A DNA stretch of 64,000 bases, taken from positions 496,001 to 560,000 of the forward strand of contig JANBVI010000064.1 in the NCBI GenBank assembly GCA_024239075.1, in the 5' to 3' direction. The DNA comes from Fischerella sp. CENA71. Its GTDB lineage: Bacteria > Cyanobacteriota > Cyanobacteriia > Cyanobacteriales > Nostocaceae. A model generated the notes under the pieces. That model did not search any database. It was not told where the DNA came from and was given only the letters and a program-made list of their open reading frames with translations. The position numbers and the translations under genes are program-made. Shown in pieces: positions 1-64,000 of the stretch (its first letter is position 1; every line of letters starts with the position of its first letter).

Positions 1-984
1 AATTACAACATGCAGAACTATGCTAATGATATTGTAGCAGAGTTAAAAGATACATGCTCTGAGCGGAATATACCTGTACCAACACTGATTAGCGAAAGTG
101 GCAGAGCGATCGCTTCTCATCAGTCGGTATTAATTTTTGATGTTCTCAGTACCAGCGAAGTTCTCACAGAATTACCTGAACCGCCCAAAGAAGGAGAATC
201 CCACATCATTAGTTACCTTTGGGAAACTTACCAATCAATCAACCAAGAAAATTATCAGGAGTTTTACCACGACGCTACCCAATTCAAAGAAGAAGCTATC
301 AGCCGCTTCAATTTGGGAATATTGAGCCTGACTGAACGCGCTAAGGCGGAACGTCTATACTGGGCTTGCTGTCAGAAAATACTGAGTATCACTAGAAAAG
401 AAGAGTACGTACCTGATGAATTGGAAGACCTAGAAAAAATCATGGCTTCCATCTACTACGTAAATATTTCTGTGTTTCAATCAGCACCTGATTGTTGGGC
501 GATCGATCAGTTATTTCCAATTATGCCGATCCATCGCTTAGATGAAGAACCAACACGACGGGGTATATTAGCAGACCTAACCTGTGATAGTGACGGCAAA
601 ATCGATAGTTTTATTGATTTGCGGGATGTGAAGTCAGTTTTAGAACTTCATCCCTTTAAAGCCGGAGAACCCTACTATCTGGGGATGTTCCTCAATGGAG
701 CCTACCAGGAAATTATGGGGAACTTACACAACTTGTTTGGTGATACCAACGCCGTTCACATCCAATTGACACCCAAAGGCTATCAAATTCAGCACGTAGT
801 CAAAGGTGATACCATGACCGAAGTCGTCAGTTACGTCCAATACGATTCCGAAGATATGGTAGAAAATATCCGCCAGCGTTGCGAATTAGCTTTAGAAGAA
901 AATCGCATTACACTAGCGGAATCTCAGCGATTGCTGCAAACCTATGAGCAGAGTTTACGGAGGTATACGTATTTGAGTAGTTAG
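1..984 (+). CDS. speA: Biosynthetic arginine decarboxylase, C-terminal part (runs off the window start)
   Basis: PLP-dependent arginine decarboxylase makes agmatine from arginine, the first step of polyamine synthesis. Codons 1-3 of the window (Asn-Tyr-Asn) are already in frame, so the gene starts upstream and about half of it is seen. Family features include ESGRAI followed by HQSVLIFDV near the start, CDSDGKID in the middle, GEPYYLGMFLNGAYQEIMG, and a C-terminus with DTMTEVVSYVQYD. These match the sheet domain of SpeA-type, rather than lysine/ornithine-type, decarboxylases. The C-terminus is complete and ends in a stop at 982-984. It is followed by short tandem repeats rather than a hairpin. 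No regulation can be seen because the promoter lies outside the window. Confidence 0.93.
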   Translation, partial: NYNMQNYANDIVAELKDTCSERNIPVPTLISESGRAIASHQSVLIFDVLSTSEVLTELPEPPKEGESHIISYLWETYQSINQENYQEFYHDATQFKEEAISRFNLGILSLTERAKAERLYWACCQKILSITRKEEYVPDELEDLEKIMASIYYVNISVFQSAPDCWAIDQLFPIMPIHRLDEEPTRRGILADLTCDSDGKIDSFIDLRDVKSVLELHPFKAGEPYYLGMFLNGAYQEIMGNLHNLFGDTNAVHIQLTPKGYQIQHVVKGDTMTEVVSYVQYDSEDMVENIRQRCELALEENRITLAESQRLLQTYEQSLRRYTYLSS

Positions 985-985
985 T

Positions 986-1120
986 ACTCAAGTGTCTAGA
1001 GTCAATAGTCAAGTGTCTAAAGTCAATAGTCAAGTGTCCAGAGTCAATAGTTTTTTAACCCTAAACCATTGACCATTACCGTTGACCATTGACCATTGAC
1101 CATTGACCATTGACCATTGA
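986..1120. repeat. Two short tandem repeat blocks between speA and the sugar nucleotidyltransferase
   Basis: From 986 to about 1050 a 21-bp unit of the type CAAGTGTCTAGAGTCAATAGT occurs about three times. From about 1073 to 1121 a 7-bp unit of the type ACCATTG is repeated about six times. These resemble the short tandemly repeated sequences known from filamentous cyanobacteria. They separate two convergent genes, and no terminator hairpin is evident. Confidence 0.8.
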
Positions 1121-2287
1121 CTAACTCGCATTCGTTCCCAAAAGTTCTGCGATCGCTTGATGCTCAACAGGAGTGTGAGATGGTGGTAGTTGACGGGCGT
1201 CGGTAATCAGCCAGTCCAAAGAGGCTGCTTGGACGTCAATTGTTGCGCCCGTCTTATCCACACAATAGCGTCCAAATACCAGCTTATCGACGAGTCGCAC
1301 TCCTGCCCCCAGGCGCGACCATTCAAAAATGACGCTGTTTTCTACCGTCGCGCCACTACATATCCAGCAATTGGGGCCGATCATAGTCGGGCCTACGATT
1401 TTCGCCCCATCTTCGATTTTGGTCATGCCACCGATGTACACTGGACCTGTGATATCAACTTTGTCCCAATTCACAGCTACATTTAAGCCAGTGTAAATGC
1501 CAGGGGCAACTTGATGACCAGGAATTTGGACGTTTTTAATTTCGCCCAATAGCACACCACGAATGGCTCGCCAATAATCTGGGACTTTACCAATATCTAC
1601 CCATTCAAAATCCATGGGAATAGCGTAGAAAGGCGCACCCGTTTCTACTAGTTTGGGGAATAATTGGCTCCCGATGTCAAACTCTACACCAGAGGGTATG
1701 TAATTTAATACCTCTGGTTCAAAAATATAGATACCTGTGTTGATATTGGTACTGAGGGCTTCTTCTACCTTAGGTTTTTCTTGGAAAGCTTTAACGCGAT
1801 TCTCTTCATCGGTAACAACCACACCGTAGCTGGGAACTTCTTCCTGTGGTACGGATTTCATAATAATGGTAGCGATTGACCCTTTTGCTCTGTGCCACTT
1901 GACTGCTTCTGTCAAATCCAGGTCAATCAAGGCATCTCCGCACAATACTACAAAAGTATCATCGAAAAATGGGTAGAAATCCTGGATTTTTTTCATTCCG
2001 CCAGCAGAGCCAATAGCTTCACCCACTAGCGTACCTTCAACAATTCGCCCTTCAAAAGAATAAGCAATCTGTACACCGAAGCGCTGACCATCACGAAAAT
2101 AACTTTCTATTTCTTCAGCCAAATGGCTCACATTGACCATAATTTGGTCAAATCCATGTTGTCGTAACAGTTCTAGTAAAAATTCCATCACTGGCTTTTG
2201 CAGGATGGGCATCATCGGTTTGGGCATAGTATACGTAATCGGACGTACCCTAGTTCCCTTGCCCGCTGCCAGAATCATCGCCTTCAT
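1121..2287 (-). CDS. NDP-sugar pyrophosphorylase (mannose-1-phosphate guanylyltransferase-like)
   Basis: This protein should couple a nucleoside triphosphate to a sugar 1-phosphate, supplying activated sugar for polysaccharide or glycoprotein synthesis in the cytoplasm. The N-terminus carries the nucleotidyltransferase signature AAGKGTRVRPIT and the PKPMMPI motif. LCGDALIDLDL gives the metal-binding Asp region, and FQEKP plus the NTGIYIFEP segment follow. The C-terminal third has hexapeptide-type left-handed beta-helix repeats (GPVYIGG, GAKIVGPTMIG). I start at ATG 2287 (MKAMILAAG) rather than the upstream in-frame ATG at 2311, because the signature normally sits at the very N-terminus. The nucleotide and sugar specificity cannot be told from sequence. 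Confidence 0.85.
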   Translation of the reverse strand: MKAMILAAGKGTRVRPITYTMPKPMMPILQKPVMEFLLELLRQHGFDQIMVNVSHLAEEIESYFRDGQRFGVQIAYSFEGRIVEGTLVGEAIGSAGGMKKIQDFYPFFDDTFVVLCGDALIDLDLTEAVKWHRAKGSIATIIMKSVPQEEVPSYGVVVTDEENRVKAFQEKPKVEEALSTNINTGIYIFEPEVLNYIPSGVEFDIGSQLFPKLVETGAPFYAIPMDFEWVDIGKVPDYWRAIRGVLLGEIKNVQIPGHQVAPGIYTGLNVAVNWDKVDITGPVYIGGMTKIEDGAKIVGPTMIGPNCWICSGATVENSVIFEWSRLGAGVRLVDKLVFGRYCVDKTGATIDVQAASLDWLITDARQLPPSHTPVEHQAIAELLGTNAS

Positions 2288-2615
2288 AATATACTTATTC
2301 CTCAACCACAAGCCAGTTAACTTTAAGTGAGTGATACTTAATCATCGGTTTGTTTTTGCTCCCAGTCATCCTTAAAACCACGGAATACGGGAATTGCCGG
2401 ACATGGTATAACCATATGCATAGCAAGATGACATATGTTCGCGTAGGACATCCAAAATGCCCACCCCGTTCTTGTGGAACGGGGGAGGCGTTTCTTGAGT
2501 AAGAACTTTTTCCATAGTCAACAAGCGATCGCTTATCCTTCCAATTTACCCAGATTTTGGTGTGATCTGAAGCATTAATTCTAGAAATATCAATCATTTC
2601 TAGATTAAATATTGC
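2288..2615. other. Intergenic stretch with a hairpin and a possible 37-codon ORF
   Basis: No recognised gene. A perfect 8-bp hairpin (CCCCGTTC, loop TTGTG, GAACGGGG) lies at 2464-2484. On the minus strand a small ORF at 2338-2451 encodes 37 residues ending FKDDWEQKQTDD. It could be a remnant or chance. A longer overlapping minus ORF (2295-2597) reads straight through the hairpin and is unlikely to be coding. Confidence 0.4.
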
Positions 2616-3446
2616 TTATTTCATCAACTGTTCTAATTGTCTGATATTATTTTCTTTCTCTGTAATTAATCTAATTTTAATATCCTGGTAAAACTCCTCC
2701 TGGCATAACTCCACTTTAGATTGAGCCGAAAGCAATAGTAACGCCCAAAAAACACTGACTTTATGGCTGTTTGGTGAATCATGACCAGTTTCATGTTGTG
2801 ATTGTTTTGTTTGTGTCCACAGCTGCACTAGTTGTTCCAAATTTAACCAATTTTGCTCTAGACAAAGCTCTGTTGACCAACTGTACAAAACCTGCTCTAA
2901 CTCTCCAGCAACTTCAGTCAGATTTTCTTGGTGAGCTAATTCTAATGCGGCTCGCATTGTCTGCAAGCTAGGCTGACGTCGAGAACGCGGTGGTTTATTT
3001 ACTTTTTCCACCAGTTTCAGTTGCTCTGCCATCACCTGTAATTGCTCTATCAGCTCTTGCAGAGTGACACGACGCTTTGGTGGAGGCATTGCTGCTGGGC
3101 GACGACGTATATGTCGCTCAAATTGTAGGCGATGAGCCTGGTACAATGCCCCATTTTCTAATTCCTCCAGCAGGATATCATCTGCTAAAGTCTCTTGTTC
3201 ATCCGCAGCAGATTGTAATTGCATCAAAGTATTGGCTTTGAATAACACCAACATTGACGCAGATAAGAAAGCCTGCCCAGATTGAGACAAATCAGCTTCA
3301 TAGCCTTTTTTTGTTGTCTCTGGTGCCATTAATTCTATATAGCGGTCAATAACCTCAATCACTTGCACATCCCAAGGATCTATTTCTCCTTCTTGGGCCT
3401 GATGTATGAGATTTTCAATTGTTGCCAGTAGCTCAGAAGCATTCAT
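2616..3446 (-). CDS. scpA: Segregation and condensation protein A (ScpA)
   Basis: ScpA is the kleisin subunit of the bacterial condensin SMC-ScpAB, which organises and segregates chromosomes. The protein has 276 residues, close to the family norm. The N-terminus (ATIENLIHQAQEGEIDPWDVQVIEVIDRYIELM) fits the kleisin N-domain that contacts the SMC neck. YEADLSQSGQAFLSASMLVLFKANTLM matches the conserved core. A basic middle segment (HIRRRPAAMPPPKRR) and a helical C-terminus follow. No scpB or smc gene is adjacent. A 7-bp tandem repeat lies immediately upstream. Confidence 0.88.
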   Translation of the reverse strand: MNASELLATIENLIHQAQEGEIDPWDVQVIEVIDRYIELMAPETTKKGYEADLSQSGQAFLSASMLVLFKANTLMQLQSAADEQETLADDILLEELENGALYQAHRLQFERHIRRRPAAMPPPKRRVTLQELIEQLQVMAEQLKLVEKVNKPPRSRRQPSLQTMRAALELAHQENLTEVAGELEQVLYSWSTELCLEQNWLNLEQLVQLWTQTKQSQHETGHDSPNSHKVSVFWALLLLSAQSKVELCQEEFYQDIKIRLITEKENNIRQLEQLMK

Positions 3447-3451
3447 TAAGT

Positions 3452-3515
3452 TTAGCCGCTAGTTGTTAGTTGTTAGTTGTTGGTTGTTGGTTGTTGGTTG
3501 TTGGTTGTTTTCCAA
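3452..3515. repeat. 7-bp tandem repeat (TTGGTTG/TTAGTTG type)
   Basis: About eight consecutive heptamers alternate between GTTAGTT and GTTGGTT just upstream of scpA. The inverted version (ACAAACAACC) follows at about 3519-3530. Confidence 0.8.
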
Positions 3516-3570
3516 CTTACAAACAACCATCAACAAAAAACAAAATCGATTACTTGTTATTTATTACTCA

Positions 3571-4620
3571 TTAATACTTCTGCTTGTGCTTCATCGTATC
3601 AAAAGTACCTTTAATAGTCCCGGCAATTGGCACTGACAAGAGTGATCCTAAAAACCCACCAATCTCAAATCCCATTAAAATTGCGACAAAAATCCAGATG
3701 GGATTGATCCCGATAAAATCTCCAAGTAATTTTGGCCCTAACAAATTATCTTTTACTTGCTGCATGAAAATAGCTGCAATTGCTACCTGTACTGCTAGCC
3801 ACCAATTTTGTAGTAATAGTAAAACCGTGACACTACCAATACCTAGAGTTGCTCCCACAAAGGGAATAAGTTCGGCTATGCCAATAAAGATAGCAAATAC
3901 AAGTGCAAAGGGAACTTTGAGAATCAAAAAAATGGGAGTTAGACTCACCACCATAAACAAACCCAACAAGAATTGAATCAAAAAAAAGTTTTGAAAATTT
4001 AGTCGGAGAGATGTAGTGAAAGGTACACGGATGTGAGATGGTAAAAGGCTAACTAAACCATACCAAAGGCGATCGCCATACAAAAGCATGTAAAAAGCTA
4101 AGACAATTACCAACACAACATTCAGCAATCCTGACAGCAGTGTTCCCGCAAATCCTACAGCACCAGAAGGTATTTGCTGTACTAATATTTGGATGTTGGC
4201 ATTAATTTGCTGATTAATAACACTGAAGTTTAAAGGTAAACGTCGTCTCTTTGCCAAGATTTGCAACTGCTCTAAGTTGTCTTGACTACTATTTAACCAA
4301 TCAGGGATTTTATCTAACAATTGGTTGGTTTGGTCAACAACCATCGGTACGAGCGTGACACCCAAAATTACTAACACAGTCAAAGTCAACAGCAATACGA
4401 TGATTACTGCTTGGGCGCGAGAAATACGAGCGCGCTCAAAAAACTTCACCGGATAATTCAGTAAAAAAGCAAGTATTGTGGCAATACTAAAAATTGTAAT
4501 AGGATGCTGAAAATAGCTAAATAGTACAGACAGTAGCCAAACATTCAGTGCGATGATTGGACCGCCCAGACCATAGATTAATAGATTTTGAACAGAGGCC
4601 CAACGTCGCATTTGATGCAA
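3571..4620 (-). CDS. AI-2E family transporter (PerM-like integral membrane protein)
   Basis: A 349-residue polytopic membrane protein of the AI-2E/PerM family. Paired N-terminal helices (LLIYGLGGPIIALNVWLLSVLF and ITIFSIATILAFLLNYPVKFF) precede a third helix. A soluble region follows, including KIPDWLNSSQDNLEQL. The C-terminal helices carry the typical GIAELIPFVGATLG motif and a conserved QQVKDNLLGPKLLG segment. Members export or exchange small molecules and many have no known substrate, so autoinducer transport is not implied. The start could also be the in-frame ATG three codons in (4611). The gene is transcribed divergently from pdxH. Confidence 0.85.
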   Translation of the reverse strand: MHQMRRWASVQNLLIYGLGGPIIALNVWLLSVLFSYFQHPITIFSIATILAFLLNYPVKFFERARISRAQAVIIVLLLTLTVLVILGVTLVPMVVDQTNQLLDKIPDWLNSSQDNLEQLQILAKRRRLPLNFSVINQQINANIQILVQQIPSGAVGFAGTLLSGLLNVVLVIVLAFYMLLYGDRLWYGLVSLLPSHIRVPFTTSLRLNFQNFFLIQFLLGLFMVVSLTPIFLILKVPFALVFAIFIGIAELIPFVGATLGIGSVTVLLLLQNWWLAVQVAIAAIFMQQVKDNLLGPKLLGDFIGINPIWIFVAILMGFEIGGFLGSLLSVPIAGTIKGTFDTMKHKQKY

Positions 4621-4730
4621 TGTTCTTTACAAAAGTTCTTGGCTGGATTGGTAAAACTTACTTAGCAAAGTTACTTCGCGCTGATTATCATCATAATTAT
4701 TTTTTACAAAACTACTAGGATACAAACCCT

Positions 4731-5375
4731 ATGGACAAAACTGTAGCTGATCTTCGCAAAGACTACACCTTACAAGGGTTAAATGAAACTGATGTTGATC
4801 CTAATCCTTTTATACAGTTTCAAAAATGGTTTGACGAGGCACTAACAGCACAGTTGCTAGAACCAAATGCTATGACCCTTGCTACTACCACTCCAGACGG
4901 TAAACCCTCAGCAAGAATAGTGTTGCTAAAAGATTTTGACGAAAGGGGTTTCGTTTTTTTCACTAACTATAACAGTCATAAAGGACAAGAATTAGCCGAA
5001 AATCCCCAAGCAGCTCTCGTTTTTTGGTGGGGAGAATTAGAAAGGCAAGTCCGGATCTGTGGGCATGTAGAAAAAGTATCGGAAAATGATTCCGACAGGT
5101 ACTTTCAAAGTCGCCCTTTTAACAGTCGTCTTGGTGCATGGGCATCTAATCAAAGCGATATCATAGAAAGCCGAATGCTCTTAGAGCAACGGTTTCAAGA
5201 ACTACAAGCTAAGTATGAAAACCAGGATGTACCCCGACCACCTCATTGGGGAGGTTTACGGGTGATCCCGACAGCAATAGAGTTTTGGCAAGGACGTTCT
5301 AGTCGCCTGCACGATCGCATACTATATGCTCGCTTAGATAATGACAATTGGAAAATACAGCGTCTCTCACCCTAG
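4731..5375 (+). CDS. pdxH: Pyridoxamine 5'-phosphate oxidase
   Basis: This FMN enzyme oxidises pyridoxamine- or pyridoxine-5'-phosphate to pyridoxal 5'-phosphate, the last step of vitamin B6 synthesis and salvage. The 214 residues match the family length. [21 protein letters not shown] and [20 protein letters not shown] are the FMN/substrate-binding core. The C-terminus has the diagnostic [23 protein letters not shown] segment. pdxJ, an earlier enzyme of the same route, lies at 57.6 kb in this window. The 3' end almost meets the convergent hypothetical gene at 5380. Confidence 0.95.
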
Positions 5376-5379
5376 AATT

Positions 5380-5739
5380 CTAAAAGATAGAACGGCTTAC
5401 ACCCATATCATTATCTTCATCAGGATCATCGAAGGGGGGTATTTGCCCTGTTATTCTCGGAGATATTTCCCTAGATTCGCCAATATTTGGAGCAGGAAAA
5501 GAATATTTAGTTGTTGATGATTTTGAATTTTTTTCTAAGTCAGTTTTTTGCTCTAGAGTTTTGCGGATATCCTGCAAGTCTCGCTGAAATTGGTAGCCAA
5601 GTTGAACTACCTCTTCAGGAGTAAGTTTGTAATCGCTGAGGTTCTTAGCAGCATCGTCTAAAACATTAATAGCCCAGATAATATCTTGTTTTGCTTGTGC
5701 TAAACGCTGCTTGGCTTTTTCAAAATCGGCTTGGCTCAT
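5380..5739 (-). CDS. Conserved hypothetical protein, helical
   Basis: 119 residues that I cannot assign to a named family. The first 70 residues are strongly helical and charged (KAKQRLAQAKQDIIWAINVL). The rest is acidic and disordered, with PPFDDPDEDNDMG near the end. There is no signal peptide or membrane segment. It ends 4 bp from the convergent pdxH stop. The clean ATG start and Ala/Lys/Gln-rich helical composition suggest a real small protein. Confidence 0.6.
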   Translation of the reverse strand: MSQADFEKAKQRLAQAKQDIIWAINVLDDAAKNLSDYKLTPEEVVQLGYQFQRDLQDIRKTLEQKTDLEKNSKSSTTKYSFPAPNIGESREISPRITGQIPPFDDPDEDNDMGVSRSIF

Positions 5740-5754
5740 TTTAAATTTGTTGGT

Positions 5755-5818
5755 CGTTAGTAGTTAGTCAATGGTCAATGGTCAATGGTCAACGGTCAAT
5801 GGTCAATGGTCAATGGGC
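5755..5818. repeat. 7-bp tandem repeat (GTCAATG type)
   Basis: About seven heptamers (GTCAATG with one GTCAACG variant) lie directly upstream of the hypothetical gene at 5380-5739. Confidence 0.8.
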
Positions 5819-5878
5819 ATTGATTGGGCAACAAATCAAAAGTTCTTAATTTTGATTTTTGACTAGCCGCTTACGCGT

Positions 5879-7504
5879 CTATGACTTTTGACTTGTTTTG
5901 TCCCCCTTGTCCCCGATCCCCGATCCCCAATCAACTCCCTCTAAAACTTTTTCTATAGATTCGGCAAAATCTTTGCCTGTTTGCTTTGGTAGTTCCGGCT
6001 GTTCATTCAATGTCTTCAAAAGCGTAGATTTGAGTTCCGGAAAACATCCACGGATACTTTCTAGATCCGGATCTTTACTAGTCCATTCCCAAAAATCTCT
6101 ATTTTTTTCTCTGGCTAGGCTATAAGCTAAGTATATATAGGCTTGTTTTTTAGTGTTATCGGCGACATCGAAACGATAAGCTAGGGCATACCAGCAAGCG
6201 AGATAGTACAATAATTGGTAGTTTAATACTGTGGTCGCATCCCAATTTTCTGCTGTTTCCAGATTTTGTATTTCCTGTTTTGCTACCAAGAGCAAATCTT
6301 CTTTTTCTGTGAGTAGTTGAGCGATCGCACGAGCAACTTTGCACCGTAATTCTACCGTTGGTTCTGTAACTCTTTTGAGTGCTTCTTCGTAGTGAGCGAT
6401 CGCACTCTGGAGATGATTAACTCTTCTGTCACCTTGTTCTGTGCGTGCTAAAAGGCTGTAAGTATCAGCCAAGTTATAGTGTGGTTGATACCAATCTGGA
6501 TAAAATTCTATGGCGTCTTGCAACTCATCAATTGCCAAGGGGTAGAAAAATTTACCATGAGTTTGAGCGCTAGATTGGTTAAGGACACCGAAGAAATTAT
6601 GAATTTGGCCTAAATAGCGTTGACGCTTGCTACCTACATACAATTTAGGTATACCTCTGATCATCTCACGTTTAGAGAGTTCTAATGCTAGCCAACGACT
6701 AGCTGTCCGCAACAGCTGTCTATAACGATCTTTCAATACTGTTTTGGACTGTTTATCTGCTTCGGATTCAGGTAATTCCCAGACAGTGTAAATCTGAGCA
6801 GCAATGCGATTATCTATATCCTGAATTTCAAATGTGATACCAATTCTTTTATGTTCTTCACCTTGGCTTTGTAAGATGGCAGTAACTTTAGTGCCATAGG
6901 GTGGGAATACTACTGCAAGTAATTGTACCAACGGGTCAATTTGGTCAGGAGTTAACTCTTTGACAGAAGAGATAAAATTGGTCAGTTGTTGATTTGCAGT
7001 AGCTTGTGGTAGGGGAAACCTAGTAGAAGAAAGATTGATTTCTGGTCCCACACTATTGATATGCTCCTTTGACCGTTGATAGACGCTTTTCATCTCTCTG
7101 GCTAATCTTTCCCGTGCCAATTGTGATAATCCTGGTAAAACACTCTCGATTTCATCTGCGCCAGTTGCATTACTGAAATTATCAATTATCAATTGGGATG
7201 AGCGGTTAATAATTAGTAAAAAGAATCGCCTAATAACAAATAAACTCAGTAACCCTACTAAAATTTTTACTAATAAAAAGACAATAGTAGTAAATCCCTT
7301 ATCTAGCTCCTCAAAGGTTTTCACCAAATCCTTCTCAGAAGCCTTTGTATCCTTAGGCGAACTCGAAGATTTTGGTGTAACAGTTATTGCGGGAGTAACT
7401 TTTGGAGTAGCTGTGATCTGTGGGTTTGGTACAGACGTTTGTGAATGTGCTGTTCCAGAATTAAGAACCAATAAGGTAAAGATTAACAAAAGCTGCGCTT
7501 TCAC
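5879..7504 (-). CDS. Exported/membrane-anchored protein with C-terminal TPR-like repeats
   Basis: A large protein of about 541 residues with no name I can assign. A signal-like N-terminus (KAQLLLIFTLLVLNSGTAHS) is followed by a Thr/Pro/Ser-rich stretch. A membrane segment (TIVFLLVKILVGLLSLFVI) precedes a soluble domain. The last 200 residues are helical with TPR-like units (YQPHYNLADTYSLLARTEQG, AIAHYEEALKRV). I prefer the GTG at 7504 because it puts the signal peptide first; the longer reading from 7528 (TTG) begins in a repeat. The C-terminal SGIGDKGDKTSQKS is encoded by CCCCGATCCCC-type repeat DNA, so the natural end may have been replaced. Confidence 0.65.
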   Translation of the reverse strand: MKAQLLLIFTLLVLNSGTAHSQTSVPNPQITATPKVTPAITVTPKSSSSPKDTKASEKDLVKTFEELDKGFTTIVFLLVKILVGLLSLFVIRRFFLLIINRSSQLIIDNFSNATGADEIESVLPGLSQLARERLAREMKSVYQRSKEHINSVGPEINLSSTRFPLPQATANQQLTNFISSVKELTPDQIDPLVQLLAVVFPPYGTKVTAILQSQGEEHKRIGITFEIQDIDNRIAAQIYTVWELPESEADKQSKTVLKDRYRQLLRTASRWLALELSKREMIRGIPKLYVGSKRQRYLGQIHNFFGVLNQSSAQTHGKFFYPLAIDELQDAIEFYPDWYQPHYNLADTYSLLARTEQGDRRVNHLQSAIAHYEEALKRVTEPTVELRCKVARAIAQLLTEKEDLLLVAKQEIQNLETAENWDATTVLNYQLLYYLACWYALAYRFDVADNTKKQAYIYLAYSLAREKNRDFWEWTSKDPDLESIRGCFPELKSTLLKTLNEQPELPKQTGKDFAESIEKVLEGVDWGSGIGDKGDKTSQKS

Positions 7505-7583
7505 AGTTAGTGGTTGGTCAATTGTCAATTGTCAATAGTCATTTGTCATTTGTCATTTGTCATTGGGCCTTGGGCTAAACAAG

Positions 7584-7622
7584 TCAAAAATCACGCATAC
7601 CGCAAGTATGCGTGATTTTTGA
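7584..7622 (-). terminator. Strong hairpin downstream of terC
   Basis: A perfect 16-bp inverted repeat (TCAAAAATCACGCATA, 7-nt loop, TATGCGTGATTTTTGA). It lies 58 bp past the terC stop in the terC transcription direction. A/T runs at both ends would suit a terminator on either strand. Confidence 0.75.
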
Positions 7623-7679
7623 ATTGATCTGTCTTCCTTGTCCCCGCACTTCCCATAATCCAAGCACACCCCACACTTC

Positions 7680-8423
7680 TTACACTTCCTCAACTTCTTT
7701 AGATTGGGGTACTTTTGTCTTCTGTGATTCTGTTGATACTGATGGGGGTAGAGTGCGTTGGGAAAATCCCCAGAATAAAATTAGGGCGATCGCAGTAATC
7801 ATCAACCATTGTGGTGGTACTAAATCCTCATTGACGACGCGGATTAATAGGCGTAACCCCACCAGTGCAACAGTGATATAACCTGCGTCCTCTAGATTCT
7901 CAAATTCATCTAACCACCGAATAAATAAGCCTGCCATAAATCGCAGAGTAATCACACCAATCGTTGTCCCAGTCAGTACTAACCAAGTTTCTTGGGAAAC
8001 AGCGATCGCAGTGGTGACACTATCCAAAGAGAAAGCCAAATCTGTCAAAGCAATTACGGGGATCACTTGCCACAATGAACTAAAACGCGGGCCGTGATGG
8101 TGATGTTCTTCGTCTTCTTCAGAGGTAAAGTGTTGGAATACTAGCCACAGCAGATAAGCTGCACCTACCAACTCAAATTGCCAAAACTGTTGCACCCAAG
8201 TAGCGGTGAGTAGTAAGGTAATTCGCAGGACATAGGCAACAACTAGACCTATGTTGAGTGCTTGGGTTTCCAGCTTTTTGTCTTCCAGTCCTTGAGCGAT
8301 CGCAGCAAGAGCAATAGCATTATCAGCAGATAGCACTGCCTCTAAAAACATCAAAATCAGCAAAACTATAGCCGCTTCAATGCTGAGATGAAAATTAAGA
8401 TAGTCAAAAATTTGGTCTAGCAT
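7680..8423 (-). CDS. TerC family integral membrane protein
   Basis: A 247-residue polytopic membrane protein of the TerC family, whose members are linked to metal (often manganese) export or to thylakoid membrane protein insertion in phototrophs. The signature FLEAVLSADNAIALAAIA lies in the second helix and FSLDSVTTAIAVS in a later helix. Both carry the acidic membrane residues expected of the family. An acidic/His loop (TSEEDEEHHHHGP) sits between helices 4 and 5 and could bind metal. The C-terminus is a short charged tail. The start is ATG at 8423. A 21-bp minisatellite lies upstream and a strong hairpin downstream. Confidence 0.85.
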   Translation of the reverse strand: MLDQIFDYLNFHLSIEAAIVLLILMFLEAVLSADNAIALAAIAQGLEDKKLETQALNIGLVVAYVLRITLLLTATWVQQFWQFELVGAAYLLWLVFQHFTSEEDEEHHHHGPRFSSLWQVIPVIALTDLAFSLDSVTTAIAVSQETWLVLTGTTIGVITLRFMAGLFIRWLDEFENLEDAGYITVALVGLRLLIRVVNEDLVPPQWLMITAIALILFWGFSQRTLPPSVSTESQKTKVPQSKEVEEV

Positions 8424-9075
8424 TCCGAGTTTCTCAAGCAGTGAAAATTAAATCAGTGAACAGTATCAGCCGCAGTTATCAGGTGTATGGTGGGGAAACC
8501 GTTACCAAAAGAATAAAGTTTATAGCTGAAGCTGATAAATGATAACTGTTAAAAGTTACCAGTAACAGAGGAATTAATCTAAAAAGCGCAATAAATTGCT
8601 ACCTTAATCAAGCTTAACGTGTGAGCGAGGAATTCTGAAGGGAAGATTCTCAGACAATCCGGCTATTGTTTTTTCAACCTTGGAAAGTTCTGGTTTCAAC
8701 CTCGAAAGTTCTGGTTTCAACCTCGAAAGTTCTGGTTTCAACCCTGAAAGTTCTGGTTTCATCCTCGAAAGTTCTGGTTTTAACCCTGAAAGTTCTGGTT
8801 TTAACCCTGAAAGTTCTGGTTTCAACCCTGAAAGTTCTGGTTTCAACCTCGAAAGTTTTGGTTTCAACCCTGAAAGTTCTGGTTTCAACCCCGGAAATTC
8901 TCGTTTTCAACTTGGGAGATTAGATTACTGTAATGGCGTGTCAAGACCAAAATGTCGCAATAAATTTTGTAGGTTGGGTCTTGTAAATTCAACCCAACAT
9001 CATGAAGATAAGTTGGGTTGACATAAGGAAACCCAACCTAGTCTTAAATGATTTCGGAATGCTATAAATACTTGC
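8424..9075. other. 651-bp gap between terC and dedA-like genes
   Basis: The only clear content is the 21-bp tandem repeat at 8683-8913. Downstream of it, GTTGGGTTGACAT-like and AACCCAACCTA segments form a loose inverted pair (about 8972-9041: TAGGTTGGGT ... ACCCAACCTA). ORFs through the repeat on both strands are an effect of its period being divisible by three. Confidence 0.6.
8683..8913. repeat. 21-bp tandem repeat (minisatellite), 11 units
   Basis: Eleven consecutive units of consensus GAAAGTTCTGGTTTCAACCYY occur, plus a partial unit before 8683. Unit boundaries fall every 21 bp from 8683. Most differences lie at the last two bases (CT or TC), with a few T/C changes, and the last unit is the most diverged. 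Because 21 is a multiple of 3, several frames stay open: LKPELSG or TFRVETR heptads on the minus strand and SSGFNPE or KVLVSTL on the plus strand. I do not call any of these as a gene. Confidence 0.93.
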
Positions 9076-9681
9076 TTAATGTCGCTTTGCTCTATTTTCT
9101 TTAATCACATGTAACACCGATGGAACTAACGACACAATAATAATTAAACCAATTATGGGTAATAAATACTTATCCACCTCTTCTGCTGGTAAAGACTTAC
9201 CCAAGAAAAAACCTAACAAAGTAATGCTAAAAGTCCAACCTATGCCGCCAATTAGGTTATAAAACATAAATGTCCGATAATGCATGACACCAATTCCTGC
9301 CACAATCGGCGCAAAAGTCCTGATAATTGGTAAAAAACGAGCTAAAACAATTGTTTTCTTTCCGTGTTGTTGGTAAAACTTTTGAGTTTTTATTAAATAT
9401 TTTTTATGAAATAACCAAGAATCTTCTTTTTGAAATAATCTCCGACCAAGTTTATTCCCAGTTGCATAGCCAACATTATCACCTATTACTGCAAATAGAA
9501 AAGAACCAATAATTAAAATCCAAATATTGAGCAAATTTTGTGAGGCGATAAATCCAGCAGTAAAAAGTAAGCTATCACCAGGTAGGAAAAAACCAATCAA
9601 TAAACCAGATTCAGCAAAAATAATTCCCCAAACTCCAAAGTATCCTAATGATTTAATTAGTTGTAGCAAATCAAAATGCAT
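9076..9681 (-). CDS. DedA family membrane protein
   Basis: A 201-residue protein of the DedA/VTT superfamily, linked to lipid carrier recycling and envelope homeostasis. It shows FAESGLLIGFFLPGDSLLFTAGF, the family's N-terminal re-entrant motif, and LARFLPIIRTFAPIVAGIG, which holds the conserved FxRFxPxxRT-like motif. C-terminal helices (GWTFSITLLGFFLGKSLP and LLPIIGLIIIVSLVPSVLHV) follow. Basic residues end the protein. ATG at 9681; monocistronic. Confidence 0.9.
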   Translation of the reverse strand: MHFDLLQLIKSLGYFGVWGIIFAESGLLIGFFLPGDSLLFTAGFIASQNLLNIWILIIGSFLFAVIGDNVGYATGNKLGRRLFQKEDSWLFHKKYLIKTQKFYQQHGKKTIVLARFLPIIRTFAPIVAGIGVMHYRTFMFYNLIGGIGWTFSITLLGFFLGKSLPAEEVDKYLLPIIGLIIIVSLVPSVLHVIKENRAKRH

Positions 9682-9862
9682 ATAAACTCACAAAATTAAC
9701 GAGATTAAATCCACATTTTAAAGGGTATTGATCTGCTGCAAATAAAAAATAGTATAAAGTTTAAATGATTTTAATGGTCAATGGCATTAGTTATTCTCCT
9801 TTGCCACCACTTCTCCCTGCTCCCTGATTCCCAATCCCCGATCCCCAATACAGGTATAAATC

Positions 9863-10645
9863 ATGCTCAAACACTTGAAATTAATAGGAATATTTTGGAG
9901 TACAGCTATGGCGGCTGAAATGGAGTATCGTGTTAACTTCCTTTTAGCTGCCCTTAGTAGCATGGGCAATTTAGCAGGCAGTTTATTTGGATTATTTTTA
10001 TTTTATGGAAAAGGCTACACATTCCCTGGCTGGTCATGGGAAGCAGCATTGCTAGTACTGGGAATTTTTACTTTATTGCAGGGATTTTCAGCAACTTTTC
10101 TTGGTCCTAACCTAAATCGCATTGTCCGCCATGTCCAAGAAGGAACACTCGATTTTGTTTTATTGAAACCAATCCCCAGTCAGTTTTGGCTTTCTACCCA
10201 TACTCTTTCACCTTGGGGATTACCAGATTTGGTGTTTGGCACCATATTGATTATCTATGCAGGTACAAAACTCAATTTAGGGATAAGCGATTACCTGTTA
10301 AGTACTGTACCCTTGTGTTTTGGCTTAATCATACTTTATAGCCTGTGGTTTATGCTGGGAGCTACCAGTATTTGGTTTGTCAAAATTTATAATGTTACCG
10401 AGGTACTGCGTGGTTTGTTGGAAGCTGGTAGGTATCCGATGGTAGCCTATCCTGCTGCTTATCGTTTCTTCTTCACCTTCATAGTACCCGTTGCATTTTT
10501 AACTACAGTACCGGCAGAAGCGATGTTAGGTCGCAGCGAAATTACTTGGATGCTGGGCGCGGGAGTGCTGGCTGTCCTACTATTTTTTGTTGCTAATAAG
10601 TTTTGGCAGTTTGCATTACGATTTTATACCAGTGCTTCTAGTTAA
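9863..10645 (+). CDS. ABC-2 type transporter permease
   Basis: A 260-residue membrane protein resembling ABC-2 family permeases (the DUF990-like group). Six hydrophobic segments are visible, with the pattern AEMEYRVNFLLAALSSMGNLAGSLFGLF at the start and VRHVQEGTLDFVLLKPIPSQFW after the second helix. The latter is the typical cytosolic loop motif of this group. These permeases work with a separate ATPase, often with a second permease. Neither is adjacent here, so the partner must lie elsewhere. Start ATG 9863. Confidence 0.82.
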   Translation: MLKHLKLIGIFWSTAMAAEMEYRVNFLLAALSSMGNLAGSLFGLFLFYGKGYTFPGWSWEAALLVLGIFTLLQGFSATFLGPNLNRIVRHVQEGTLDFVLLKPIPSQFWLSTHTLSPWGLPDLVFGTILIIYAGTKLNLGISDYLLSTVPLCFGLIILYSLWFMLGATSIWFVKIYNVTEVLRGLLEAGRYPMVAYPAAYRFFFTFIVPVAFLTTVPAEAMLGRSEITWMLGAGVLAVLLFFVANKFWQFALRFYTSASS

Positions 10646-10670
10646 CAACCAAGCGATCGCCAGCAAATAC

Positions 10671-11273
10671 TTAACTTAAAAATAACTCCCTGATTCCTGC
10701 ACTACCAATTTCCACCGCTAATGCTGCCAATAAAAACCCTAAAAGTTGAGTAACAATCACTTCTCCTTCAGCACCGAACCAGTTATCAATAAAGTTTGCC
10801 TGTCGCAGAATTAACCAACTGACAAACATTGCAGCAACAATTCCCACGATCACGCTAATATGCGGATTTGGAGATTCTGACATCAGTAACATCACGCTTG
10901 TGAGTGTGCCAGGGCCTGCCAGTAGAGGTAAAGCCAAGGGTGTAATTGCCACATCGCGATCTTTATCGATTACTGGAGTATCTAAGTCGCCTTGGAGCAT
11001 TTGTAAAGAAATTAATAATAATAGCAATCCCCCAGCGACTCTTAATGATCCCATAGTGATGTCCAAATAACTCAAAAGAAATTTTCCACTAAAAGCAAAG
11101 AGCAAAAGTACTGTGATTGCTACCAAAATGGCTTTATCTATCACTTTGTTTCTTTGTTCTGGTTCCATACCTTTAGTGAGAACTAAAACAATTGGTATAT
11201 TACCGATCGCATCAGCAAGTACAAAAACAGCAACAAAAGTTTTGATCAGAACAGACACATCCACAACAAACAC
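10671..11273 (-). CDS. MarC family membrane protein
   Basis: A 200-residue, six-helix inner membrane protein. The family signature is visible in VFVLADAIGNIPIVLVLTKGM, GSLRVAGGLLLLLISLQML and TPLALPLLAGPGTLTSVMLLM. Despite the name, MarC proteins have no confirmed role in multiple antibiotic resistance and the substrate is unknown. It converges on the ABC-2 permease gene, with a GCGATCGC site in the short gap. Confidence 0.88.
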   Translation of the reverse strand: MFVVDVSVLIKTFVAVFVLADAIGNIPIVLVLTKGMEPEQRNKVIDKAILVAITVLLLFAFSGKFLLSYLDITMGSLRVAGGLLLLLISLQMLQGDLDTPVIDKDRDVAITPLALPLLAGPGTLTSVMLLMSESPNPHISVIVGIVAAMFVSWLILRQANFIDNWFGAEGEVIVTQLLGFLLAALAVEIGSAGIRELFLS

Positions 11274-11572
11274 AATTGATTAAAGATTGTCTAAAAACCT
11301 AAATCGAATTGGGTTTTTTATTCAAGCATCTAGGGGAAGAGAGAAGTGTGATGAGTGTGGGGATCGGGGGACAAGGGGACACGGGGACAAGGGGGACACG
11401 GGGACACGGGGACACGGGGACACGGGGACACGGAGAATATTTTTTATTGGTTCACCGCGTCTTCCACTCTCAGCTCTACCTTGTTTCTTCCCAATCCCCA
11501 ATCCCCAATCCCCAATCCCCAATCCCCAATCCCCGATCCCCGATCCCCGATCCCCGATCCCCAATTTAAGTA
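11274..11572. repeat. Repeat-filled gap: GGGGACACG and ATCCCCA short tandem repeats
   Basis: From about 11366 to 11435 a GGGACACG/GGGACAAG unit repeats with period 7-8. From about 11490 to 11565 a CCCCAAT/CCCCGAT heptamer repeats about ten times. Overlapping ORFs (GTRGHGDT, SPIPNPQ) appear on both strands only because of the repeats. I see no gene here. Confidence 0.8.
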
Positions 11573-12376
11573 CTACGGTTGAACCAATGGTTGAATTGCT
11601 AATTCACCTAAGCCAATAGCAGCTAGTAAATCTCTCCACTGTGTTTGAAGTGTATTATTTTGAGGATTTGTTTGGCGCAGTTGTCCTAGTGTGGTGAGCG
11701 CATCGTACCAAAAGCCATTGTTGGCATAAATATTAACTTGTTGGGATTGTTGTGATTTTTGTAACTGTTGAACTAAAGTTTTGCTGGGATTTTTACGCAG
11801 AATGACTCCCTCTACATAAATAGGAGTTGATTGCTTTTGTGGGTAACAATAAACGTTGAAGAACCAACGATACTGTTTACCGACTTGCAGTGACGGAACA
11901 TTTTCGGGTATGGGGACTTTGATAATACCTGCTTTTGCTGGTAGAGCGATCGCAGTTTTATAAACTGAATCTTTGGTTGCATCGTCAAGCAAGACAAATT
12001 CAGCCGGATAACCAGAACTCTTGGTGTAGGGTAGATAAAACCATAACTGAGGATGTTCTTCTGTTGTGAATCCCCAAATATTTGTTACCGATGGCGGCTG
12101 CTCTGTTGAGGGAACCAAAGCAGTTAGGGGTGTTTCAACCTCTGGACAACTACCTCTTCTGGCTCCACCAAAGCGGCGACCTCCAGGAGGAGGACCAGGT
12201 GGCAAATTAGGTAAATCAACCTTAATAGTTCCACTTTTAGGAGGCTGAGGTGAAGTTGGTTGTGAGGGTTGAGTTGGCGTTGACTGCGCGACAACCAACG
12301 AAAAACTACTCAGTAAGTTGGTGCTACTGAGAGTTAACAGCAAAATAAGTTTAATTGGATCTAAATTGAACTTCAT
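11573..12376 (-). CDS. DUF928 domain protein, exported
   Basis: About 267 residues with an N-terminal signal-like hydrophobic segment (LILLLTLSSTNLLSSFSLVVAQ). A Pro-rich linker (TPTQPSQPTSPQPPKSG) precedes a DUF928-type domain that begins around the CPEVETPLTALVP motif and continues through TEEHPQLWFYLPYT and GKQYRWFFNVYCYP. The function is unknown; the family is common in cyanobacteria and tends to sit beside CHAT and CHASE2 proteins, as here. I start at ATG 12376, since the longer reading begins in CATTTGTC-type repeats. It is the last gene of the CHAT cluster, 139 bp after the CHASE2 gene. Confidence 0.82.
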   Translation of the reverse strand: MKFNLDPIKLILLLTLSSTNLLSSFSLVVAQSTPTQPSQPTSPQPPKSGTIKVDLPNLPPGPPPGGRRFGGARRGSCPEVETPLTALVPSTEQPPSVTNIWGFTTEEHPQLWFYLPYTKSSGYPAEFVLLDDATKDSVYKTAIALPAKAGIIKVPIPENVPSLQVGKQYRWFFNVYCYPQKQSTPIYVEGVILRKNPSKTLVQQLQKSQQSQQVNIYANNGFWYDALTTLGQLRQTNPQNNTLQTQWRDLLAAIGLGELAIQPLVQP

Positions 12377-12515
12377 AATGTGAGGATTGAGAAGAGGAAA
12401 AGAGACAAAGGGGAGAGGGGAGTGTGGAGAGTGTGGGAAGACAAGGGAGATAGGGAGAATAAGTAATGACAAATGACCATTGACTCTTGACAAATGACCA
12501 TTGACTCTTGACAAA

Positions 12516-14849
12516 TTATTTTGGCTCTTGATGAATTGCTGTTAAACCAGCTGTTCCTATGAGTGCTAAAGCTGATGGGACAAAAGGCACCCAGTAACCT
12601 TGGATAAATAAGCCAAAGCAAAAAATATAAAGAATTCCTGAGCCAATGACGATAAATATTAGCAAGCGTGTCAAAGAGTGACGCATTTGCCAAGCTAATA
12701 ATCCTCCTGCTACTGACCAAACCCAAATCCACATCACTTCAGCTAAGGAATTCCATGATCGCAGGAGTGGACGTCGGTCTAGAACAGCGCTGAGAATTTG
12801 ACTAACCATGTGAGCTTGTACTAATACTCCTGGCATTTGTTGGTCTAACTCAGTACTATAGGGTGTAGCCCAATAATCTGGAAAATCACCTTTAGCAGTT
12901 ACACCAATCAAGACTATTTTGTTCTTAATTGCGTTGGGGTTAATCGGAGCAGATAACAGTTGTGTCAATGTTACTTGTTCAGCAATTCGCTTTGAGGAAC
13001 GATAGTTGAGTAAAATTTGACCACCGTTAGTATCTATGCCTTGATAACCTCCTGTTCGTGGTTTTAAGAGTGGGAAACTAACATTACCAATTTGAAGATC
13101 ACCTCTGGTAGTAAACTTTGATCTAATTCCTTCAGTTTTTAAATAACGTAATGCGAGTTGTAAGCTGAGAGAAAAAGAAGTAGGACAAGGTGAAGTTGCT
13201 TCTGGGTTCATATACAACAAATGCCGACGCACTACACCATCAGCATCATAAACAAAGTCGCTAAAACCTAAACGGTGTTGGGGAAATTCTGGTGGTGGTT
13301 CAATGCCATTAGTATTGATTGTTGTATCGCTACCTTTGCAGACTCCAAATAAGTTGTCAGTTTGTTTGAGACGATTGAGTAATGTTGCTGACTCTGCTGG
13401 AAAATCACGGTAAATATCTAGACCTATAGCTCGCGGTTGATATTGTTGAAGTTTCTCCAAAACTTTATTGAGGGTTTGATCAGACACAGATGTTCCTTTC
13501 AAAGATTCGCCTCTGCGGCGTTGCGCTGCAATATCAGCATCACCAATGGTTACTAATAACAGGCGTGGATCGGGGTCTTCATTGATGAGAACGGAACGCG
13601 ATCGCATCATCAAATCATAGGCTTGTAAATCCCAATTTTGTAGGACTTCCAAAAATTTCAAGCTTGTAGGGATTGCAGTAATTAATATAGTATTAATTAA
13701 AAAATAAATAATTATACGTAATAAATTAGAAGAATTATAAGTTCGTTTAACAGGTTTGCTTGGAGTAATCCAGCCTGTGAACTCTTGCCAAGTGGGGGGT
13801 GATTCTGCCATATTCTGACAAATTACTGGTAGCCAAGTAGCACAAGGAAATTTATCTTCTAATCCTTGTAATCTTTCCCGTGCTTCTCGCACTGCTAAGT
13901 ATAAAGGTTCACCACCAGCAAAACTATCCAGAAAACCCTTTAAAAATTCTTGTGCAACTAAATCTGGAACAGGTTCGCGCATCACTATCATTTGGGGGAT
14001 GTGCAAATCAGCTAATTTTTCTCCCAATCCCAAACCATCACAGGAGTTGAAAATTGCTAGTTGTAAACCCCGTTCCACTGCTTTTTTTAAGGCATATTTT
14101 AATTCGTCAATTGTGAGACTATCAGTTTTATTTAAAAAAATCTTGCCGCTACAATTATTTCCTTGGCTAGAACTGTGTCCAGCGAAAAAGAGAATATCCC
14201 AGTTTTTTTGCCACAGATAATCATTTAATTCCTTACGCTGTGGTTCAACTAAAAAGCTGACTTCAGCTGCGGGTAATGCTTTGAGTAAAGCCGTATCTGC
14301 CTGAGTATCAATTCCCTGACTATTACCAATAATTGCTAAGATATTTACTTTTTTATTATGAGTTTTCTTGGCAGCAATACGCTCGTATTTTGGAGGTGCT
14401 ATGGCAATTTCCGCCTTGGGGTAGCGTTCAAGTACGTCCCAAAGATGCCAGGGTAAACGCTGCAAATCACGATTTTCTGTTTGTAAAATGACTCGTACTA
14501 TATCTGTAGGCAATAATCTTTCTAGCCATTTTTCACGCACCTGACGAAATTCCGCAGCGAGTAGCCAGGAATTAAGATGCGATCGCAATACATGAGCAGT
14601 TTTGTCACAGTCTTTGAGAATCGATACATTTGTGACTTGCACCTTCTCCGCAGATAGACGAAAACGACTACCTAATCTTGAATAGCTAGACTGCCACGCT
14701 TTATATTTATGTAATAATTCTGTTGCTGCTGGTAGCTTACCCGCAATTTCTGAAGAAGGTAACTCACCTTCTTCGCCAATTTGTAAGGTAACAGCAAATC
14801 CTTGCTCAAAACTACCGTCTGCAAATTTCAGAACTACTAACTTACCCAT
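12516..14849 (-). CDS. CHAT-CHASE2 membrane sensor/protease protein
   Basis: 777 residues. The N-terminal half is a CHAT (caspase-like) domain with the catalytic dyad apparently intact: His225 in FFAGHSSS and Cys270 in FNSCDGLGL. A first membrane segment near 380 (IIIYFLINTILITAIPTSL) leads into an extracytoplasmic CHASE2 domain (AYDLMMRSR, LLLVTIGDADI, RAIGLDIYRDFP, KIVLIGVTAKGDFPDYWATPY). Two or three C-terminal helices (about 705-770) follow. CHASE2 usually feeds kinases or cyclases, but here the likely output is the cytoplasmic CHAT protease. ATG 14849. It lies between the DUF1822 and DUF928 genes on the same strand. Confidence 0.88.
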   Translation of the reverse strand: MGKLVVLKFADGSFEQGFAVTLQIGEEGELPSSEIAGKLPAATELLHKYKAWQSSYSRLGSRFRLSAEKVQVTNVSILKDCDKTAHVLRSHLNSWLLAAEFRQVREKWLERLLPTDIVRVILQTENRDLQRLPWHLWDVLERYPKAEIAIAPPKYERIAAKKTHNKKVNILAIIGNSQGIDTQADTALLKALPAAEVSFLVEPQRKELNDYLWQKNWDILFFAGHSSSQGNNCSGKIFLNKTDSLTIDELKYALKKAVERGLQLAIFNSCDGLGLGEKLADLHIPQMIVMREPVPDLVAQEFLKGFLDSFAGGEPLYLAVREARERLQGLEDKFPCATWLPVICQNMAESPPTWQEFTGWITPSKPVKRTYNSSNLLRIIIYFLINTILITAIPTSLKFLEVLQNWDLQAYDLMMRSRSVLINEDPDPRLLLVTIGDADIAAQRRRGESLKGTSVSDQTLNKVLEKLQQYQPRAIGLDIYRDFPAESATLLNRLKQTDNLFGVCKGSDTTINTNGIEPPPEFPQHRLGFSDFVYDADGVVRRHLLYMNPEATSPCPTSFSLSLQLALRYLKTEGIRSKFTTRGDLQIGNVSFPLLKPRTGGYQGIDTNGGQILLNYRSSKRIAEQVTLTQLLSAPINPNAIKNKIVLIGVTAKGDFPDYWATPYSTELDQQMPGVLVQAHMVSQILSAVLDRRPLLRSWNSLAEVMWIWVWSVAGGLLAWQMRHSLTRLLIFIVIGSGILYIFCFGLFIQGYWVPFVPSALALIGTAGLTAIHQEPK

Positions 14850-15030
14850 AAATTAGAAAGTCATTCGATTTTGGATTTTGGATTACTCTGTCGAGAAGCC
14901 GCACTTTGTGCGTCTATGGATTTTGGATTGACTCCACTCATTAAATCTGCTGCTCTGTACCGTCAAAAAAGTATCGGTAACAGAAATTGAGACACCAAGA
15001 AAACGAGAACAAATGACAAATAACAAATAA

Positions 15031-15999
15031 CTAAATCACAAAATGTTCTTTCACACAGGCATCCTGTAATGCTACTTGAACAGTAAATTCTTCTTTGGGT
15101 TCTCCTGCAAATTTTAATTGCATATAATTGTCTGCATTTCTCGCTTGGGCTTCCAAAAATACTCCTCCAGATTTGTCTAAGACTGTAAGTTGAACTCCTG
15201 GTGTTAAGTAATTTTGATTGTTAGCAGGATAAAGTTGTACCAAAACGTTGGTTTGTTGATCAGCTTGGGGACTAATTTCTACAACTAACATGACAAGTTG
15301 GTTGGCAATCTGAATTCCTAAATCAATTAATTTTCCTCGTCTGACTACTGCTTCTGGCTGATCATTAGTTTGATCTTCAATCAAGTTGCCGCTTCTAAAT
15401 GCAAAAGCTGGCGACATTTCAGGTTGATTCCACAAGGATTCTATAGTTTGCCATCCTGCTTCAAATATACCTGTAAACCATTGACTCAAATTCACTAGTT
15501 CTGAACCTGGTGACTCAAAAGCAGGTGTTAGATGTTCGATTAATTCTTCTAGAGGTTTCAGTTCAGTTAAAGAAATCTCTTCGGTAGCGACACTAGGGAC
15601 AAATCCTAATAATTTTGCTTCTTGGAGAGATTCATCGATTTGCACAAACACGTAACCCACTCGTTCTTCCCATGTTTCAGGGGGGACATAAGCAATTTGT
15701 TGATCCGATAGGACAGGACGGCACTCTAAACGCCCAATTCCTGGTAATTCTAAATCAGCCACATCAGCACACAAACGCATAATCGGATTCCAACTGTCGC
15801 TAGCTGGCAAATCAGTAGGAAGACTCATCATTTGTAAATAATCATTAACTGCTAAGATACACAAAGTATTCAAACGGACTCGTTCCGCAGTCTGAGGATG
15901 TGGCAGTTGATTCGCAAATTGCTGGGCAGTAGTTAAGGCTGCCTTGGTGATGGGCAGTGTTAAAGCGATATCTTCAAGACGATAGGCTTGGTGTGACAT
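15031..15999 (-). CDS. DUF1822 family protein
   Basis: 322 residues matching the cyanobacterial DUF1822 family. Family features are the N-terminal ERVRLNTLCILAVNDYLQML-like segment, SWNPIMRLCADVADLELPG-GRLECRP, and PPETWEERVGYVFVQID. The C-terminus has a beta-rich part (VQLYPANNQNYLTPGVQLTV) and ends near ASLQDACV-type sequence. There is no signal peptide or membrane helix. The function is unknown; the family usually accompanies CHASE2/CHAT genes, as in this cluster. Confidence 0.85.
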   Translation of the reverse strand: MSHQAYRLEDIALTLPITKAALTTAQQFANQLPHPQTAERVRLNTLCILAVNDYLQMMSLPTDLPASDSWNPIMRLCADVADLELPGIGRLECRPVLSDQQIAYVPPETWEERVGYVFVQIDESLQEAKLLGFVPSVATEEISLTELKPLEELIEHLTPAFESPGSELVNLSQWFTGIFEAGWQTIESLWNQPEMSPAFAFRSGNLIEDQTNDQPEAVVRRGKLIDLGIQIANQLVMLVVEISPQADQQTNVLVQLYPANNQNYLTPGVQLTVLDKSGGVFLEAQARNADNYMQLKFAGEPKEEFTVQVALQDACVKEHFVI

Positions 16000-16120
16000 A
16001 GATCATTCCCCAAAGTTTAGTGCTGCTGTATATAGATCGCTCATAATTACAAAAATTACGCAAAAAAAATTGTCGCTGATTCAGGAATTAATTGTTAATG
16101 GTTTGTAGTTATTCATGTGT

Positions 16121-18679
16121 TTACAACCAATTGCCAATCAATACGTAAGCAGACCAAAAACTAGGAGCATTGTAATTGGGATGCTTGAGCAATTTTAGCT
16201 GGGCGCGACGCAAGGCTTCTGCTTTGCTAATCCTACTTTCTTTGAGTTCTCGATAAAAAGCACCAACAAACTGAGCCGTTGATTCGTCATCTATTTGCCA
16301 AAGAGAAGCGATCGTACTGCGTGCGCCAGCGCGTACAGCTGCGCCAGCTAAACCCAGAGCTGCACGTTTGTCTCCTGCTGCTGTCTGACAAGCACTTAAT
16401 ACTAATAGTTGTAGTGCTTCTGCTCTCGTATCATCTCGACTGCGTAGCAGCTTATCAAATTGAGTAACGTTAATTGGACCATCGGCAGCTAAGATAAATG
16501 TCTGATCAGCACGGGAACTAAATTGACCGTGGGTTGCTAAATGCACGACATTAAAAGGATTAGTATTAACTTTGTTTTCTAGTTCTCTACTGGTGAATTG
16601 CCGATCTAATAAGTTGGTTGTGGATATACCTGATTCGCTAATTAGCTCTATCTCTGTTTTGATTGCGGGTAAAGGTGCAAATTCTGAGTATGCTTGTGGT
16701 GGTTGAGTTAACCCTGCGGTTAAGGCTTGTAAACGCTGTCGCTGTAATGGTTTGGGATCAAAGATTTGCAAACCGACGCTCAAAGCTGTTGCGTATTTTT
16801 CGATCAAATATTGTTTTCCGTCATACAGAGAAGACATGGATAAATTACGCAATGCTCCATCAAGTACAAATACTAGGGTATTGACTCCGCTAGCTGATAA
16901 TTGCGATTCAATCGGTTTGATCAGCCAGTTGTAAACCTGCTGTGACTGGGTTCTTGTAGCTTTGATCGCCGCAGGATTCAAAAGATTTTGCCGCAATTGA
17001 GTAATTATTTGTTCGACTTCTGTTTGGGAAATTTGGGTGCTGTAGTTTTGTAAGGGTTGTTTGGGAATTTTGACAATTACCTGTAATTGATTGGGAAGAA
17101 TGATTGGGTATAAAATAGCAGCAGTAGGATTTTCTTTGTCTACAACTTGATCCAATAATATACGCTGACCTTCTAGACAAGCTTCCCGAAAAAAGTTATC
17201 TAATTCGGCTATTTGCAGGGCTTCAATTCGTTGGCGTACTTTTTCTAAAGTTTTTTCTTTTGGTTGTGTTTTTTGAGAATTTAACAGTAATTCTACTGAT
17301 TGCCGATATACTGGTTCGACACTGTCGCGAAAGCTGAATTGTACTTCTCGATTGACTGCTACCAAGTCATTACGAATTGATTCGAGGGTTTGGACTGCTG
17401 AATCATAGGCTGCGATCGCTCCTGGAATATCCCCTTGTAATTTCAGCAATCTACCTAACTGCCATTGCCATCTGTAAGCAATATCGGGTGCATTACTGCT
17501 CTGTGCTAAAAGTAACGCCTGTTCGGTTAAATTTTGTGCTTCAGACCACTGTCTAGTTTGTTCATACAAACTACCTAGACTTCCCAATGCATAAGCTAAG
17601 GAGCGTTGGTCGTTTAAACTACGGGCTTGTTGCACAGCTTTGGCGAGAATTTGAGCAATTTTAGATTGGTTCTCTACAGAATCTAAAATCAAAAGGCTTT
17701 GAGCAAAATTAATCTGAGCATAAACGCTGGCGCGACTGGGAGGAAGTTGGTCGAGTTGGGATTGAATTTGTGGTACTAAACTCAGAGCATCTGTTGGTTT
17801 TTGCTCTTCAATTAGTAAACTCAAAAGATTAAGTTGGGCTTGGACTTTTAACAGAGGTGAGGGAGATTGTTTAACTGTTTGTTGATAAAAATCAATGGCT
17901 TGCTGTGTTTCCTGGCGATCGCGAGCATTATTGCCTAAACTGAAAAGACTCGCAGCAATATAATTAGGTGATTGCAAACGCTTGGCTACTGCTAAACTTT
18001 CTTCGAGAAATTTGTGAGATTCTGGGAATTTGCCCACTAATTGTAGAACATCGCCTAGCGATCGCAACATTACTGTTTTTTCTGGTGAGTCACTTTGCGA
18101 TCGCAATGTCTGTTTTACTTGTAATAGTGTTGCTTCTGCCCGACGGTAAAATCCACTAGAGATTAATGCTTGAGCTTGATTAATCTGCGATCTTACTACG
18201 CCATTTTGATCATTTATTTGAGTATAAATCTTTGCTGCCTGTTGCCAAGTTTTCAAGGCTTCCTCTGGTTGTCCAATGGCAAGTTGCAGACGACCTTGAA
18301 TATCGAGAGTTTGAGCTAATATTTTGGGATCATCTGTACTATTGAGGAGATTTAGACTTTCTGTAATTGCTTGCTTGGCTTCATTCCACGCACCAAGTTG
18401 TTGATAAGCCAGAGAAAGATTACTCAAAGTCACAGCAAGTTTTTTTGTCTCTCCCTGCTGACGATAATTTTGGGCTGCTTGCTGCAATACTTGTACTGCT
18501 TGTGCAAACTGTCCGTTATCGTAGAGTGCTTTCCCTTGTTGTAAAACAGCAGAGATTGTGGGGGAATTAGAAGCAGTAGGGTTAGAAATTTTTGCTAAAA
18601 CTGGTGAATTACTCAAGCAAAGTAAGGTAGTTACCAGTATGAGTGCTAAGAAGCGAGATGTCTTCTTTTTTGATGTCAT
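16121..18679 (-). CDS. TPR-CHAT protein (caspase-like protease with tetratricopeptide repeats)
   Basis: 852 residues. An N-terminal signal-like segment (FLALILVTTLLCLSNSPVLA) suggests export or membrane anchoring. It is followed by about ten TPR units from residue 45 to 430 (for example LSNLSLAYQQLGAWNEAKQA and SLGSLYEQTRQWSEAQNLTE). A CHAT domain fills the C-terminal 350 residues, with the putative dyad His717 (HLATHGQF) and Cys764 (LSACQTAAG). The layout resembles TPR-CHAT proteins. It is the first gene of a same-strand run (TPR-CHAT, DUF1822, CHAT-CHASE2, DUF928). The natural substrate is unknown. Confidence 0.9.
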   Translation of the reverse strand: MTSKKKTSRFLALILVTTLLCLSNSPVLAKISNPTASNSPTISAVLQQGKALYDNGQFAQAVQVLQQAAQNYRQQGETKKLAVTLSNLSLAYQQLGAWNEAKQAITESLNLLNSTDDPKILAQTLDIQGRLQLAIGQPEEALKTWQQAAKIYTQINDQNGVVRSQINQAQALISSGFYRRAEATLLQVKQTLRSQSDSPEKTVMLRSLGDVLQLVGKFPESHKFLEESLAVAKRLQSPNYIAASLFSLGNNARDRQETQQAIDFYQQTVKQSPSPLLKVQAQLNLLSLLIEEQKPTDALSLVPQIQSQLDQLPPSRASVYAQINFAQSLLILDSVENQSKIAQILAKAVQQARSLNDQRSLAYALGSLGSLYEQTRQWSEAQNLTEQALLLAQSSNAPDIAYRWQWQLGRLLKLQGDIPGAIAAYDSAVQTLESIRNDLVAVNREVQFSFRDSVEPVYRQSVELLLNSQKTQPKEKTLEKVRQRIEALQIAELDNFFREACLEGQRILLDQVVDKENPTAAILYPIILPNQLQVIVKIPKQPLQNYSTQISQTEVEQIITQLRQNLLNPAAIKATRTQSQQVYNWLIKPIESQLSASGVNTLVFVLDGALRNLSMSSLYDGKQYLIEKYATALSVGLQIFDPKPLQRQRLQALTAGLTQPPQAYSEFAPLPAIKTEIELISESGISTTNLLDRQFTSRELENKVNTNPFNVVHLATHGQFSSRADQTFILAADGPINVTQFDKLLRSRDDTRAEALQLLVLSACQTAAGDKRAALGLAGAAVRAGARSTIASLWQIDDESTAQFVGAFYRELKESRISKAEALRRAQLKLLKHPNYNAPSFWSAYVLIGNWL

Positions 18680-18873
18680 AAGTTTGAGTCAATCAGTCTC
18701 TCCTCACTCACAGAATATCTAGTTAACGAACCACAAAGGACACAAAGGACACAAAGATTCAAAGTTGTTGGTCAATGGTCAATAGACGCGATTATACTCT
18801 TACCTTGAAGCCGCTTTTACGAGCATCTACGTGTCTGTACAATAGTCAAAGCTCAAGTTTCACCTTCAGAGGC

Positions 18874-20508
18874 TCAACCCCGATCCCCAATCCCCGATTT
18901 CCCATTTCCATTAAATTCTTTAGTCAAGCGTAACAAAGCTTGTTCTAATTCTGATGAAAGTTTGATGGGTAAGTCGCCGGTACGCATATTTAAGTCTCTT
19001 TGCGGGAAGGGAACTTCTATGTTGTGTTTTCGCAAAGAGGCTTCGATGAGAAAATATATATCACTTTTGATCGGTGTTTGTTGGTGGGGTTTGTCAATCC
19101 ATACTAGGAGTTCAAAATCTATGGCGCTTTCGCCAAAACCTTTGAAAAATACTTGGGGTTGGGGTAGTTTTAAAACTTCTGGGTGATGTACAGCAGCTTC
19201 AACGAGTGCTGTTTTTACCAAGTTTACGTCTGAACCGTAGGCAACACCTACTGGTAAATGAATCCGAGAAACAGGGTTGCGATGGCTCCAGTTAATGACT
19301 TCAGTCTCTAGAAATCGAGAGTTAGGGACGATAATTGAAATTCGGTCTAGTGTGCGAATTACTACACTTCGCGCCCCTATGTATTCTACTGTCCCCATGT
19401 ATTCACCCACTTCGATGAAATCGCCTACTTGGATGGGACGTTCAAATAGTAATACAATTCCACTACCAAAGTTTTTAGCAATGTCTTGGAAGCCAAAACC
19501 AATTCCCACACCCAAGGCACTAGCTACAATTGTCAGAGAACTAAGGTCTAGTCCCCAGATTTGTAGCAAAACAATTGTACCAAAACTAATAAATGCATAC
19601 TTGCAAATAATGGCGATCGCTTCTTGTGCTCCTCTGCTGATTCGCATCCGGCTTAAAATGCGAGAGCGTAGCAAGTTTGTTGCTGCACCTGCACAAATTA
19701 TCAGCCCCAAGAGCAAAATAATCAAAATTAAAATGTTGGTCAGAGAATAGGACTTTTGTCCTAAGGAAAAAATTGGAGAGGTCAGGCTAGCAAATATCCT
19801 GGTCGCGATATCATAGCTTAAGTTGCGGGTGAGAGGAAAGAGATTAGTAATATAGAGAACTACCCCTACCCAAAGTCCTATCCGTGCTAACAGCAGTGTT
19901 GCTTTAAACAGGAATCTTGATGTATTTTGGATTTGGTTATCGCCAGAGGAATCAGCCGAAACTAGCATTTGTGAGAGGCGGTTTTGGGTGAGTTGCCATA
20001 CAATTCCTAATAACCGATGTAATCCAATCGCCATCAACACAATCACAACACTCAGAATTGATGTATTGCGAATAAAACTGACACCTCTCTCGCTATGAGC
20101 TTTTTGGATTGCCTCCTCAATTTTTTGAACCCAGATCCTAGCTTGTTCTTCGGGAGTACCAGCAGAATCTATATCGTTCTGGGTGACGGTCAACAAGTAG
20201 CGACCATTAACTACGATAATTGGAGAATCGTTGCGTTGTTCAATTTTGATATCAGGCGCTTCATCGGATTTAACAACTGCTTGTAATTGGGAACTAATGA
20301 ATTTTGCTCGTTCTTGAGCTTTCGATTGTTCATTACTGCTGACTCTAAAAACTAACCGGCCATCTACAACAACAGGTGCATAGTTTACTGGTTGAGATTG
20401 TGCTTGTACAGGTGCTAACAGCAAACTGATCAACAATACCAATACAATCAGAGTTGTCTGAATAAGTTGGGAGTACCGAGTGTGAGGGAACTTACGATTT
20501 TTTCTCAT
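18874..20508 (-). CDS. Mechanosensitive ion channel, MscS family
   Basis: 544 residues. A signal peptide (LIVLVLLISLLLAPVQAQ) is followed by a periplasmic domain. Five hydrophobic segments come next, ending in the pore-lining TM3 region (IVASALGVGIGFGFQDIAKNFGSGIVLLFERP). The MscS beta domain (QVGDFIEVGEYMGTVEYIGARSVVIRTLDR) and C-terminal domain follow. It should release solutes on hypo-osmotic shock. The last residues (GNGKSGIGDRG) are read from CCCCGATCCCC-type repeat DNA, so the native end appears to have been replaced. It lies upstream of the CHAT cluster on the same strand, separated by 194 bp. Confidence 0.9.
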   Translation of the reverse strand: MRKNRKFPHTRYSQLIQTTLIVLVLLISLLLAPVQAQSQPVNYAPVVVDGRLVFRVSSNEQSKAQERAKFISSQLQAVVKSDEAPDIKIEQRNDSPIIVVNGRYLLTVTQNDIDSAGTPEEQARIWVQKIEEAIQKAHSERGVSFIRNTSILSVVIVLMAIGLHRLLGIVWQLTQNRLSQMLVSADSSGDNQIQNTSRFLFKATLLLARIGLWVGVVLYITNLFPLTRNLSYDIATRIFASLTSPIFSLGQKSYSLTNILILIILLLGLIICAGAATNLLRSRILSRMRISRGAQEAIAIICKYAFISFGTIVLLQIWGLDLSSLTIVASALGVGIGFGFQDIAKNFGSGIVLLFERPIQVGDFIEVGEYMGTVEYIGARSVVIRTLDRISIIVPNSRFLETEVINWSHRNPVSRIHLPVGVAYGSDVNLVKTALVEAAVHHPEVLKLPQPQVFFKGFGESAIDFELLVWIDKPHQQTPIKSDIYFLIEASLRKHNIEVPFPQRDLNMRTGDLPIKLSSELEQALLRLTKEFNGNGKSGIGDRG

Positions 20509-20651
20509 TTTTACCGAGGGTTACTGACTTTGCGATCGCGTTTTATGGAACTTTAGTTCCATCTTTCAAAAACCCTATGGTTCACTTCCTCAAAAGTTTC
20601 TCATTTTTTGCTCCTAATTTGGAAATAAATTCAGACTGGTTTTAACTCCAA

Positions 20652-21482
20652 ATGTTGACAAAAATCTTACTCAGTATTGCAGCCTTACTAGCGATCGCAT
20701 TCTTGATCTTGGTAGTTGTGAGAATTAAAAATGACAATGAAGTCAGTAAAATCTGGCAAGAATTAGCAGATTTACCCACAGAAAATGTTTTTACAGAAGA
20801 TATGGTTACAGGATTACCAGCACCAGTGCAACGCTATTTCTTACATGCGATCGCACCAGGAACTCCCTTGGCATCTTCTGTAACTCTGGAAATGAGTGGT
20901 AGTTTCAGATTGGGACAAGATAAACCTTGGGTTCCTATGCAAGCTAAACAAAGAATTTCAGTACTCAAAGGATTTGTTTGGCAAGCTGCGATCGGTCGTG
21001 GTTTGTCTCAAGTAGTGGGTGCTGATTATTACAGTAATGGTTCGGGTAGAATGCGGTTTTCTCTTTGGGGATTAGTTCCTTTAGTTAATGCTCATACTCA
21101 AGATACTGCTCGTTCCGGCATTGGTAGACTTGCAGGAGAATTTGTCTGGCTACCTTCTGCGTTGTTACCTCAACACGGTGTCATTTGGCAGGCTATTGAT
21201 GAGAAGACCATACAAGCAAATCTTGTAATTGATGATGAATCTGTAACGCTAACACTGGTTGTAGACGCCGAAGGCAAAATATTAAAGCTTTCTCTACTAC
21301 GTTGGGGAGATAAGACAGATAATGGTAGCTGGGATTACATCCCATTTGGAGTAAAATTTCAAGCAGAACAAAAGTTTGGTGGCTTCACAATTCCATCCCA
21401 GGTGAAGGCGGGTTGGTGGTTTGGTACAGAACGTTATCTTGAATTCTTTCGCGCCACCATTCAAAAGGCTGAGTTTAAGTAA
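20652..21482 (+). CDS. Conserved hypothetical protein (DUF6544-like), membrane-anchored
   Basis: 276 residues. One N-terminal helix (ILLSIAALLAIAFLILVVV) is followed by a soluble domain containing the conserved GLPAPVQRYFLHA motif, then beta-rich sequence (ALLPQHGVIWQAIDEK, GGFTIPSQVKAGWWFGTERY). This pattern fits the family I know as DUF6544 (or the related DUF6920); the function is unknown. It is transcribed divergently from mscS across a 143-bp gap. Confidence 0.65.
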   Translation: MLTKILLSIAALLAIAFLILVVVRIKNDNEVSKIWQELADLPTENVFTEDMVTGLPAPVQRYFLHAIAPGTPLASSVTLEMSGSFRLGQDKPWVPMQAKQRISVLKGFVWQAAIGRGLSQVVGADYYSNGSGRMRFSLWGLVPLVNAHTQDTARSGIGRLAGEFVWLPSALLPQHGVIWQAIDEKTIQANLVIDDESVTLTLVVDAEGKILKLSLLRWGDKTDNGSWDYIPFGVKFQAEQKFGGFTIPSQVKAGWWFGTERYLEFFRATIQKAEFK

Positions 21483-21722
21483 AAAGTCCAAAAAAATAAG
21501 AGTAATTTTTATTTAAGAAATGTAAATTATTTAATCCTTTACTACAACATTCTTTTAGCCTTGGAAGAGTAAGAACGTTCTTGCAGGCCGCTCATATTTT
21601 ATCGTTTGAAATTTGAGCGACAGTAAAGATGATAAAGGTTTCAAATTAGACGATCCGAATCTATTTCTGAGATCATCAGTAGCGTTTGTAGTAGGTGATG
21701 AATGAAATGGAGGAAACTAGTT

Positions 21723-21965
21723 ATGCCCTATCAACTTACCAATCTTGATTTGCTCAAAGATCTGGATAAAAATCAGTCACTGACAGATGTGTCTGTAGAG
21801 GGACAGCACCATCTATTTGGTGGTCACTGGGGTGGTAAGTGGCATGATCATCATAAGTGGGATCATCATGACAACTGGCATGATCATCATGACAACTGGG
21901 ATCATCATGACAACTGGGATCATCATGACAAGTGGGATCACCATGACAAGTGGAATCATCACTAG
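21723..21965 (+). CDS. Small His/Trp/Asp-repeat protein, possibly a leader-type precursor peptide
   Basis: 80 residues. I choose the ATG at 21723 because GGAGG (21709-21713) lies 9 bp upstream; an in-frame ATG at 21702 would add seven residues. The N-terminal 30 residues (MPYQLTNLDLLKDLDK) look like an acidic helical leader. A Gly-Gly pair (LFGGHWGG, 31-38) follows. From residue 41 on the protein is made of DHHDNW/DHHDKW hexapeptides encoded by an 18-bp repeat, about seven units. The C-terminus should bind metal ions such as Ni, Cu or Zn. A 12-bp hairpin at 22022-22060 ends the gene. No maturation or export gene is adjacent. Confidence 0.65.
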   Translation: MPYQLTNLDLLKDLDKNQSLTDVSVEGQHHLFGGHWGGKWHDHHKWDHHDNWHDHHDNWDHHDNWDHHDKWDHHDKWNHH

Positions 21966-22021
21966 GATCATGCTTACGGACATATATTTATAGTGATAGC
22001 ACCATTAGAAGCTTCTAAAAC

Positions 22022-22060
22022 ATAAGGCACTTGTTAACCAAAAATTAGCAAGTGCCTTAT
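22022..22060 (+). terminator. Hairpin after the His-repeat gene
   Basis: A perfect 12-bp inverted repeat (ATAAGGCACTTG ... CAAGTGCCTTAT) with a 15-nt loop, 56 bp past the stop codon. No strong T-run follows, so it may act bidirectionally or protect the 3' end. Confidence 0.65.
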
Positions 22061-22130
22061 CATTGATTGATGCTGGTATCACCTTTGCAAAGAGCGATCG
22101 CATTAAAAATGATTCATCATATTAATAAAG

Positions 22131-22157
22131 CTGTCGTGGACGGCGAATCCACGACAG
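22131..22157. repeat. Short perfect hairpin
   Basis: CTGTCGTGGA, 7-nt loop, TCCACGACAG. The position suits a second terminator or a short palindromic repeat. Confidence 0.6.
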
Positions 22158-22359
22158 TAACACAGTCTTTCAACACTTAGCTTAATTCAACTCAAGCATT
22201 ATCTTCTTTCTAAATAGAGATATGTATCTATCTGCTGGTTAATAAAACATTAATTTATTTTGTAAGTATAAATACACATAGGAATTGTTTGCCCTTCCTT
22301 TTGCTTTCACAATGATGTGTTTTTTGATTGTTTAATTTTATTCAAAGACTCTTTTTGAA

Positions 22360-22950
22360 ATGCTATCAGAAAACTTTACTGAAGCTCTTACCTATGCTAC
22401 CCAACTGCACGCCAAGCAAGTTCGTAAAGGATCGGGTGTTCCTTACGTGGCTCATTTATTAGGTGTTGCTAGTATTGCCTTAGAATATGGGGCAAATGAA
22501 GATGAAGCGATCGCTGCACTTTTGCATGACGCTGTCGAGGATCAAGGCGGTGCTGCAACACGAGAAGAAATTCGCCGTCGCTTTGGTGACAATGTGGCTG
22601 CTATTGTGGACGGTTGCACTGACGCCGATACAATACCTAAACCACCTTGGCGAGAACGTAAAGAAGCATACATTGCTCACATTCCTACAGCTTCGCCTTC
22701 TGTACTACTTGTGAGTGCTGCTGATAAACTCCACAATGTCCAATCAATTCTCAAGGATTATCGGATTTTGGGTGAATCACTTTGGCAACGCTTTCAAGGA
22801 GGTAAAACAGGTACACTTTGGTATTATCGGGCATTGGTAACTGCTTTTTCCCAAACTGGCTCTAGTCCAATTTTTGAAGAATTAGAACGGGTAGTTTCAG
22901 AATTGGAGAGATTAGTAGAAGAAGACTCCAGAATATACTTTGCGAGGTAA
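22360..22950 (+). CDS. HD-domain phosphohydrolase, SpoT/MESH1-like
   Basis: 196 residues. The metal-binding HD pattern is visible: HLLGVASIALEY, then LLHDAVEDQGG (HD motif), and SAADKLHNVQSIL (conserved Asp). This arrangement is shared by SpoT hydrolase domains and small alarmone hydrolases (MESH1), so ppGpp or a related nucleotide is a likely substrate; no synthetase domain is present. The last 10 residues (EEDSRIYFAR) are encoded where another frame reads as class D beta-lactamase (KTPEYTLRGKTGW). The native 3' end may therefore have been altered by a fusion with the remnant at 22919-23122. Confidence 0.8.
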   Translation: MLSENFTEALTYATQLHAKQVRKGSGVPYVAHLLGVASIALEYGANEDEAIAALLHDAVEDQGGAATREEIRRRFGDNVAAIVDGCTDADTIPKPPWRERKEAYIAHIPTASPSVLLVSAADKLHNVQSILKDYRILGESLWQRFQGGKTGTLWYYRALVTAFSQTGSSPIFEELERVVSELERLVEEDSRIYFAR

Positions 22951-23122
22951 GACAGGATGGCTAAACAGTACTAAACCAGAATTAAGTTGGTTTGTGGGTT
23001 ATCTAGAACAGAACAAAAATGTCTATTTTTTTGCAACAACAATGGACATGCGTCAACTATCAGACGCACCTATTAGGATTGAGATCACACGATGCAGCCT
23101 CAAAGATTTAGGTTTGCTGTAA
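22919..23122 (+). pseudogene. Remnant of a class D (OXA-type) beta-lactamase, C-terminal part only
   Basis: In the +2 frame relative to the HD gene, the sequence KKTPEYTLRGKTGW begins at 22919, right after in-frame TAG stops. It continues with SWFVGYLEQNKNVYFFATTM, DAPIRIEITRCSLKDLGLL and a stop at 23120-23122. YxLRGKTGW is the KTG box of class D beta-lactamases, and VGYxE...VYFFA...RIEITxxxLKDLGLL is their C-terminal strand and helix. About 67 of the usual 250 residues remain. The Ser-x-x-Lys and Ser-x-Val boxes are missing, so it cannot be active. It overlaps the last 32 bp of the HD gene. Confidence 0.75.
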
Positions 23123-23257
23123 TCAAAAAGTGGCGATCGCTCGCGGTTGGTTAGTTAAAAAGATGACACCCTGAAAATATATAAATTCAGTGACCACAGG
23201 CAAAGCTAGCCTGCGGTCTTCTGCACAACCGTAATGGTGATGACAGTATTTTTGATG

Positions 23258-24274
23258 CTAGCGGAACATACTACTTACAGAGCTATCTTCATGAATCCGC
23301 CAAATTGTTTCTCCTAAGAGATTTGCCACTGACAACACCTGTAATTGCGGGAAGCGATCGCTCTCTGGAATGGGAATTGTATTAGTGACAATCACTTCCT
23401 CAAATATACCGCTTGACAACCGCTCGATTGCAGGAGGGGAGAATACTGCATGGGTAGCACAGGCATATACCTGACGCGCTCCTTCTTCACGAAGTAGCTT
23501 GGCTCCTTCTGTAATTGTGCCGCCAGTGTCAATCATGTCATCTACCAGCACTGCTGTTTTACCCTTCACATCACCGATGACATTCAACACTTCAGCGACG
23601 TTATGAGCCTGACGACGCTTATCAATAATTGCCAAGGGAGCATCATTGAGCTTTTTCGCGAATGCTCTTGCTCTTGCCACACCGCCAACATCCGGAGAAA
23701 CTACCACAATGTCAGACAGTTCTTTGCTAACTAAATAATCCAGGATAACTGGTGAACCATACACATGATCTAGGGGAATATCAAAATATCCCTGTATCTG
23801 TGCTGAATGCAAATCCATGGCCAAAATCCGGTTCGCGCCTGCTTGAGTGATCAAGTTAGCAACCAGCTTGGCAGTAATTGATTCTCTTCCTGCTGTTTTT
23901 CTGTCAGCACGAGCATAGCCATAATAGGGAATTACTGCTGTTACCTGTCGAGCCGATGCTCGCCGACAAGCATCAATCATGATTAGTAATTCCATCAAAT
24001 GATCATTTACCGGTTGACAACTGGGTTGGATTAAATAAACATCACAGCCCCGAATAGATTCCTGAATTTGAATGTAAAGCTCTCCATCAGCAAATCGCTT
24101 GCGGATCATTGGCCCCAAGTCCATGCCTAGATAACGAGCTACTTCTTGAGATAAGGGTACATTAGCAGAACCAGAGAATAGCCGCAGGCGATTATTTTCA
24201 GCTATTCCTGTTGCAGTTGATGGCAGTTTGAAAGTTGCAGTACTTAGCACAGCAGGTCCTCGATGTGCATTCAT
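23258..24274 (-). CDS. prs: Ribose-phosphate pyrophosphokinase (PRPP synthetase)
   Basis: Makes PRPP from ribose 5-phosphate and ATP for nucleotide, His, Trp and NAD synthesis. 338 residues. After a variable 25-residue N-terminus come RLFSGSANVPLSQEVARYLG, the ATP-binding loop VIPYYGYARADRK, and AMDLHSAQIQGYFDIPLDHV. The PRPP-binding loop VLVDDMIDTGGTI follows. All are typical class I Prs motifs. The N-terminal extension (MNAHRGPAVLSTATFKLP) is usual in cyanobacterial forms. ATG 24274. Confidence 0.95.
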   Translation of the reverse strand: MNAHRGPAVLSTATFKLPSTATGIAENNRLRLFSGSANVPLSQEVARYLGMDLGPMIRKRFADGELYIQIQESIRGCDVYLIQPSCQPVNDHLMELLIMIDACRRASARQVTAVIPYYGYARADRKTAGRESITAKLVANLITQAGANRILAMDLHSAQIQGYFDIPLDHVYGSPVILDYLVSKELSDIVVVSPDVGGVARARAFAKKLNDAPLAIIDKRRQAHNVAEVLNVIGDVKGKTAVLVDDMIDTGGTITEGAKLLREEGARQVYACATHAVFSPPAIERLSSGIFEEVIVTNTIPIPESDRFPQLQVLSVANLLGETIWRIHEDSSVSSMFR

Positions 24275-24883
24275 GGCAATATTATCATCAGATATTTAGA
24301 TTGTTTAAGAGCAATAGTCCGAAAAATATTTGTGAGTTTTGTTGAAGGTTTTATCAAAACTTGATACAAACCTCCATGAAACTACAAGGTTCTCATTTTT
24401 CAGTTTTTGTGGTAAACACACTTTGACTAGCTCACACCTGTAGTCGAGAGTTTTAACTTGCTCTCCAAACCTGAAGTCTCATATAGATTTGTTGGACGGA
24501 CTACTTTACTTTTTTGCACCCTATTTACAGAGTTTACTTGTAATGGTAAAAACACCTATGAATTAATTAATTATAGTCGTCTAGATATCCTATGATACTA
24601 GCTGCAAATAAATAGATTACCAGACTTGCGAGATAGTTTTCCACCATCAAGGAAAAACAAATGAATCGAAGCTCACAAAGCAACGGGAACTAAAATAAGA
24701 ATTTTTTGATCTTTTTTACTATTTTGTAGCCGAAAGACAGTGTGAAAATAGATTATAAGCAAATGTATTAAGATTTTCTTTAATATACGTACAATTACAG
24801 CAGTTGACAAATTACAACTGTTGGATATGATTTTTGCGGGTGAGTTCCTCCGAGTAGTGCCGTTAAACTCAATTAACTAAAAG
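24275..24883. other. 609-bp gap between divergent prs and Ser/Thr kinase genes
   Basis: AT-rich, with no ORF of note and no strong hairpin. It presumably holds both promoters. I could not assign a specific regulatory motif. Confidence 0.5.
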
Positions 24884-26617
24884 ATGCAACCACCAATTTC
24901 AACTGGTACTGTTTTGCAAAACCGTTATCAAATTATTCAAATTCTTGGTCAAGGGGGATTTGGTAGAACCTATCTGGCAGAAGACAACAGACGCTTCAAC
25001 GAATTGTGTGCCATCAAAGAATTAATTCCTCACACAACAGATCCTGTTGCTTGGCAAAAGGCACAAGAGCTTTTCCTCCGAGAAGCCAATATTTTGTATC
25101 AAATAGAACATCCTCAAATACCAAAATTCCGAGAAAGATTTGAACAAGACCAACGATTGTTTTTGGTGCAAGACTATGTAGCTGGTAAAACCTACCATAC
25201 TTTGCTGGATGAACGTAAAGCTGTTGGTGGTGCATTCACAGAACAAGAAGTATTACAACTGATGCGCTCTTTGTTACCAGTACTAGAACATATTCACACT
25301 CGAGGTATTATTCACCGGGATATTTCACCAGACAATATTATTTTGCGTGATCTTGACAATCAGCCAGTCTTAATCGACTTTGGGGTGGTAAAAGAACTCG
25401 CAACACGATTGCAATCTGCTAATCCGACAGTACCAGCAACCTATGTCGGAAAATTGGGTTATTCTCCCAGTGAGCAAATGCAAACAGGACAAGCTTACCC
25501 CAGCAGTGACTTATATGCACTGGCAGTGACAGTGATAGTATTGCTGAGTGGTAAAGAACCTCAAGAATTATTTGATGAAAATCTTTTGACTTGGAACTGG
25601 CAACGTTGGGTGAGTGTGAGTTCACACTTAACTCATATTTTAAATCGAATGTTGAGCTTTAGACCGAGCGATCGCTTCCAAAGTGCAACCCAAGTAGCAC
25701 AAGCATTGGCATCTGGTGGACAACAAACACCCCTAGCTTCAGCCTCTATACCAGCTGCATCCAGCCCAGGAGTCTCCAACGTCCAAACAATCCCCGTTGC
25801 TCGTCCTCCTGATCCAGATACACCCAGTCATACAATTCCAGAACCTGCTAGTAGGTCATTTTTGGATAACCCGTTAGCAGTCGGATTGATTACTGTTGCT
25901 GTGGTGAGTATAGCAGGAATCGGCTCTTGGGCGCTGGTGCGTACTATTCGCGGGACACCATCAACACAACCTACTGAAGTACCAACACAAACTTTTCCTT
26001 CGCCAGTAGTTCCCGATGGTTCTACAATTTCACCCACACCTACAGTTACACCTACGACAAACAAACCAACAATTATAAGTAGACGCCTGACTTTAGATGC
26101 ATCTGGTGGCACCAAAGTTGAGGGTACAATTACAGCTAATCAAATCATCCGATACACATTCCGAGGTCAGCAAGGGCAAAATATAATTGCGTTGCTAACA
26201 CAAGAAAGTGGTGTTGTATTAACTGTTTTAGGCCCGGATAAAGAACCAATTGAAAACTCTGCTCAAAATGCCACTTTCTATCAGGGTACATTACCTGTTA
26301 ATGGTAGATATGCGATCGACTTAACTCTACCTCCAGGAATTACTGAAAGCGACTATAACCTCAATATCCAGGTAGAAAGCCCACCCCAGCCTACACCTAC
26401 ACAAACACCTACAGATATCCCAACAGAAACACCCACCGAAACCCCCACCGAAACCCCAACCGAAACCCCAACCGAAATACCCACTGATATCCCAACAGAA
26501 ATACCCACCGATATCCCAACAGAAACACCAACAGAAACACCTACTAATACTCCATTTCTACCTATTCCCAATCAAAATCCCAACAATCAACCGACTAATG
26601 GCACGTCTAACCAATAG
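24884..26617 (+). CDS. Membrane Ser/Thr protein kinase with PPC-like sensor domain
   Basis: 577 residues. Kinase motifs: the Gly-rich loop LGQGGFGRTYLAED, AIKEL, catalytic IIHRDISPDNIIL, DFGVVKE and a P+1-type GKLGYSPSEQ segment (residues 15-270). A Pro/Ser linker leads to one membrane helix near 330-350 (AVGLITVAVVSIAGIGSWAL). Outside lies a beta-rich domain (LTLDASGGTKVEGTITANQ, IRYTFRGQQGQNIIALLT) resembling bacterial pre-peptidase C-terminal (PPC) domains. The C-terminus is a TETP/TDIP tandem repeat of about 45 residues. It likely senses an envelope signal and phosphorylates cytoplasmic proteins. ATG 24884. Confidence 0.9.
   Translation: MQPPISTGTVLQNRYQIIQILGQGGFGRTYLAEDNRRFNELCAIKELIPHTTDPVAWQKAQELFLREANILYQIEHPQIPKFRERFEQDQRLFLVQDYVAGKTYHTLLDERKAVGGAFTEQEVLQLMRSLLPVLEHIHTRGIIHRDISPDNIILRDLDNQPVLIDFGVVKELATRLQSANPTVPATYVGKLGYSPSEQMQTGQAYPSSDLYALAVTVIVLLSGKEPQELFDENLLTWNWQRWVSVSSHLTHILNRMLSFRPSDRFQSATQVAQALASGGQQTPLASASIPAASSPGVSNVQTIPVARPPDPDTPSHTIPEPASRSFLDNPLAVGLITVAVVSIAGIGSWALVRTIRGTPSTQPTEVPTQTFPSPVVPDGSTISPTPTVTPTTNKPTIISRRLTLDASGGTKVEGTITANQIIRYTFRGQQGQNIIALLTQESGVVLTVLGPDKEPIENSAQNATFYQGTLPVNGRYAIDLTLPPGITESDYNLNIQVESPPQPTPTQTPTDIPTETPTETPTETPTETPTEIPTDIPTEIPTDIPTETPTETPTNTPFLPIPNQNPNNQPTNGTSNQ
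26400..26550 (+). repeat. 12-bp coding tandem repeat in the kinase C-terminus
   Basis: Units of the type ACCGAAACCCCA/ACAGAAATACCC encode PTET/PTDI tetrapeptides, at least ten times in a row. Such repeats expand easily, so length probably varies between strains. Confidence 0.8.
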
Positions 26618-26632
26618 CTAATGAAGATGAGA

Positions 26633-26689
26633 GTTTGTAGTAAGCACTTTAGTGCTTAAAAAATAAGGACTTAAGTCCTTACTACAAAC
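26633..26689. repeat. Palindromic repeat (nested hairpin)
   Basis: The outer arms GTTTGTAGTAAG and CTTACTACAAAC pair perfectly. Inside are two small palindromes, AAGCACTTTAGTGCTT and AAGGACTTAAGTCCTT. The whole folds into a three-way cruciform. It follows the kinase stop codon and may double as its terminator. Confidence 0.8.
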
Positions 26690-26848
26690 TTGACTAGCAA
26701 ATTGTTAGTTGTTAGTGGTTGGTTATTAACTACTCTTGTTAGGTTGATTTAACGATAATATATTGACAATATTAAAACAGCAGAAGCAGCTAGCAATAAT
26801 TCAAACTTTCTCTACGAACTACTATATACTACCCACTAACTATTACAA

Positions 26849-27544
26849 TTGAACGCACTACTAATCACTGGAACAGATACAGAAGCAGGCAAAACTGTTT
26901 TAACAACAGCATTAGCAGCCTATTGGCAAAAATATTATTCTGCTCGTAGTTTGGGTATTATGAAACCCATACAATCAGGAGTGGGCGATCGCGAATGGTA
27001 TCAACAACTATTTAGTTTGGAACAATCTCCTGATGAAATCACACCGTTGTATTTTCAAGCACCTTTAGCCCCCCCAATTGCCGCAATTCAAGAAAATCGC
27101 CACGTAGATTTAGCAGTGGTCTGGCAAGCTTACACAGCCTTATGTCAGCGTCGAGATTTTGTTTTAGTAGAAGCTTTAGGTGGATTGGGTTCACCTGTAA
27201 CTGAGGAATTGACGGTAGCAGATTTAGCAGGTGAATGGCGCTTACCTACAGTGTTAGTAGTACCAGTCAGACTAGGTGCGATCGCTCAAGCAGTGGCGAA
27301 TGTTGCATTAGCAAGACAAACACGAATCCAATTGCTGGGAATTGTTCTAAATTGCGTCCAACCCCGCACAGATGAGGAAATCGCCAACTGGACGCCAGCA
27401 GATTTAATTCAATCTTTGACAAATACCCCAGTTTTAGGCTGTTTACCCTATTTAGAAAATCCAGCAGACGTAGACAAACTTGCACAAGTAGCTTCAAATT
27501 TAGATTTAGAGCGTTTGTTAGTCAATCCAAAATCTAAAATCTAA
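26849..27544 (+). CDS. bioD: Dethiobiotin synthase
   Basis: ATP-dependent ring closure of 7,8-diaminopelargonate in biotin synthesis. 231 residues. The N-terminus [23 protein letters not shown] contains the Walker-A-like GTxxxGKT loop. [28 protein letters not shown] (the catalytic GGxGxP-like loop) and [16 protein letters not shown] follow. I use the TTG at 26849, since no ATG or GTG gives a better N-terminus. The C-terminal NPKSKI and the stop are encoded by the AATCCAAAATCTAAAATC repeat, so the native end is probably replaced. No other bio gene is adjacent. Confidence 0.92.
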
Positions 27545-27582
27545 AATCAAAACTAGAAATAACCGACAGTAATTTAAAGAAA

Positions 27583-28866
27583 ATGGTTTCGACCTTTCCC
27601 AACTCTACCAATATTGACTTATCTCGCGTTCGCCTTGCGATTCGCTCATTGCAACCGCAATTAGTCGAGTGGCGACGCAGGTTACATCAAAAACCAGAAC
27701 TCGGTTTTCAAGAAAAACTCACTGCTGAATTTGTCTCCCATAAATTACAAGAATGGGGAATTGAGCATCAAACAGGTATTGCTGAGACTGGTATCGTTGC
27801 GATTATCCGGGGTGAAAAACAACCAGAAGCATCGAATCCAAAATCTAAAATCGTTCGACTGAGCGCTCACGACGAAGTCCAAAATCCAAAATCGAAAGTA
27901 TTGGCGATTCGTGCGGATATGGATGCTTTACCTATCCAAGAACAGAACGAAGTAGCGTATCGTTCTCAGCATGATGGGATCATGCACGCTTGTGGACACG
28001 ATGGACATACTGCGATCGCTCTTGGTACAGCTTATTATCTCCAGCAGCATCGTCAAGACTTCGCCGGGACTGTGAAAATGATCTTCCAACCTGCGGAAGA
28101 AGGCCCAGGAGGTGCAAAACCAATGATTGATGCTGGGGTATTAAAAAACCCTGATGTCGATGCCATTATCGGTTTGCACCTGTGGAATAATTTACCTTTG
28201 GGAACGCTGGGTGTACGTGCAGGTGCGTTAATGGCAGCTGTAGAAACCTTTAACTGCACCATCTTTGGTAAAGGTGGACACGGCGCGATGCCTCATCAAA
28301 CTGTAGACTCGGTAGTAGTTGCAGCCCAAATCGTCAATGCTCTACAAACAATAGTGGCTCGCAACGTCAATCCAATTGATTCAGCAGTGGTGACAGTCGG
28401 TGAACTCCATGCTGGGACAAAGTGCAATGTGATTGCAGATACAGCCAGGATGAGTGGTACTGTCAGGTACTTTAATCCGTCTTTGCAGGGCTTTTTCTCC
28501 CAAAAGATTGAGCAAATTATTGCTGGAGTTTGTCAAAGTTTTGGTGCTAATTATGACTTTGAATACTGCAAACTCTACCCAGCTACAATTAATGATGCAG
28601 GGATAGCGGAATTAGTGCGATCAGTTGCAGAGGAAGTCGTAGAAACGCCCGTGGGTATTGTACCGGAGTGCCAGACTATGGGTGGTGAGGATATGTCCTA
28701 CTTTTTGCAAGAAGTTCCCGGTTGTTATTTCTTCTTGGGTTCTGCTAATCAAGAGAAGAATTTAGCCTATCCTCATCATCATCCCCGTTTTGATTTTGAT
28801 GAAACAGCGTTAGCGATGGGTGTGGAGATGTTTGTGCGCTGTGTGGATAGATTTTTGCATCAATGA
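27583..28866 (+). CDS. M20 family amidohydrolase (N-acyl-amino acid / IAA-amino acid hydrolase type)
   Basis: 427 residues. It should hydrolyse an N-acyl amide bond in the cytoplasm with a di-metal centre. The motifs are LHQKPELGFQE, AIRADMDALPIQE, HACGHDGHTAIALGTA, FQPAEEGPGGAKPMIDAGV, and HHPRFDFDE at the C-terminus. All metal ligands expected for the family appear to be present. Unusually, residues of the type NPKSKIVRLSAHDEVQNPKSK (27834-27897) are inserted between the first strand and AIRADMDAL, read from AATCCAAAATC repeat DNA in frame. The substrate cannot be told. A terminator hairpin follows at 28903. Confidence 0.9.
   Translation: MVSTFPNSTNIDLSRVRLAIRSLQPQLVEWRRRLHQKPELGFQEKLTAEFVSHKLQEWGIEHQTGIAETGIVAIIRGEKQPEASNPKSKIVRLSAHDEVQNPKSKVLAIRADMDALPIQEQNEVAYRSQHDGIMHACGHDGHTAIALGTAYYLQQHRQDFAGTVKMIFQPAEEGPGGAKPMIDAGVLKNPDVDAIIGLHLWNNLPLGTLGVRAGALMAAVETFNCTIFGKGGHGAMPHQTVDSVVVAAQIVNALQTIVARNVNPIDSAVVTVGELHAGTKCNVIADTARMSGTVRYFNPSLQGFFSQKIEQIIAGVCQSFGANYDFEYCKLYPATINDAGIAELVRSVAEEVVETPVGIVPECQTMGGEDMSYFLQEVPGCYFFLGSANQEKNLAYPHHHPRFDFDETALAMGVEMFVRCVDRFLHQ
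27834..27897 (+). repeat. Repeat insertion inside the M20 hydrolase ORF
   Basis: Two AATCCAAAATC(T/G)AAA copies flank TTCGACTGAGCGCTCACGAC-type DNA, total about 64 bp, and stay in frame. The same motif is common between genes in this window (for example at 60595-60625 and 63880-63940). It adds about 21 residues to the protein relative to the usual family core. Confidence 0.75.
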
Positions 28867-28902
28867 AGTCCTGGCGATATTCGTAATGGCGGTTACACAG
28901 AC

Positions 28903-28924
28903 GAAACCCGCGCAGGCGGGTTTC
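28903..28924 (+). terminator. Hairpin after the M20 hydrolase
   Basis: A perfect 9-bp stem GAAACCCGC / GCGGGTTTC with a 4-nt loop, 37 bp past the stop. Confidence 0.7.
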
Positions 28925-29088
28925 AATGATTTGATTCCCAAGTAGAAATTAGACAATTGTGTTGATATTGTGTTGATGATGAGGCTAAAGATCGCTGCAT
29001 TCCCCTATTTACCCTTGCTTTGTAAAACAACAGGAAAAAGGGAAAATAATTCCAAATCACCACCTATTTTGATGCTACCAGTCCCAAA

Positions 29089-29679
29089 ATGTACGAAAAA
29101 ATGTTTCAAACGATAGATCGGCTCGTTGTCCTTAGTGAACAGCAGCGTGAAGACCTCAAAAGGGTGACAACGCCACAAGAACTTCCCAAAGATTCAATAT
29201 TACTGGAACAAGGGCATATCTGTAATCACCTACATTTTCTTGTCGAAGGGGCAGTTAGATATTATTATCACCAAGATGACAAAGAAATAACTTCCGGTTT
29301 TAGATTTGAGGGTGATTTTATTAATTCTTTTTATAGCTTTATTTCTAGAAAACCCAGTAAAGAAAGTATTATTTTAATGTCTGACTGCAAGTTAGTAACG
29401 ATTAGTTATGACAGTCTACAATATCTTTATAACAAAGATTCAGTGTGGAATAGGCTGGGTCGGTTGTCCATCGAAAGTTATTATATTCAATTAGAAGAGC
29501 ATTTCTTTTCATTGCAATCTCAGACAGCATCAGAGCGTTACGCTCATTTACTGCAACAATATCCAGATATTCTCAATCGAGTCAAACTAGGACATCTAGC
29601 ATCGTATTTAGGTGTAACTCAAGAAACACTAAGCCGTATTCGTGCCAAATATCGTAATCGTCAACGCTGGCGAAATTAA
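29089..29679 (+). CDS. Crp/Fnr family transcription regulator
   Basis: 196 residues: a cyclic-nucleotide-binding-fold N-terminal domain (SILLEQGHICNHLHFLVEGAVRYYY) and a C-terminal helix-turn-helix (LGHLASYLGVTQETLSRIRAK). The recognition helix has Glu179-x-x-Ser182-Arg183, the triad that in FNR reads the TTGAT half site. The Cys cluster of FNR for an Fe-S centre is absent, and the cAMP-binding residues are not evident, so the signal is unknown. A perfect TTGAT-N4-ATCAA site lies 162 bp downstream in front of the COQ4-family gene. ATG 29089. Confidence 0.9.
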   Translation: MYEKMFQTIDRLVVLSEQQREDLKRVTTPQELPKDSILLEQGHICNHLHFLVEGAVRYYYHQDDKEITSGFRFEGDFINSFYSFISRKPSKESIILMSDCKLVTISYDSLQYLYNKDSVWNRLGRLSIESYYIQLEEHFFSLQSQTASERYAHLLQQYPDILNRVKLGHLASYLGVTQETLSRIRAKYRNRQRWRN

Positions 29680-29840
29680 TTCTCACTCAGATATCAGCAA
29701 AAACATAAATAATTACTCAGAATCTGGCAGTCTTAATTCAGAATATTTTTTTAGCTTAGTTTGATAATTGATATGCTCACCATTATGATTTCAGAATTTA
29801 CTCTAATTTGAATAACCGCTATTTTTGATATTTGTCAAAT

Positions 29841-29854
29841 TTGATTTATATCAA
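29841..29854. promoter_or_regulatory. FNR/CRP-type palindrome TTGAT-N4-ATCAA
   Basis: A perfect dyad (TTGATTTATATCAA) centred 91 bp before the COQ4-like start codon and after the Crp/Fnr gene. The recognition helix of the neighbouring regulator carries the E-x-x-S-R residues that fit this half site. Its distance suits an activator or a bidirectional operator. Confidence 0.6.
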
Positions 29855-29938
29855 GAAAATACCCTAGATTTAACCCAATTAGCCAACCTAAGATGAAACT
29901 ATCAACCAAAGACAAGCAAACGCAAGGAGATAGTCATC

Positions 29939-30718
29939 ATGGGTTTCAAATATATCAGCGAATTGGCAACTCAAGAAAACGTCAATCAACTCTTGACGAT
30001 GGTAGATATGGTGGTTGGTGGACTCACTGATACAGAAAATGTTTTCGATATTGAAGATGCACTACGTGATAGTGAGCAAATGCAAAAATGTTTGCAAGTT
30101 GTGCGCCAACATCCTGCTTCTGCACAAATGCTAGAAGAGCGTTATGTGGGAGCAGAATTTGATTTAGATACCTTGTTGCAAATGCCTAAAGATTCTCTAG
30201 GATGGACTTATGCAAAAGTTTTGAGTGCGCTTAATTATGACCCAGATTTTTATCGCAAACGGGAGATTAAATCTGATATTGATTACATCATTCAGCGCGT
30301 TCGTAAAACCCACGACTTGCATCATATTTTGACAGGTTTCAGTTTCGATGACTATGGCGAATTAGGCGTAATTGCTGTCACTGTGGGTCAAATTGGTTAT
30401 CCAGGCTTTGCCTTCATTGATATTGTCGCATTACTGTTAAGTTTCCTCTCAGACAAGCATCAACGTCAAGGTATTGATGTCCCTCTAGAATACGATTTTG
30501 ACCTGATTTCTCAAGGGATAAAAATTGCTCGGCAAGCACAACCACTGTTCCCGGTGAAGTTTGAAGAAGGACTAGAGCAACCTTTGGCTGAATGGCGTAA
30601 AGAGTTGAATATTGTGCCTGTTACTGAAGGACATTGGAGTTGGTATAGCCGTCCTCATTTACGAAATGCAATTGAATTACCCTCGATTACCCAAGAATCT
30701 CAACTTGTTGGTGTTTGA
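29939..30718 (+). CDS. COQ4 family protein (zinc-binding)
   Basis: 259 residues. The motif HD-x2-H-x11-E is exact: His125, Asp126, His129 and Glu141 (THDLHHILTG and YGELG). It is the zinc ligand set of COQ4 proteins. Eukaryotic COQ4 acts in ubiquinone head-group maturation; cyanobacteria make plastoquinone, not ubiquinone, so the substrate here is open. The start ATG 29939 is preceded by AAGGAG. A hairpin at 30762 and the SDR gene follow. An FNR-type site lies in its leader. Confidence 0.85.
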   Translation: MGFKYISELATQENVNQLLTMVDMVVGGLTDTENVFDIEDALRDSEQMQKCLQVVRQHPASAQMLEERYVGAEFDLDTLLQMPKDSLGWTYAKVLSALNYDPDFYRKREIKSDIDYIIQRVRKTHDLHHILTGFSFDDYGELGVIAVTVGQIGYPGFAFIDIVALLLSFLSDKHQRQGIDVPLEYDFDLISQGIKIARQAQPLFPVKFEEGLEQPLAEWRKELNIVPVTEGHWSWYSRPHLRNAIELPSITQESQLVGV

Positions 30719-30761
30719 ACTAACAGTAATTAGCTGAAGTTGAGAATTTTGCAACATAGAT

Positions 30762-30788
30762 GGACACGCCTCATCATCAAGCGTGTCC
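30762..30788 (+). terminator. Hairpin after the COQ4-like gene
   Basis: 8-bp stem GGACACGC / GCGTGTCC with an 11-nt loop. It lies between the COQ4-like and SDR genes, so the SDR gene may have its own promoter. Confidence 0.55.
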
Positions 30789-30819
30789 TCAATTAAAGAT
30801 TGAATGTTAGGGGCATATA

Positions 30820-31542
30820 ATGAGCAATAAACTTTCTTCAATTTTGCAAGATAATCATGTTTTATTAACTGGTGGAACGGGTGGATTAGGGCTTGGTGTT
30901 ACGCCAACTGTTCTGGCTCACAAACCTGCTTTGGTAACAATTCCTTATACTAACGCGGGAAACGTTGAGCGATTGAAAAGTATTTTGTCTGTTACTGATT
31001 TCGATAGCATTAGATTTATTACAGGCAATCTTACAGATGAATCGGCTGTGGAAAATTTAATCAACGAGATGGAACGGGTAGATGTCCTGATTCATCTCGT
31101 TGGTGGTTTTTCAATAGGAAAAACTCATGAATATCCTTATGAAAAGTGGAAAACTGACCTAGAACTGAATTTGGATCTTGCTTTCCTGGTCCTGAAACAT
31201 AGTTTAAGACGGATGTTAGAACATGGCTATGGACGAATTGTCACAGTAGGTTCGCGGGGAGCCGTACAACCAGGGGGACAGTTAGCAGCCTATTGTGCCG
31301 CCAAAGCTGGATTAGTAGCATTGACACAAGCGATCGCTGATGAAACGAAAGGAACAAACATCACTGCTAATATCGTTTTACCTAGTGTGATTGATACTCC
31401 TGGTAATCGAGTAGTAATGAATACAGAGAATGTTGCTCAATGGGTTAAACCCGATTCTCTGGCACAGGTCATCTGTTTCTTGGCTTCAGAAGCTGCTCTT
31501 GATATGAGGGGGGCAGTTGTTCCTGTGTATGGCAATATTTAA
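30820..31542 (+). CDS. Short-chain dehydrogenase/reductase
   Basis: 240 residues. The N-terminal cofactor loop is LLTGGTGGLGLGV. NLTDESAV gives the Asp-type adenine pocket. VTVGSRGAV holds the catalytic Ser, and AAYCAAKAGL holds the Tyr-x3-Lys pair. The substrate cannot be told. Its place between a COQ4-family gene and a pterin dehydratase suggests a quinone, pterin or aromatic substrate, which is inference only. ATG 30820. Confidence 0.88.
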   Translation: MSNKLSSILQDNHVLLTGGTGGLGLGVTPTVLAHKPALVTIPYTNAGNVERLKSILSVTDFDSIRFITGNLTDESAVENLINEMERVDVLIHLVGGFSIGKTHEYPYEKWKTDLELNLDLAFLVLKHSLRRMLEHGYGRIVTVGSRGAVQPGGQLAAYCAAKAGLVALTQAIADETKGTNITANIVLPSVIDTPGNRVVMNTENVAQWVKPDSLAQVICFLASEAALDMRGAVVPVYGNI

Positions 31543-31551
31543 ACTCAATTC

Positions 31552-31598
31552 TTTACACGAATGTGACTATCCAAATCTGGAATTGGCATTCGTGTAAA
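31552..31598 (+). terminator. Hairpin after the SDR gene
   Basis: 12-bp perfect stem TTTACACGAATG / CATTCGTGTAAA with a 23-nt loop, 10 bp after the stop. Confidence 0.6.
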
Positions 31599-31660
31599 AG
31601 ACAGCATCAACACGAGAGATGTTTTGATAATTTCACCTTTTGATAACCTCAAGTCAGACT

Positions 31661-31951
31661 ATGAGCGACTTATCCGTTTTATCCGCAAGTGAACTTGATA
31701 TTGCTTTGCAAGAACTGAAAGGTTGGAGTGTTGAACAAGGGAAACTCCATTGTCAGTTTCAGTTTCCATCCTTTGTTGAAGCTTTTGGATTCATAACCAG
31801 TGTGGCACTGGTGGCAGAAACAATGGGACATCATCCAGAGTGGTGCAACGTATATAACTGTATATCAGTTGATTTGATAACTCACGATGCAGGCGGAATT
31901 ACGATCAACGATATACATCTGGCTCGCAAAATGAATGAGCTAGCGCAGTAA
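31661..31951 (+). CDS. Pterin-4a-carbinolamine dehydratase
   Basis: 96 residues from the ATG at 31661 (a TTG at 31640 would add seven). The family motif GHHPEWCNVYN (catalytic His-His) and LITHDAGGIT are present and intact. The enzyme recycles tetrahydrobiopterin after aromatic amino acid hydroxylation and may also act in tetrahydropterin metabolism. No hydroxylase gene is in the window. It follows the SDR gene at 119 bp. Confidence 0.92.
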   Translation: MSDLSVLSASELDIALQELKGWSVEQGKLHCQFQFPSFVEAFGFITSVALVAETMGHHPEWCNVYNCISVDLITHDAGGITINDIHLARKMNELAQ

Positions 31952-32048
31952 TACGTTATCTATGATTGAGGCTAACTCAACACAAGCGAGTTTTAATCCC
32001 TATGAGTATGTCAGATAATCAAGAAGAAAATCCAATATTGGAGAAATA

Positions 32049-32078
32049 GGAGCCGTCAGAAGTTAAACTGACGGCTCC
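32049..32078 (+). terminator. Perfect 11-bp hairpin after the pterin dehydratase
   Basis: GGAGCCGTCAG / CTGACGGCTCC with an 8-nt loop, about 100 bp after the dehydratase stop. It directly follows the TAG (32047-32049) of a 15-codon ORF starting at 32002. Confidence 0.7.
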
Positions 32079-32106
32079 TGCATTATTTGAGATAGAAAGC
32101 ACTTGG

Positions 32107-32382
32107 TTGGTAGTAGCCAAAAATCGTCGGATAAATCGGGATTGGGAAGCTTTAATGCAGCGCCATCCAGAAAACACTCTTCGCTGTTATGAGGATTTAT
32201 GTACTGCACCAACCACTAGACAGCCAGGGCGTGTTTTCCCTTTGAAGGGCAAACTCTACAAGGGAGTATGGGAATACGAGGTGACAAAAGGGGACAGAGT
32301 ATTTTACGTTCCTAATGAGCAACAGTTGAAAGTCGTTGTTTACTATGCAGTAAAACACCCTTCCCCTGCACCCACACCTTAA
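32107..32382 (+). CDS. RelE/ParE-like small protein (possible toxin), TTG start
   Basis: 91 residues: INRDWEALMQRHPENTLRCYEDL, then PGRVFPLKGKLYKGVWEYEV and DRVFYVPNEQQLKVVVYY. This resembles the small basic RelE/ParE-type toxin fold. No ATG is available; the TTG at 32107 is used, but the frame is open from 32050, directly behind an in-frame TAG at 32047-32049. Upstream in the same frame, MSMSDNQEENPILEK (from 32002) could be the original N-terminus, cut by the stop and hairpin. No clear antitoxin gene is adjacent. Function is inference. Confidence 0.5.
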   Translation: MVVAKNRRINRDWEALMQRHPENTLRCYEDLCTAPTTRQPGRVFPLKGKLYKGVWEYEVTKGDRVFYVPNEQQLKVVVYYAVKHPSPAPTP

Positions 32383-32415
32383 TAATTATGTTTTGGTAGC
32401 TATAGCTACCCCTTA

Positions 32416-32946
32416 CTACGAAGCCTTGGCTTCCAAAGATTTGAGCAACTCTGTATTCACTCCCGATTCACGAGTTAAGGAAATTTTGCCAGTGCGCGCA
32501 ATTTCCTTCAAGCCAAATTTTTGTAATACTTGCACGATCGCGACCATTTTTCCTGGATCGCCGACGACTTCCAAAGTCAAAGAATCTTCAGCTACATCTA
32601 CCACTCGCGCCCGGAAAATTTGGGATAATTCGACTATTTCCGAACGAGTGCTGCTGGTAGCGTTCACCTTGAGTAGCATTAATTCGCGTTCTACACAGGG
32701 AATTTCAGTAATATCCTGCACTTTGAGAACGTTAATTAGCTTGTATAGTTGCTTGGTGAGTTGTTCAATCACCCAATCATCACCGGGTACAACCATTGTG
32801 ATTCGAGAAACTCCTGACTGTTCTGCTGGCCCCACTGCAAGGCTTTCGATGTTAAAGCCACGACGCGCGAATAAACCAGCAATGCGGGAAAGAACACCCG
32901 CTTCATCTTCTACAAGTACTGATAGAGTATGTTTCATTGTCGCCAA
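32416..32946 (-). CDS. ilvH: Acetolactate synthase small (regulatory) subunit
   Basis: 176 residues. It is the ACT-domain regulatory subunit that makes the branched-chain amino acid enzyme IlvB sensitive to valine. The N-terminal ACT domain is clear: [31 protein letters not shown]. The C-terminal part ([21 protein letters not shown] and [13 protein letters not shown]) matches the family. The catalytic ilvB is not in the window. The 3' end converges on the RelE-like ORF, 33 bp apart. Confidence 0.95.
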
Positions 32947-32996
32947 GAGAGGCTAGGGAGAGGAGAGATTATATATTTTAAACTGAAACGCCTCTC

Positions 32997-33587
32997 TCAA
33001 ATCATACGATTGAAGTTAAAAAGCATCTCTGAATCCAGCAAAGGTAATGCTTGCACGGGATATCGCTTCAACCATTCCTGAAACGATCGCCCACCCTGCT
33101 CAATATACTTATTTAATTCTGATAAACAGCGACGGCGATAGAAACCACACAAGGGTTCCCATCTATTATTTCTATAAACCAAAGCTGCGATCGCTTCTTC
33201 TGGTACTTGTTCTAATCCAGCTATCCACTCTTGCAAAACTTCCACTCGTAAATTAGGTAAATCACAAGCCAACAGCAACACCCAATCTGTTGTAACTTGC
33301 GTCAATCCTTGGGAAAACCCCACCAGTGGCCCATGAGTTTTTGGTTCATTACCAGTTTCTTGTGGTAAAAGTACTTCCTGAATAAACTGACTTTTAGGTG
33401 GTAACAAATCTTGATAACGTTCTGGCCAGGGAGTAACCACGTAAACTTGCTTTGTACAAGCTTCCGCAATTTGACAAATTCGTTGCAACATCGGGACATC
33501 TTCAATCGGGATCAAAGCTTTATCCCTACCCATACGCGTACTTTTACCGCCTGCTAAAATGATGGCTGTTAATTGGTCATTTGTCAT
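32997..33587 (-). CDS. mobA: Molybdenum cofactor guanylyltransferase
   Basis: 196 residues. MobA adds GMP to molybdopterin. The nucleotide-binding signature TAIILAGGKSTRMGRDKAL is at the N-terminus, and VLLLACDLPNLRVE gives the metal-binding Asp motif. FCGFYRRRCL-like sequence follows. The start ATG lies in a CATTTGTCAT-type repeat. No other mo- gene is adjacent. Confidence 0.9.
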   Translation of the reverse strand: MTNDQLTAIILAGGKSTRMGRDKALIPIEDVPMLQRICQIAEACTKQVYVVTPWPERYQDLLPPKSQFIQEVLLPQETGNEPKTHGPLVGFSQGLTQVTTDWVLLLACDLPNLRVEVLQEWIAGLEQVPEEAIAALVYRNNRWEPLCGFYRRRCLSELNKYIEQGGRSFQEWLKRYPVQALPLLDSEMLFNFNRMI

Positions 33588-33648
33588 AAATTAGTGAACA
33601 GTTACCAGTTAACAGTTACCAGTTTAATTTGATAACTGATAACTGATA

Positions 33649-35706
33649 TCACCCTCTCATCTGACTTTGACGAATTTGCTGCAACATTTGCTCTACACTT
33701 TCTGCTGCTGGTAGGCATTTTAACCCTTGACAAACTAAGGCTACACTGTTTTCTGGTAGTTTTGATGCGAACGCAAACACAATACTTGGTAAGTATTGAG
33801 ACATGAGCGAGTGTATTTGCTCGGTGGTGGTGCGAATCAGAGTACTGTTGCGATACCAATCCAAGGCTGTAAATAAACTCGGACAGGCTTGCGGATGGTT
33901 GCTCATTACACTTCGGAATGCTTTTAAGCCTTGTTCTGCTAAATCTAAATAATGTAGATTATCTGTAAACAAAGCTAGACGCACAAGATTGGCGATCGCG
34001 ACTCCATTGGCTGATGGTGTAGCGTTGTCTGCATAGCTACGTTCGCGCACAATTAAATCTTGACTTGCGTCAATAGAAGCGTTAAAATATCCTCCTAATT
34101 CCACGCTCCAGAGATATTCGTCAAATTCTGCTTGGAGGGCGATCGCCCTTTCTAACCATTTATTTTGTTCAGGGCTGCAATTTTGTAAATCTAGCAGTGC
34201 TTTGATAAAAAAGGCATAATCTTCTGATTGAGCTAATACGGTTGGTTGGTTTTCATAATTCAATCTGTGGAAACGCCCATCGACAAACTGATGATCTAAA
34301 ATGAAGTCTGCGGCTGTGGTTGCTAGTTGCAAATACATGGGTTCTCGAAAAACAGCATACGCCCTTGCCAAGCCAGAAATCATTAAGCTATTCCAAGCCA
34401 CAATCATTTTAGTATCTGTTACTGCTGGAATCCGACCAGACCAGTGATGAGATTTAGCTTCTTGGTTGTTGCGCGCTGGAGGAAATGTTGCGAGTGATTC
34501 GGGGGTCGTACTGTAACGCGCGACAAATAATTTTTTGAGTGCTGTTTCTACAGTTTCGCTGAGTTCGCCACTACGGCGTCTTTGTAAGACATTGTGACCG
34601 TCAAAGTTACCGTTAGCGGTGACTGTAAATTGTTGTTGTAATTGCGTGAGTTCTTCTGCACTCAGCAGTTGTTCGAGTTCGCTGAAAGTCCAGACGTAAA
34701 AAGCACCTTCTTCTGGTTCTGCTTCTGCTGGTGTTGTAAAACTATCAGCATCTTGAGCCGCATAGAAATAACCTTCAGGTGAGGTCATTTCTCTTTTTAA
34801 CCATTCAACAGTAAGAGCGATCGCTCTTTTAAAGGCAGGTTCTTCTATACCTGTACTCCAAAGATTTGCGAGATACTCTACAATTTGACCATTGTCGTAG
34901 AGCATCTTTTCAAAATGTGGTACTGTCCAGGTAGGATCAACGGTGTAGCGGTGAAAACCTCCTCCTACATGATCATAAATCCCACCTAATGCCAAGTCTA
35001 ATCCCCGTTGGGTAGAAATTTGTTTGCCATCATATCTAGATGTCACATCAAATCGTGTTCCCCGTAATGCTAATTCTGCGTAGGGGATCATGGGGAAACT
35101 ATTACCGTGCTGATTGGGAGTAATGATTCCAGTGCTGGTTTCCCAGCCTTTTTGTAATAACTCATTGTCTTGAGTTGGGGTAGTACCTTGTTGCTCCAAT
35201 ACCGCAGAAGTGAGGAGAGATTCGAGAATTACTGCTTTGCGATCGCGCAAATCTTGTTTTTCTGTATCGTAGTAGCGGCGAATCGCGTGTAAAACTTGTA
35301 AAAAACCAGGACGACCGTAACGTGGTTCAACTGGAAAGTAAGTACCTGCATAAAATGGTACTAAATCATCTGGAGATAAAAAAGCATTTAAAGGCCAACC
35401 CCCCTGACCACTCATCATCTGCAAAGCTTGCATGTAAATACTATCAATATCTGGTCTTTCTTCCCTGTCTACTTTGATCGGGATAAAATTGGCATTCATA
35501 TACTCGGCAATGCCCAGGTCAGAAAATGCTTCTCCTTCCATAACAGTACACCAGTGGCAACTGGAGTAACCTATCGAGAGGAAAATAGGTTTATTCTCTG
35601 CTTTTGCGGTTGTCAGTGCTTCGTCGCACCAAGGCCACCAATCAATCGGATTTTCGGCGTGTTTACGGAGGTATAGACTTTTTGCTTTAGCAAGGCGATT
35701 AGTCAT
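33649..35706 (-). CDS. YyaL/SSP411-family protein with N-terminal thioredoxin-like domain
   Basis: 685 residues. The N-terminus [16 protein letters not shown] and the thioredoxin-like segment [18 protein letters not shown] (CxxC) match the DUF255/SSP411 family. [25 protein letters not shown] follows. The rest has a (alpha/alpha)6-type glycosidase-like fold with [28 protein letters not shown]. The cellular role of this family is not established. Full length, ATG 35706. Confidence 0.88.
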
Positions 35707-35895
35707 GATTAGACACTAGAATTTGCCTTCTCTGTTCAGTCTACCTCGAAAGATTTTAATTTTTAGATTTTGGATTTTAGATTCAATAATGGTTATTAAT
35801 AAATTTTTAATGTGTTGGTAGTGATTGAGAGCGAATAACTACCAACAAATAACTGACACTAAACCAATACACATTATGATTCAACCAGTGATTTT

Positions 35896-36051
35896 TTAGT
35901 TTAAAGAACGTAAAAACGAACTAGCCACTGGTGTAAGCACTGTACCAGAAGGAGGTACTGCTTTGGTACTCATTGTAGTGTTTGTATTCAGCCCAACGAT
36001 CAAGTGCAGTAAAAAGGTAATAATAGCAGCTTGTAACAATTTTTCCAGCAT
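35896..36051 (-). CDS. Small protein with hydrophobic N-terminus, upstream of clpP
   Basis: 51 residues (MLEKLLQAAIITFLLHLI at the N-terminus, FLRSLN at the end), ATG at 36051. A GAGAGGA ribosome binding site lies 6-12 bp upstream. Residues 4-20 could be a membrane helix or a signal-like helix. It is not a shadow of any larger gene and lies in an otherwise empty gap. I do not recognise the family. Confidence 0.5.
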   Translation of the reverse strand: MLEKLLQAAIITFLLHLIVGLNTNTTMSTKAVPPSGTVLTPVASSFLRSLN

Positions 36052-36333
36052 GGCAGCTTCCTCTCTTTCGGTGGATGTTTTTGATTGGGATGTGTTGTGT
36101 TAGATGCCCCTTGTACTAATGATTTTCCCCATTAGGTAGAAATATCAGGAAGTTTATCAGTAAAAATATGGCAATTTTTACAAAACTATGAAAAAAGAAT
36201 ACTGGCTAACAGCCGAATTAATAGGGTGAGTACCATCTGTTATATATGACTACACAATGGTTAAGATGGTTTCGGAAAACAATCAGCCTTTGTAATCGAT
36301 AGAATGTATCTACATTAGTTACAAGCTGGCTAA

Positions 36334-36939
36334 ATGATTCCTATCGTTATTGAACAATCAGGTCGTGGCGAACGCGCCTTTGATATCTACTCACGCCTTT
36401 TACGTGAACGTATTATCTTTTTGGGACAAGCGATTGATGACAACGTTGCTAACTTGATTGTTGCCCAACTACTGTTTTTAGATGCCGAAGATCCAGAGAA
36501 AGACATATATATGTACATTAATTCTCCTGGTGGTTCGGTAACAGCAGGAATGGGTATTTTTGATACTATGAAGCACATCCGCCCAGATGTGTGTACCATC
36601 TGTACCGGACTAGCAGCGAGTATGGGTGCTTTTCTCCTAAGCGCAGGTGCTAAGGGTAAAAGAATGAGTCTTCCCCATTCTCGGATTATGATTCACCAAC
36701 CCTTGGGGGGCGCTCGCGGACAAGCAACTGATATTGAAATCCAAGCCCGCGAAATTCTCTACCACAAGCGACGGCTAAACGAATATTTGGCCGAACATAC
36801 CAGTCAGCCGCTAGAGAAAATCGCCGAAGACACAGAAAGAGACTTCTTTATGTCACCTGAAGAAGCCAGAGATTATGGCTTAATCGACCAGGTGATTGAT
36901 CGTCACGCTGCTGGTAGCCGTCCAATGGCGGTGGTGTAG
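36334..36939 (+). CDS. clpP: ATP-dependent Clp protease proteolytic subunit
   Basis: 201 residues. The catalytic triad is complete: Ser96 ([11 protein letters not shown]), His121 ([11 protein letters not shown]) and Asp170 ([20 protein letters not shown]). It is therefore an active ClpP rather than the inactive ClpR. The N-terminus has no long propeptide. Cyanobacteria carry several ClpP paralogues; which one this is cannot be decided. ATG 36334. Confidence 0.95.
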
Positions 36940-37065
36940 GAGTGTAGGGGACAAAACAAGTCAAAAGTCAAAAGTCAAAAGTCAAAATTAAGAACTTTTT
37001 GATTTTTGACTTGTTTACCCCAATGCCCAATGCCCAATGACAAATGACAAATGACAAATAATTTA

Positions 37066-37968
37066 TCAAAATCCTGCTAGTGGATCTATTGGTGTAGGCT
37101 GGGATTCTAAATATTTGAGGAAATCACGTAATTCTTCGGAATCAAGTAAATGACGCGATCGCTTACCATAAGTTTGAATTAGATAGTCTCTACCCTGTTC
37201 TGTTGTCCAACCTAAGCGCTGCATTTCTACGCCAATTTTGGCAATATCATCTGATTGATCTACAGGTTCGCTTTTCTTCTTTTTCTTCGTTGTCGGTGCT
37301 GGTGGCGCCGCAGTTACTACTTCTTCGGTAGGAGTATTGTGATAACTGCGTTGGGGAAATGGTGTGACGTTACTAGATTTAATCTCTGGTAAAGGTTCGT
37401 TTTCGCTCTGGTTGCTAAAAATTTCTCCAAAGTCTTCTGCTTGAATATCTAAGGGGAGTTCTGGTTGTGCGATCGCAGCCAAATTTTGCTCTGAATCCTG
37501 GCTATAGGTATCAATTGTGTTTTTTGAAGAAGTTGAAGAATTTGAAGAAGTTGAAGAAACAGTTGATTTAATGGGTGTGCTTGCTTGTGTGTCCAGATTG
37601 GAGGAATCAATGGGAGTTGGGGTGAAAGAAGAGACGGGGACGCATAGATGGGGAGACGCTGAGACATTTTCTTCTGTTTGAGGTGGTTCACTACTTTTGG
37701 TAGTCTGAACATCAGTTATACTCTTGGTATCAATCAAACTTCCCGTCTGTACTTGTGAGGTAGTAGCGATTCCCAAAACCATCAAAGCCCTACTTCTGGC
37801 TTGATCTTCTGCTTCCTCTACTGTTGCAGCTGCTGCCATACCAGTAGCGCGGGTGATACCTTCTATTTGTAAGCTTGCCCGAACAATGTATTGACCATGA
37901 TAAATTTGCACTAATTCAGAGATTAAACTAGCTGTGGGATACAAGCTCTGAAGTTGAGCCAACATCAT
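37066..37968 (-). CDS. Conserved protein with Rad52-like N-terminal and helical C-terminal segments
   Basis: 300 residues. The N-terminal 75 residues (LISELVQIYHGQYIVRASLQ and GMAAAATVEEAEDQARSRALMVLGI) resemble single-strand annealing or dsRBD-like folds. A disordered Ser/Thr-rich middle (residues 75-225) follows. The C-terminus (IGVEMQRLGWTTEQGRDYLIQTYGKRSRHLLDSEEL) is a compact helical unit seen at the end of several cyanobacterial hypothetical proteins. Function unknown; a DNA-binding role is inference. Confidence 0.6.
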   Translation of the reverse strand: MMLAQLQSLYPTASLISELVQIYHGQYIVRASLQIEGITRATGMAAAATVEEAEDQARSRALMVLGIATTSQVQTGSLIDTKSITDVQTTKSSEPPQTEENVSASPHLCVPVSSFTPTPIDSSNLDTQASTPIKSTVSSTSSNSSTSSKNTIDTYSQDSEQNLAAIAQPELPLDIQAEDFGEIFSNQSENEPLPEIKSSNVTPFPQRSYHNTPTEEVVTAAPPAPTTKKKKKSEPVDQSDDIAKIGVEMQRLGWTTEQGRDYLIQTYGKRSRHLLDSEELRDFLKYLESQPTPIDPLAGF

Positions 37969-39029
37969 AATTTCACCAAATCTACATCAGAATAATTTCA
38001 AGTCAGCTAATCATGGGAAAATCCCACAACCAAACATGAAAATAGAACTCCTACTACACCCCTAAACCCCTACACCTCCACACCCTTTTTCAAGAAACAG
38101 GCAAGAGGCAATTCTTGAAGCAGGTAAGATATTTAATCAGCAAGATGATTTTACCCAATTGATTGAGCTGATAACCAAATTAAGTATTGCTTTTGAGTTG
38201 CCCACCCATTCTTGTTTTGTTTATCTTGTGGATTCACGATTGGGTATGGCTCTATTTTAATAGAGAAAGAATTTTAGTGTGTTTTTGATTCACTGGCTTG
38301 AACTTTACACTAGCAAGAATTCCCTTTTACTCCGCACCCTGAGATCGATCATGCAACCCTGAGTTACCGAAATTGTATTAAAAACTTGACTATACTGTTT
38401 GTAAAATAAATTTTTTTGGGTAAATTATTGGCTACCACAAATTAACTTTAAGTGTTATTGCGAGCAATGCTATACTGTTTACCCAATTTAATATCCAGAA
38501 ATCTTTTCTGGAAGTACGACTAAATCTACAATAATGAAGTAATGGTTCGTGCTCACAGATTATTAAGCTGCTACCTAGTTGTTACTGATTCTACATATGG
38601 AACATTTAGGTTGATCAGCAGTTTCTCCTAGTGAAAAATCAGAGTCTAATCGCGTAAAGTACCTTTCAACTAGGCAATTGAACACCTGTGGTTTCCCCTG
38701 CGTAGCGCGTTTGGGCAGTTCCACTGAGAACGATCCGAACACAGCCTCTCAAAAACCCGTTGCGTCACAACCTAGTAGGGTAAAATCCGGTATAAGGACT
38801 GCCTTGTCAGATTGGCCAAGTGAAGGGACTTGAACGAACTGGTACTCAAAAGATGATTGTGTAGCGCCCTACCTGTTGGGAAGTTCGTTTACCGCTAGTG
38901 TCTGTGGGTGTGAGGTAATCAACCAAGAACCAAATTCAACAACGGACACGTTACAAAGGTGGAGGGGAACCCCCACACAAAACTGTCCTCAACAAAAAAA
39001 GATGTTTTGACCAAAGGTCGGTTCACTGC
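37969..39029. other. 1.06-kb gap upstream of the RNB-family gene; possible structured leader RNA
   Basis: No coding sequence. The last 400 bp before the start codon hold several paired segments: GTGGAGGGG-AA-CCCCCAC (about 38959-38977), GAACGAAC with GTTCGTTT (about 38833 and 38885), and GACCAAAGGTC next to the start codon. GC content rises compared with the AT-rich first half. This could be the 5' leader of the downstream RNase-type gene or an independent ncRNA. I found no match to RNase P RNA, tmRNA or SRP RNA hallmarks. Confidence 0.4.
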
Positions 39030-41378
39030 ATGGAATTTTCAATCGCTACACTCCTTGCCAATTTTACTGATGATAAATTGGTAGCTCGTAAACTTCTAGA
39101 AAAGAAACTTGGTTGTGAAGATGAAGAAAGTTTACAGACACTTCACATCATTTTGGAGGTATTGGAGAAAATTGGCATTTTAGTCAAAGAACGCGGTAAG
39201 TATCGTCGCATCACAGAAGAAGGGCTAATAGAAGCGAAGTTGCGCTGTTCCAGCAAAGGCTTTTGCTTTGCAATTCAAGATGTAGAAGGAACTGAGGATA
39301 TTTACATTCGAGAAAGCCATTTGAGTAATGCTTGGAATGGCGATCGCGTTTTAGTGCGGGTTCTCAAAGAAGGTAGTCGGCGTCGTTCTCCCGAAGGAGA
39401 AGTGAAATTAATTTTAGAGCGCTCCAATCATACTTTACTCGCACGCATCAAACAAGTAGAAGCAGGCTATCGGGCTGTACCTTTAGATGATCGCCTGCTA
39501 TTTGAATTGAAACTTTATGCCAATGGTCTGAAATTACAAGAAGCGATCGACCATCTGGCTCATGTAGAAGTTCTACGTTACCCACTAGCACAATATCCCC
39601 CATTAGGGCGGGTTGTGCAGATCCTGGGAAGCGATGCAGAAGCAGCAGCTGATATTGATTTAGTCACCTGCAAGCATGATCTTTCCCGTAGTTTCCCAGA
39701 TAACGTCCAAGAAGCAGCAACCAAACTACCAAAAAGAATTTTAAAGGCTGATCTCAAAGATCGGCTAGATTTACGTAACAAGTTTACTATTACAATACTG
39801 GGTAATAATATTGACACAAAAACAGTAGAAAATGCTTTCTCCTTGGAAACAACTAGTGCTGGTAACTTGCAGTTAGGCTTTCATATTCCTGATGTTTCCC
39901 ATTATGTACAGCCAGATGAAGCACTTGATCGGGAAGCACTCAGACGAGGTAGAACTGTGTACCTTGGCGATTTAGTGTTGCCAATGTTACCGGAAAATGT
40001 AATAGATCGGTGTTCTCTAGTATCAGGAAGCGATCGCCTCAGTATTTCTTGCCTAGTTACCTTTGATTCGGAATCAGGAGAGGTACTGGATTGGGAAATT
40101 CAACCCAGTGTAGTGAAAGTAGATGCTTCAGTGAATACTCAGCAAGCAGAAACAATTCTTCTGGGTAAAAAAGTTACCAAAGTTCCTACTGAAGCAGTAG
40201 AAATGCTGAAAGAATTGAAAAAATTGCAGACGTTTCTCAAACAACAACGCACCTCTCGCGGAAGTTTGCAATTAAATCTACCCACAAATAAAAACCCCTT
40301 CTATGATGAGGGAATTCTCGGATGCGTAGTCGAAAAAGATTCACCAGTGCGATCGCTGCTCACCGAATTCGTATTGCTGGTGAATCAAATCATGGCAAAC
40401 CACATGAGTGCTTTAGGTATTCCAAGCATTTGGCGAGTCCAAGGCGCACCTGATCCCGAAGATGTCCAAGAGATGTTGAAACTGGCGATCAATTTGGGGA
40501 TCGAATTGTCACTAGAGCCAGATATTGATATTCAACCTCTGGATTATCAACAATTGACAAGAGTATTTGCTGAGTCATCATCTGAGCAAGTTTTGACTTA
40601 TTTATTGCAAGACACTCTCAAACAAGCAGCTTACAGCACCAACAAAGCACCCCACTTTGGTTTGGCGCTACCAGAATATGTCCACTTTACCGCACCCTTA
40701 CGACGTTACCCAGATTTGCTGATGCAGAGGGTATATTACGCACTACTCGAACACGGACGCGATCGCCGCAACACTCGTGTCAAAGAGCGTGTGAACTTGC
40801 GTTCTTCTACTAGCCACGGGGAAATTAACTGGAATGTTTTACCACCAGAATTGCAACAAGAATTGCAAAGTGAACTGACAAGAGTAATCACCCAAATCAA
40901 CGACAGAGAAAAAGAAGTTCAAGAAGCTGAAGCCGATTTAGAGGGATTGCAAAGAGCCTCTTTAATGAAACAGCGCATCGGCGAAGTTTTCAATGGTGTG
41001 ATTACAGGTGTCCAATCTTACGGATTCTTTGTGGAAATTGAAGTCCCACCAAAAGATGATGCTGGTGAGCAGAACGTACCTTTACGAGTCGAAGGACTAG
41101 TACATGTCAGTTCCCTCAAAGACGATTGGTACGAATATCGCGCCAGACAACAGGCGTTATTTGGAAGAAAAAATCGCGCCTCCTATCGATTAGGCGATCG
41201 CGTTGCTGTACAAGTTAAAAGCGTCGATTACTACCGTCAACAAATTGATCTCGTCACAGTCGGTAGTGATGGTATTCCTTATCGCCCAGATATCAACATA
41301 ACTACTGAAGAATCAGATATGTACTTACGGGGCGACATGGAACCAGACGATTTAGAATCCTATGAAGACGATGAATAA
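39030..41378 (+). CDS. RNase II/R (RNB) family protein with S1 domain; catalytic Asp cluster degenerate
   Basis: 782 residues. An N-terminal winged-helix-like part, cold-shock-like segments, an RNB domain (about 240-600) and a C-terminal S1 domain (RIGEVFNGVITGVQSYGFFVEIE). RNB features FHIPDVSHYVQPDEALD, LVLPMLPENVIDRCSL and APLRRYPDLLMQR are conserved. The canonical Asp cluster (TID-x5-D-x-DD-A) should sit at residues 253-270, but here the sequence reads ITILGNNIDTKTVENAFSLE, with Glu-Asn in place of Asp-Asp. Nuclease activity is therefore doubtful; it may act in RNA binding. A long, possibly structured leader precedes it. ATG 39030. Confidence 0.85.
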   Translation: MEFSIATLLANFTDDKLVARKLLEKKLGCEDEESLQTLHIILEVLEKIGILVKERGKYRRITEEGLIEAKLRCSSKGFCFAIQDVEGTEDIYIRESHLSNAWNGDRVLVRVLKEGSRRRSPEGEVKLILERSNHTLLARIKQVEAGYRAVPLDDRLLFELKLYANGLKLQEAIDHLAHVEVLRYPLAQYPPLGRVVQILGSDAEAAADIDLVTCKHDLSRSFPDNVQEAATKLPKRILKADLKDRLDLRNKFTITILGNNIDTKTVENAFSLETTSAGNLQLGFHIPDVSHYVQPDEALDREALRRGRTVYLGDLVLPMLPENVIDRCSLVSGSDRLSISCLVTFDSESGEVLDWEIQPSVVKVDASVNTQQAETILLGKKVTKVPTEAVEMLKELKKLQTFLKQQRTSRGSLQLNLPTNKNPFYDEGILGCVVEKDSPVRSLLTEFVLLVNQIMANHMSALGIPSIWRVQGAPDPEDVQEMLKLAINLGIELSLEPDIDIQPLDYQQLTRVFAESSSEQVLTYLLQDTLKQAAYSTNKAPHFGLALPEYVHFTAPLRRYPDLLMQRVYYALLEHGRDRRNTRVKERVNLRSSTSHGEINWNVLPPELQQELQSELTRVITQINDREKEVQEAEADLEGLQRASLMKQRIGEVFNGVITGVQSYGFFVEIEVPPKDDAGEQNVPLRVEGLVHVSSLKDDWYEYRARQQALFGRKNRASYRLGDRVAVQVKSVDYYRQQIDLVTVGSDGIPYRPDINITTEESDMYLRGDMEPDDLESYEDDE

Positions 41379-41767
41379 AAGTTAGGGAAAGGGAATCGGG
41401 GATCGGGGACAAGGGAGACAAGGGAGACAAGAAATTTTAGATTTTAGATTACCTTGTGCTTCGACACTTCCTGTCTACTTGCACGCCTGTTGCTAACGCG
41501 CCTATTTTTGGTAGCCACCCAAAGGGAATCCACACATCGCAAATCCAAAATCCAAAATTCTTTCCAATCCCCGATCCCCAATCCCCGTTCGCGAAGCGTC
41601 TCCTCTGGAGAATCCCCAATCCCCGTTACCCCTTCGCCCCTAATCCCCACTCCCTTGGGGGAGTGGGGGCCCCGAGTTCCCCAGAGGGGACCCCACCTGC
41701 CCCTTATCCCCAAAGGGGACCCCTACCTTCCCCAATCCCTAATCCCCAATCCCCATATTTGAGAAAC
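41379..41767. repeat. Repeat-filled gap upstream of ubiX, including a ~128-bp GC-rich repeat
   Basis: 41611-41738 is a GC-rich repeat with inner palindromes (CCCACTCCCTTGGGGGAGTGGGGG and CCCCAAAGGGG). A near-identical inverted copy lies inside the ABC ATPase gene at 53770-53898. Heptamer repeats (CCCCAAT/CCCCGAT) flank it. The ORFs that read through this segment are not genes; the ubiX reading frame happens to stay open into it. Confidence 0.85.
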
Positions 41768-42388
41768 GTGTCCAACAATCATAAGCCACTCATCTTAGGA
41801 GTTACAGGTGCATCTGGTTTAATCTACGCAGTTCGCGCTTTAAAATATTTGCTTTGTGCTGATTATGAAATTCAATTAGTTGCTTCTAAATCAACCTACA
41901 TGGTTTGGCAATCTGAGCAGGATATTCGTATGCCTGTAGAACCTGCTCAACAGGAGCAATTTTGGCGACAACAAGCAGGAGTTGAAACAGGAGGAAAACT
42001 ACGCTGTCATCCTTGGGGAGATGTAGGAGCGAATATCGCTAGTGGTTCCTTTCGTACTTTAGGAATGATTATAATTCCCTGTAGTATGAGTACGGTAGCC
42101 AAGTTAGCAGCAGGTTTAAGTTCCGACTTATTAGAACGAGCCGCAGATGTGCAGCTAAAAGAAGGACGAAAACTAGTCCTTGTTCCCCGTGAAACTCCTT
42201 TTAGCTTGATTCATTTACGCAATTTAACTACCCTTGCAGAAAGCGGAGTGAGAATTGTACCTGCTATTCCTGCTTGGTATCACAATCCTCAAAGTATTGA
42301 GGATTTAGTTGATTTTGTAGTCGCCCGTGCTTTAGATCAATTAGATATTGATTGTATTCCTATTCAACGTTGGCAAGGTCGTCTCTAA
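41768..42388 (+). CDS. ubiX: Flavin prenyltransferase UbiX
   Basis: UbiX builds the prenylated FMN cofactor used by UbiD decarboxylases. About 206 residues. GVTGASGLIYAVRALKYLL is the flavin-binding start, IIIPCSMSTVAKLAAGLSSDLLERAADV is the family signature, and LVPRETPFSLIHLRNL contains the conserved Arg-Glu-Thr-Pro. I use GTG 41768 (V-S-N-N); TTG at 41759 is an alternative three codons upstream. The frame is open far upstream only because of repeat DNA. ubiD is not in the window. Confidence 0.9.
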   Translation: MSNNHKPLILGVTGASGLIYAVRALKYLLCADYEIQLVASKSTYMVWQSEQDIRMPVEPAQQEQFWRQQAGVETGGKLRCHPWGDVGANIASGSFRTLGMIIIPCSMSTVAKLAAGLSSDLLERAADVQLKEGRKLVLVPRETPFSLIHLRNLTTLAESGVRIVPAIPAWYHNPQSIEDLVDFVVARALDQLDIDCIPIQRWQGRL

Positions 42389-42532
42389 AGGATGTAAGGA
42401 TAAAGTATGAAGTGTGAGTTATTTTCCTTTGACTTTTTATTTTCTGCTTTTTATCTTTTAGCTTAATCTTTAAATACTTCATCCTACCCTACACCGTAGG
42501 CGCGTCTACATCCTTCATCCTTTCTATTCCTT

Positions 42533-43252
42533 ATGGCTCTTTTGCGATTAATTTTGTTAGTAGCGATTATGGGAGGACTGGCGCTGTTATTAGCGCAAAA
42601 TTGGTCCCCTATCCTCCCATTAGTCTTTTTAGGTGTGCAGACGAAATCATTACCTTTAGCAATGTGGATTTTGTTCAGCACAGCTGCTGGCGCTGCTACT
42701 TCTTTGGTGATCTCTGGTTTATTTCAATTGTCCAGTTATCTGACAGTATCACAACGCCCTATTTCTGCTGCATCTAAATCTCGGAGAACTACAGCAAAGA
42801 GCGATCGCTCAACCCAAGAAAAATCTACCGACAGTTATAGTAGCTATACTAGTCCCCCACCATCAGCGGCTAAAACTCCATCTCAATCTAATCCAGATGA
42901 TGACTGGGACACAAACGACAACGAAGATTGGGATTTTGAGGAAAAGCCAGACGCCACAAGTTCTCAAAATACCGAAGTCAGAGACTCAAAAAGCTATGAA
43001 CGCCGACAAGAACCTACAGATAGTTTCCGAGCAGGTTCTTCATATTCTTACAGCTACCGCGAACCTAAAAACTCTGGAGTGGGCAAAACTGAATCAATTT
43101 ATGATGCAGACTATCGGGTAATTATTCCCCCCTATCAACCATCAAGCGATGATTTTACCGATAAAGATCATCCAACCGATAAAAAGAATCAAGCAGATGA
43201 AGAGGATTGGGGGTTTTTAGACGATATTGAGGATGATCAGCGTGAGCGTTAA
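42533..43252 (+). CDS. Membrane protein with LapA-like N-terminal helices and acidic tail
   Basis: 239 residues. Two hydrophobic segments (LLRLILLVAIMGGLALLLAQ and MWILFSTAAGAATSLVISGLF) with a short loop resemble LapA-type (DUF1049) proteins. The remaining 165 residues are a disordered Ser/Asp/Glu-rich tail with short DDWDTNDNEDWDF acidic clusters and a final DEEDWGFLDDIEDD. Function unknown. ATG 42533. Confidence 0.7.
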   Translation: MALLRLILLVAIMGGLALLLAQNWSPILPLVFLGVQTKSLPLAMWILFSTAAGAATSLVISGLFQLSSYLTVSQRPISAASKSRRTTAKSDRSTQEKSTDSYSSYTSPPPSAAKTPSQSNPDDDWDTNDNEDWDFEEKPDATSSQNTEVRDSKSYERRQEPTDSFRAGSSYSYSYREPKNSGVGKTESIYDADYRVIIPPYQPSSDDFTDKDHPTDKKNQADEEDWGFLDDIEDDQRER

Positions 43253-43279
43253 TCAATAGAGACATCACAAATCAAATCT

Positions 43280-43474
43280 CTACTTGATCCCACAACGCTC
43301 GCGAGACTCCTGCTTGACTTTACCTGTCATGGCAGCTTCTTGCAAACTCATAAAAGCATTAAAATCTTCAAGATCATATTGTGTACTCAATAATTGCCGT
43401 AGCTGATTTTCTGCTTCTATAGTCAGGTATCCTGTTGATAAAGCCTTTTGTACAACATCTTTAATCCGAATCAT
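43280..43474 (-). CDS. Small conserved helical protein
   Basis: 64 residues from the ATG at 43474 (an upstream ATG at 43498 adds eight). The sequence IRIKDVVQKALSTGYLTIEAENQLRQLL and AAMTGKVKQESRE is a compact helical unit I have seen as a conserved cyanobacterial hypothetical. It converges on the gene ending at 43252. Function unknown. Confidence 0.65.
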   Translation of the reverse strand: MIRIKDVVQKALSTGYLTIEAENQLRQLLSTQYDLEDFNAFMSLQEAAMTGKVKQESRERCGIK

Positions 43475-43498
43475 GTTTGAATCCTCAAACGACCACAC

Positions 43499-44224
43499 TT
43501 AACTTATTCGGCTTACTCAAATTAGATATCTAGTATCTTGAATACTTTTGCACCATTTAGTTGGGCAGGCTTTTTTCAACCAAATGAACAAAAAAGTCAT
43601 TTTTTACACCTTGTATTTAATTAGTGCTGTTGATGCTGGCCAAACAACTCACTCAAATCAGTAATTAGAGCGCTTTATATGTAAATACTGAGAACGATGT
43701 ATTGTGTTGGTAGAAACACAGTGTTTTATGATGCTCTATAAATAATGAGTTTGACCCATTTGGGTAGACGCACAAAGCCTGAATAAAGTTTCAATCAAGC
43801 TCAAATCAAATTTTATTAAATTTATATTAAGCCCATACCTAACATAAAGCATATTAATCTATTTGTGTGGAATTTCCGTAAATCTCCCAGAAGGAACTGC
43901 ATGAAACAATTGAGAGTGCGATCACACACAAATTTTTGTGGAGAAAATTTTATTCGTAAGTACCAAGTTTCGCTAGGATAAATTCAGAGTTTTATGAGTC
44001 GCTAGAATTGCGGATAGTTGCAATCTACCACTCCCCATTCAACACCAAGGCACCCTCCTCCACACAGGTAAAGATTCAGCTCAAACCGAAACCACGATTA
44101 CCAAGAAAGGCAGACCCTTTTTTCCAAAGACTTAAAATCTTAACTAAACCCTATTAGCTCATAAGCTTTTCCTTAGTGACCAGCTAGAACTTTAATTAAC
44201 AGTAGACCTCAAAAAAAAGGAAAG
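43499..44224. other. 726-bp AT-rich gap
   Basis: No ORF above 60 codons on either strand and no strong hairpin. The last part is the leader of the DUF3110 gene. I see nothing else I can name. Confidence 0.5.
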
Positions 44225-44650
44225 ATGATTACACCCATGCGTGTTTTTGTGTTGATCTTTAACGCTGGCACAGATAACGAAGGAATTCACACGATTCGAG
44301 TAGGCGATCGCAATACAATTCTGATGTTTGAGTCAGAAGACGACGCCACGCGCTTTGCTTTGATGCTAGAAGCCCAAGATTTTCCGATACCCGTAGTTGA
44401 GGCAATTGATGCTGAAGAAATCAAAGAGTTTTGTCAAAGTACTGGCTATGATTGGCAAATGGTGACAGAAAATAGTGCTTTAATGGTTCCCCCAGAAATC
44501 AACGTAGAAGAAACCGACTGGAAACCAGACTCTGAAATCGACCAAACACAGACTAACACCCAATCTAGTAACCAAGAATCACCACCAGAATCAGAATTGT
44601 CTGATTCCGAACTAGATAGTATTCGTCGCCGATTAGAAGGGTTATTATAA
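44225..44650 (+). CDS. DUF3110 domain protein
   Basis: 141 residues (137 if ATG 44237 is used). The first 90 residues, VFVLIFNAGTDNEGIHTIRVG, DATRFALMLEAQDFPIPVVEAID and EFCQSTGYDWQMV, match the DUF3110 family of cyanobacteria and chloroplasts. The tail is acidic and disordered. Function unknown. Confidence 0.85.
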   Translation: MITPMRVFVLIFNAGTDNEGIHTIRVGDRNTILMFESEDDATRFALMLEAQDFPIPVVEAIDAEEIKEFCQSTGYDWQMVTENSALMVPPEINVEETDWKPDSEIDQTQTNTQSSNQESPPESELSDSELDSIRRRLEGLL

Positions 44651-44800
44651 ATAGTCATTAGTCATTGGTCATTAGTCATTTGTCATTAGCCAATTATCTT
44701 GGACTAATAGACACGAGGAACATCACACCTCTGGTGACTCAGGACTTCAACCATTACGTAGACCAACAACCAATGACCAATGACTAATGACCAATGACTC
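44651..44800. repeat. GTCATTA/GTCATTG short repeats in inverted orientation
   Basis: About five heptamers of the type TAGTCAT lie directly after the DUF3110 gene. The reverse complement (CCAATGACCAATGACTAATGACC) lies about 110 bp downstream, just before murQ. Together they could pair as a long imperfect stem. Confidence 0.7.
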
Positions 44801-44814
44801 AGGACAAAAAACAA

Positions 44815-45735
44815 ATGACTGATTTACAGCAACGTGGCCATCTTCTCACAGAGCAAGTTAATCCTAATAGTCAAAATCTAGACCAACTCAGTTGTTTAGA
44901 GTTGGTAGAAATTTTTAATCGCGAAGATGAGAATGCGGTGGCTGCGGTTGCTGGTGCGAAGTTGCAATTAGCTCAAGCTATTGAACGAACCGCCGAGTCT
45001 TTGCAACACGGAGGACGACTGTTTTATATTGGTGCAGGGACGAGTGGTCGATTGGGAGTCTTAGATGCTGCTGAGTGTCCACCAACTTTTTGTACACCTC
45101 CAGAACTTGTGCAAGGAATTATTGCTGGGGGTGCTGGGGCGCTATTACGTAGTTCCGAAGATTTAGAAGATTGCTTTCAAGATGGAGAAGCGGCGATCGC
45201 CCAACGACATATAACCCAACTAGATGTTGTCGTGGGTATTACTGCTGGTGGGACAACACCTTATGTTCAGGGTGCGATCAATGCTGCTCGTCAACGGGGA
45301 GCTACTACAGTTTTTATGGCTTGTGTACCTGCTGAACAGGTGAGTATAGAAGCAGATATTGATATTCGCCTGTTAACAGGCCCAGAGGTGCTTGCTGGCT
45401 CTACTCGCCTCAAAGCAGGAACCGCAACTAAGCTGGCTTTGAATATTCTGTCTACGGGTGTGATGGTGCGTTTGGGCAAAGTCTACGGAAATCGCATGGT
45501 TGATGTAGCTGTGACCAATAACAAATTACGCGATCGCGCTTTAAGAATCTTGCAAGACTTAACAGGTTTAGGTCGTGAAGCATCGGATGTGTTGTTAGAA
45601 CGCAGTGGTAAATGGGTAAAGTTGGCGCTGTTAATGCACTGGACAGGCTTAGATAAAGAACAAGGTCTAGAACTACTTTCTGAAAATCAAGGTAATCTCA
45701 GAGCTGCGATCGCTAACTGTAAAAATTACACATAG
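44815..45735 (+). CDS. murQ: N-acetylmuramic acid 6-phosphate etherase
   Basis: Cleaves the lactyl ether of MurNAc-6-P during cell wall recycling. 306 residues from ATG 44815 (MTDLQQRGHLLTEQVNP). The ATG at 44794 lies in repeat DNA and is less likely. The SIS-type motif FYIGAGTSGRLGVLDAAECPPTF is clear, and GITAGGTTPYVQGAI and GSTRLKAGTATKLALNILST match the family. Confidence 0.95.
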   Translation: MTDLQQRGHLLTEQVNPNSQNLDQLSCLELVEIFNREDENAVAAVAGAKLQLAQAIERTAESLQHGGRLFYIGAGTSGRLGVLDAAECPPTFCTPPELVQGIIAGGAGALLRSSEDLEDCFQDGEAAIAQRHITQLDVVVGITAGGTTPYVQGAINAARQRGATTVFMACVPAEQVSIEADIDIRLLTGPEVLAGSTRLKAGTATKLALNILSTGVMVRLGKVYGNRMVDVAVTNNKLRDRALRILQDLTGLGREASDVLLERSGKWVKLALLMHWTGLDKEQGLELLSENQGNLRAAIANCKNYT

Positions 45736-46378
45736 AAAGCGGAGCGAGGTCATGCCCAGTCTCTTGAGAGCGGAGTGAAAGCGACAAAGTGGATTTATCC
45801 GCAGTCAAGCTCAATCACTGTTGTCATCAGGGTTGTTAATATATGCCATTACTTTGCATAGACATGCAACAAGTATTTGGAGGTGATCAAATCTTAGAAA
45901 TAGAAACGTAAAATTTTTGGGATTTCCTAAGTATACTGGTATTAATTATTTTATTAATTGTCAAGATAAACTTCTAAATATCATGTTATTTGAATCGGCT
46001 TTTGAGTCAGCGTCAAGTTTATTCAAAAAAGCGAAACGCTTAATTTGAGTACATTTATTTATCAAATTGTTAGAAGTATATAACCAACCTCTACATAGTT
46101 AACATAAAAATAAATTCAGAATTTATACTGTTTTAATATTATTGCTGAATGTATAAGATGATATATATTTTCCAAAACAGTTTCATTGCGAACTGAGGAA
46201 ATTTATCTGTTCCTCTATTGGGGTCTAAAACTCCATCTTCTCTAAGTTGCAAGTTTGAGTTAGGGTTTAAATCCCTAACCTAAACTCCCCCTTTCTCTGT
46301 CCCGTTTTAAATACCTACACATCAAAATACAGGTATTTTCAAAATCACTTGTTAATCATATTAATAGAAGGAGAAAAT
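45736..46378. other. 643-bp gap before the PatA-like gene
   Basis: AT-rich, with a 7-bp stem hairpin at 46259-46279 (GTTAGGG / CCCTAAC). No gene recognised. Confidence 0.5.
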
Positions 46379-47557
46379 ATGAACCATCCGCAAATGATGG
46401 TATCAAATAAATTAATGAATGAATTGAAAATTTGTACCGAATTAAAATATAGCGGCAAATTAAATATTAAAAGTGTTAATGGACAAAAATGGATTTTCTA
46501 TTACCACGCTGGTAAGATAATTTGGGCAACAGGAGGTACTCATCCTTTCCGACGGTTGAGGCGGCAATTTGCTCAATACTGCCCTAGTATTGATATTGAT
46601 AAGATACATTTACACCCTCAAGAATTATCCCTTGATTACTGGGATTATTGTTTACTAGTGTCTCTATATAATCAACATAAAATTAAGCCTGAACAAATGA
46701 CGGCGGTTATAGAAAACACTACCGCAGAGTTATTATTTGATCTTACTCAACAAGCCAATTTTTATTCTATAAATTGCGATCGCAACCAAGAAATCTTTTT
46801 AGAAGCAATAGTCAGCATCACCGATGCAGATATGTCTTTAAAGCTCATGCAAGAGTCTTGGGAACATTGGTTAGCAACTGGTCTCAAGAATATATCACCT
46901 AATTTAGCACCAAAATTACGAAAACCAGAAGAACTCCATAAATATGTAAGTTCAGCAGTCTACAATAATTTTGTCACTTTAATTAACGGCAAATATACTT
47001 TATGGGATTTAGCCGTCAAAATGAAGCAAAGCGTACTTTCTGTTTCCCATTCTTTGCTTCCTTATATATCCAAAGGAATCATTGAATTAGTAGAAGTTTG
47101 TGACTTCCCCTTACAAACTGTTGAATTTAATAAAAATTATTTCATAAAAAAAACTATAAATTCCAATAGTCTACTCGTTGCTTGTGTAAATAACAATCTT
47201 TCGCTGAGTCAAACACTTGAAGATATTCTCATTCCTAATGGGTTTAGATTTATTAATATTCAAGATACTATTCATGCCCTATCAATACTAATTGAGCATA
47301 GACCAAACCTCATTTTTTTGAATTTAGTACTACCAGTTACCAATGGTTATGAAATCTGCGCTCAACTCAGGTGTATTCCCCTGTTTGCTAATACGCCCAT
47401 AATTATTTTAAGAGACAGCGATAGTCCTTTAGAGCAAATTCGAGCTAAAGTGGCAGGAGCTACATATTTACTCGCCAAACCTATATCATCTGACAAGGTA
47501 ATGGGTATACTACGTAAACACACACAAGCTTTTCCGAAATCAGTCATTAGTCATTAG
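46379..47557 (+). CDS. PatA-like regulator with a degenerate receiver domain
   Basis: 392 residues from ATG 46379, where AGGAG sits 5-9 bp upstream. The N-terminal half has the PATAN/DUF4388-type pattern (YSGKLNIKSVNGQKWIFYYHAGKIIWATGG). The C-terminal 130 residues follow the CheY fold. The site that should be phosphorylated reads LIFLNLVLP, with Asn315 instead of Asp. The acidic pocket is Asn-Asn (residues 271-272) instead of Asp-Asp, and the usual Thr/Ser is Arg345. Lys367 (LLAKP) is kept. It cannot be phosphorylated in the usual way, so it probably acts as a constitutive or ligand-controlled regulator. Confidence 0.8.
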   Translation: MNHPQMMVSNKLMNELKICTELKYSGKLNIKSVNGQKWIFYYHAGKIIWATGGTHPFRRLRRQFAQYCPSIDIDKIHLHPQELSLDYWDYCLLVSLYNQHKIKPEQMTAVIENTTAELLFDLTQQANFYSINCDRNQEIFLEAIVSITDADMSLKLMQESWEHWLATGLKNISPNLAPKLRKPEELHKYVSSAVYNNFVTLINGKYTLWDLAVKMKQSVLSVSHSLLPYISKGIIELVEVCDFPLQTVEFNKNYFIKKTINSNSLLVACVNNNLSLSQTLEDILIPNGFRFINIQDTIHALSILIEHRPNLIFLNLVLPVTNGYEICAQLRCIPLFANTPIIILRDSDSPLEQIRAKVAGATYLLAKPISSDKVMGILRKHTQAFPKSVISH

Positions 47558-47674
47558 TCATTTGTTAATTTTCCTCTTGATCGATACTTATTTAATGGTA
47601 TGGAGCAAGTAGAAAAATCTGTGGAAGCAATTCCAAAATCCAAAATCGAATGACCAATAACCAATGACTAATAA

Positions 47675-48046
47675 TTAATCTTCAAGTGATTGTGCTGGTA
47701 CTTCAATAGCTGTCACGTCGATTGTACCGTCGGGTGTAGTGCGCTGGAAATGGCCCTGTTGTACTAACAACAGTTCTCCACAATTAGGACACTGTAACTG
47801 AGTTTGATTCAAACCCGTAAATTCGTATCTACAAACGGGACATCGATCAGTAATTAGGTTACGTTGCAACCACCAACGAAATCCAAAAAATGCCAGAATG
47901 GGTGTGAGCAAAAGTAGCCCAACGATAATTAGCAATGAATTTACCAACCAGCCTAAGCCCAATGATCCTAGCAACCAAGCAATTACTATGAAGGTGAGCC
48001 AGGGGCGGAGTTGATACAGACTTAACTGAAAGTTTTTAAAGGTCAT
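47675..48046 (-). CDS. Membrane protein with C-terminal zinc ribbon
   Basis: 123 residues. Two hydrophobic segments (LTFIVIAWLLGSLGLGWLV and LLIIVGLLLLTPILAFFGF) precede a zinc ribbon (CPVCRYEF and CPNCGELL, Cys4). Function unknown. It is monocistronic and lies between a repeat-rich gap and panC-cmk. Confidence 0.7.
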   Translation of the reverse strand: MTFKNFQLSLYQLRPWLTFIVIAWLLGSLGLGWLVNSLLIIVGLLLLTPILAFFGFRWWLQRNLITDRCPVCRYEFTGLNQTQLQCPNCGELLLVQQGHFQRTTPDGTIDVTAIEVPAQSLED

Positions 48047-48213
48047 TTGTTAAAGTATCGTCCTGCTCTTCCTCTAGGATAGCGGCTTTCTCCTAAGATT
48101 CTTTGACTTAATGTAAATTAACTTCTGCTTTGTGGAGTCAATTGTTCAAAGTCAATTATCAATTATTTCAAGTAGCAATTGACAATTGACAATTAACAAT
48201 TGATCAATGACTC

Positions 48214-49818
48214 TTAAAACTGAGATGAGCGTTGCTGGTAGTAGTCCACAATTTTTTCTGTGACTTCGGTTACTGACAAACCATCTGTGATCACTTCAAC
48301 GGCGTCTGGTGCTTTTTTCAAGGGAGAAACTTTGCGAGTGCTATCTTTCCAGTCGCGTTCAGCAATATCTTTTTCTAGCTGTTCTAAAGATATTTCAGGC
48401 TGACCTTGTTTTTTAAAGTCCTGTAGACGGCGACGAGCGCGTTCTTGTACAGAGGCGGTTAAAAAGATTTTCACTTCTGCATCGGGGAAAACATGAGAAC
48501 CGATATCCCGTCCTTCTGCAACTAAACCACCTTTTTTACCCCACCTTTGTTGTTGTTTTACTAATGCTTGACGCACAGCACTTTGTGCAGCGATCGCGGA
48601 GACATTAGATGTCACTTGAGTGGAGCGAATTGCTTGGGTAACATCATGATGGTTAATGTACACTTGCACAGGAGATTGTAAGTCCTGTCCTGGAGACAAT
48701 TCAATTACACACCTGCTGGCCAATTCTGCGATCGCACACTCATCATTTAAGGCGATTTCTTCATGCAGTACCAGCCAGGTGACGGCACGGTACATGGCTC
48801 CTGTATCTAAATATACTAGACCTAGTTTAGCTGCTACCTGACGTGCAACGGTAGATTTACCAGCTCCAGCTGGCCCGTCAATAGCAATAATTGGCTGGCG
48901 ATCGCGTAAAACCGTATTATCAATCAAACGTGTAGAACCAAGACGAGCGGCGATCGCGAGCATTCCTTCCTCCTGAACTTTTTTTATTGACATTAAAGTA
49001 TTCGGTTCAACCAATTCAATATATTCCACAGATACAGAACTGACCATTGCTATTTCTTGCTGCACTACTGCAATAAGTTTGTTAGCATTGCGTTCTCCAG
49101 CACGAAAGGCTGCTTGGGCTTTTTGCAACCCACCATACAACACAGCTGCTTGCTGTTTTTCTGTGGTAGTCAAATATTGGTTACGAGAACTAATGGCTAA
49201 ACCAGATTTTTCCCGCACCGTTGCACAAGCAACAATTTCGACCAAAAAATTTAAATCAACTACTAGCTGTCTGATAATAGCTAACTGTTGACCATCTTTT
49301 TGACCAAAATAAGCTCGATCAGGCTGTATCAAATTGAACAGCTTGGTAACAATCGTTGCCACACCCTGAAAGTGACCTGGGCGATTTTTACCACACAAGC
49401 CTGATATCATAGCAGATGGCGGGTTAACTTGTGTAACTTTTGATTCTTGTATATTTTTCAGGTCAACTCCCATTTCTTCCGGGGTTGGCGCAAAAACTAT
49501 ATCTACCCCTGCTTGTTCGCACAGTTGCAGGTCTTGGTCTAAGGTGCGGGGATAGCGGTGAAAATCCTCATTGGGGCCAAATTGCAGAGGATTAACGAAA
49601 ATACTGACAATAACCGTAGCATTTTCTTGCCGCGCCCGTTGAATTAAGCTGAAATGACCTTGATGTAAGGCTCCCATAGTAGGAACTAAACCAACAGCTG
49701 TAAAAGGTCTCCCAGTCACCTCGAATTCTGATGGCCGTTCTTGCTCTGTAAGCTGGTTTTCCGAACGGCGCTGATTTAAATAGCAGCGTAAAGCCACAGT
49801 AGTTGTCAACAGGCGCAC
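48214..49818 (-). CDS. panC/cmk: Bifunctional pantoate-beta-alanine ligase / cytidylate kinase
   Basis: 534 residues with two enzymes in one chain, as typical of cyanobacteria. The N-terminal PanC part (about 1-285) has VPTMGALHQGHFSLIQRA and FGQKDGQQLAIIRQLV, making pantothenate from pantoate and beta-alanine. The C-terminal Cmk part (about 305-534) starts with IIAIDGPAGAGKSTVARQVA and has LDTGAMYRAVTW and VAEGRDIGSHVFPDA, phosphorylating CMP and dCMP. The junction is near residue 300. ATG 49818. Confidence 0.96.
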   Translation of the reverse strand: MRLLTTTVALRCYLNQRRSENQLTEQERPSEFEVTGRPFTAVGLVPTMGALHQGHFSLIQRARQENATVIVSIFVNPLQFGPNEDFHRYPRTLDQDLQLCEQAGVDIVFAPTPEEMGVDLKNIQESKVTQVNPPSAMISGLCGKNRPGHFQGVATIVTKLFNLIQPDRAYFGQKDGQQLAIIRQLVVDLNFLVEIVACATVREKSGLAISSRNQYLTTTEKQQAAVLYGGLQKAQAAFRAGERNANKLIAVVQQEIAMVSSVSVEYIELVEPNTLMSIKKVQEEGMLAIAARLGSTRLIDNTVLRDRQPIIAIDGPAGAGKSTVARQVAAKLGLVYLDTGAMYRAVTWLVLHEEIALNDECAIAELASRCVIELSPGQDLQSPVQVYINHHDVTQAIRSTQVTSNVSAIAAQSAVRQALVKQQQRWGKKGGLVAEGRDIGSHVFPDAEVKIFLTASVQERARRRLQDFKKQGQPEISLEQLEKDIAERDWKDSTRKVSPLKKAPDAVEVITDGLSVTEVTEKIVDYYQQRSSQF

Positions 49819-49914
49819 AAAAATACCCCTAGTCTTGATCTAAGCTCTCCCCCGTTAGTTTATATCCGATTTGGGAGGCAAGAGGCTAGTCTAGGGGAAC
49901 AAAGGAGATGGTGG

Positions 49915-49990
49915 TTGTTCGTTGGTAACTAATAGTTGTTTGTTGTTTGCAACTTGCCACCAACAAACAACAAACAACAACTAACACCAA
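49915..49990. repeat. Inverted TTGTTTG/CAAACAA repeat pair
   Basis: TAGTTGTTTGTTGTTTG is followed 10 bp on by CAACAAACAACAAACAACAACTA. It can form a long imperfect stem between divergent panC-cmk and convergent rlpA. Confidence 0.65.
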
Positions 49991-49994
49991 AAAA

Positions 49995-51095
49995 CTACCT
50001 TCCCAGAATTTCAAGTTTAACTGGTGCTACACCACTGCCCATCATACCCAAAATCCGCGCTGCACCTGCGGAAAGGTCAATAACCCGACCGCGAATATAT
50101 GGACCTCTGTCGTTGATTCGCACAACCACAGACCGACCATTACGGGTGTTAGTTACACGTACTCGTGTGCCAAAAGGTAGGCTACGGTGAGCTGCTGTCA
50201 TTCCCTCTGGATTGAATCTCTCGCCTGTGGCGGTACGATTACCAGAGCCATCATAGCCATAGTAGGAGGCTATACCTTTGAAAGTATCTTGGACTTTAAC
50301 AGCAATCTGATGTGGTAGCTTAGTTGGCAGCGAGAAACGCGCAGGTAAATTAGCGATCTGACCTAAAGGCGATGCATTGCCTATGAGTCTGCGTAAGCGG
50401 TTGGTTATTTGTAATGCATCTTGAGCGGGATCGTTGGTTGTATCCGCAAGTTTGGTGTTTTGGTTGATCTCTACCAATTCTTGGTTATTGGCTTTAATTA
50501 CGAAGCGATCGCCAGCTTTTTGTTGACCACTCAGGCTTTTGTTTTGGTCTTGATTGGAATTTGTAGATGCTTCTGATGCTTTCCAACTTACAATAATTTT
50601 GCTGGCGTCTACTTTATCTAGGACTAGCTGGTTAATTTTTGCTGCTACTACACTTGCTCTTTGGATCGGGTCATCTTTGACCGAGCTAGTCTGAGTTGCC
50701 AAATTTGTACCTGTCCCGTTGGTTGCTGCTATTTGAGTAGGACTGCTGGTATCAAGAGCTTGAGATACCCCGTTGACGTTAGCGATTTCACCAACTTTTG
50801 TTTCTTGACTGACAACTGACTTTTGTCCTAGAAAGCTGATCACGGGAATATCGCGGATATAGAGCGTTGCCACTGAGCGACCTGCTGCTTGGTGTGTGTG
50901 AATCTTAGCGATCGCAGCATCTGAAGCAGGATTTGCTGTTGGGGATTGGTATTCTCCTACTTTTTCCACATCACCAGAAGATGTAAGTGGTGAGGTTGGA
51001 GCGATTTTCTTAGCTGTCTCAGTACGTCCAACTAAGGGCATTCCCAATACTGTGCTACACACAGTGACAACAGTCCACAAATGTTTTTGATTCAT
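49995..51095 (-). CDS. RlpA-like septal lytic transglycosylase / DPBB protein
   Basis: 366 residues. A signal-like N-terminus ([15 protein letters not shown]) precedes a 250-residue linker rich in Ser, Thr, Asn and Gln. The C-terminal 95 residues form the RlpA double-psi beta-barrel: [51 protein letters not shown]. RlpA proteins cleave naked glycan strands at division sites. No SPOR domain is seen in this protein. ATG 51095. Confidence 0.85.
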
Positions 51096-51973
51096 GCGTC
51101 CGAATATTAAAGCGACTGTAGAACGGAGCTTTGATAGTTCGTAGGTTAAGCATTCAACTGAGAATTACTTTACCCAACAACCGAACTCGTTCCGCTTTCA
51201 CTTTTTGCTATTAACTGCAACAGATTAACACGAACTTCTGATCTTGGGGATCAGGGTTTTGTCGCAAGTCTTGGTAACTTTATCAAAATTAAATTGGTAT
51301 CTAAAGCTCAAAACCTTTCTAAAAAGAGGATTTTGGTGATGTAATAGTTTTTTTATTGTTTAGAAATTTTATTAGGAAAACTTAACACTATTTGGTATTT
51401 AAATCGTTCAAATTGCATATGGTATTGCCTAAAAAGCTCATTAATGTTATTGAGTTTTTGAAAAACTCTCTTTTTCCATAAATTCACTTATAATAAGTAA
51501 TTATACTTAGAATAAATAATTTAAAATTAATCGTCATTTTAAGTTATCTTTATAACATTTTTTCAGTAGCGATTGTCAATAGTTAATTAAGGACAGCAAC
51601 GAGGGGATCGCTGATGATAGACTTAATATATGAAATTAGTATGACATTTATTTTGATATTGATTATCTTTTTATAATTGTTCTTCTTGTAACAAGTGTTT
51701 AGATACACTGGATTAATCAAGCACAACAAATCCATAGTAAGATAATTTACACAGGTGTTAAACAAAAGACTAAAAGAGAAAATTTACTTACAAGAAAAAT
51801 TTTTTACAAAAAAATAAAAAATGATTATCTAAAAAATTAACCAGAATTGCTGGTGCTATGCGAATCATTTGTAACTAGGGCAACCAGACACAGTATTTGA
51901 CTTTGGGTAGTTGAGAAAGCGTGATTTTTTAAACTGTGTATTTTTCCTCCTTCAGACTTTTGCACTCAGCTTC
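51096..51973. other. 878-bp AT-rich gap upstream of glsA
   Basis: Very AT-rich, without convincing ORFs or hairpins. A 60-codon minus ORF (51583-51765) has low-complexity Asn/Ile/Lys composition and no start context. I see no riboswitch hallmark. Confidence 0.5.
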
Positions 51974-52942
51974 ATGACAAATCAAGAAGATTTAGTAAAA
52001 AATTCATCATCACTACAAACTTTCATTGATGGTTTATATGCCAAATACAAACCATTGCAGGATGGTGTAGTCGCCAAATACATCCCAGAATTGGCTAAGG
52101 TAGACCCGGATTTGTTTGCTATCAGTATCGTCAGTGTGAACGGTGAAGTTTACGAAGTAGGAAATTATCAGCAACTATTTACGATTCAATCGATATCGAA
52201 GGTATTTGCATACGGACTCGCCCTTGAAGATCACGGGCGAGAATATATCTTGACCAGAGTAGGTGTGGAGCCGACAGGAGACGCATTCAACGCCATTGTG
52301 CTAGACGAACAATCCAAGCGACCTTACAATCCAATGGTCAATGCTGGGGCGATCGCCACGACTAGTTTGATCAAAGGTTCAGATCCAACTGAGCGTTTAA
52401 ACCGGATGTTAGAGATGTTCCAAAAGTACATCGGGCGTGATGTCTTCGTTGATATCTCAGCCTTTACCTCAGAACGTACCACCGGAAACCGTAACCGGGC
52501 GATGGCGTACCTCATGCTCAACTTTGGCATGATTGACAAACCCATTGATGAAGCATTGGATTTATACTTTCAGCAGTGTGCTGTGATGGTGAATTGCCAT
52601 GATTTAGCTGTGATGGCGGCGACACTGGCAAATAAAGGTATCAACCCAATGACAAAGCAACAAGCTGTTGATAGTCGTTATATCAAAGACATTCTCAGTG
52701 TCATGTACACCTGCGGAATGTACAACTTTGCTGGAGAGTGGGCATACAAAGTTGGTATTCCTGCTAAAAGTGGGATCTCTGGTGGAATTATCGCTGTAGT
52801 ACCTAACAAGATGGGGATTGCAGTATTTTCACCGCGTTTAGATGCACGTGGTAACAGCGTCCGGGGAGTAAAGGTGTGTGAGGAATTGTCTCAACATTTG
52901 GGTTTACATTTGTTTGAGTGTTCGGGGTTAGTCAATGGTTAA
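51974..52942 (+). CDS. glsA: Glutaminase
   Basis: Hydrolyses glutamine to glutamate and ammonia. 322 residues from ATG 51974 ([17 protein letters not shown]); the longer frame from 51911 adds an unlikely hydrophobic stretch. The serine-dependent motif [16 protein letters not shown] (Ser-x-x-Lys) and the family features [33 protein letters not shown] and [13 protein letters not shown] are present. Confidence 0.94.
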
Positions 52943-52962
52943 TAGTTATTCTTCTCAATTCC

Positions 52963-54822
52963 TCATGCTCTTGCTAATAAAGGTGCAGCAGCAAGGAGAG
53001 TTTGTGTATAGGGATGTTGGGGGTTGGCAAAAATTTCTTTAGTGGGGCCGATTTCAACTATTTTGCCACCATTCATGACAGCAATGCGATCGCACAAAAA
53101 TCTTGCTAACCACAAATCATGAGTAATAAACAAATACGTTAAATCAAATTCTTCTTTCAACTCCAACATCAAATCTAATACTTGCGACTGTACGCTAGCA
53201 TCTAACATGCTCACGGGTTCATCACAAATCAAAAGTTTCGGATGAGTAATCAAAGCACGAGCAATTGCAACTCGTTGCTGTTGTCCTCCTGATAAATCTG
53301 AAGGATAACGTTGATAAAAAACCTCTGGCGGTTGTAACCCGACTTTTTCCAACATTCCTAAAACCTGCTGTTTCGCTTCTTCAGGAGTTGCAATCTGATG
53401 AATTAATAGTGGGTCAGCGATACTTTGTCCTACAGTCATCGCTGGATTGAGACAAGCATGGGGATCTTGAAATACCATTTGCATTTGTCTTCGTTGTTGG
53501 CGGATTTCTTGTCGAGATAAGTTAGTGATGTCTTTACCAAGAAACTCGACTTTCCCAGCACTGGGACGAATTAGTTGCAAAATTGTCCGCGATAATGTAC
53601 TTTTTCCACAACCAGACTCCCCAACTAATCCTAAAATCTCCCCTGGATATAATTCTAAATTAATGCCATCAACAGCTTTGATGGTTTGACCTTGCCCTTT
53701 AAATATGCGCTCAACAAAATTAGGCTCAATGGTGTAGTGCTGTTTGAGGTCTTGGACACGCAATATTGGGGATTGGGGAAGGTAGGGGTCCCCTTTGGGG
53801 ATAAGGGGCAGGTGGGGTACCCTTTGGGGAACTCGGGGCCCCCACTCCCCCAAGGGAGTGGGGATTAGGGGCGAAGGGGTAATGGGGATTGGGGATTGGC
53901 TATTCTCCTTTGTCTCCCTGCTCTCTTGTTCCCCTTGTCCTCCTTGTCCTCTATCTCTCCCGTATTCCCCATCTCCCCCGCGTCCCCGCGTCTCAGTTTC
54001 TCCGCATCCTTCTCCTCCCGACTCAGTAGCTTCTACACTTTGAATATGCAAAGCCGCCTGGAGGAGCGATCGCGTATATTCGTGTTGCGGATGCCGAAAT
54101 ACTGATTCTGTGGTACCCATTTCTACGATTTTGCCGTTATACATAACGCCAATGCGATCGCAATACTCTGCCACCATTGCCAAATCATGGGAAATTAAGA
54201 GTAGTGCCATGTTTTCTTCTGCACACAGCCGAGTTAGTTCTTGCAAAATCTGGGCTGAGACTGTGACATCTAAGCTGGTTGTGGGTTCATCGGCAACTAT
54301 GAGCTTTGGTTGTAACAATAAAGCTAAAGCAATTGCTACCCGTTGTCGCATTCCACCGCTAAACTCATGGGGATACTGATTCCAGCGAGTAGCAGGTATA
54401 TTGACCTTTTCTAAAGTGGCGATCGCTTTTTCTTTCGCTGCTTTTGCTGATAATTGGGGTAAGTGTGCCTTTAATGTTTCTACACAATGATTACCAATGG
54501 TCATCAATGGATCAAGGCGTGTCATTGGGTCTTGAAAGATCAGTGCTACCGCTTCACCCCGAAATTTCCGCATTTGCTCTGGTGTAAAATCAAATACTGA
54601 TTTCCCCTGAAATTTTACTTGTCCTTCAATCTGAGTAGATGATGGTAACAACCGCATTGCAGCCCTTCCCAAGGTTGATTTACCACACCCAGACTCTCCT
54701 ACTAATCCCATTTTTTCACCTGGTTGCAGGCTGAAAGATACATCATCAACAGCCCATTGAGTATTTTCATGACTACGGTGAGGATAGGCAACCCGCAAAT
54801 GTTCAATAGAAAATAAGGTCAT
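52963..54822 (-). CDS. Fused peptide/nickel-type ABC transporter ATPase (two nucleotide-binding domains)
   Basis: 619 residues. Domain 1 (1-262): Walker A GESGCGKST at 42-50, signature SGGMRQRVAIA and Walker B LIVADEPTT. Domain 2 (about 352-619): Walker A GESGCGKST at 401-409, SGGQQQRVAIARAL and LLICDEPVS. This is the DppD-DppF fusion type. The linker (262-352) is abnormally long, Gly/Arg/Pro-rich, and encoded by repeat DNA (53767-54030), including the 128-bp repeat shared with 41611-41738. Permease and binding protein genes are not adjacent. Confidence 0.88.
   Translation of the reverse strand: MTLFSIEHLRVAYPHRSHENTQWAVDDVSFSLQPGEKMGLVGESGCGKSTLGRAAMRLLPSSTQIEGQVKFQGKSVFDFTPEQMRKFRGEAVALIFQDPMTRLDPLMTIGNHCVETLKAHLPQLSAKAAKEKAIATLEKVNIPATRWNQYPHEFSGGMRQRVAIALALLLQPKLIVADEPTTSLDVTVSAQILQELTRLCAEENMALLLISHDLAMVAEYCDRIGVMYNGKIVEMGTTESVFRHPQHEYTRSLLQAALHIQSVEATESGGEGCGETETRGRGGDGEYGRDRGQGGQGEQESRETKENSQSPIPITPSPLIPTPLGEWGPRVPQRVPHLPLIPKGDPYLPQSPILRVQDLKQHYTIEPNFVERIFKGQGQTIKAVDGINLELYPGEILGLVGESGCGKSTLSRTILQLIRPSAGKVEFLGKDITNLSRQEIRQQRRQMQMVFQDPHACLNPAMTVGQSIADPLLIHQIATPEEAKQQVLGMLEKVGLQPPEVFYQRYPSDLSGGQQQRVAIARALITHPKLLICDEPVSMLDASVQSQVLDLMLELKEEFDLTYLFITHDLWLARFLCDRIAVMNGGKIVEIGPTKEIFANPQHPYTQTLLAAAPLLARA
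53770..53898. repeat. 128-bp GC-rich repeat inside the ABC ATPase linker
   Basis: Inverted, near-identical copy of 41611-41738. It includes the palindromes CCCCTTTGGGG and CCCACTCCCCCAAGGGAGTGGG. It is read in frame as the linker of a working-looking ATPase, giving EWGPRVPQRVPHLPLIPKGD. Confidence 0.85.
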
Positions 54823-55072
54823 ATGATTTAATTATTATCAATCAGATATCAGCGTTAAAGTTACTAAATATGAAGCATCACCACTAAAAACAGATAGAGA
54901 AAATCATCCCTGAGATGGTTTTAATGTTTAGCATTTTTGTTTGTTAATGTCTACCGACTTCATGGCAGACAATGTATCAAACTTATTATTAGAGTGTGAG
55001 ATTTAATTCATAAAATCTATAAAATAAAGCACACTATAATTTCAATTTGTTTTGAACTGGGGTGAAGAAGCT

Positions 55073-55447
55073 ATGTTAGAACCTATACAAACTATTACTA
55101 TTTTTCAAAAACAACCTGGCCCGGTAATCTTTTCACCTGGTCAAGTTATCTTCGAGGAAGGACAATTAGGAAATTGCATGTATGGTGTGGTAGAAGGGGA
55201 AGTGGAGTTGAGAGTTAAGGGTCGGATTGTAGAGACTATAGAACCAGGAAATGTGTTTGGTACAGGAGTGCTGATTGGTATCAAAAAGAGAACTTACACA
55301 GCGATCGCCAAAACAGAGTGTAAGCTAGCTTGTTTAGACCAAGCAAGGTTTTTGTTCGCTGTTCAGGAAACTCCAGTATTTGCGATCGAAGTGATCAGAA
55401 ATTACTCAGAACGGCTGACTCGCTTACGACAAGAGTTATTGGCTTAA
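55073..55447 (+). CDS. Cyclic-nucleotide-binding-fold protein, single domain
   Basis: 124 residues from ATG 55073 (MLEPIQTITIF). A single cNMP-type beta-roll: FSPGQVIFEEGQLGNCMYGVVEGEVELRV, GNVFGTGVLIG and ACLDQARFLFAVQETP. There is no helix-turn-helix or enzyme domain. It may act as a sensor partner for another protein; the cAMP-binding arginine motif is not clear. Function unknown. Confidence 0.8.
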   Translation: MLEPIQTITIFQKQPGPVIFSPGQVIFEEGQLGNCMYGVVEGEVELRVKGRIVETIEPGNVFGTGVLIGIKKRTYTAIAKTECKLACLDQARFLFAVQETPVFAIEVIRNYSERLTRLRQELLA

Positions 55448-55641
55448 CTAGTACCCTATAATTGGCGATGAAATAAAAATATAATAGTTATTCCTAAGAA
55501 ACCAAAGAAATTTGTCATAGCGGCGATCGCACATCTTCATAAAATGATCGTGATTTTCTGGACATATCGCTAATTTCTGGAAACTTGTAAGATTAAAGTT
55601 CCAGTTAAATCAAAAATCTCAAATCCCAAAGAAATTGCACA

Positions 55642-56172
55642 ATGCTGATCTCTGCTGATACGCGGATTTCTTTCCCTCGTTCCTTAGTTTATGCCACCTA
55701 CCGAGATAAGCTAGTTGAACTGATTCCCTACATGCCGAATATACGTCAAATTGAGGTGAAATCCCGCCGTGAGGAGGATAGACGAGTCTACAGTATCAAC
55801 GAATGGCATGGAGGAGGAGAAATTCCACTCGCAGCAAGGGCTATACTCAGTGAAGATATGCTCTCTTGGACAGAATATAATACTTGGAACGAAGCTGAGT
55901 TTTTAGTGGAGTGGCGGATTAAAACTCATGTCTATACCGAAGCTGTCCACTGTGCAGGAAAGAACCGCTTTCTCGCAGATGGTGATAGCACGATTATTAA
56001 AAGTCGTGGCGAACTCATGATTGACTCCAAGCAAATCAAAGGTGTACCTTGGTTCATTGCTAGCAAAGTTGCAGAGATCGTTGAAGATTTTCTCGGTAAA
56101 AAAATTGAGCCAAATCTATTGCAGATGGGCGAAGGGGTACGTCAGTATCTGGAACGACAAGCAAAAGGGTAA
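55642..56172 (+). CDS. SRPBCC (START-like) family protein
   Basis: 176 residues. Begins SADTRISFPRSLVYATYRDKLVEL; GGEIPLAARAILSEDMLSWTEYNTW and GVPWFIASKVAEIVEDFL follow. The pattern fits a lipid- or ligand-binding START-like fold. No catalytic residues can be named. ATG 55642. Confidence 0.7.
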   Translation: MLISADTRISFPRSLVYATYRDKLVELIPYMPNIRQIEVKSRREEDRRVYSINEWHGGGEIPLAARAILSEDMLSWTEYNTWNEAEFLVEWRIKTHVYTEAVHCAGKNRFLADGDSTIIKSRGELMIDSKQIKGVPWFIASKVAEIVEDFLGKKIEPNLLQMGEGVRQYLERQAKG

Positions 56173-56369
56173 ATAGCTATTATGAACTGCGTAAACCAGA
56201 GTGAATAAAAATATGATTCTTCTTATACCCCTACACCTTTGCACCCCTACACCCTTTTTCAGTTCAGTTGGACAAAATTAAATTCATTGGTAACAGTTAA
56301 CATTTAGTTCTGTCTGAAGTTATCGTGGTATCCATGAATTCCACGTATATTGTGACTGAAATTTAGTAT

Positions 56370-57371
56370 ATGAGGCTATGCCGTTATTCAATGACGCTGA
56401 GTATCTGTTTTACTTACCTGAGTTTGGCTTATGCTTACCCAAGTACAGCGACACAAAACTTTGAGAGATGCGGAAATGGGCTGTTTTGTGATCGGGAGAC
56501 TGTATTCACAAATCCCGCGATTTTTACCGAGACACACCTCGCTACTTCCCCAGCGCTCAAAGTGTCAGATTTGACCCCAAATTGGGGTCAAAATATTTTC
56601 GTCAGCCTCAACTCAGAATCTAGTACAAACAACAAGCAACCAAAGGAGCGCGATTTTCTCTGGTGGTTAGTAGTGGCGATCGCTATTTTCGGAAGTATTG
56701 GTGCATTATTATTTTTAATCAAATTCTTGGGTGGGAACAAAAAATTTACTGCTAATAAAAAAGATACCCCCTTGTTGGAAAGCTCAACTCAAACAGAATT
56801 CCCGCAAGAGACACCACCTTCACAAGAATTAAATACCACTCTACAAGTATCTACCACGTCACAATCTACAAAATTACTACCACCATCACCAACAGAAAGT
56901 ACTTCTCACCTAGCCAAAGTAAATATTGTTGAAGAATTAATTCAAGATTTAAGCAGTCCCGATCCCATCAAGCGACGCAAAGCGATTTGGAGTTTAGGTC
57001 AAAAAGGAGACTCGCGCGCTATTCAACCGTTAGTAGATTTAATGATCGATGCAGATTCACAACAGCGTAGTCTCATTTTGGCTGCTTTAGCAGAAATTGG
57101 GGTTAGCACACTTAAACCAATGAATAACGCTTTGGCGATCTCTCTACAAGATCAAAGCCCCCAAGTACGTCAAAATGCGATTCGTGATCTCACTCGTGTT
57201 TATGACATGATGGCTCAAATTAGTCAAATTTTATGTCACGCAGTGCAAGATTGTGATCCCGAAGTCCAAGCAACAGCCCGATATGCTTTGATACAAATGA
57301 ATCGTATTCGAGGTTTGCCCCCTGGCGATACTATATCGGATAATTCATTCGCCGCAAAAACAGAAAATTAA
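56370..57371 (+). CDS. HEAT-repeat protein with signal peptide and membrane helix
   Basis: 333 residues. N-terminal signal (LSICFTYLSLAYAYPSTA), a short exposed region, one membrane helix near 100-122 (LWWLVVAIAIFGSIGALLFLI), a Thr/Ser/Pro-rich linker, and HEAT-type repeats (residues 190-320; SPDPIKRRKAIWSLGQKGDSR, PLVDLMIDADSQQRS). HEAT repeats usually mediate protein contacts. Function unknown. Confidence 0.75.
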   Translation: MRLCRYSMTLSICFTYLSLAYAYPSTATQNFERCGNGLFCDRETVFTNPAIFTETHLATSPALKVSDLTPNWGQNIFVSLNSESSTNNKQPKERDFLWWLVVAIAIFGSIGALLFLIKFLGGNKKFTANKKDTPLLESSTQTEFPQETPPSQELNTTLQVSTTSQSTKLLPPSPTESTSHLAKVNIVEELIQDLSSPDPIKRRKAIWSLGQKGDSRAIQPLVDLMIDADSQQRSLILAALAEIGVSTLKPMNNALAISLQDQSPQVRQNAIRDLTRVYDMMAQISQILCHAVQDCDPEVQATARYALIQMNRIRGLPPGDTISDNSFAAKTEN

Positions 57372-57563
57372 AGGGACATCCATAAAGGATGCGCCTCTCA
57401 ATCTCCACAGGACACCATCCCCACCGTCTACAGGGATGGGGAATTCCGCACAATTAGTTAAAAAGCTGCTTGTTATTTATATTTCAGTTGATTGGCGATC
57501 GCGTTGCCAAGAGTATTCCGCTACAATCAAATCCTGTGAACTGTGCATAGGGAGAGACTAGGG

Positions 57564-58286
57564 TTGCCTACACTCGGCGTCAATATTGATCATATCGCCA
57601 CCATCCGGCAAGCGCGACGGACGGTGGAACCAGACCCCATCGCAGGGGCGGTACTGGCAGAACTAGGCGGTGCTGATGGGATTACCGCCCATTTGCGAGA
57701 AGACAGGCGACATATCCAAGAACGGGATGTGCGTTTATTGCGACAGACAGTCAGAACACATTTAAATTTGGAAATGGCTGCTACAGATGAAATGGTAGCG
57801 ATCGCTCTCGATATTAAACCAGACTATGTAACTTTAGTCCCCGAACGGCGGGAAGAAGTAACCACAGAAGGTGGATTAGATATCGCGGGTCAAATTGCTA
57901 GAATCGGAGAGGTTGTTGATAAACTACAAAGTGCTGATATTCCAGTGAGTTTGTTTATCGATGCCGAACCTGCACAAATTGAAGCTTCTGTCAAGGTACA
58001 GGCAAAATTTATTGAACTGCACACTGGACGGTATGCTGAAGCTAAAGACGAAAAAAGTCGCAAGCAGGAATTAGATGTGTTAGCAGCCGGGTGCGAGCAA
58101 GCGATGAAAGCCGGATTACGAATCAACGCCGGTCATGGACTCACATACTGGAACGTCTACCCCGTTGCTTGTCTTCCTGGTATGGAAGAACTTAACATAG
58201 GTCATACTATCATCAGTCGGGCTGTGTTAGTAGGCATGGAAAGAGCAGTCCAGGAGATGAAATTAGCTATGCGTGGGAAATTTTAA
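57564..58286 (+). CDS. pdxJ: Pyridoxine 5'-phosphate synthase
   Basis: Condenses 1-deoxyxylulose 5-phosphate with an aminoacetone phosphate to form the pyridoxine ring. 240 residues from TTG 57564 ([18 protein letters not shown]), chosen because GGGAGAG lies 7-13 bp upstream and the family starts with PTLGVNIDH. The GTG at 57543 would add seven residues. [19 protein letters not shown] and [14 protein letters not shown] are further signatures. With pdxH at 4.7 kb both ends of B6 synthesis are present. Confidence 0.95.
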
Positions 58287-58629
58287 AGTGATCGGGGATC
58301 GGGGACAAGGAAGACAAGGGGGACAAGGAAGACAAGGATACTGTTGGCGAATGTACTACATATTTGTAAATATAAGTATTACGTGAGAGCAAACCTTCAA
58401 TTTATCGTTGCAACTTTTAATTGTAATACCTTTGTTTATGCATTTGTAACACTTTCGCCAACAGTATCAGACAAGGGGGACAAGGGGAAAATAAACACCA
58501 ATCCCCAACCCCCGACCCCCAATCCCCTTTCCCCTTTCCCCGATCCCTAAAACGGAAAATCTCTGCGAAATCTAGAAATTTATTGGTCATTACGGATACT
58601 ACAAGTTAAATCTGAAACCAAAAAATTCT
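58287..58629. other. Gap with a MITE-like element and short repeats
   Basis: The MITE-like element is at 58338-58467. GACAAGG-type repeats lie on both sides, and CCCCAAT-type repeats at about 58500-58550. Confidence 0.6.
58338..58467. mobile_element. MITE-like element, ~130 bp, TA target
   Basis: Perfect 14-bp terminal inverted repeats ATACTGTTGGCGAA / TTCGCCAACAGTAT, with partial pairing continuing for about 12 bp. Inside is AT-rich, non-coding DNA. TA at both ends would be the target duplication of an IS630/Tc1-type transposase. No transposase gene is inside, so it would need a helper. Confidence 0.7.
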
Positions 58630-59349
58630 ATGAGCGCACAAAAATCTCAAGACCTACCACTTTGGGTACAAGACCGGGATGAAGTCATTGCCCAAAGTAA
58701 AGATGCTCAATGGCGTTACGGTGTCCCTCCTGATTATTCAGAATCAAAAGCAGGTCTTGCTGAGGAGAGCAAATGCTGTCATTTAGAAGGTTCTCTAGAA
58801 GCGATCGTACAAAATTTGGTGAGAACCTTTGAAATGGAGGTATCTTTTAAAAGCAATCCCCAACAGTGGTTATCAGTTGTACAAGACAAATTTCGCATGA
58901 GTAGTAACGGCGGCTCGCTCTACACTGCTGAAGATGTATATGCTTTTGGAACTTACAATGTATTTATTGGTGATGTAGAAAATTATAAAGCTTCTGAGGA
59001 AACCTTTGAATCTTCAGGTAAGCTTTTTCGGACTGCGTTTCCCAAAGGATTTTTGTGGGAAGTACTGGAGGTTTATTCAGGCCCACCCAACGTTACATTC
59101 AAGTGGCGACATTGGGGAACATTTAATGGGCCATATAAAGACTATGCACCCACAGGACAGACGGTGGAAATAGTTGGGATGAGTCTGGCTCGTGTTACAG
59201 ATGATTTGAAAATTCTTGCTGTTGAGCATTATTTTGACAATAGCGAATTTTTAAACAAGCTCACAAGTGGCAAAAAACAGGCCAAGGATCAACAACCAGG
59301 CAATGCTTGTCCTTTTGGATCGTGGTTAAAAAGATTAAAACTGAGATAA
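58630..59349 (+). CDS. SnoaL-like (NTF2-like fold) family protein
   Basis: 239 residues. The core (FEMEVSFKSNPQQWLSVV and FKWRHWGTFNGPYKDYAPTGQTVEIVG) fits a SnoaL/NTF2-like cup fold with WRHWG and GQTVEI features. The C-terminal tail is basic. Function unknown; the family includes cyclases and plant pathogen-related-like proteins. Followed by a hairpin and then ycf54. Confidence 0.7.
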   Translation: MSAQKSQDLPLWVQDRDEVIAQSKDAQWRYGVPPDYSESKAGLAEESKCCHLEGSLEAIVQNLVRTFEMEVSFKSNPQQWLSVVQDKFRMSSNGGSLYTAEDVYAFGTYNVFIGDVENYKASEETFESSGKLFRTAFPKGFLWEVLEVYSGPPNVTFKWRHWGTFNGPYKDYAPTGQTVEIVGMSLARVTDDLKILAVEHYFDNSEFLNKLTSGKKQAKDQQPGNACPFGSWLKRLKLR

Positions 59350-59357
59350 TTTGTCAA

Positions 59358-59382
59358 GGACATAGTAGATAATACTATGTCC
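59358..59382 (+). terminator. Hairpin after the SnoaL-like gene
   Basis: 10-bp perfect stem GGACATAGTA / TACTATGTCC with a 5-nt loop, 9 bp after the stop. Confidence 0.75.
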
Positions 59383-59412
59383 CCACTTTAATTTATTTAG
59401 CAAAGAACGAAA

Positions 59413-59742
59413 ATGAAAACATACTATTACGTTTTGGCAAGTCAACGCTTTCTATTAGAAGAAGAACCAATGGAAGAAGTGTTGCGAGAACGTACCCGTC
59501 ACTATCACGAACAAGAAAAAGAAATAGATTTTTGGGTAGTGAAACAACCTGCTTTTCTGGAAGCACCCCAAATGGCACAAGTTAAGGCAAAATGTCCGCA
59601 ACCAGCAGTAGCAATTATTTCTACGAATCCCCAATTTATTACTTGGCTGAAACTGCGATTAGAATACGTAATCACAGGCGAATTTCAAGCTCCTTCTGAA
59701 AGTATCGCAGATCCTCTGGCATCGCTTGCCACTGTGTCGTAA
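59413..59742 (+). CDS. ycf54: Ycf54 homologue, Mg-protoporphyrin IX monomethyl ester cyclase partner
   Basis: 109 residues. Begins KTYYYVLASQRFLLEEEPMEEVLRER, with HYHEQEKEIDFWVVKQPAFLE in the middle and AIISTNPQFITWLKLRLEYV near the end. This is the DUF2488/Ycf54 family. Ycf54 is needed to stabilise the oxygen-dependent cyclase (AcsF/ChlE) in chlorophyll synthesis. A strong marker that the host is a cyanobacterium. Confidence 0.95.
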   Translation: MKTYYYVLASQRFLLEEEPMEEVLRERTRHYHEQEKEIDFWVVKQPAFLEAPQMAQVKAKCPQPAVAIISTNPQFITWLKLRLEYVITGEFQAPSESIADPLASLATVS

Positions 59743-59864
59743 TTGGTCATGGGGCATTGGGCATGGGGCATTGGGCATTGGAAGAGACTTGTCAAATAAT
59801 TCTCCCACACTCCCTGCTCTGTGCTCGCTGCTCGCTGCTCCCTATTCCCCGTTTCCTTATATTT

Positions 59865-60536
59865 ATGTATAAATTTTATAATTTAGCAAATATTTTAGTA
59901 AGTAATTTCACGCTAGCGATCGCTTCTGTTGCTTCCTTCGCCTCTTTGATCGCTGTGATGAATACTGCTTTTGCCCAAGAAAAAAATATTCCCGTTTGTC
60001 AGTCTCCCAAACCCGGTGAATATGTGTTACTGGTGATCAGTCCAACTACAGATAGTCGAAATCAATTGCGTCGCGCTTTACCGCCTGAGCTTAAGAGTAC
60101 AACGTGTAAATATCTTAACGATACAGTTACTAGAATCGGTGGATTTACTAAAATTGATGATGCTAACCGTTGGGCTAGGTATGTTAATAGTATTGCGGGT
60201 TTGTCGGCTATTATCACCACTCGACCAGCACAGGTAGCAGCAGCACCGACTCAAACACTAAGCTTTCAACCTCAACGTTTGGGAAATGGTTTTGCTGTGT
60301 TAGTAGATTATTTCAACCGTCCAGAACTGGCAAATCAAGTGAAGCAAGCAGTGGGGGGTGATGTGGGTTTTGCAGCTTATGGGCAACGCCATTACTTGCT
60401 AGCGACTTATACAACTAATCAGAAAGACGCATACAGTATATTAAAGAAGCTTTCAGAACGAGGTTTTTTTGCAGTGATTGTTGATAGTAGTAAGGTAACG
60501 CTGTTGCGATCGGCAGTGAGCATACCACAAAATTAA
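59865..60536 (+). CDS. Exported protein, SPOR-like architecture
   Basis: 223 residues from ATG 59865 (MYKFYNLANILVSN); the longer frame from 59757 begins in repeats. A signal-like segment (TLAIASVASFASLIAVMNTAFA) is followed by two similar alpha/beta segments (PGEYVLLVISPTTDSRNQLRR and NGFAVLVDYFNRPELANQVK), reminiscent of SPOR-type repeats. Function unknown. Confidence 0.65.
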   Translation: MYKFYNLANILVSNFTLAIASVASFASLIAVMNTAFAQEKNIPVCQSPKPGEYVLLVISPTTDSRNQLRRALPPELKSTTCKYLNDTVTRIGGFTKIDDANRWARYVNSIAGLSAIITTRPAQVAAAPTQTLSFQPQRLGNGFAVLVDYFNRPELANQVKQAVGGDVGFAAYGQRHYLLATYTTNQKDAYSILKKLSERGFFAVIVDSSKVTLLRSAVSIPQN

Positions 60537-60671
60537 GTTGGTCACTCGATTTTGGATTTTGGATTTTAGATTAACTTCAGATTTTCATTTTAATCCAAAA
60601 TCTAAAATCTAAAATCTAAAATTGTTCGGTCAACAATCACTAACTACTAACCCCTAACCAACAACAAATTT

Positions 60672-61130
60672 TTAATTATAGGCATAACTAGCTAAACAAG
60701 AGATGGTGATACCTAATGCCGAGCCAGCTATCACCTGAAATGGTGTGTGTCCCAGCAATTCCTTGAGGCGATCGCCTGTAAATTCTGGGTGTTCGTGAAA
60801 CAATTCGTCAATCATTTGATTGAGAATGCGAGCTTGTTTGCCAGCAGCTTGACGGACTCCAGCTGCATCATACATGACAATAATCGCAAAAACTGTGGCT
60901 AGGGCAAATTCAGCAGAAGCCCAGCCATGAGTTTGCCCGACACCAACTGCTAAAGCCGTCACTAAAGCTGAATGAGCGCTGGGCATTCCTCCGGTTGTGA
61001 CTAGAACACTCACATTTAATTTTCGATTTTTGACTAGTTCAATGATGAGCTTCAAAGCTTGAGCCATCAAACAAGCGAATAGAGCAACCACCAGCACCCG
61101 GTTGTCTAAAATATTGCCTATATCGTGCAT
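60672..61130 (-). CDS. Divergent PAP2 family protein (DUF212)
   Basis: 152 residues with TM-rich pattern and VTTGGMPSAHSALVTALAVG, the PAP2-type histidine signature, and YDAAGVRQAAGKQARILNQM. FQVIAGSALGI near the end is typical of the DUF212 family. Phosphatase activity is plausible but not shown. ATG 61130. Confidence 0.88.
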   Translation of the reverse strand: MHDIGNILDNRVLVVALFACLMAQALKLIIELVKNRKLNVSVLVTTGGMPSAHSALVTALAVGVGQTHGWASAEFALATVFAIIVMYDAAGVRQAAGKQARILNQMIDELFHEHPEFTGDRLKELLGHTPFQVIAGSALGITISCLASYAYN

Positions 61131-61511
61131 GGTATTTTGGTCAGGTTAATAACAATGAGCAGCAGTTGTGTGTTTGTGTATGAGTAAGTAATAGATGCAA
61201 CCAAAAATCTCCAATTAACTCAGTGCTGTACAGCAGAAATCAGTGTAGAGGCGTAGCGGTGAGACAGTGGGGTCTACCCTTCAAGAAGCCGCTTGCGCGT
61301 CTATGAGAGTTTCCCCCACGTAGACGCGTAAGCAGCTTCAAGGTAGAGTGCGACTGCGTAGACGCCCTTTGGTGGCTTCTCGCAAGAGGACCCGTTCGTC
61401 GTTGCATTAGCTTCCCGCAGGGTAGACGTTCCCGGAGGGTAGGGCTTGCCACAGGCTACAGTCAACCAATAGTAAGTAACTGATAACTGATAACTGATGA
61501 TTAATAACACC
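61131..61511. other. Gap with interspersed TAGACGCG-type palindromic repeats
   Basis: From about 61240 to 61470 several segments of the types TAGACGCGTAAGC, GAAGCCGCTTGCGCGTCTA and CCCGCAGGGTAGACG occur. They contain many partial palindromes and match repeats elsewhere in the window (14890-14920, 18810-18830, 63890-63920). No gene. Confidence 0.65.
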
Positions 61512-62438
61512 TTAGTGACTGCGACTGGTGATAAAATGAGCTAGTGCCACTAATGGTTCTGCTGCTTTCCCAAACGGTTCTAATTCTGCACAAGCAGATT
61601 CAATGAGCTGTTGGGCTTGTTTTTGAGATTTTTCAATTCCCCAGAGGCTTGGATAAGTTACTTTCTTGGCTTTTTGATCCTTACCGACACTTTTTCCTAG
61701 CTGTTCTGGTGTAGAGGTGATATCTAAGATGTCATCAATAATCTGAAAAGCTAGTCCAATATTCTTGGCATATCGAGAGAGTCTTTGTACATTGTCTTCC
61801 GATGTTCCTGCCAAAATTCCACCACAAACTACACTTGCTTCTAAAAGTGCGCCTGTTTTGTGGTTGTGAATAAAATTGAGTGTTTCGGGAGAAATATCCG
61901 ATTTTCCTTCTGATTCTAGATCAAGTACCTGACCACCCACCAAACCAGTAGCTCCGACTGCACGCCCTAGAACAGCAATGACTCGTAATACTCGCTCTGC
62001 TGGCACATTTTTGGTGTTTACTGCTACATATTCAAAAGAATAAGCTAACAAGCCGTCTCCAGCCAAAACTGCGATATCTTCGCCGTATACCTTATGATTT
62101 GTGGGTTTTCCACGACGATAATCATCATTATCCATGGCTGGCAAATCATCGTGAATCAAAGACATGGTATGAATCATCTCCAGCGCACACGCAGTTGGCA
62201 TAGCCATAGAGATTTTGCCACCAGTCATTTCACAGGTTGCAAGGCAAATAATCGGACGCAGGCGCTTACCTCCAGCTAAAAGAGAGTAGCGCATTGCTTC
62301 ATAAATCTTTTCGGGATAACTCACGGTAATAGCCTGTTCCAAAGCTACTTCACATAGCTTTTGTCTTTCTTTTAAATAGGTAATGAGGTCAAAATTGGCT
62401 TTTTCTGGAGTTAGTTTCAGGTTATCCGTTGTTACCAT
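61512..62438 (-). CDS. crtE: Geranylgeranyl diphosphate synthase (polyprenyl synthase)
   Basis: Chain elongation of prenyl diphosphates for carotenoid, chlorophyll and quinone tails. 308 residues. First Asp-rich motif [19 protein letters not shown]; second [11 protein letters not shown]. Upstream, [19 protein letters not shown] is the family signature. No chaperone or other isoprenoid gene is adjacent. ATG 62438. Confidence 0.93.
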
Positions 62439-62732
62439 CCTTGATTTCCTTAAATTTCTGTTATTTAAGTAACAATTTTAAGGGAAAGAGTCATCAGTCA
62501 ATAGTCAATAGTCGATGGTCAATGGTCAATAGTTTTTCACAAATGACAATGGACAAATGACAATGAGCAATAATTACTCTTTACTCTCAGGACTTACGCA
62601 AAAATCGCCAAAAAGCTTTACTTGTTGAACCGCCCTTCGGGTTCAGCAGTTCCTCATCGGGGAAACCCCTAAGATTGGACTGCTTCACCAAGACGCCAAG
62701 GGCGCCAAGGATTCGTAGAGTGTGCGTAAGTC
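62439..62732. other. Gap largely filled by an inverted-repeat element
   Basis: Short AATGACAA-type repeats at about 62520-62570 and the MITE-like element at 62589-62734. No gene. Confidence 0.6.
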
Positions 62733-62734
62733 CT
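62589..62734. mobile_element. MITE-like element at the folD stop codon
   Basis: Perfect 12-bp terminal inverted repeats AGGACTTACGCA / TGCGTAAGTCCT enclose about 122 bp with a GAACC/GGTTC hairpin and repeated CGCCAAG. The right end supplies two of the three bases of the folD stop (complement of CTA at 62733-62735). It holds no transposase gene. Confidence 0.7.
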
Positions 62735-63611
62735 AACTCTTTAAGCGTTCGCTATAGCTATCCACCGTATTTTGCAATAACATGGCGACAGTCATAGGGC
62801 CAACACCGCCAGGAACTGGGGTGAGGAACTCTACCACATTTGCAACTGATTCAAAGTGGACATCGCCGACTAGGCGACTATTACCACTGGGATCGGTGAT
62901 ACGATTTATCCCCACATCTACCACAACCGCGCCTGGTTTAACCATCTGGGCCGTAATTAGTTCTGGACGGCCAACAGCTGCTATTAAAATATCAGCGTTT
63001 TTAGTTATGGCTGCGAGATCCTGCGATCGCGAATGGGCAATTGTCACCGTCGCATCAGCCTCTAAGAGCATCAATGCCAATGGTTTACCCACCAGAATAC
63101 TACGCCCTACGACTACTGCTTGTTTAGAGCGCAAGGAAATTTCATATTCCTGCAATAGGCGCATAACTCCAGCTGGAGTACAACTGCGTAAACCGGGTTC
63201 ACCCCGCAATAGCTTTCCCATATTTACTGGGTGCAATCCATCAGCATCTTTACTGGGATCTATTTGGTGTAATAGGGAAATAGCATCTAGATGACTCGGT
63301 AGGGGCAGCTGTACGAGAATACCATCCACTCGTTCATCTTGATTCAGGTTGTGAATCACTTCTTCAAGTTCAGCTTGAGTGGTTTGTGTGGGAAAATGCT
63401 TTCCAAAAGAGGCCAGGCCAATTTTCGCACAGGCTTTTTCTTTACCGCGCACATAAGCAGCTGAGGCTGGGTTATCGCCTACCATTAGCACTGCTAAACC
63501 GGGCGGTCGTCCCATTTGGGGTTGTAATCTGGTAATAGTAGCAGCTAATTCTTGTTGAATTTTTGTCGCTAGGGCTTTACCATCAAGCAGTTTTGCAGTG
63601 TTTGTTTCCAT
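62733..63611 (-). CDS. folD: Methylenetetrahydrofolate dehydrogenase/cyclohydrolase
   Basis: Bifunctional enzyme of one-carbon metabolism. 292 residues from ATG 63611 ([14 protein letters not shown]); a TTG at 63617 adds two. [18 protein letters not shown] holds the catalytic Tyr/Lys pair region, [16 protein letters not shown] and [15 protein letters not shown] (dinucleotide binding) are clear, and [16 protein letters not shown] ends the core. The stop codon lies in the terminal repeat of a MITE-like element. Confidence 0.95.
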
Positions 63612-63665
63612 TACCAATTACCCATTACCAATTACCCATTACCAAATTACCCATTAACCATTTTC
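63605..63665. repeat. ACCCATT/ACCAATT short tandem repeat before folD
   Basis: About seven units of the type ATTACCA/ATTACCC overlapping the folD start region. Confidence 0.75.
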
Positions 63666-63792
63666 TCAGATTGCTTGCTTGAATTGAGAGTGTATTTTTG
63701 GCAGTAAGAGCATAGACTAAGTGGGAACTGATTGATTGTAAATAGCGACGAACCAACCATTGATGCCAAAATTCTCTCCCAGGGTATCTTTT

Positions 63793-64000
63793 ATGCTACA
63801 GGCACAAGAATTTTACACCAATTTGAAAAAAGAATGTGACAGATGGATTGACAGAACTCATATCTACAAGGCGATTCCCAATCCAAAATCTATAGACGCT
63901 TCTGCGGCTTCCCACAGGGTAATCCAAAATCCAAAATCGTATTACCTTCCTTTCACCGTTTTCCATTTGGGATTGACTTATTTTCTCATGGCAGGATTAA
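63793..64000 (+). CDS. Open reading frame running off the window end (possible partial gene)
   Basis: ATG at 63793, AGGG about 8 bp upstream; MLQAQEFYTNLKKECDRWID and later LPFTVFHLGLTYFLMAGL are open to the last base. The middle (IPNPKSIDASAA and IQNPKSYYLP) is read from AATCCAAAATC and TAGACGC repeats. It may be a gene with an in-frame repeat or a chance ORF; the sequence past the window is needed. Confidence 0.35.
   Translation, partial: MLQAQEFYTNLKKECDRWIDRTHIYKAIPNPKSIDASAASHRVIQNPKSYYLPFTVFHLGLTYFLMAGL

Follow-up and report, generated by a model that had tools for sequence, protein, structure and literature searches.

The window, the whole 64,000-nucleotide stretch of Fischerella sp. 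CENA71 DNA analysed here, carries four neighbouring open reading frames on its minus strand (11573-12514, 12516-14849, 15031-15999 and 16121-18679), encoding a DUF928, a CHAT-CHASE2, a DUF1822 and a TPR-CHAT protein, respectively (Table 1). The Pfam matches to DUF928, CHASE2, CHAT and DUF1822 were far over the cut-off, with the fourth gene matching CHAT at 189 bits together with TPR. The open reading frames and Pfam matches thus bear out a first-pass annotation that had placed these four genes on one strand.

Table 1. Features of the four-gene locus, in window coordinates.
Feature	Position	Strand	Basis
DUF928 gene, exported Ig-like and TPR-like protein	11573..12376	-	Pfam PF06051, 217 bits; signal-like N-terminus
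EACC2-type CHAT and CHASE2 transmembrane protein, 777 aa	12516..14849	-	Pfam CHASE2, 226 bits; CHAT, 53 bits
Sensor domain CHASE2 (residues 396-717), periplasmic by prediction	12699..13664	-	Pfam; flanked by TM1 and the C-terminal TM cluster
Constant N-terminal module, cytoplasmic (EACC2-type region with CHAT), dyad H225/C270	13740..14849	-	Alignment of 69
Gene for the soluble DUF1822 protein, a proposed sigma-binding partner under protease control	15031..15999	-	Pfam, 288 bits
TPR-CHAT gene, dyad H717/C764	16121..18679	-	Pfam; signal-like N-terminus

Transmembrane segments of the CHAT-CHASE2 protein lie at residues 376-394, 729-747 and 754-772, a pattern that agrees with the earlier placement of the CHASE2 sensor outside the cell and the protease domain inside. 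The N-terminal module of about 370 residues is shared by proteins in which it precedes CHASE2, nSTAND-WD40 or periplasmic-binding domains, and none of 156 had a signal-like N-terminus; we call the module EACC2-type on the basis of architecture and neighbourhood. The His/Cys dyads reported as intact were the correct residues and were invariant in the aligned copies (H225/C270 in 69 of 69 EACC2-CHAT domains, H717/C764 in 38 of 38 TPR-CHAT domains), with no loss among these homologues. The TPR-CHAT protein itself has a signal-like N-terminus and, judged from its sequence, is therefore probably exported. Both dyads of the earlier reading stand, but TPR-CHAT is probably not a second cytoplasmic protease. 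DUF928 had been called exported, and with its most likely start, Met at 12376, the protein does have a signal peptide. The longer frame that opens upstream at a TTG starts inside a 21-bp tandem repeat (12467-12516).

The set of four is kept across cyanobacteria, but it falls into two separable modules. The cluster is non-accidental, and the modules join in the CHAT-CHASE2 protein. An inner module comprises an ECF-like sigma factor, DUF1822 and the EACC2-type CHAT, and an envelope module comprises CHASE2, exported DUF928 and exported TPR-CHAT, often with two-partner secretion (TPS) genes.

Within the inner module, EACC2-CHAT comes after DUF1822 in 120 of 134, related loci in this and the other neighbourhood counts not being independent events. 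The ECF-like sigma gene belongs to the conserved neighbourhood elsewhere and is not beside the window operon, having been displaced in the clade to which the window belongs. The order sigma, TPR-CHAT, DUF1822, CHAT-CHASE2, DUF928 was found at L054 (the same locus as L144), L055, L131 and L133; in the window, TPR-CHAT occupies the sigma gene's place seen in related operons outside its clade. A sigma gene of matching type is present in the same genome on contig C74, and such genes were found in 19 of 20 genomes with the window-type protein vs 0 of 20 without it. Sigma profile A4 found RpoE and SigK (E 0.0011 and 0.0034), and because individual members fell below the TIGR02937 cut-off or gave no match, we regard the sigma as a distant ECF relative. 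The C74-type sigma is likely the cognate factor, acting in trans in the window lineage, and this distantly encoded sigma would still serve the system. The structure model of DUF1822 shows two domains, one alpha+beta and one Ig-like, with a low-confidence linker at residues 193-215, the N-terminal part having been barely tested by fold search. Linkage and co-variation suggest that DUF1822 acts as an anti-sigma, and it may also be the substrate of CHAT; as the window clade keeps DUF1822 without an adjacent sigma, it may have another role.

This module matches one that Kaur et al. (2021, eLife, PMC8195603) described, in which an ECF sigma, DUF1822 and an EACC2-caspase are neighbours, and which they suggested to involve sensing, activation of the peptidase and a step at the level of transcription. 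The window protein has the constant N-terminal module, caspase-like domain and variable C-terminus (CHASE2 included) of those systems, together with the linked DUF1822 gene. It differs from their typical neighbourhoods in having no adjoining ECF sigma, a linkage that the paper states for the majority of systems, not all (PMC8195603). DUF1822 was labelled TPR there (PMC8195603), whereas our Pfam scan matched it to no TPR family. Section 9 of that paper makes no mention of DUF928, an exported TPR-CHAT or TPS (PMC8195603); here, DUF928 tracks the CHASE2 versions of EACC2-CHAT.

DUF928 lay within 6 kb of 91 of 92 CHAT-CHASE2 genes vs 1 of 29 other EACC2-CHAT genes, and CHASE2 lay within 6 kb of 29 of 39 sampled DUF928 genes. 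The CHASE2 proteins adjacent to DUF928 also carry cyclase, GGDEF-EAL, histidine-kinase or Ser/Thr-kinase outputs, and a TIR-CHASE2 protein adjoins DUF928 on a Kovacikia plasmid. The window DUF928 has two cysteines in all, both kept in 45 of 45 aligned sequences, and its model (mean pLDDT 84.9) and fold searches show an Ig-like domain followed by TPR-like helices. The best structural match was MtxA (PDB 4z29; ~15% identity over the match), with no match between the two by sequence at E ≤ 5. MtxA of magnetotactic bacteria has a signal peptide and an Ig-like then a TPR-like domain, and its gene is followed by a CHASE2-cyclase gene, paralleling DUF928 beside CHASE2; it differs in an extra N-terminal region and in coming from other bacteria (PMC4439547). 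We propose that DUF928 is a periplasmic partner of CHASE2, and the two may bind one another.

The reading we favour, to which we give a probability of about one half, is that the cluster forms a trans-envelope caspase-like receptor whose CHAT domain cleaves DUF1822 and frees an ECF-like sigma. The CHASE2 domain and exported DUF928 would sense the envelope outside the inner membrane, with the exported TPR-CHAT protease, elsewhere often accompanied by a two-partner secretion pair, as a putative member of this arm. A signal through the membrane would switch the cytoplasmic EACC2-type CHAT protease, which would act on DUF1822 as the holder of the sigma; cleavage would release the sigma and change transcription. 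In the window lineage the sigma, encoded outside the operon, would most likely act in trans from another contig. Counting against this reading are genome G001, which has the window-type protein and lacks a matching sigma; the low share of CHAT-CHASE2 genes with TPR-CHAT within 8 kb (41 of 92); the 6 of 39 sampled DUF928 genes with CHASE2, TPR-CHAT and TPS all absent within 6 kb; the 17 of 25 CHASE2-only genes with no DUF928 within 6 kb; and the DUF1822 profile search of PDB sequences, which found neither an anti-sigma factor nor Csx30. The CHASE2-only genes with no nearby DUF928 include those of the window genome's two kinase-CHASE2 proteins (L010, L011). Only tentatively do we extend the reading to one in which DUF928 and MtxA serve CHASE2 sensors in general as periplasmic co-receptors, and proteolysis of DUF1822 by the window receptor frees the ECF-like sigma encoded in trans, so that a caspase relative would drive a sigma/anti-sigma cascade of the envelope.

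The first-pass annotation, supported in part as a whole, had also suggested regulated cell death or phage defence. In such a module an envelope attack or death ligand would lead CHAT to cleave host proteins and kill the cell, the sigma serving self-regulation only. Caspase homologues that carry CHASE2, ANF or WD40 parts were put forward in a 2020 review as cyanobacterial death-ligand receptors (PMC7475262), conflict systems commonly hold caspase-like effectors (PMC8195603), a NACHT-HEAT protein is fused to a sigma-like domain at L195/L198, and the TIR-CHASE2 protein beside DUF928 would also fit. Against this, the pairing of DUF1822 with an ECF-like sigma, the recurrent inner partner, points to a transcriptional response instead; the window-type copy is single per genome in a conserved setting among the matches listed; CHASE2-DUF928 also serves cyclases and kinases; and of the set PADLOC matched TPR-CHAT alone, to generic TPR and weakly to BovA. 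We find the suggestion unsupported and this explanation unlikely.

Quality control of adhesion or secretion, with the exported TPR-CHAT maturing a two-partner secreted exoprotein and CHASE2-DUF928 monitoring, would suit the TPS genes found within 8 kb of 22 of 92 CHAT-CHASE2 genes vs 0 of 29 others and within 6 kb of 13 of 39 sampled DUF928 genes, the 4 of 4 neighbours scanned being ShlB/POTRA transporters. It is an improbable account nonetheless: 40 of 92 CHAT-CHASE2 genes have neither TPS nor TPR-CHAT within 8 kb, and the ten neighbouring proteins scanned in the window include no TPS. A HetF-like regulator of division or differentiation, an envelope-anchored CHAT-CHASE2 that cleaves a regulator with DUF1822 as adaptor, not anti-sigma, seems more doubtful. 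HetF cleaves PatU3 (PMC12288457), and the EACC2-CHAT profile aligns to the CHAT domain of the genome's own HetF orthologue at 50.8 bits with the same dyad motifs aligned; that orthologue also has one hydrophobic segment. However, it has no CHASE2 match, its contig (C76) no DUF1822 or DUF928 match, and the window protein reaches 27.4 bits against the HetF equivalog NF045509 (cut-off 1200), whereas this true orthologue, elsewhere in the genome, reaches 1386.6. Chance neighbourhood, already refuted for DUF1822, CHAT-CHASE2 and DUF928, is hardly credible: the genome's 27 CHAT matches make CHAT neighbours common in absolute terms, but gene order is conserved across genomes, and near sampled DUF928 genes CHASE2 reached 74% vs 1.2% expected and TPR-CHAT 44% vs 2.2% expected.

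The proposed receptor that releases a sigma resembles known systems in part. DegS/RseA regulation runs from an envelope signal through a protease and an anti-sigma to an ECF sigma; the window protease is instead caspase-like and faces the cytoplasm, and the proposed anti-sigma is soluble. Proteolysis of that kind is named as a parallel in work on the Type III-E CRISPR module, where a CHAT protease, an intermediate protein and an ECF sigma (Csx29, Csx30 and CASP-sigma) are encoded together and proteolysis relieves the sigma (PMC10028731). There the protease is under RNA-guided Cas7-11 control (PMC10028731), whereas the window protease would be a membrane receptor. We found no sequence link between DUF1822 and Csx30 and no Cas7-11 among the ten neighbours scanned, and the window TPR-CHAT, with its signal-like N-terminus, is probably not of the cytoplasmic Craspase type. 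The metacaspase-CHASE2 of Trichodesmium also has an N-terminal caspase-like domain and a C-terminal CHASE2, with one transmembrane segment before CHASE2 and three after (PMC2853523, PMC3501461), and a receptor-outside, protease-inside topology was proposed for it in 2012 (PMC3501461). It is described as a metacaspase (peptidase C14; PMC2853523, PMC3501461), the window protein being a CHAT protein, and DUF1822 and DUF928 are absent from the text of the 2012 paper (PMC3501461).

The signal and extracellular partners of CHASE2, a widespread sensor domain, are poorly known. A conserved exported partner found across several kinds of output makes the question of CHASE2 partners testable, the more so given the fold match to a protein encoded beside CHASE2 in another phylum. 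Both DUF928 and DUF1822 gain concrete roles to test, and the cluster suggests sigma release by a caspase-like route outside CRISPR and points to DUF928, an uncharacterised family of secreted proteins, as one that regularly accompanies this widespread kind of sensor.

The four open reading frames that the first-pass annotation had placed on one strand were all recovered at those positions, with strong Pfam matches. Genome-wide, we counted 27 CHAT, 8 DUF1822 (one gene being split over two of them), 5 DUF928, and 6 CHASE2 matches; since CHAT alone is common in this genome, it is the combination of genes that needs explaining. The His/Cys dyads, earlier described only as intact-looking, proved invariant on alignment: H225/C270 of CHAT-CHASE2 across 69/69 EACC2-CHAT domains (CHAT proteins with a common N-terminal module), and H717/C764 across 38/38 TPR-CHAT domains. 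An MscS-type channel gene lies upstream of TPR-CHAT, a position kept in four same-genus loci (L044–L047, the gene being truncated at the edge of L047). Intergenic short tandem repeats also occur, one of which lies just past the CHAT-CHASE2 stop and is read within the DUF928 ORF as its N-terminal end.

Coordinates of features in the window and in fetched loci (L numbers)
Feature	Location	Detail
TPR-CHAT	window 16121-18679	minus strand
DUF1822	window 15031-15999	minus strand
CHAT-CHASE2	window 12516-14849	minus strand
DUF928	window 11573-12376 (probable Met start; ORF to 12514)	minus strand
MscS-type channel	window 18874-20508	
Tandem repeat	window 8672-8911	21-bp unit
Tandem repeat	window 11367-11433	8-bp unit
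Tandem repeat	window 11490-11565	7-bp unit
Tandem repeat	window 12467-12516	21-bp unit
Small ORF	window 21702-21965	His/Asp/Trp-rich repeat, 18-bp unit
ShlB/FhaC-type transporter	L078:3191-5101	
ShlB/FhaC-type transporter	L217:11175-12941	
ShlB/FhaC-type transporter	L075:10975-12768	
ShlB/FhaC-type transporter	L115:3310-5193	
Multi-TIR-CHASE2	L261:3140-7185	Kovacikia plasmid
LysM-FecR and CHASE2 histidine kinase	L259:3454-7292	Paraburkholderia
C-terminal EACC2-CHAT module	L084:9358-12153	
C-terminal EACC2-CHAT module	L103:7499-10576	
C-terminal sigma-like domain	L195:130-2706	NACHT and HEAT parts
C-terminal sigma-like domain	L198:6400-8976	
Further sigma of window's genome	L207:5280-5933	contig C74

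Partners of CHASE2 were counted in a locus set of CHAT-CHASE2, EACC2-CHAT without CHASE2, and CHASE2-without-CHAT genes that we picked from one search's matches, to which we added 80 named loci, each with a cyanobacterial title and chosen as the best 80 among 569 relatives. From 178 genes, 175 were non-redundant, and the 146 with 3 kb on both sides were retained, the remainder being excluded. DUF928 lay within 6 kb of 91/92 CHAT-CHASE2 genes (L155 being the exception), 1/29 other CHAT genes (L126, where CHAT and CHASE2 occupy adjacent frames), and 8/25 CHASE2-only genes. Within 8 kb, the corresponding counts were 41/92, 3/29, and 7/25 for TPR-CHAT, and 22/92, 0/29, and 5/25 for two-partner secretion (TPS) genes. 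ShlB/FhaC-type transporters stand near TPR-CHAT in four loci, with TPS genes, too, on three of those maps or close by; two-partner secretion genes therefore accompany the envelope arm.

As these loci had been found via CHAT or CHASE2, DUF928 genes were also sampled from a phylum search, which detected DUF928 in 14 of 59 genomes (72 match rows, five from the window's genome). For the other 67 rows, 39 regions were taken from the top of the score list down, passing over neighbors inside fetched regions, earlier-fetched copies, one copy at an edge, one from the same genus, and the weaker rows. The vicinity (≤6 kb) of these 39 genes contained CHASE2 in 29 (about 1.2% expected by chance from the window genome's gene densities), TPR-CHAT in 17 (about 2.2% expected), TPS in 13, and CHAT-CHASE2 in 8; CHASE2, TPR-CHAT, and TPS were all absent in six. 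Among 10 DUF928-linked CHASE2 proteins scanned with Pfam, four had a nucleotide cyclase output, four a hybrid histidine kinase, and one each GGDEF-EAL and a Ser/Thr kinase. A multi-TIR-CHASE2 protein, divergent neighbor of a DUF928 gene on a Kovacikia plasmid, is a further output for this sensor pair.

DUF928 adjoins the CHASE2-coding end of its partner gene, being downstream in 110 cases and upstream in none when CHASE2 is C-terminal, and upstream in 15 and downstream in 4 when it is N-terminal (15/4 and 0/4 with CHAT proteins excluded; Fisher 0.008). Counting short flanks, a same-strand DUF928 within 1.5 kb was missing for 11/117 CHAT-CHASE2 and 24/47 other CHASE2 genes. On plasmids, DUF928 occurred in 14 records and CHASE2 in 30; all 10 listed DUF928 records were among the CHASE2 plasmids, with matches <1 kb apart in seven. 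In Paraburkholderia, a LysM-FecR protein immediately precedes a CHASE2 histidine kinase and is a possible non-cyanobacterial counterpart of DUF928.

Parts of this picture have precedent. In the accessible portions of the respective papers, a Trichodesmium metacaspase-CHASE2 protein of the same topology is described (PMC2853523, PMC3501461), caspase-like CHASE2 proteins are cast as death receptors in a review (PMC7475262) or otherwise reported (Kaur et al. 2021, PMC8195603), and a single Nostoc punctiforme cluster containing CHASE2 and DUF928 is noted (PMC5587647). The names DUF1822, DUF928, and EACC2 turned up in two, one, and three of the open-licence papers searched, two of the EACC2 papers being unrelated to judge by their titles. 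In these open-licence papers we found none combining the terms CHASE2, CHAT domain, and cyanobacteria, and no statement of CHASE2-DUF928 pairing as a general rule or of a DUF928-MtxA link; DUF928 is absent from the text of the MtxA paper (PMC4439547).

Topology was called by a simple hydropathy rule of our own. Signal-like N-termini were seen in 52/71 TPR-CHAT, 127/153 DUF928, 0/130 DUF1822, 1/79 sigma, and 0/156 EACC2-CHAT proteins. The 777-aa CHAT-CHASE2 protein has transmembrane segments at 376-394, 729-747, and 754-772; counting a weaker one that we read near 702-722, CHAT is predicted inside and CHASE2 outside. Relatives differ in segment number, mostly 2-4. From these patterns, the window's two CHAT enzymes are most likely separated by the inner membrane, one acting on each side. 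Two cysteines kept in 45/45 aligned DUF928 copies would fit a disulphide formed outside the cytoplasm.

In the window's genome, DUF1822 precedes CHAT proteins that share an N-terminal module of ~370 aa and continue with CHASE2, nSTAND-WD40, periplasmic-binding, or unassigned regions. Genes of a single family stand before DUF1822 at L001, L002, L006, and L007; in NCBIfam the genes at L001, L002, and L006 matched ECF sigma weakly, whereas L007 had no match, and a profile from 40 family members matched the ECF factors RpoE (E 0.0011) and SigK (E 0.0034) in a PDB search. This arrangement matches the EACC2-caspase neighborhoods in the accessible text of Kaur et al. (PMC8195603), so the inner module was already known in outline. 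Among the loci collected, EACC2-CHAT came no more than 2 kb after DUF1822 in 120/134; a same-strand sigma lay within 1.5 kb upstream in 76/125, the window's own clade accounting for 42 of the 49 without one. The EACC2-CHAT module is C-terminal instead of N-terminal at L084 and L103. DUF1822 and CHAT-CHASE2 are preceded at L195 and L198 by a protein ending in a sigma-like domain; at L195 this protein also carries NACHT and HEAT parts, a STAND-type switch built into the system's sigma.

The phylogenetic tree of CHAT-CHASE2 proteins places the window's copy in a 44-member clade with support of 0.994, in which no locus shows a same-strand sigma directly before DUF1822 (0/44, four of these loci being <9 kb long). 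Four loci (L054, L055, L131, L133) have the order sigma, TPR-CHAT, DUF1822, CHAT-CHASE2, DUF928, and the window has this order minus sigma. One further sigma of the same family is encoded on contig C74 of the window's genome and is 95% identical in a congener; its nearest relatives outside the genus in the first comparison set were the operon sigmas of these four loci (64-66%), and a wider search found closer sigmas, up to 73%, located away from the operon. Window-type CHAT-CHASE2 (≥58% identity, counting G022, whose match is split into one piece of 68% and another of 54%) was present in 20 of 40 genomes searched. A sigma of ≥60% identity was found in 19/20 of these genomes, G001 being the exception, versus 0/20 others (Fisher 3e-10), and within the same family in 18/19 versus 0/5, at thresholds of our choosing and with p values inflated by genome relatedness. 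Of 23 genomes in the wider search, 22 have that sigma; it is still inside the operon in three (G018, G006, G034), and in four (G013, G015, G055, G077) it lies about 5-20 kb upstream, on the operon's strand.

We propose that the envelope would be sensed by CHASE2 together with DUF928, that the cytoplasmic CHAT would then be switched, and that DUF1822 would be cut or altered, freeing sigma. Partial distance correlations were 0.81 for DUF1822-sigma (n=40), 0.67 (n=85) and 0.70 (n=40) for CHASE2-DUF928, and 0.40 for CHAT-DUF1822, which ranked second among the pairs at n=85. The proposed DUF1822-sigma step draws on linkage, this distance correlation, matched lengths (long with long, 24/25 versus 5/43), and joint presence after the operon broke. 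Precedents, in the accessible text of each source, are Csx30, which binds and inhibits CASP-sigma and is cleaved by Csx29 (PMC10028731), and PatU3, which is cleaved by HetF (PMC12288457). In the proposed cascade, from CHASE2/DUF928 through CHAT and DUF1822 to sigma, catalysis and binding are putative.
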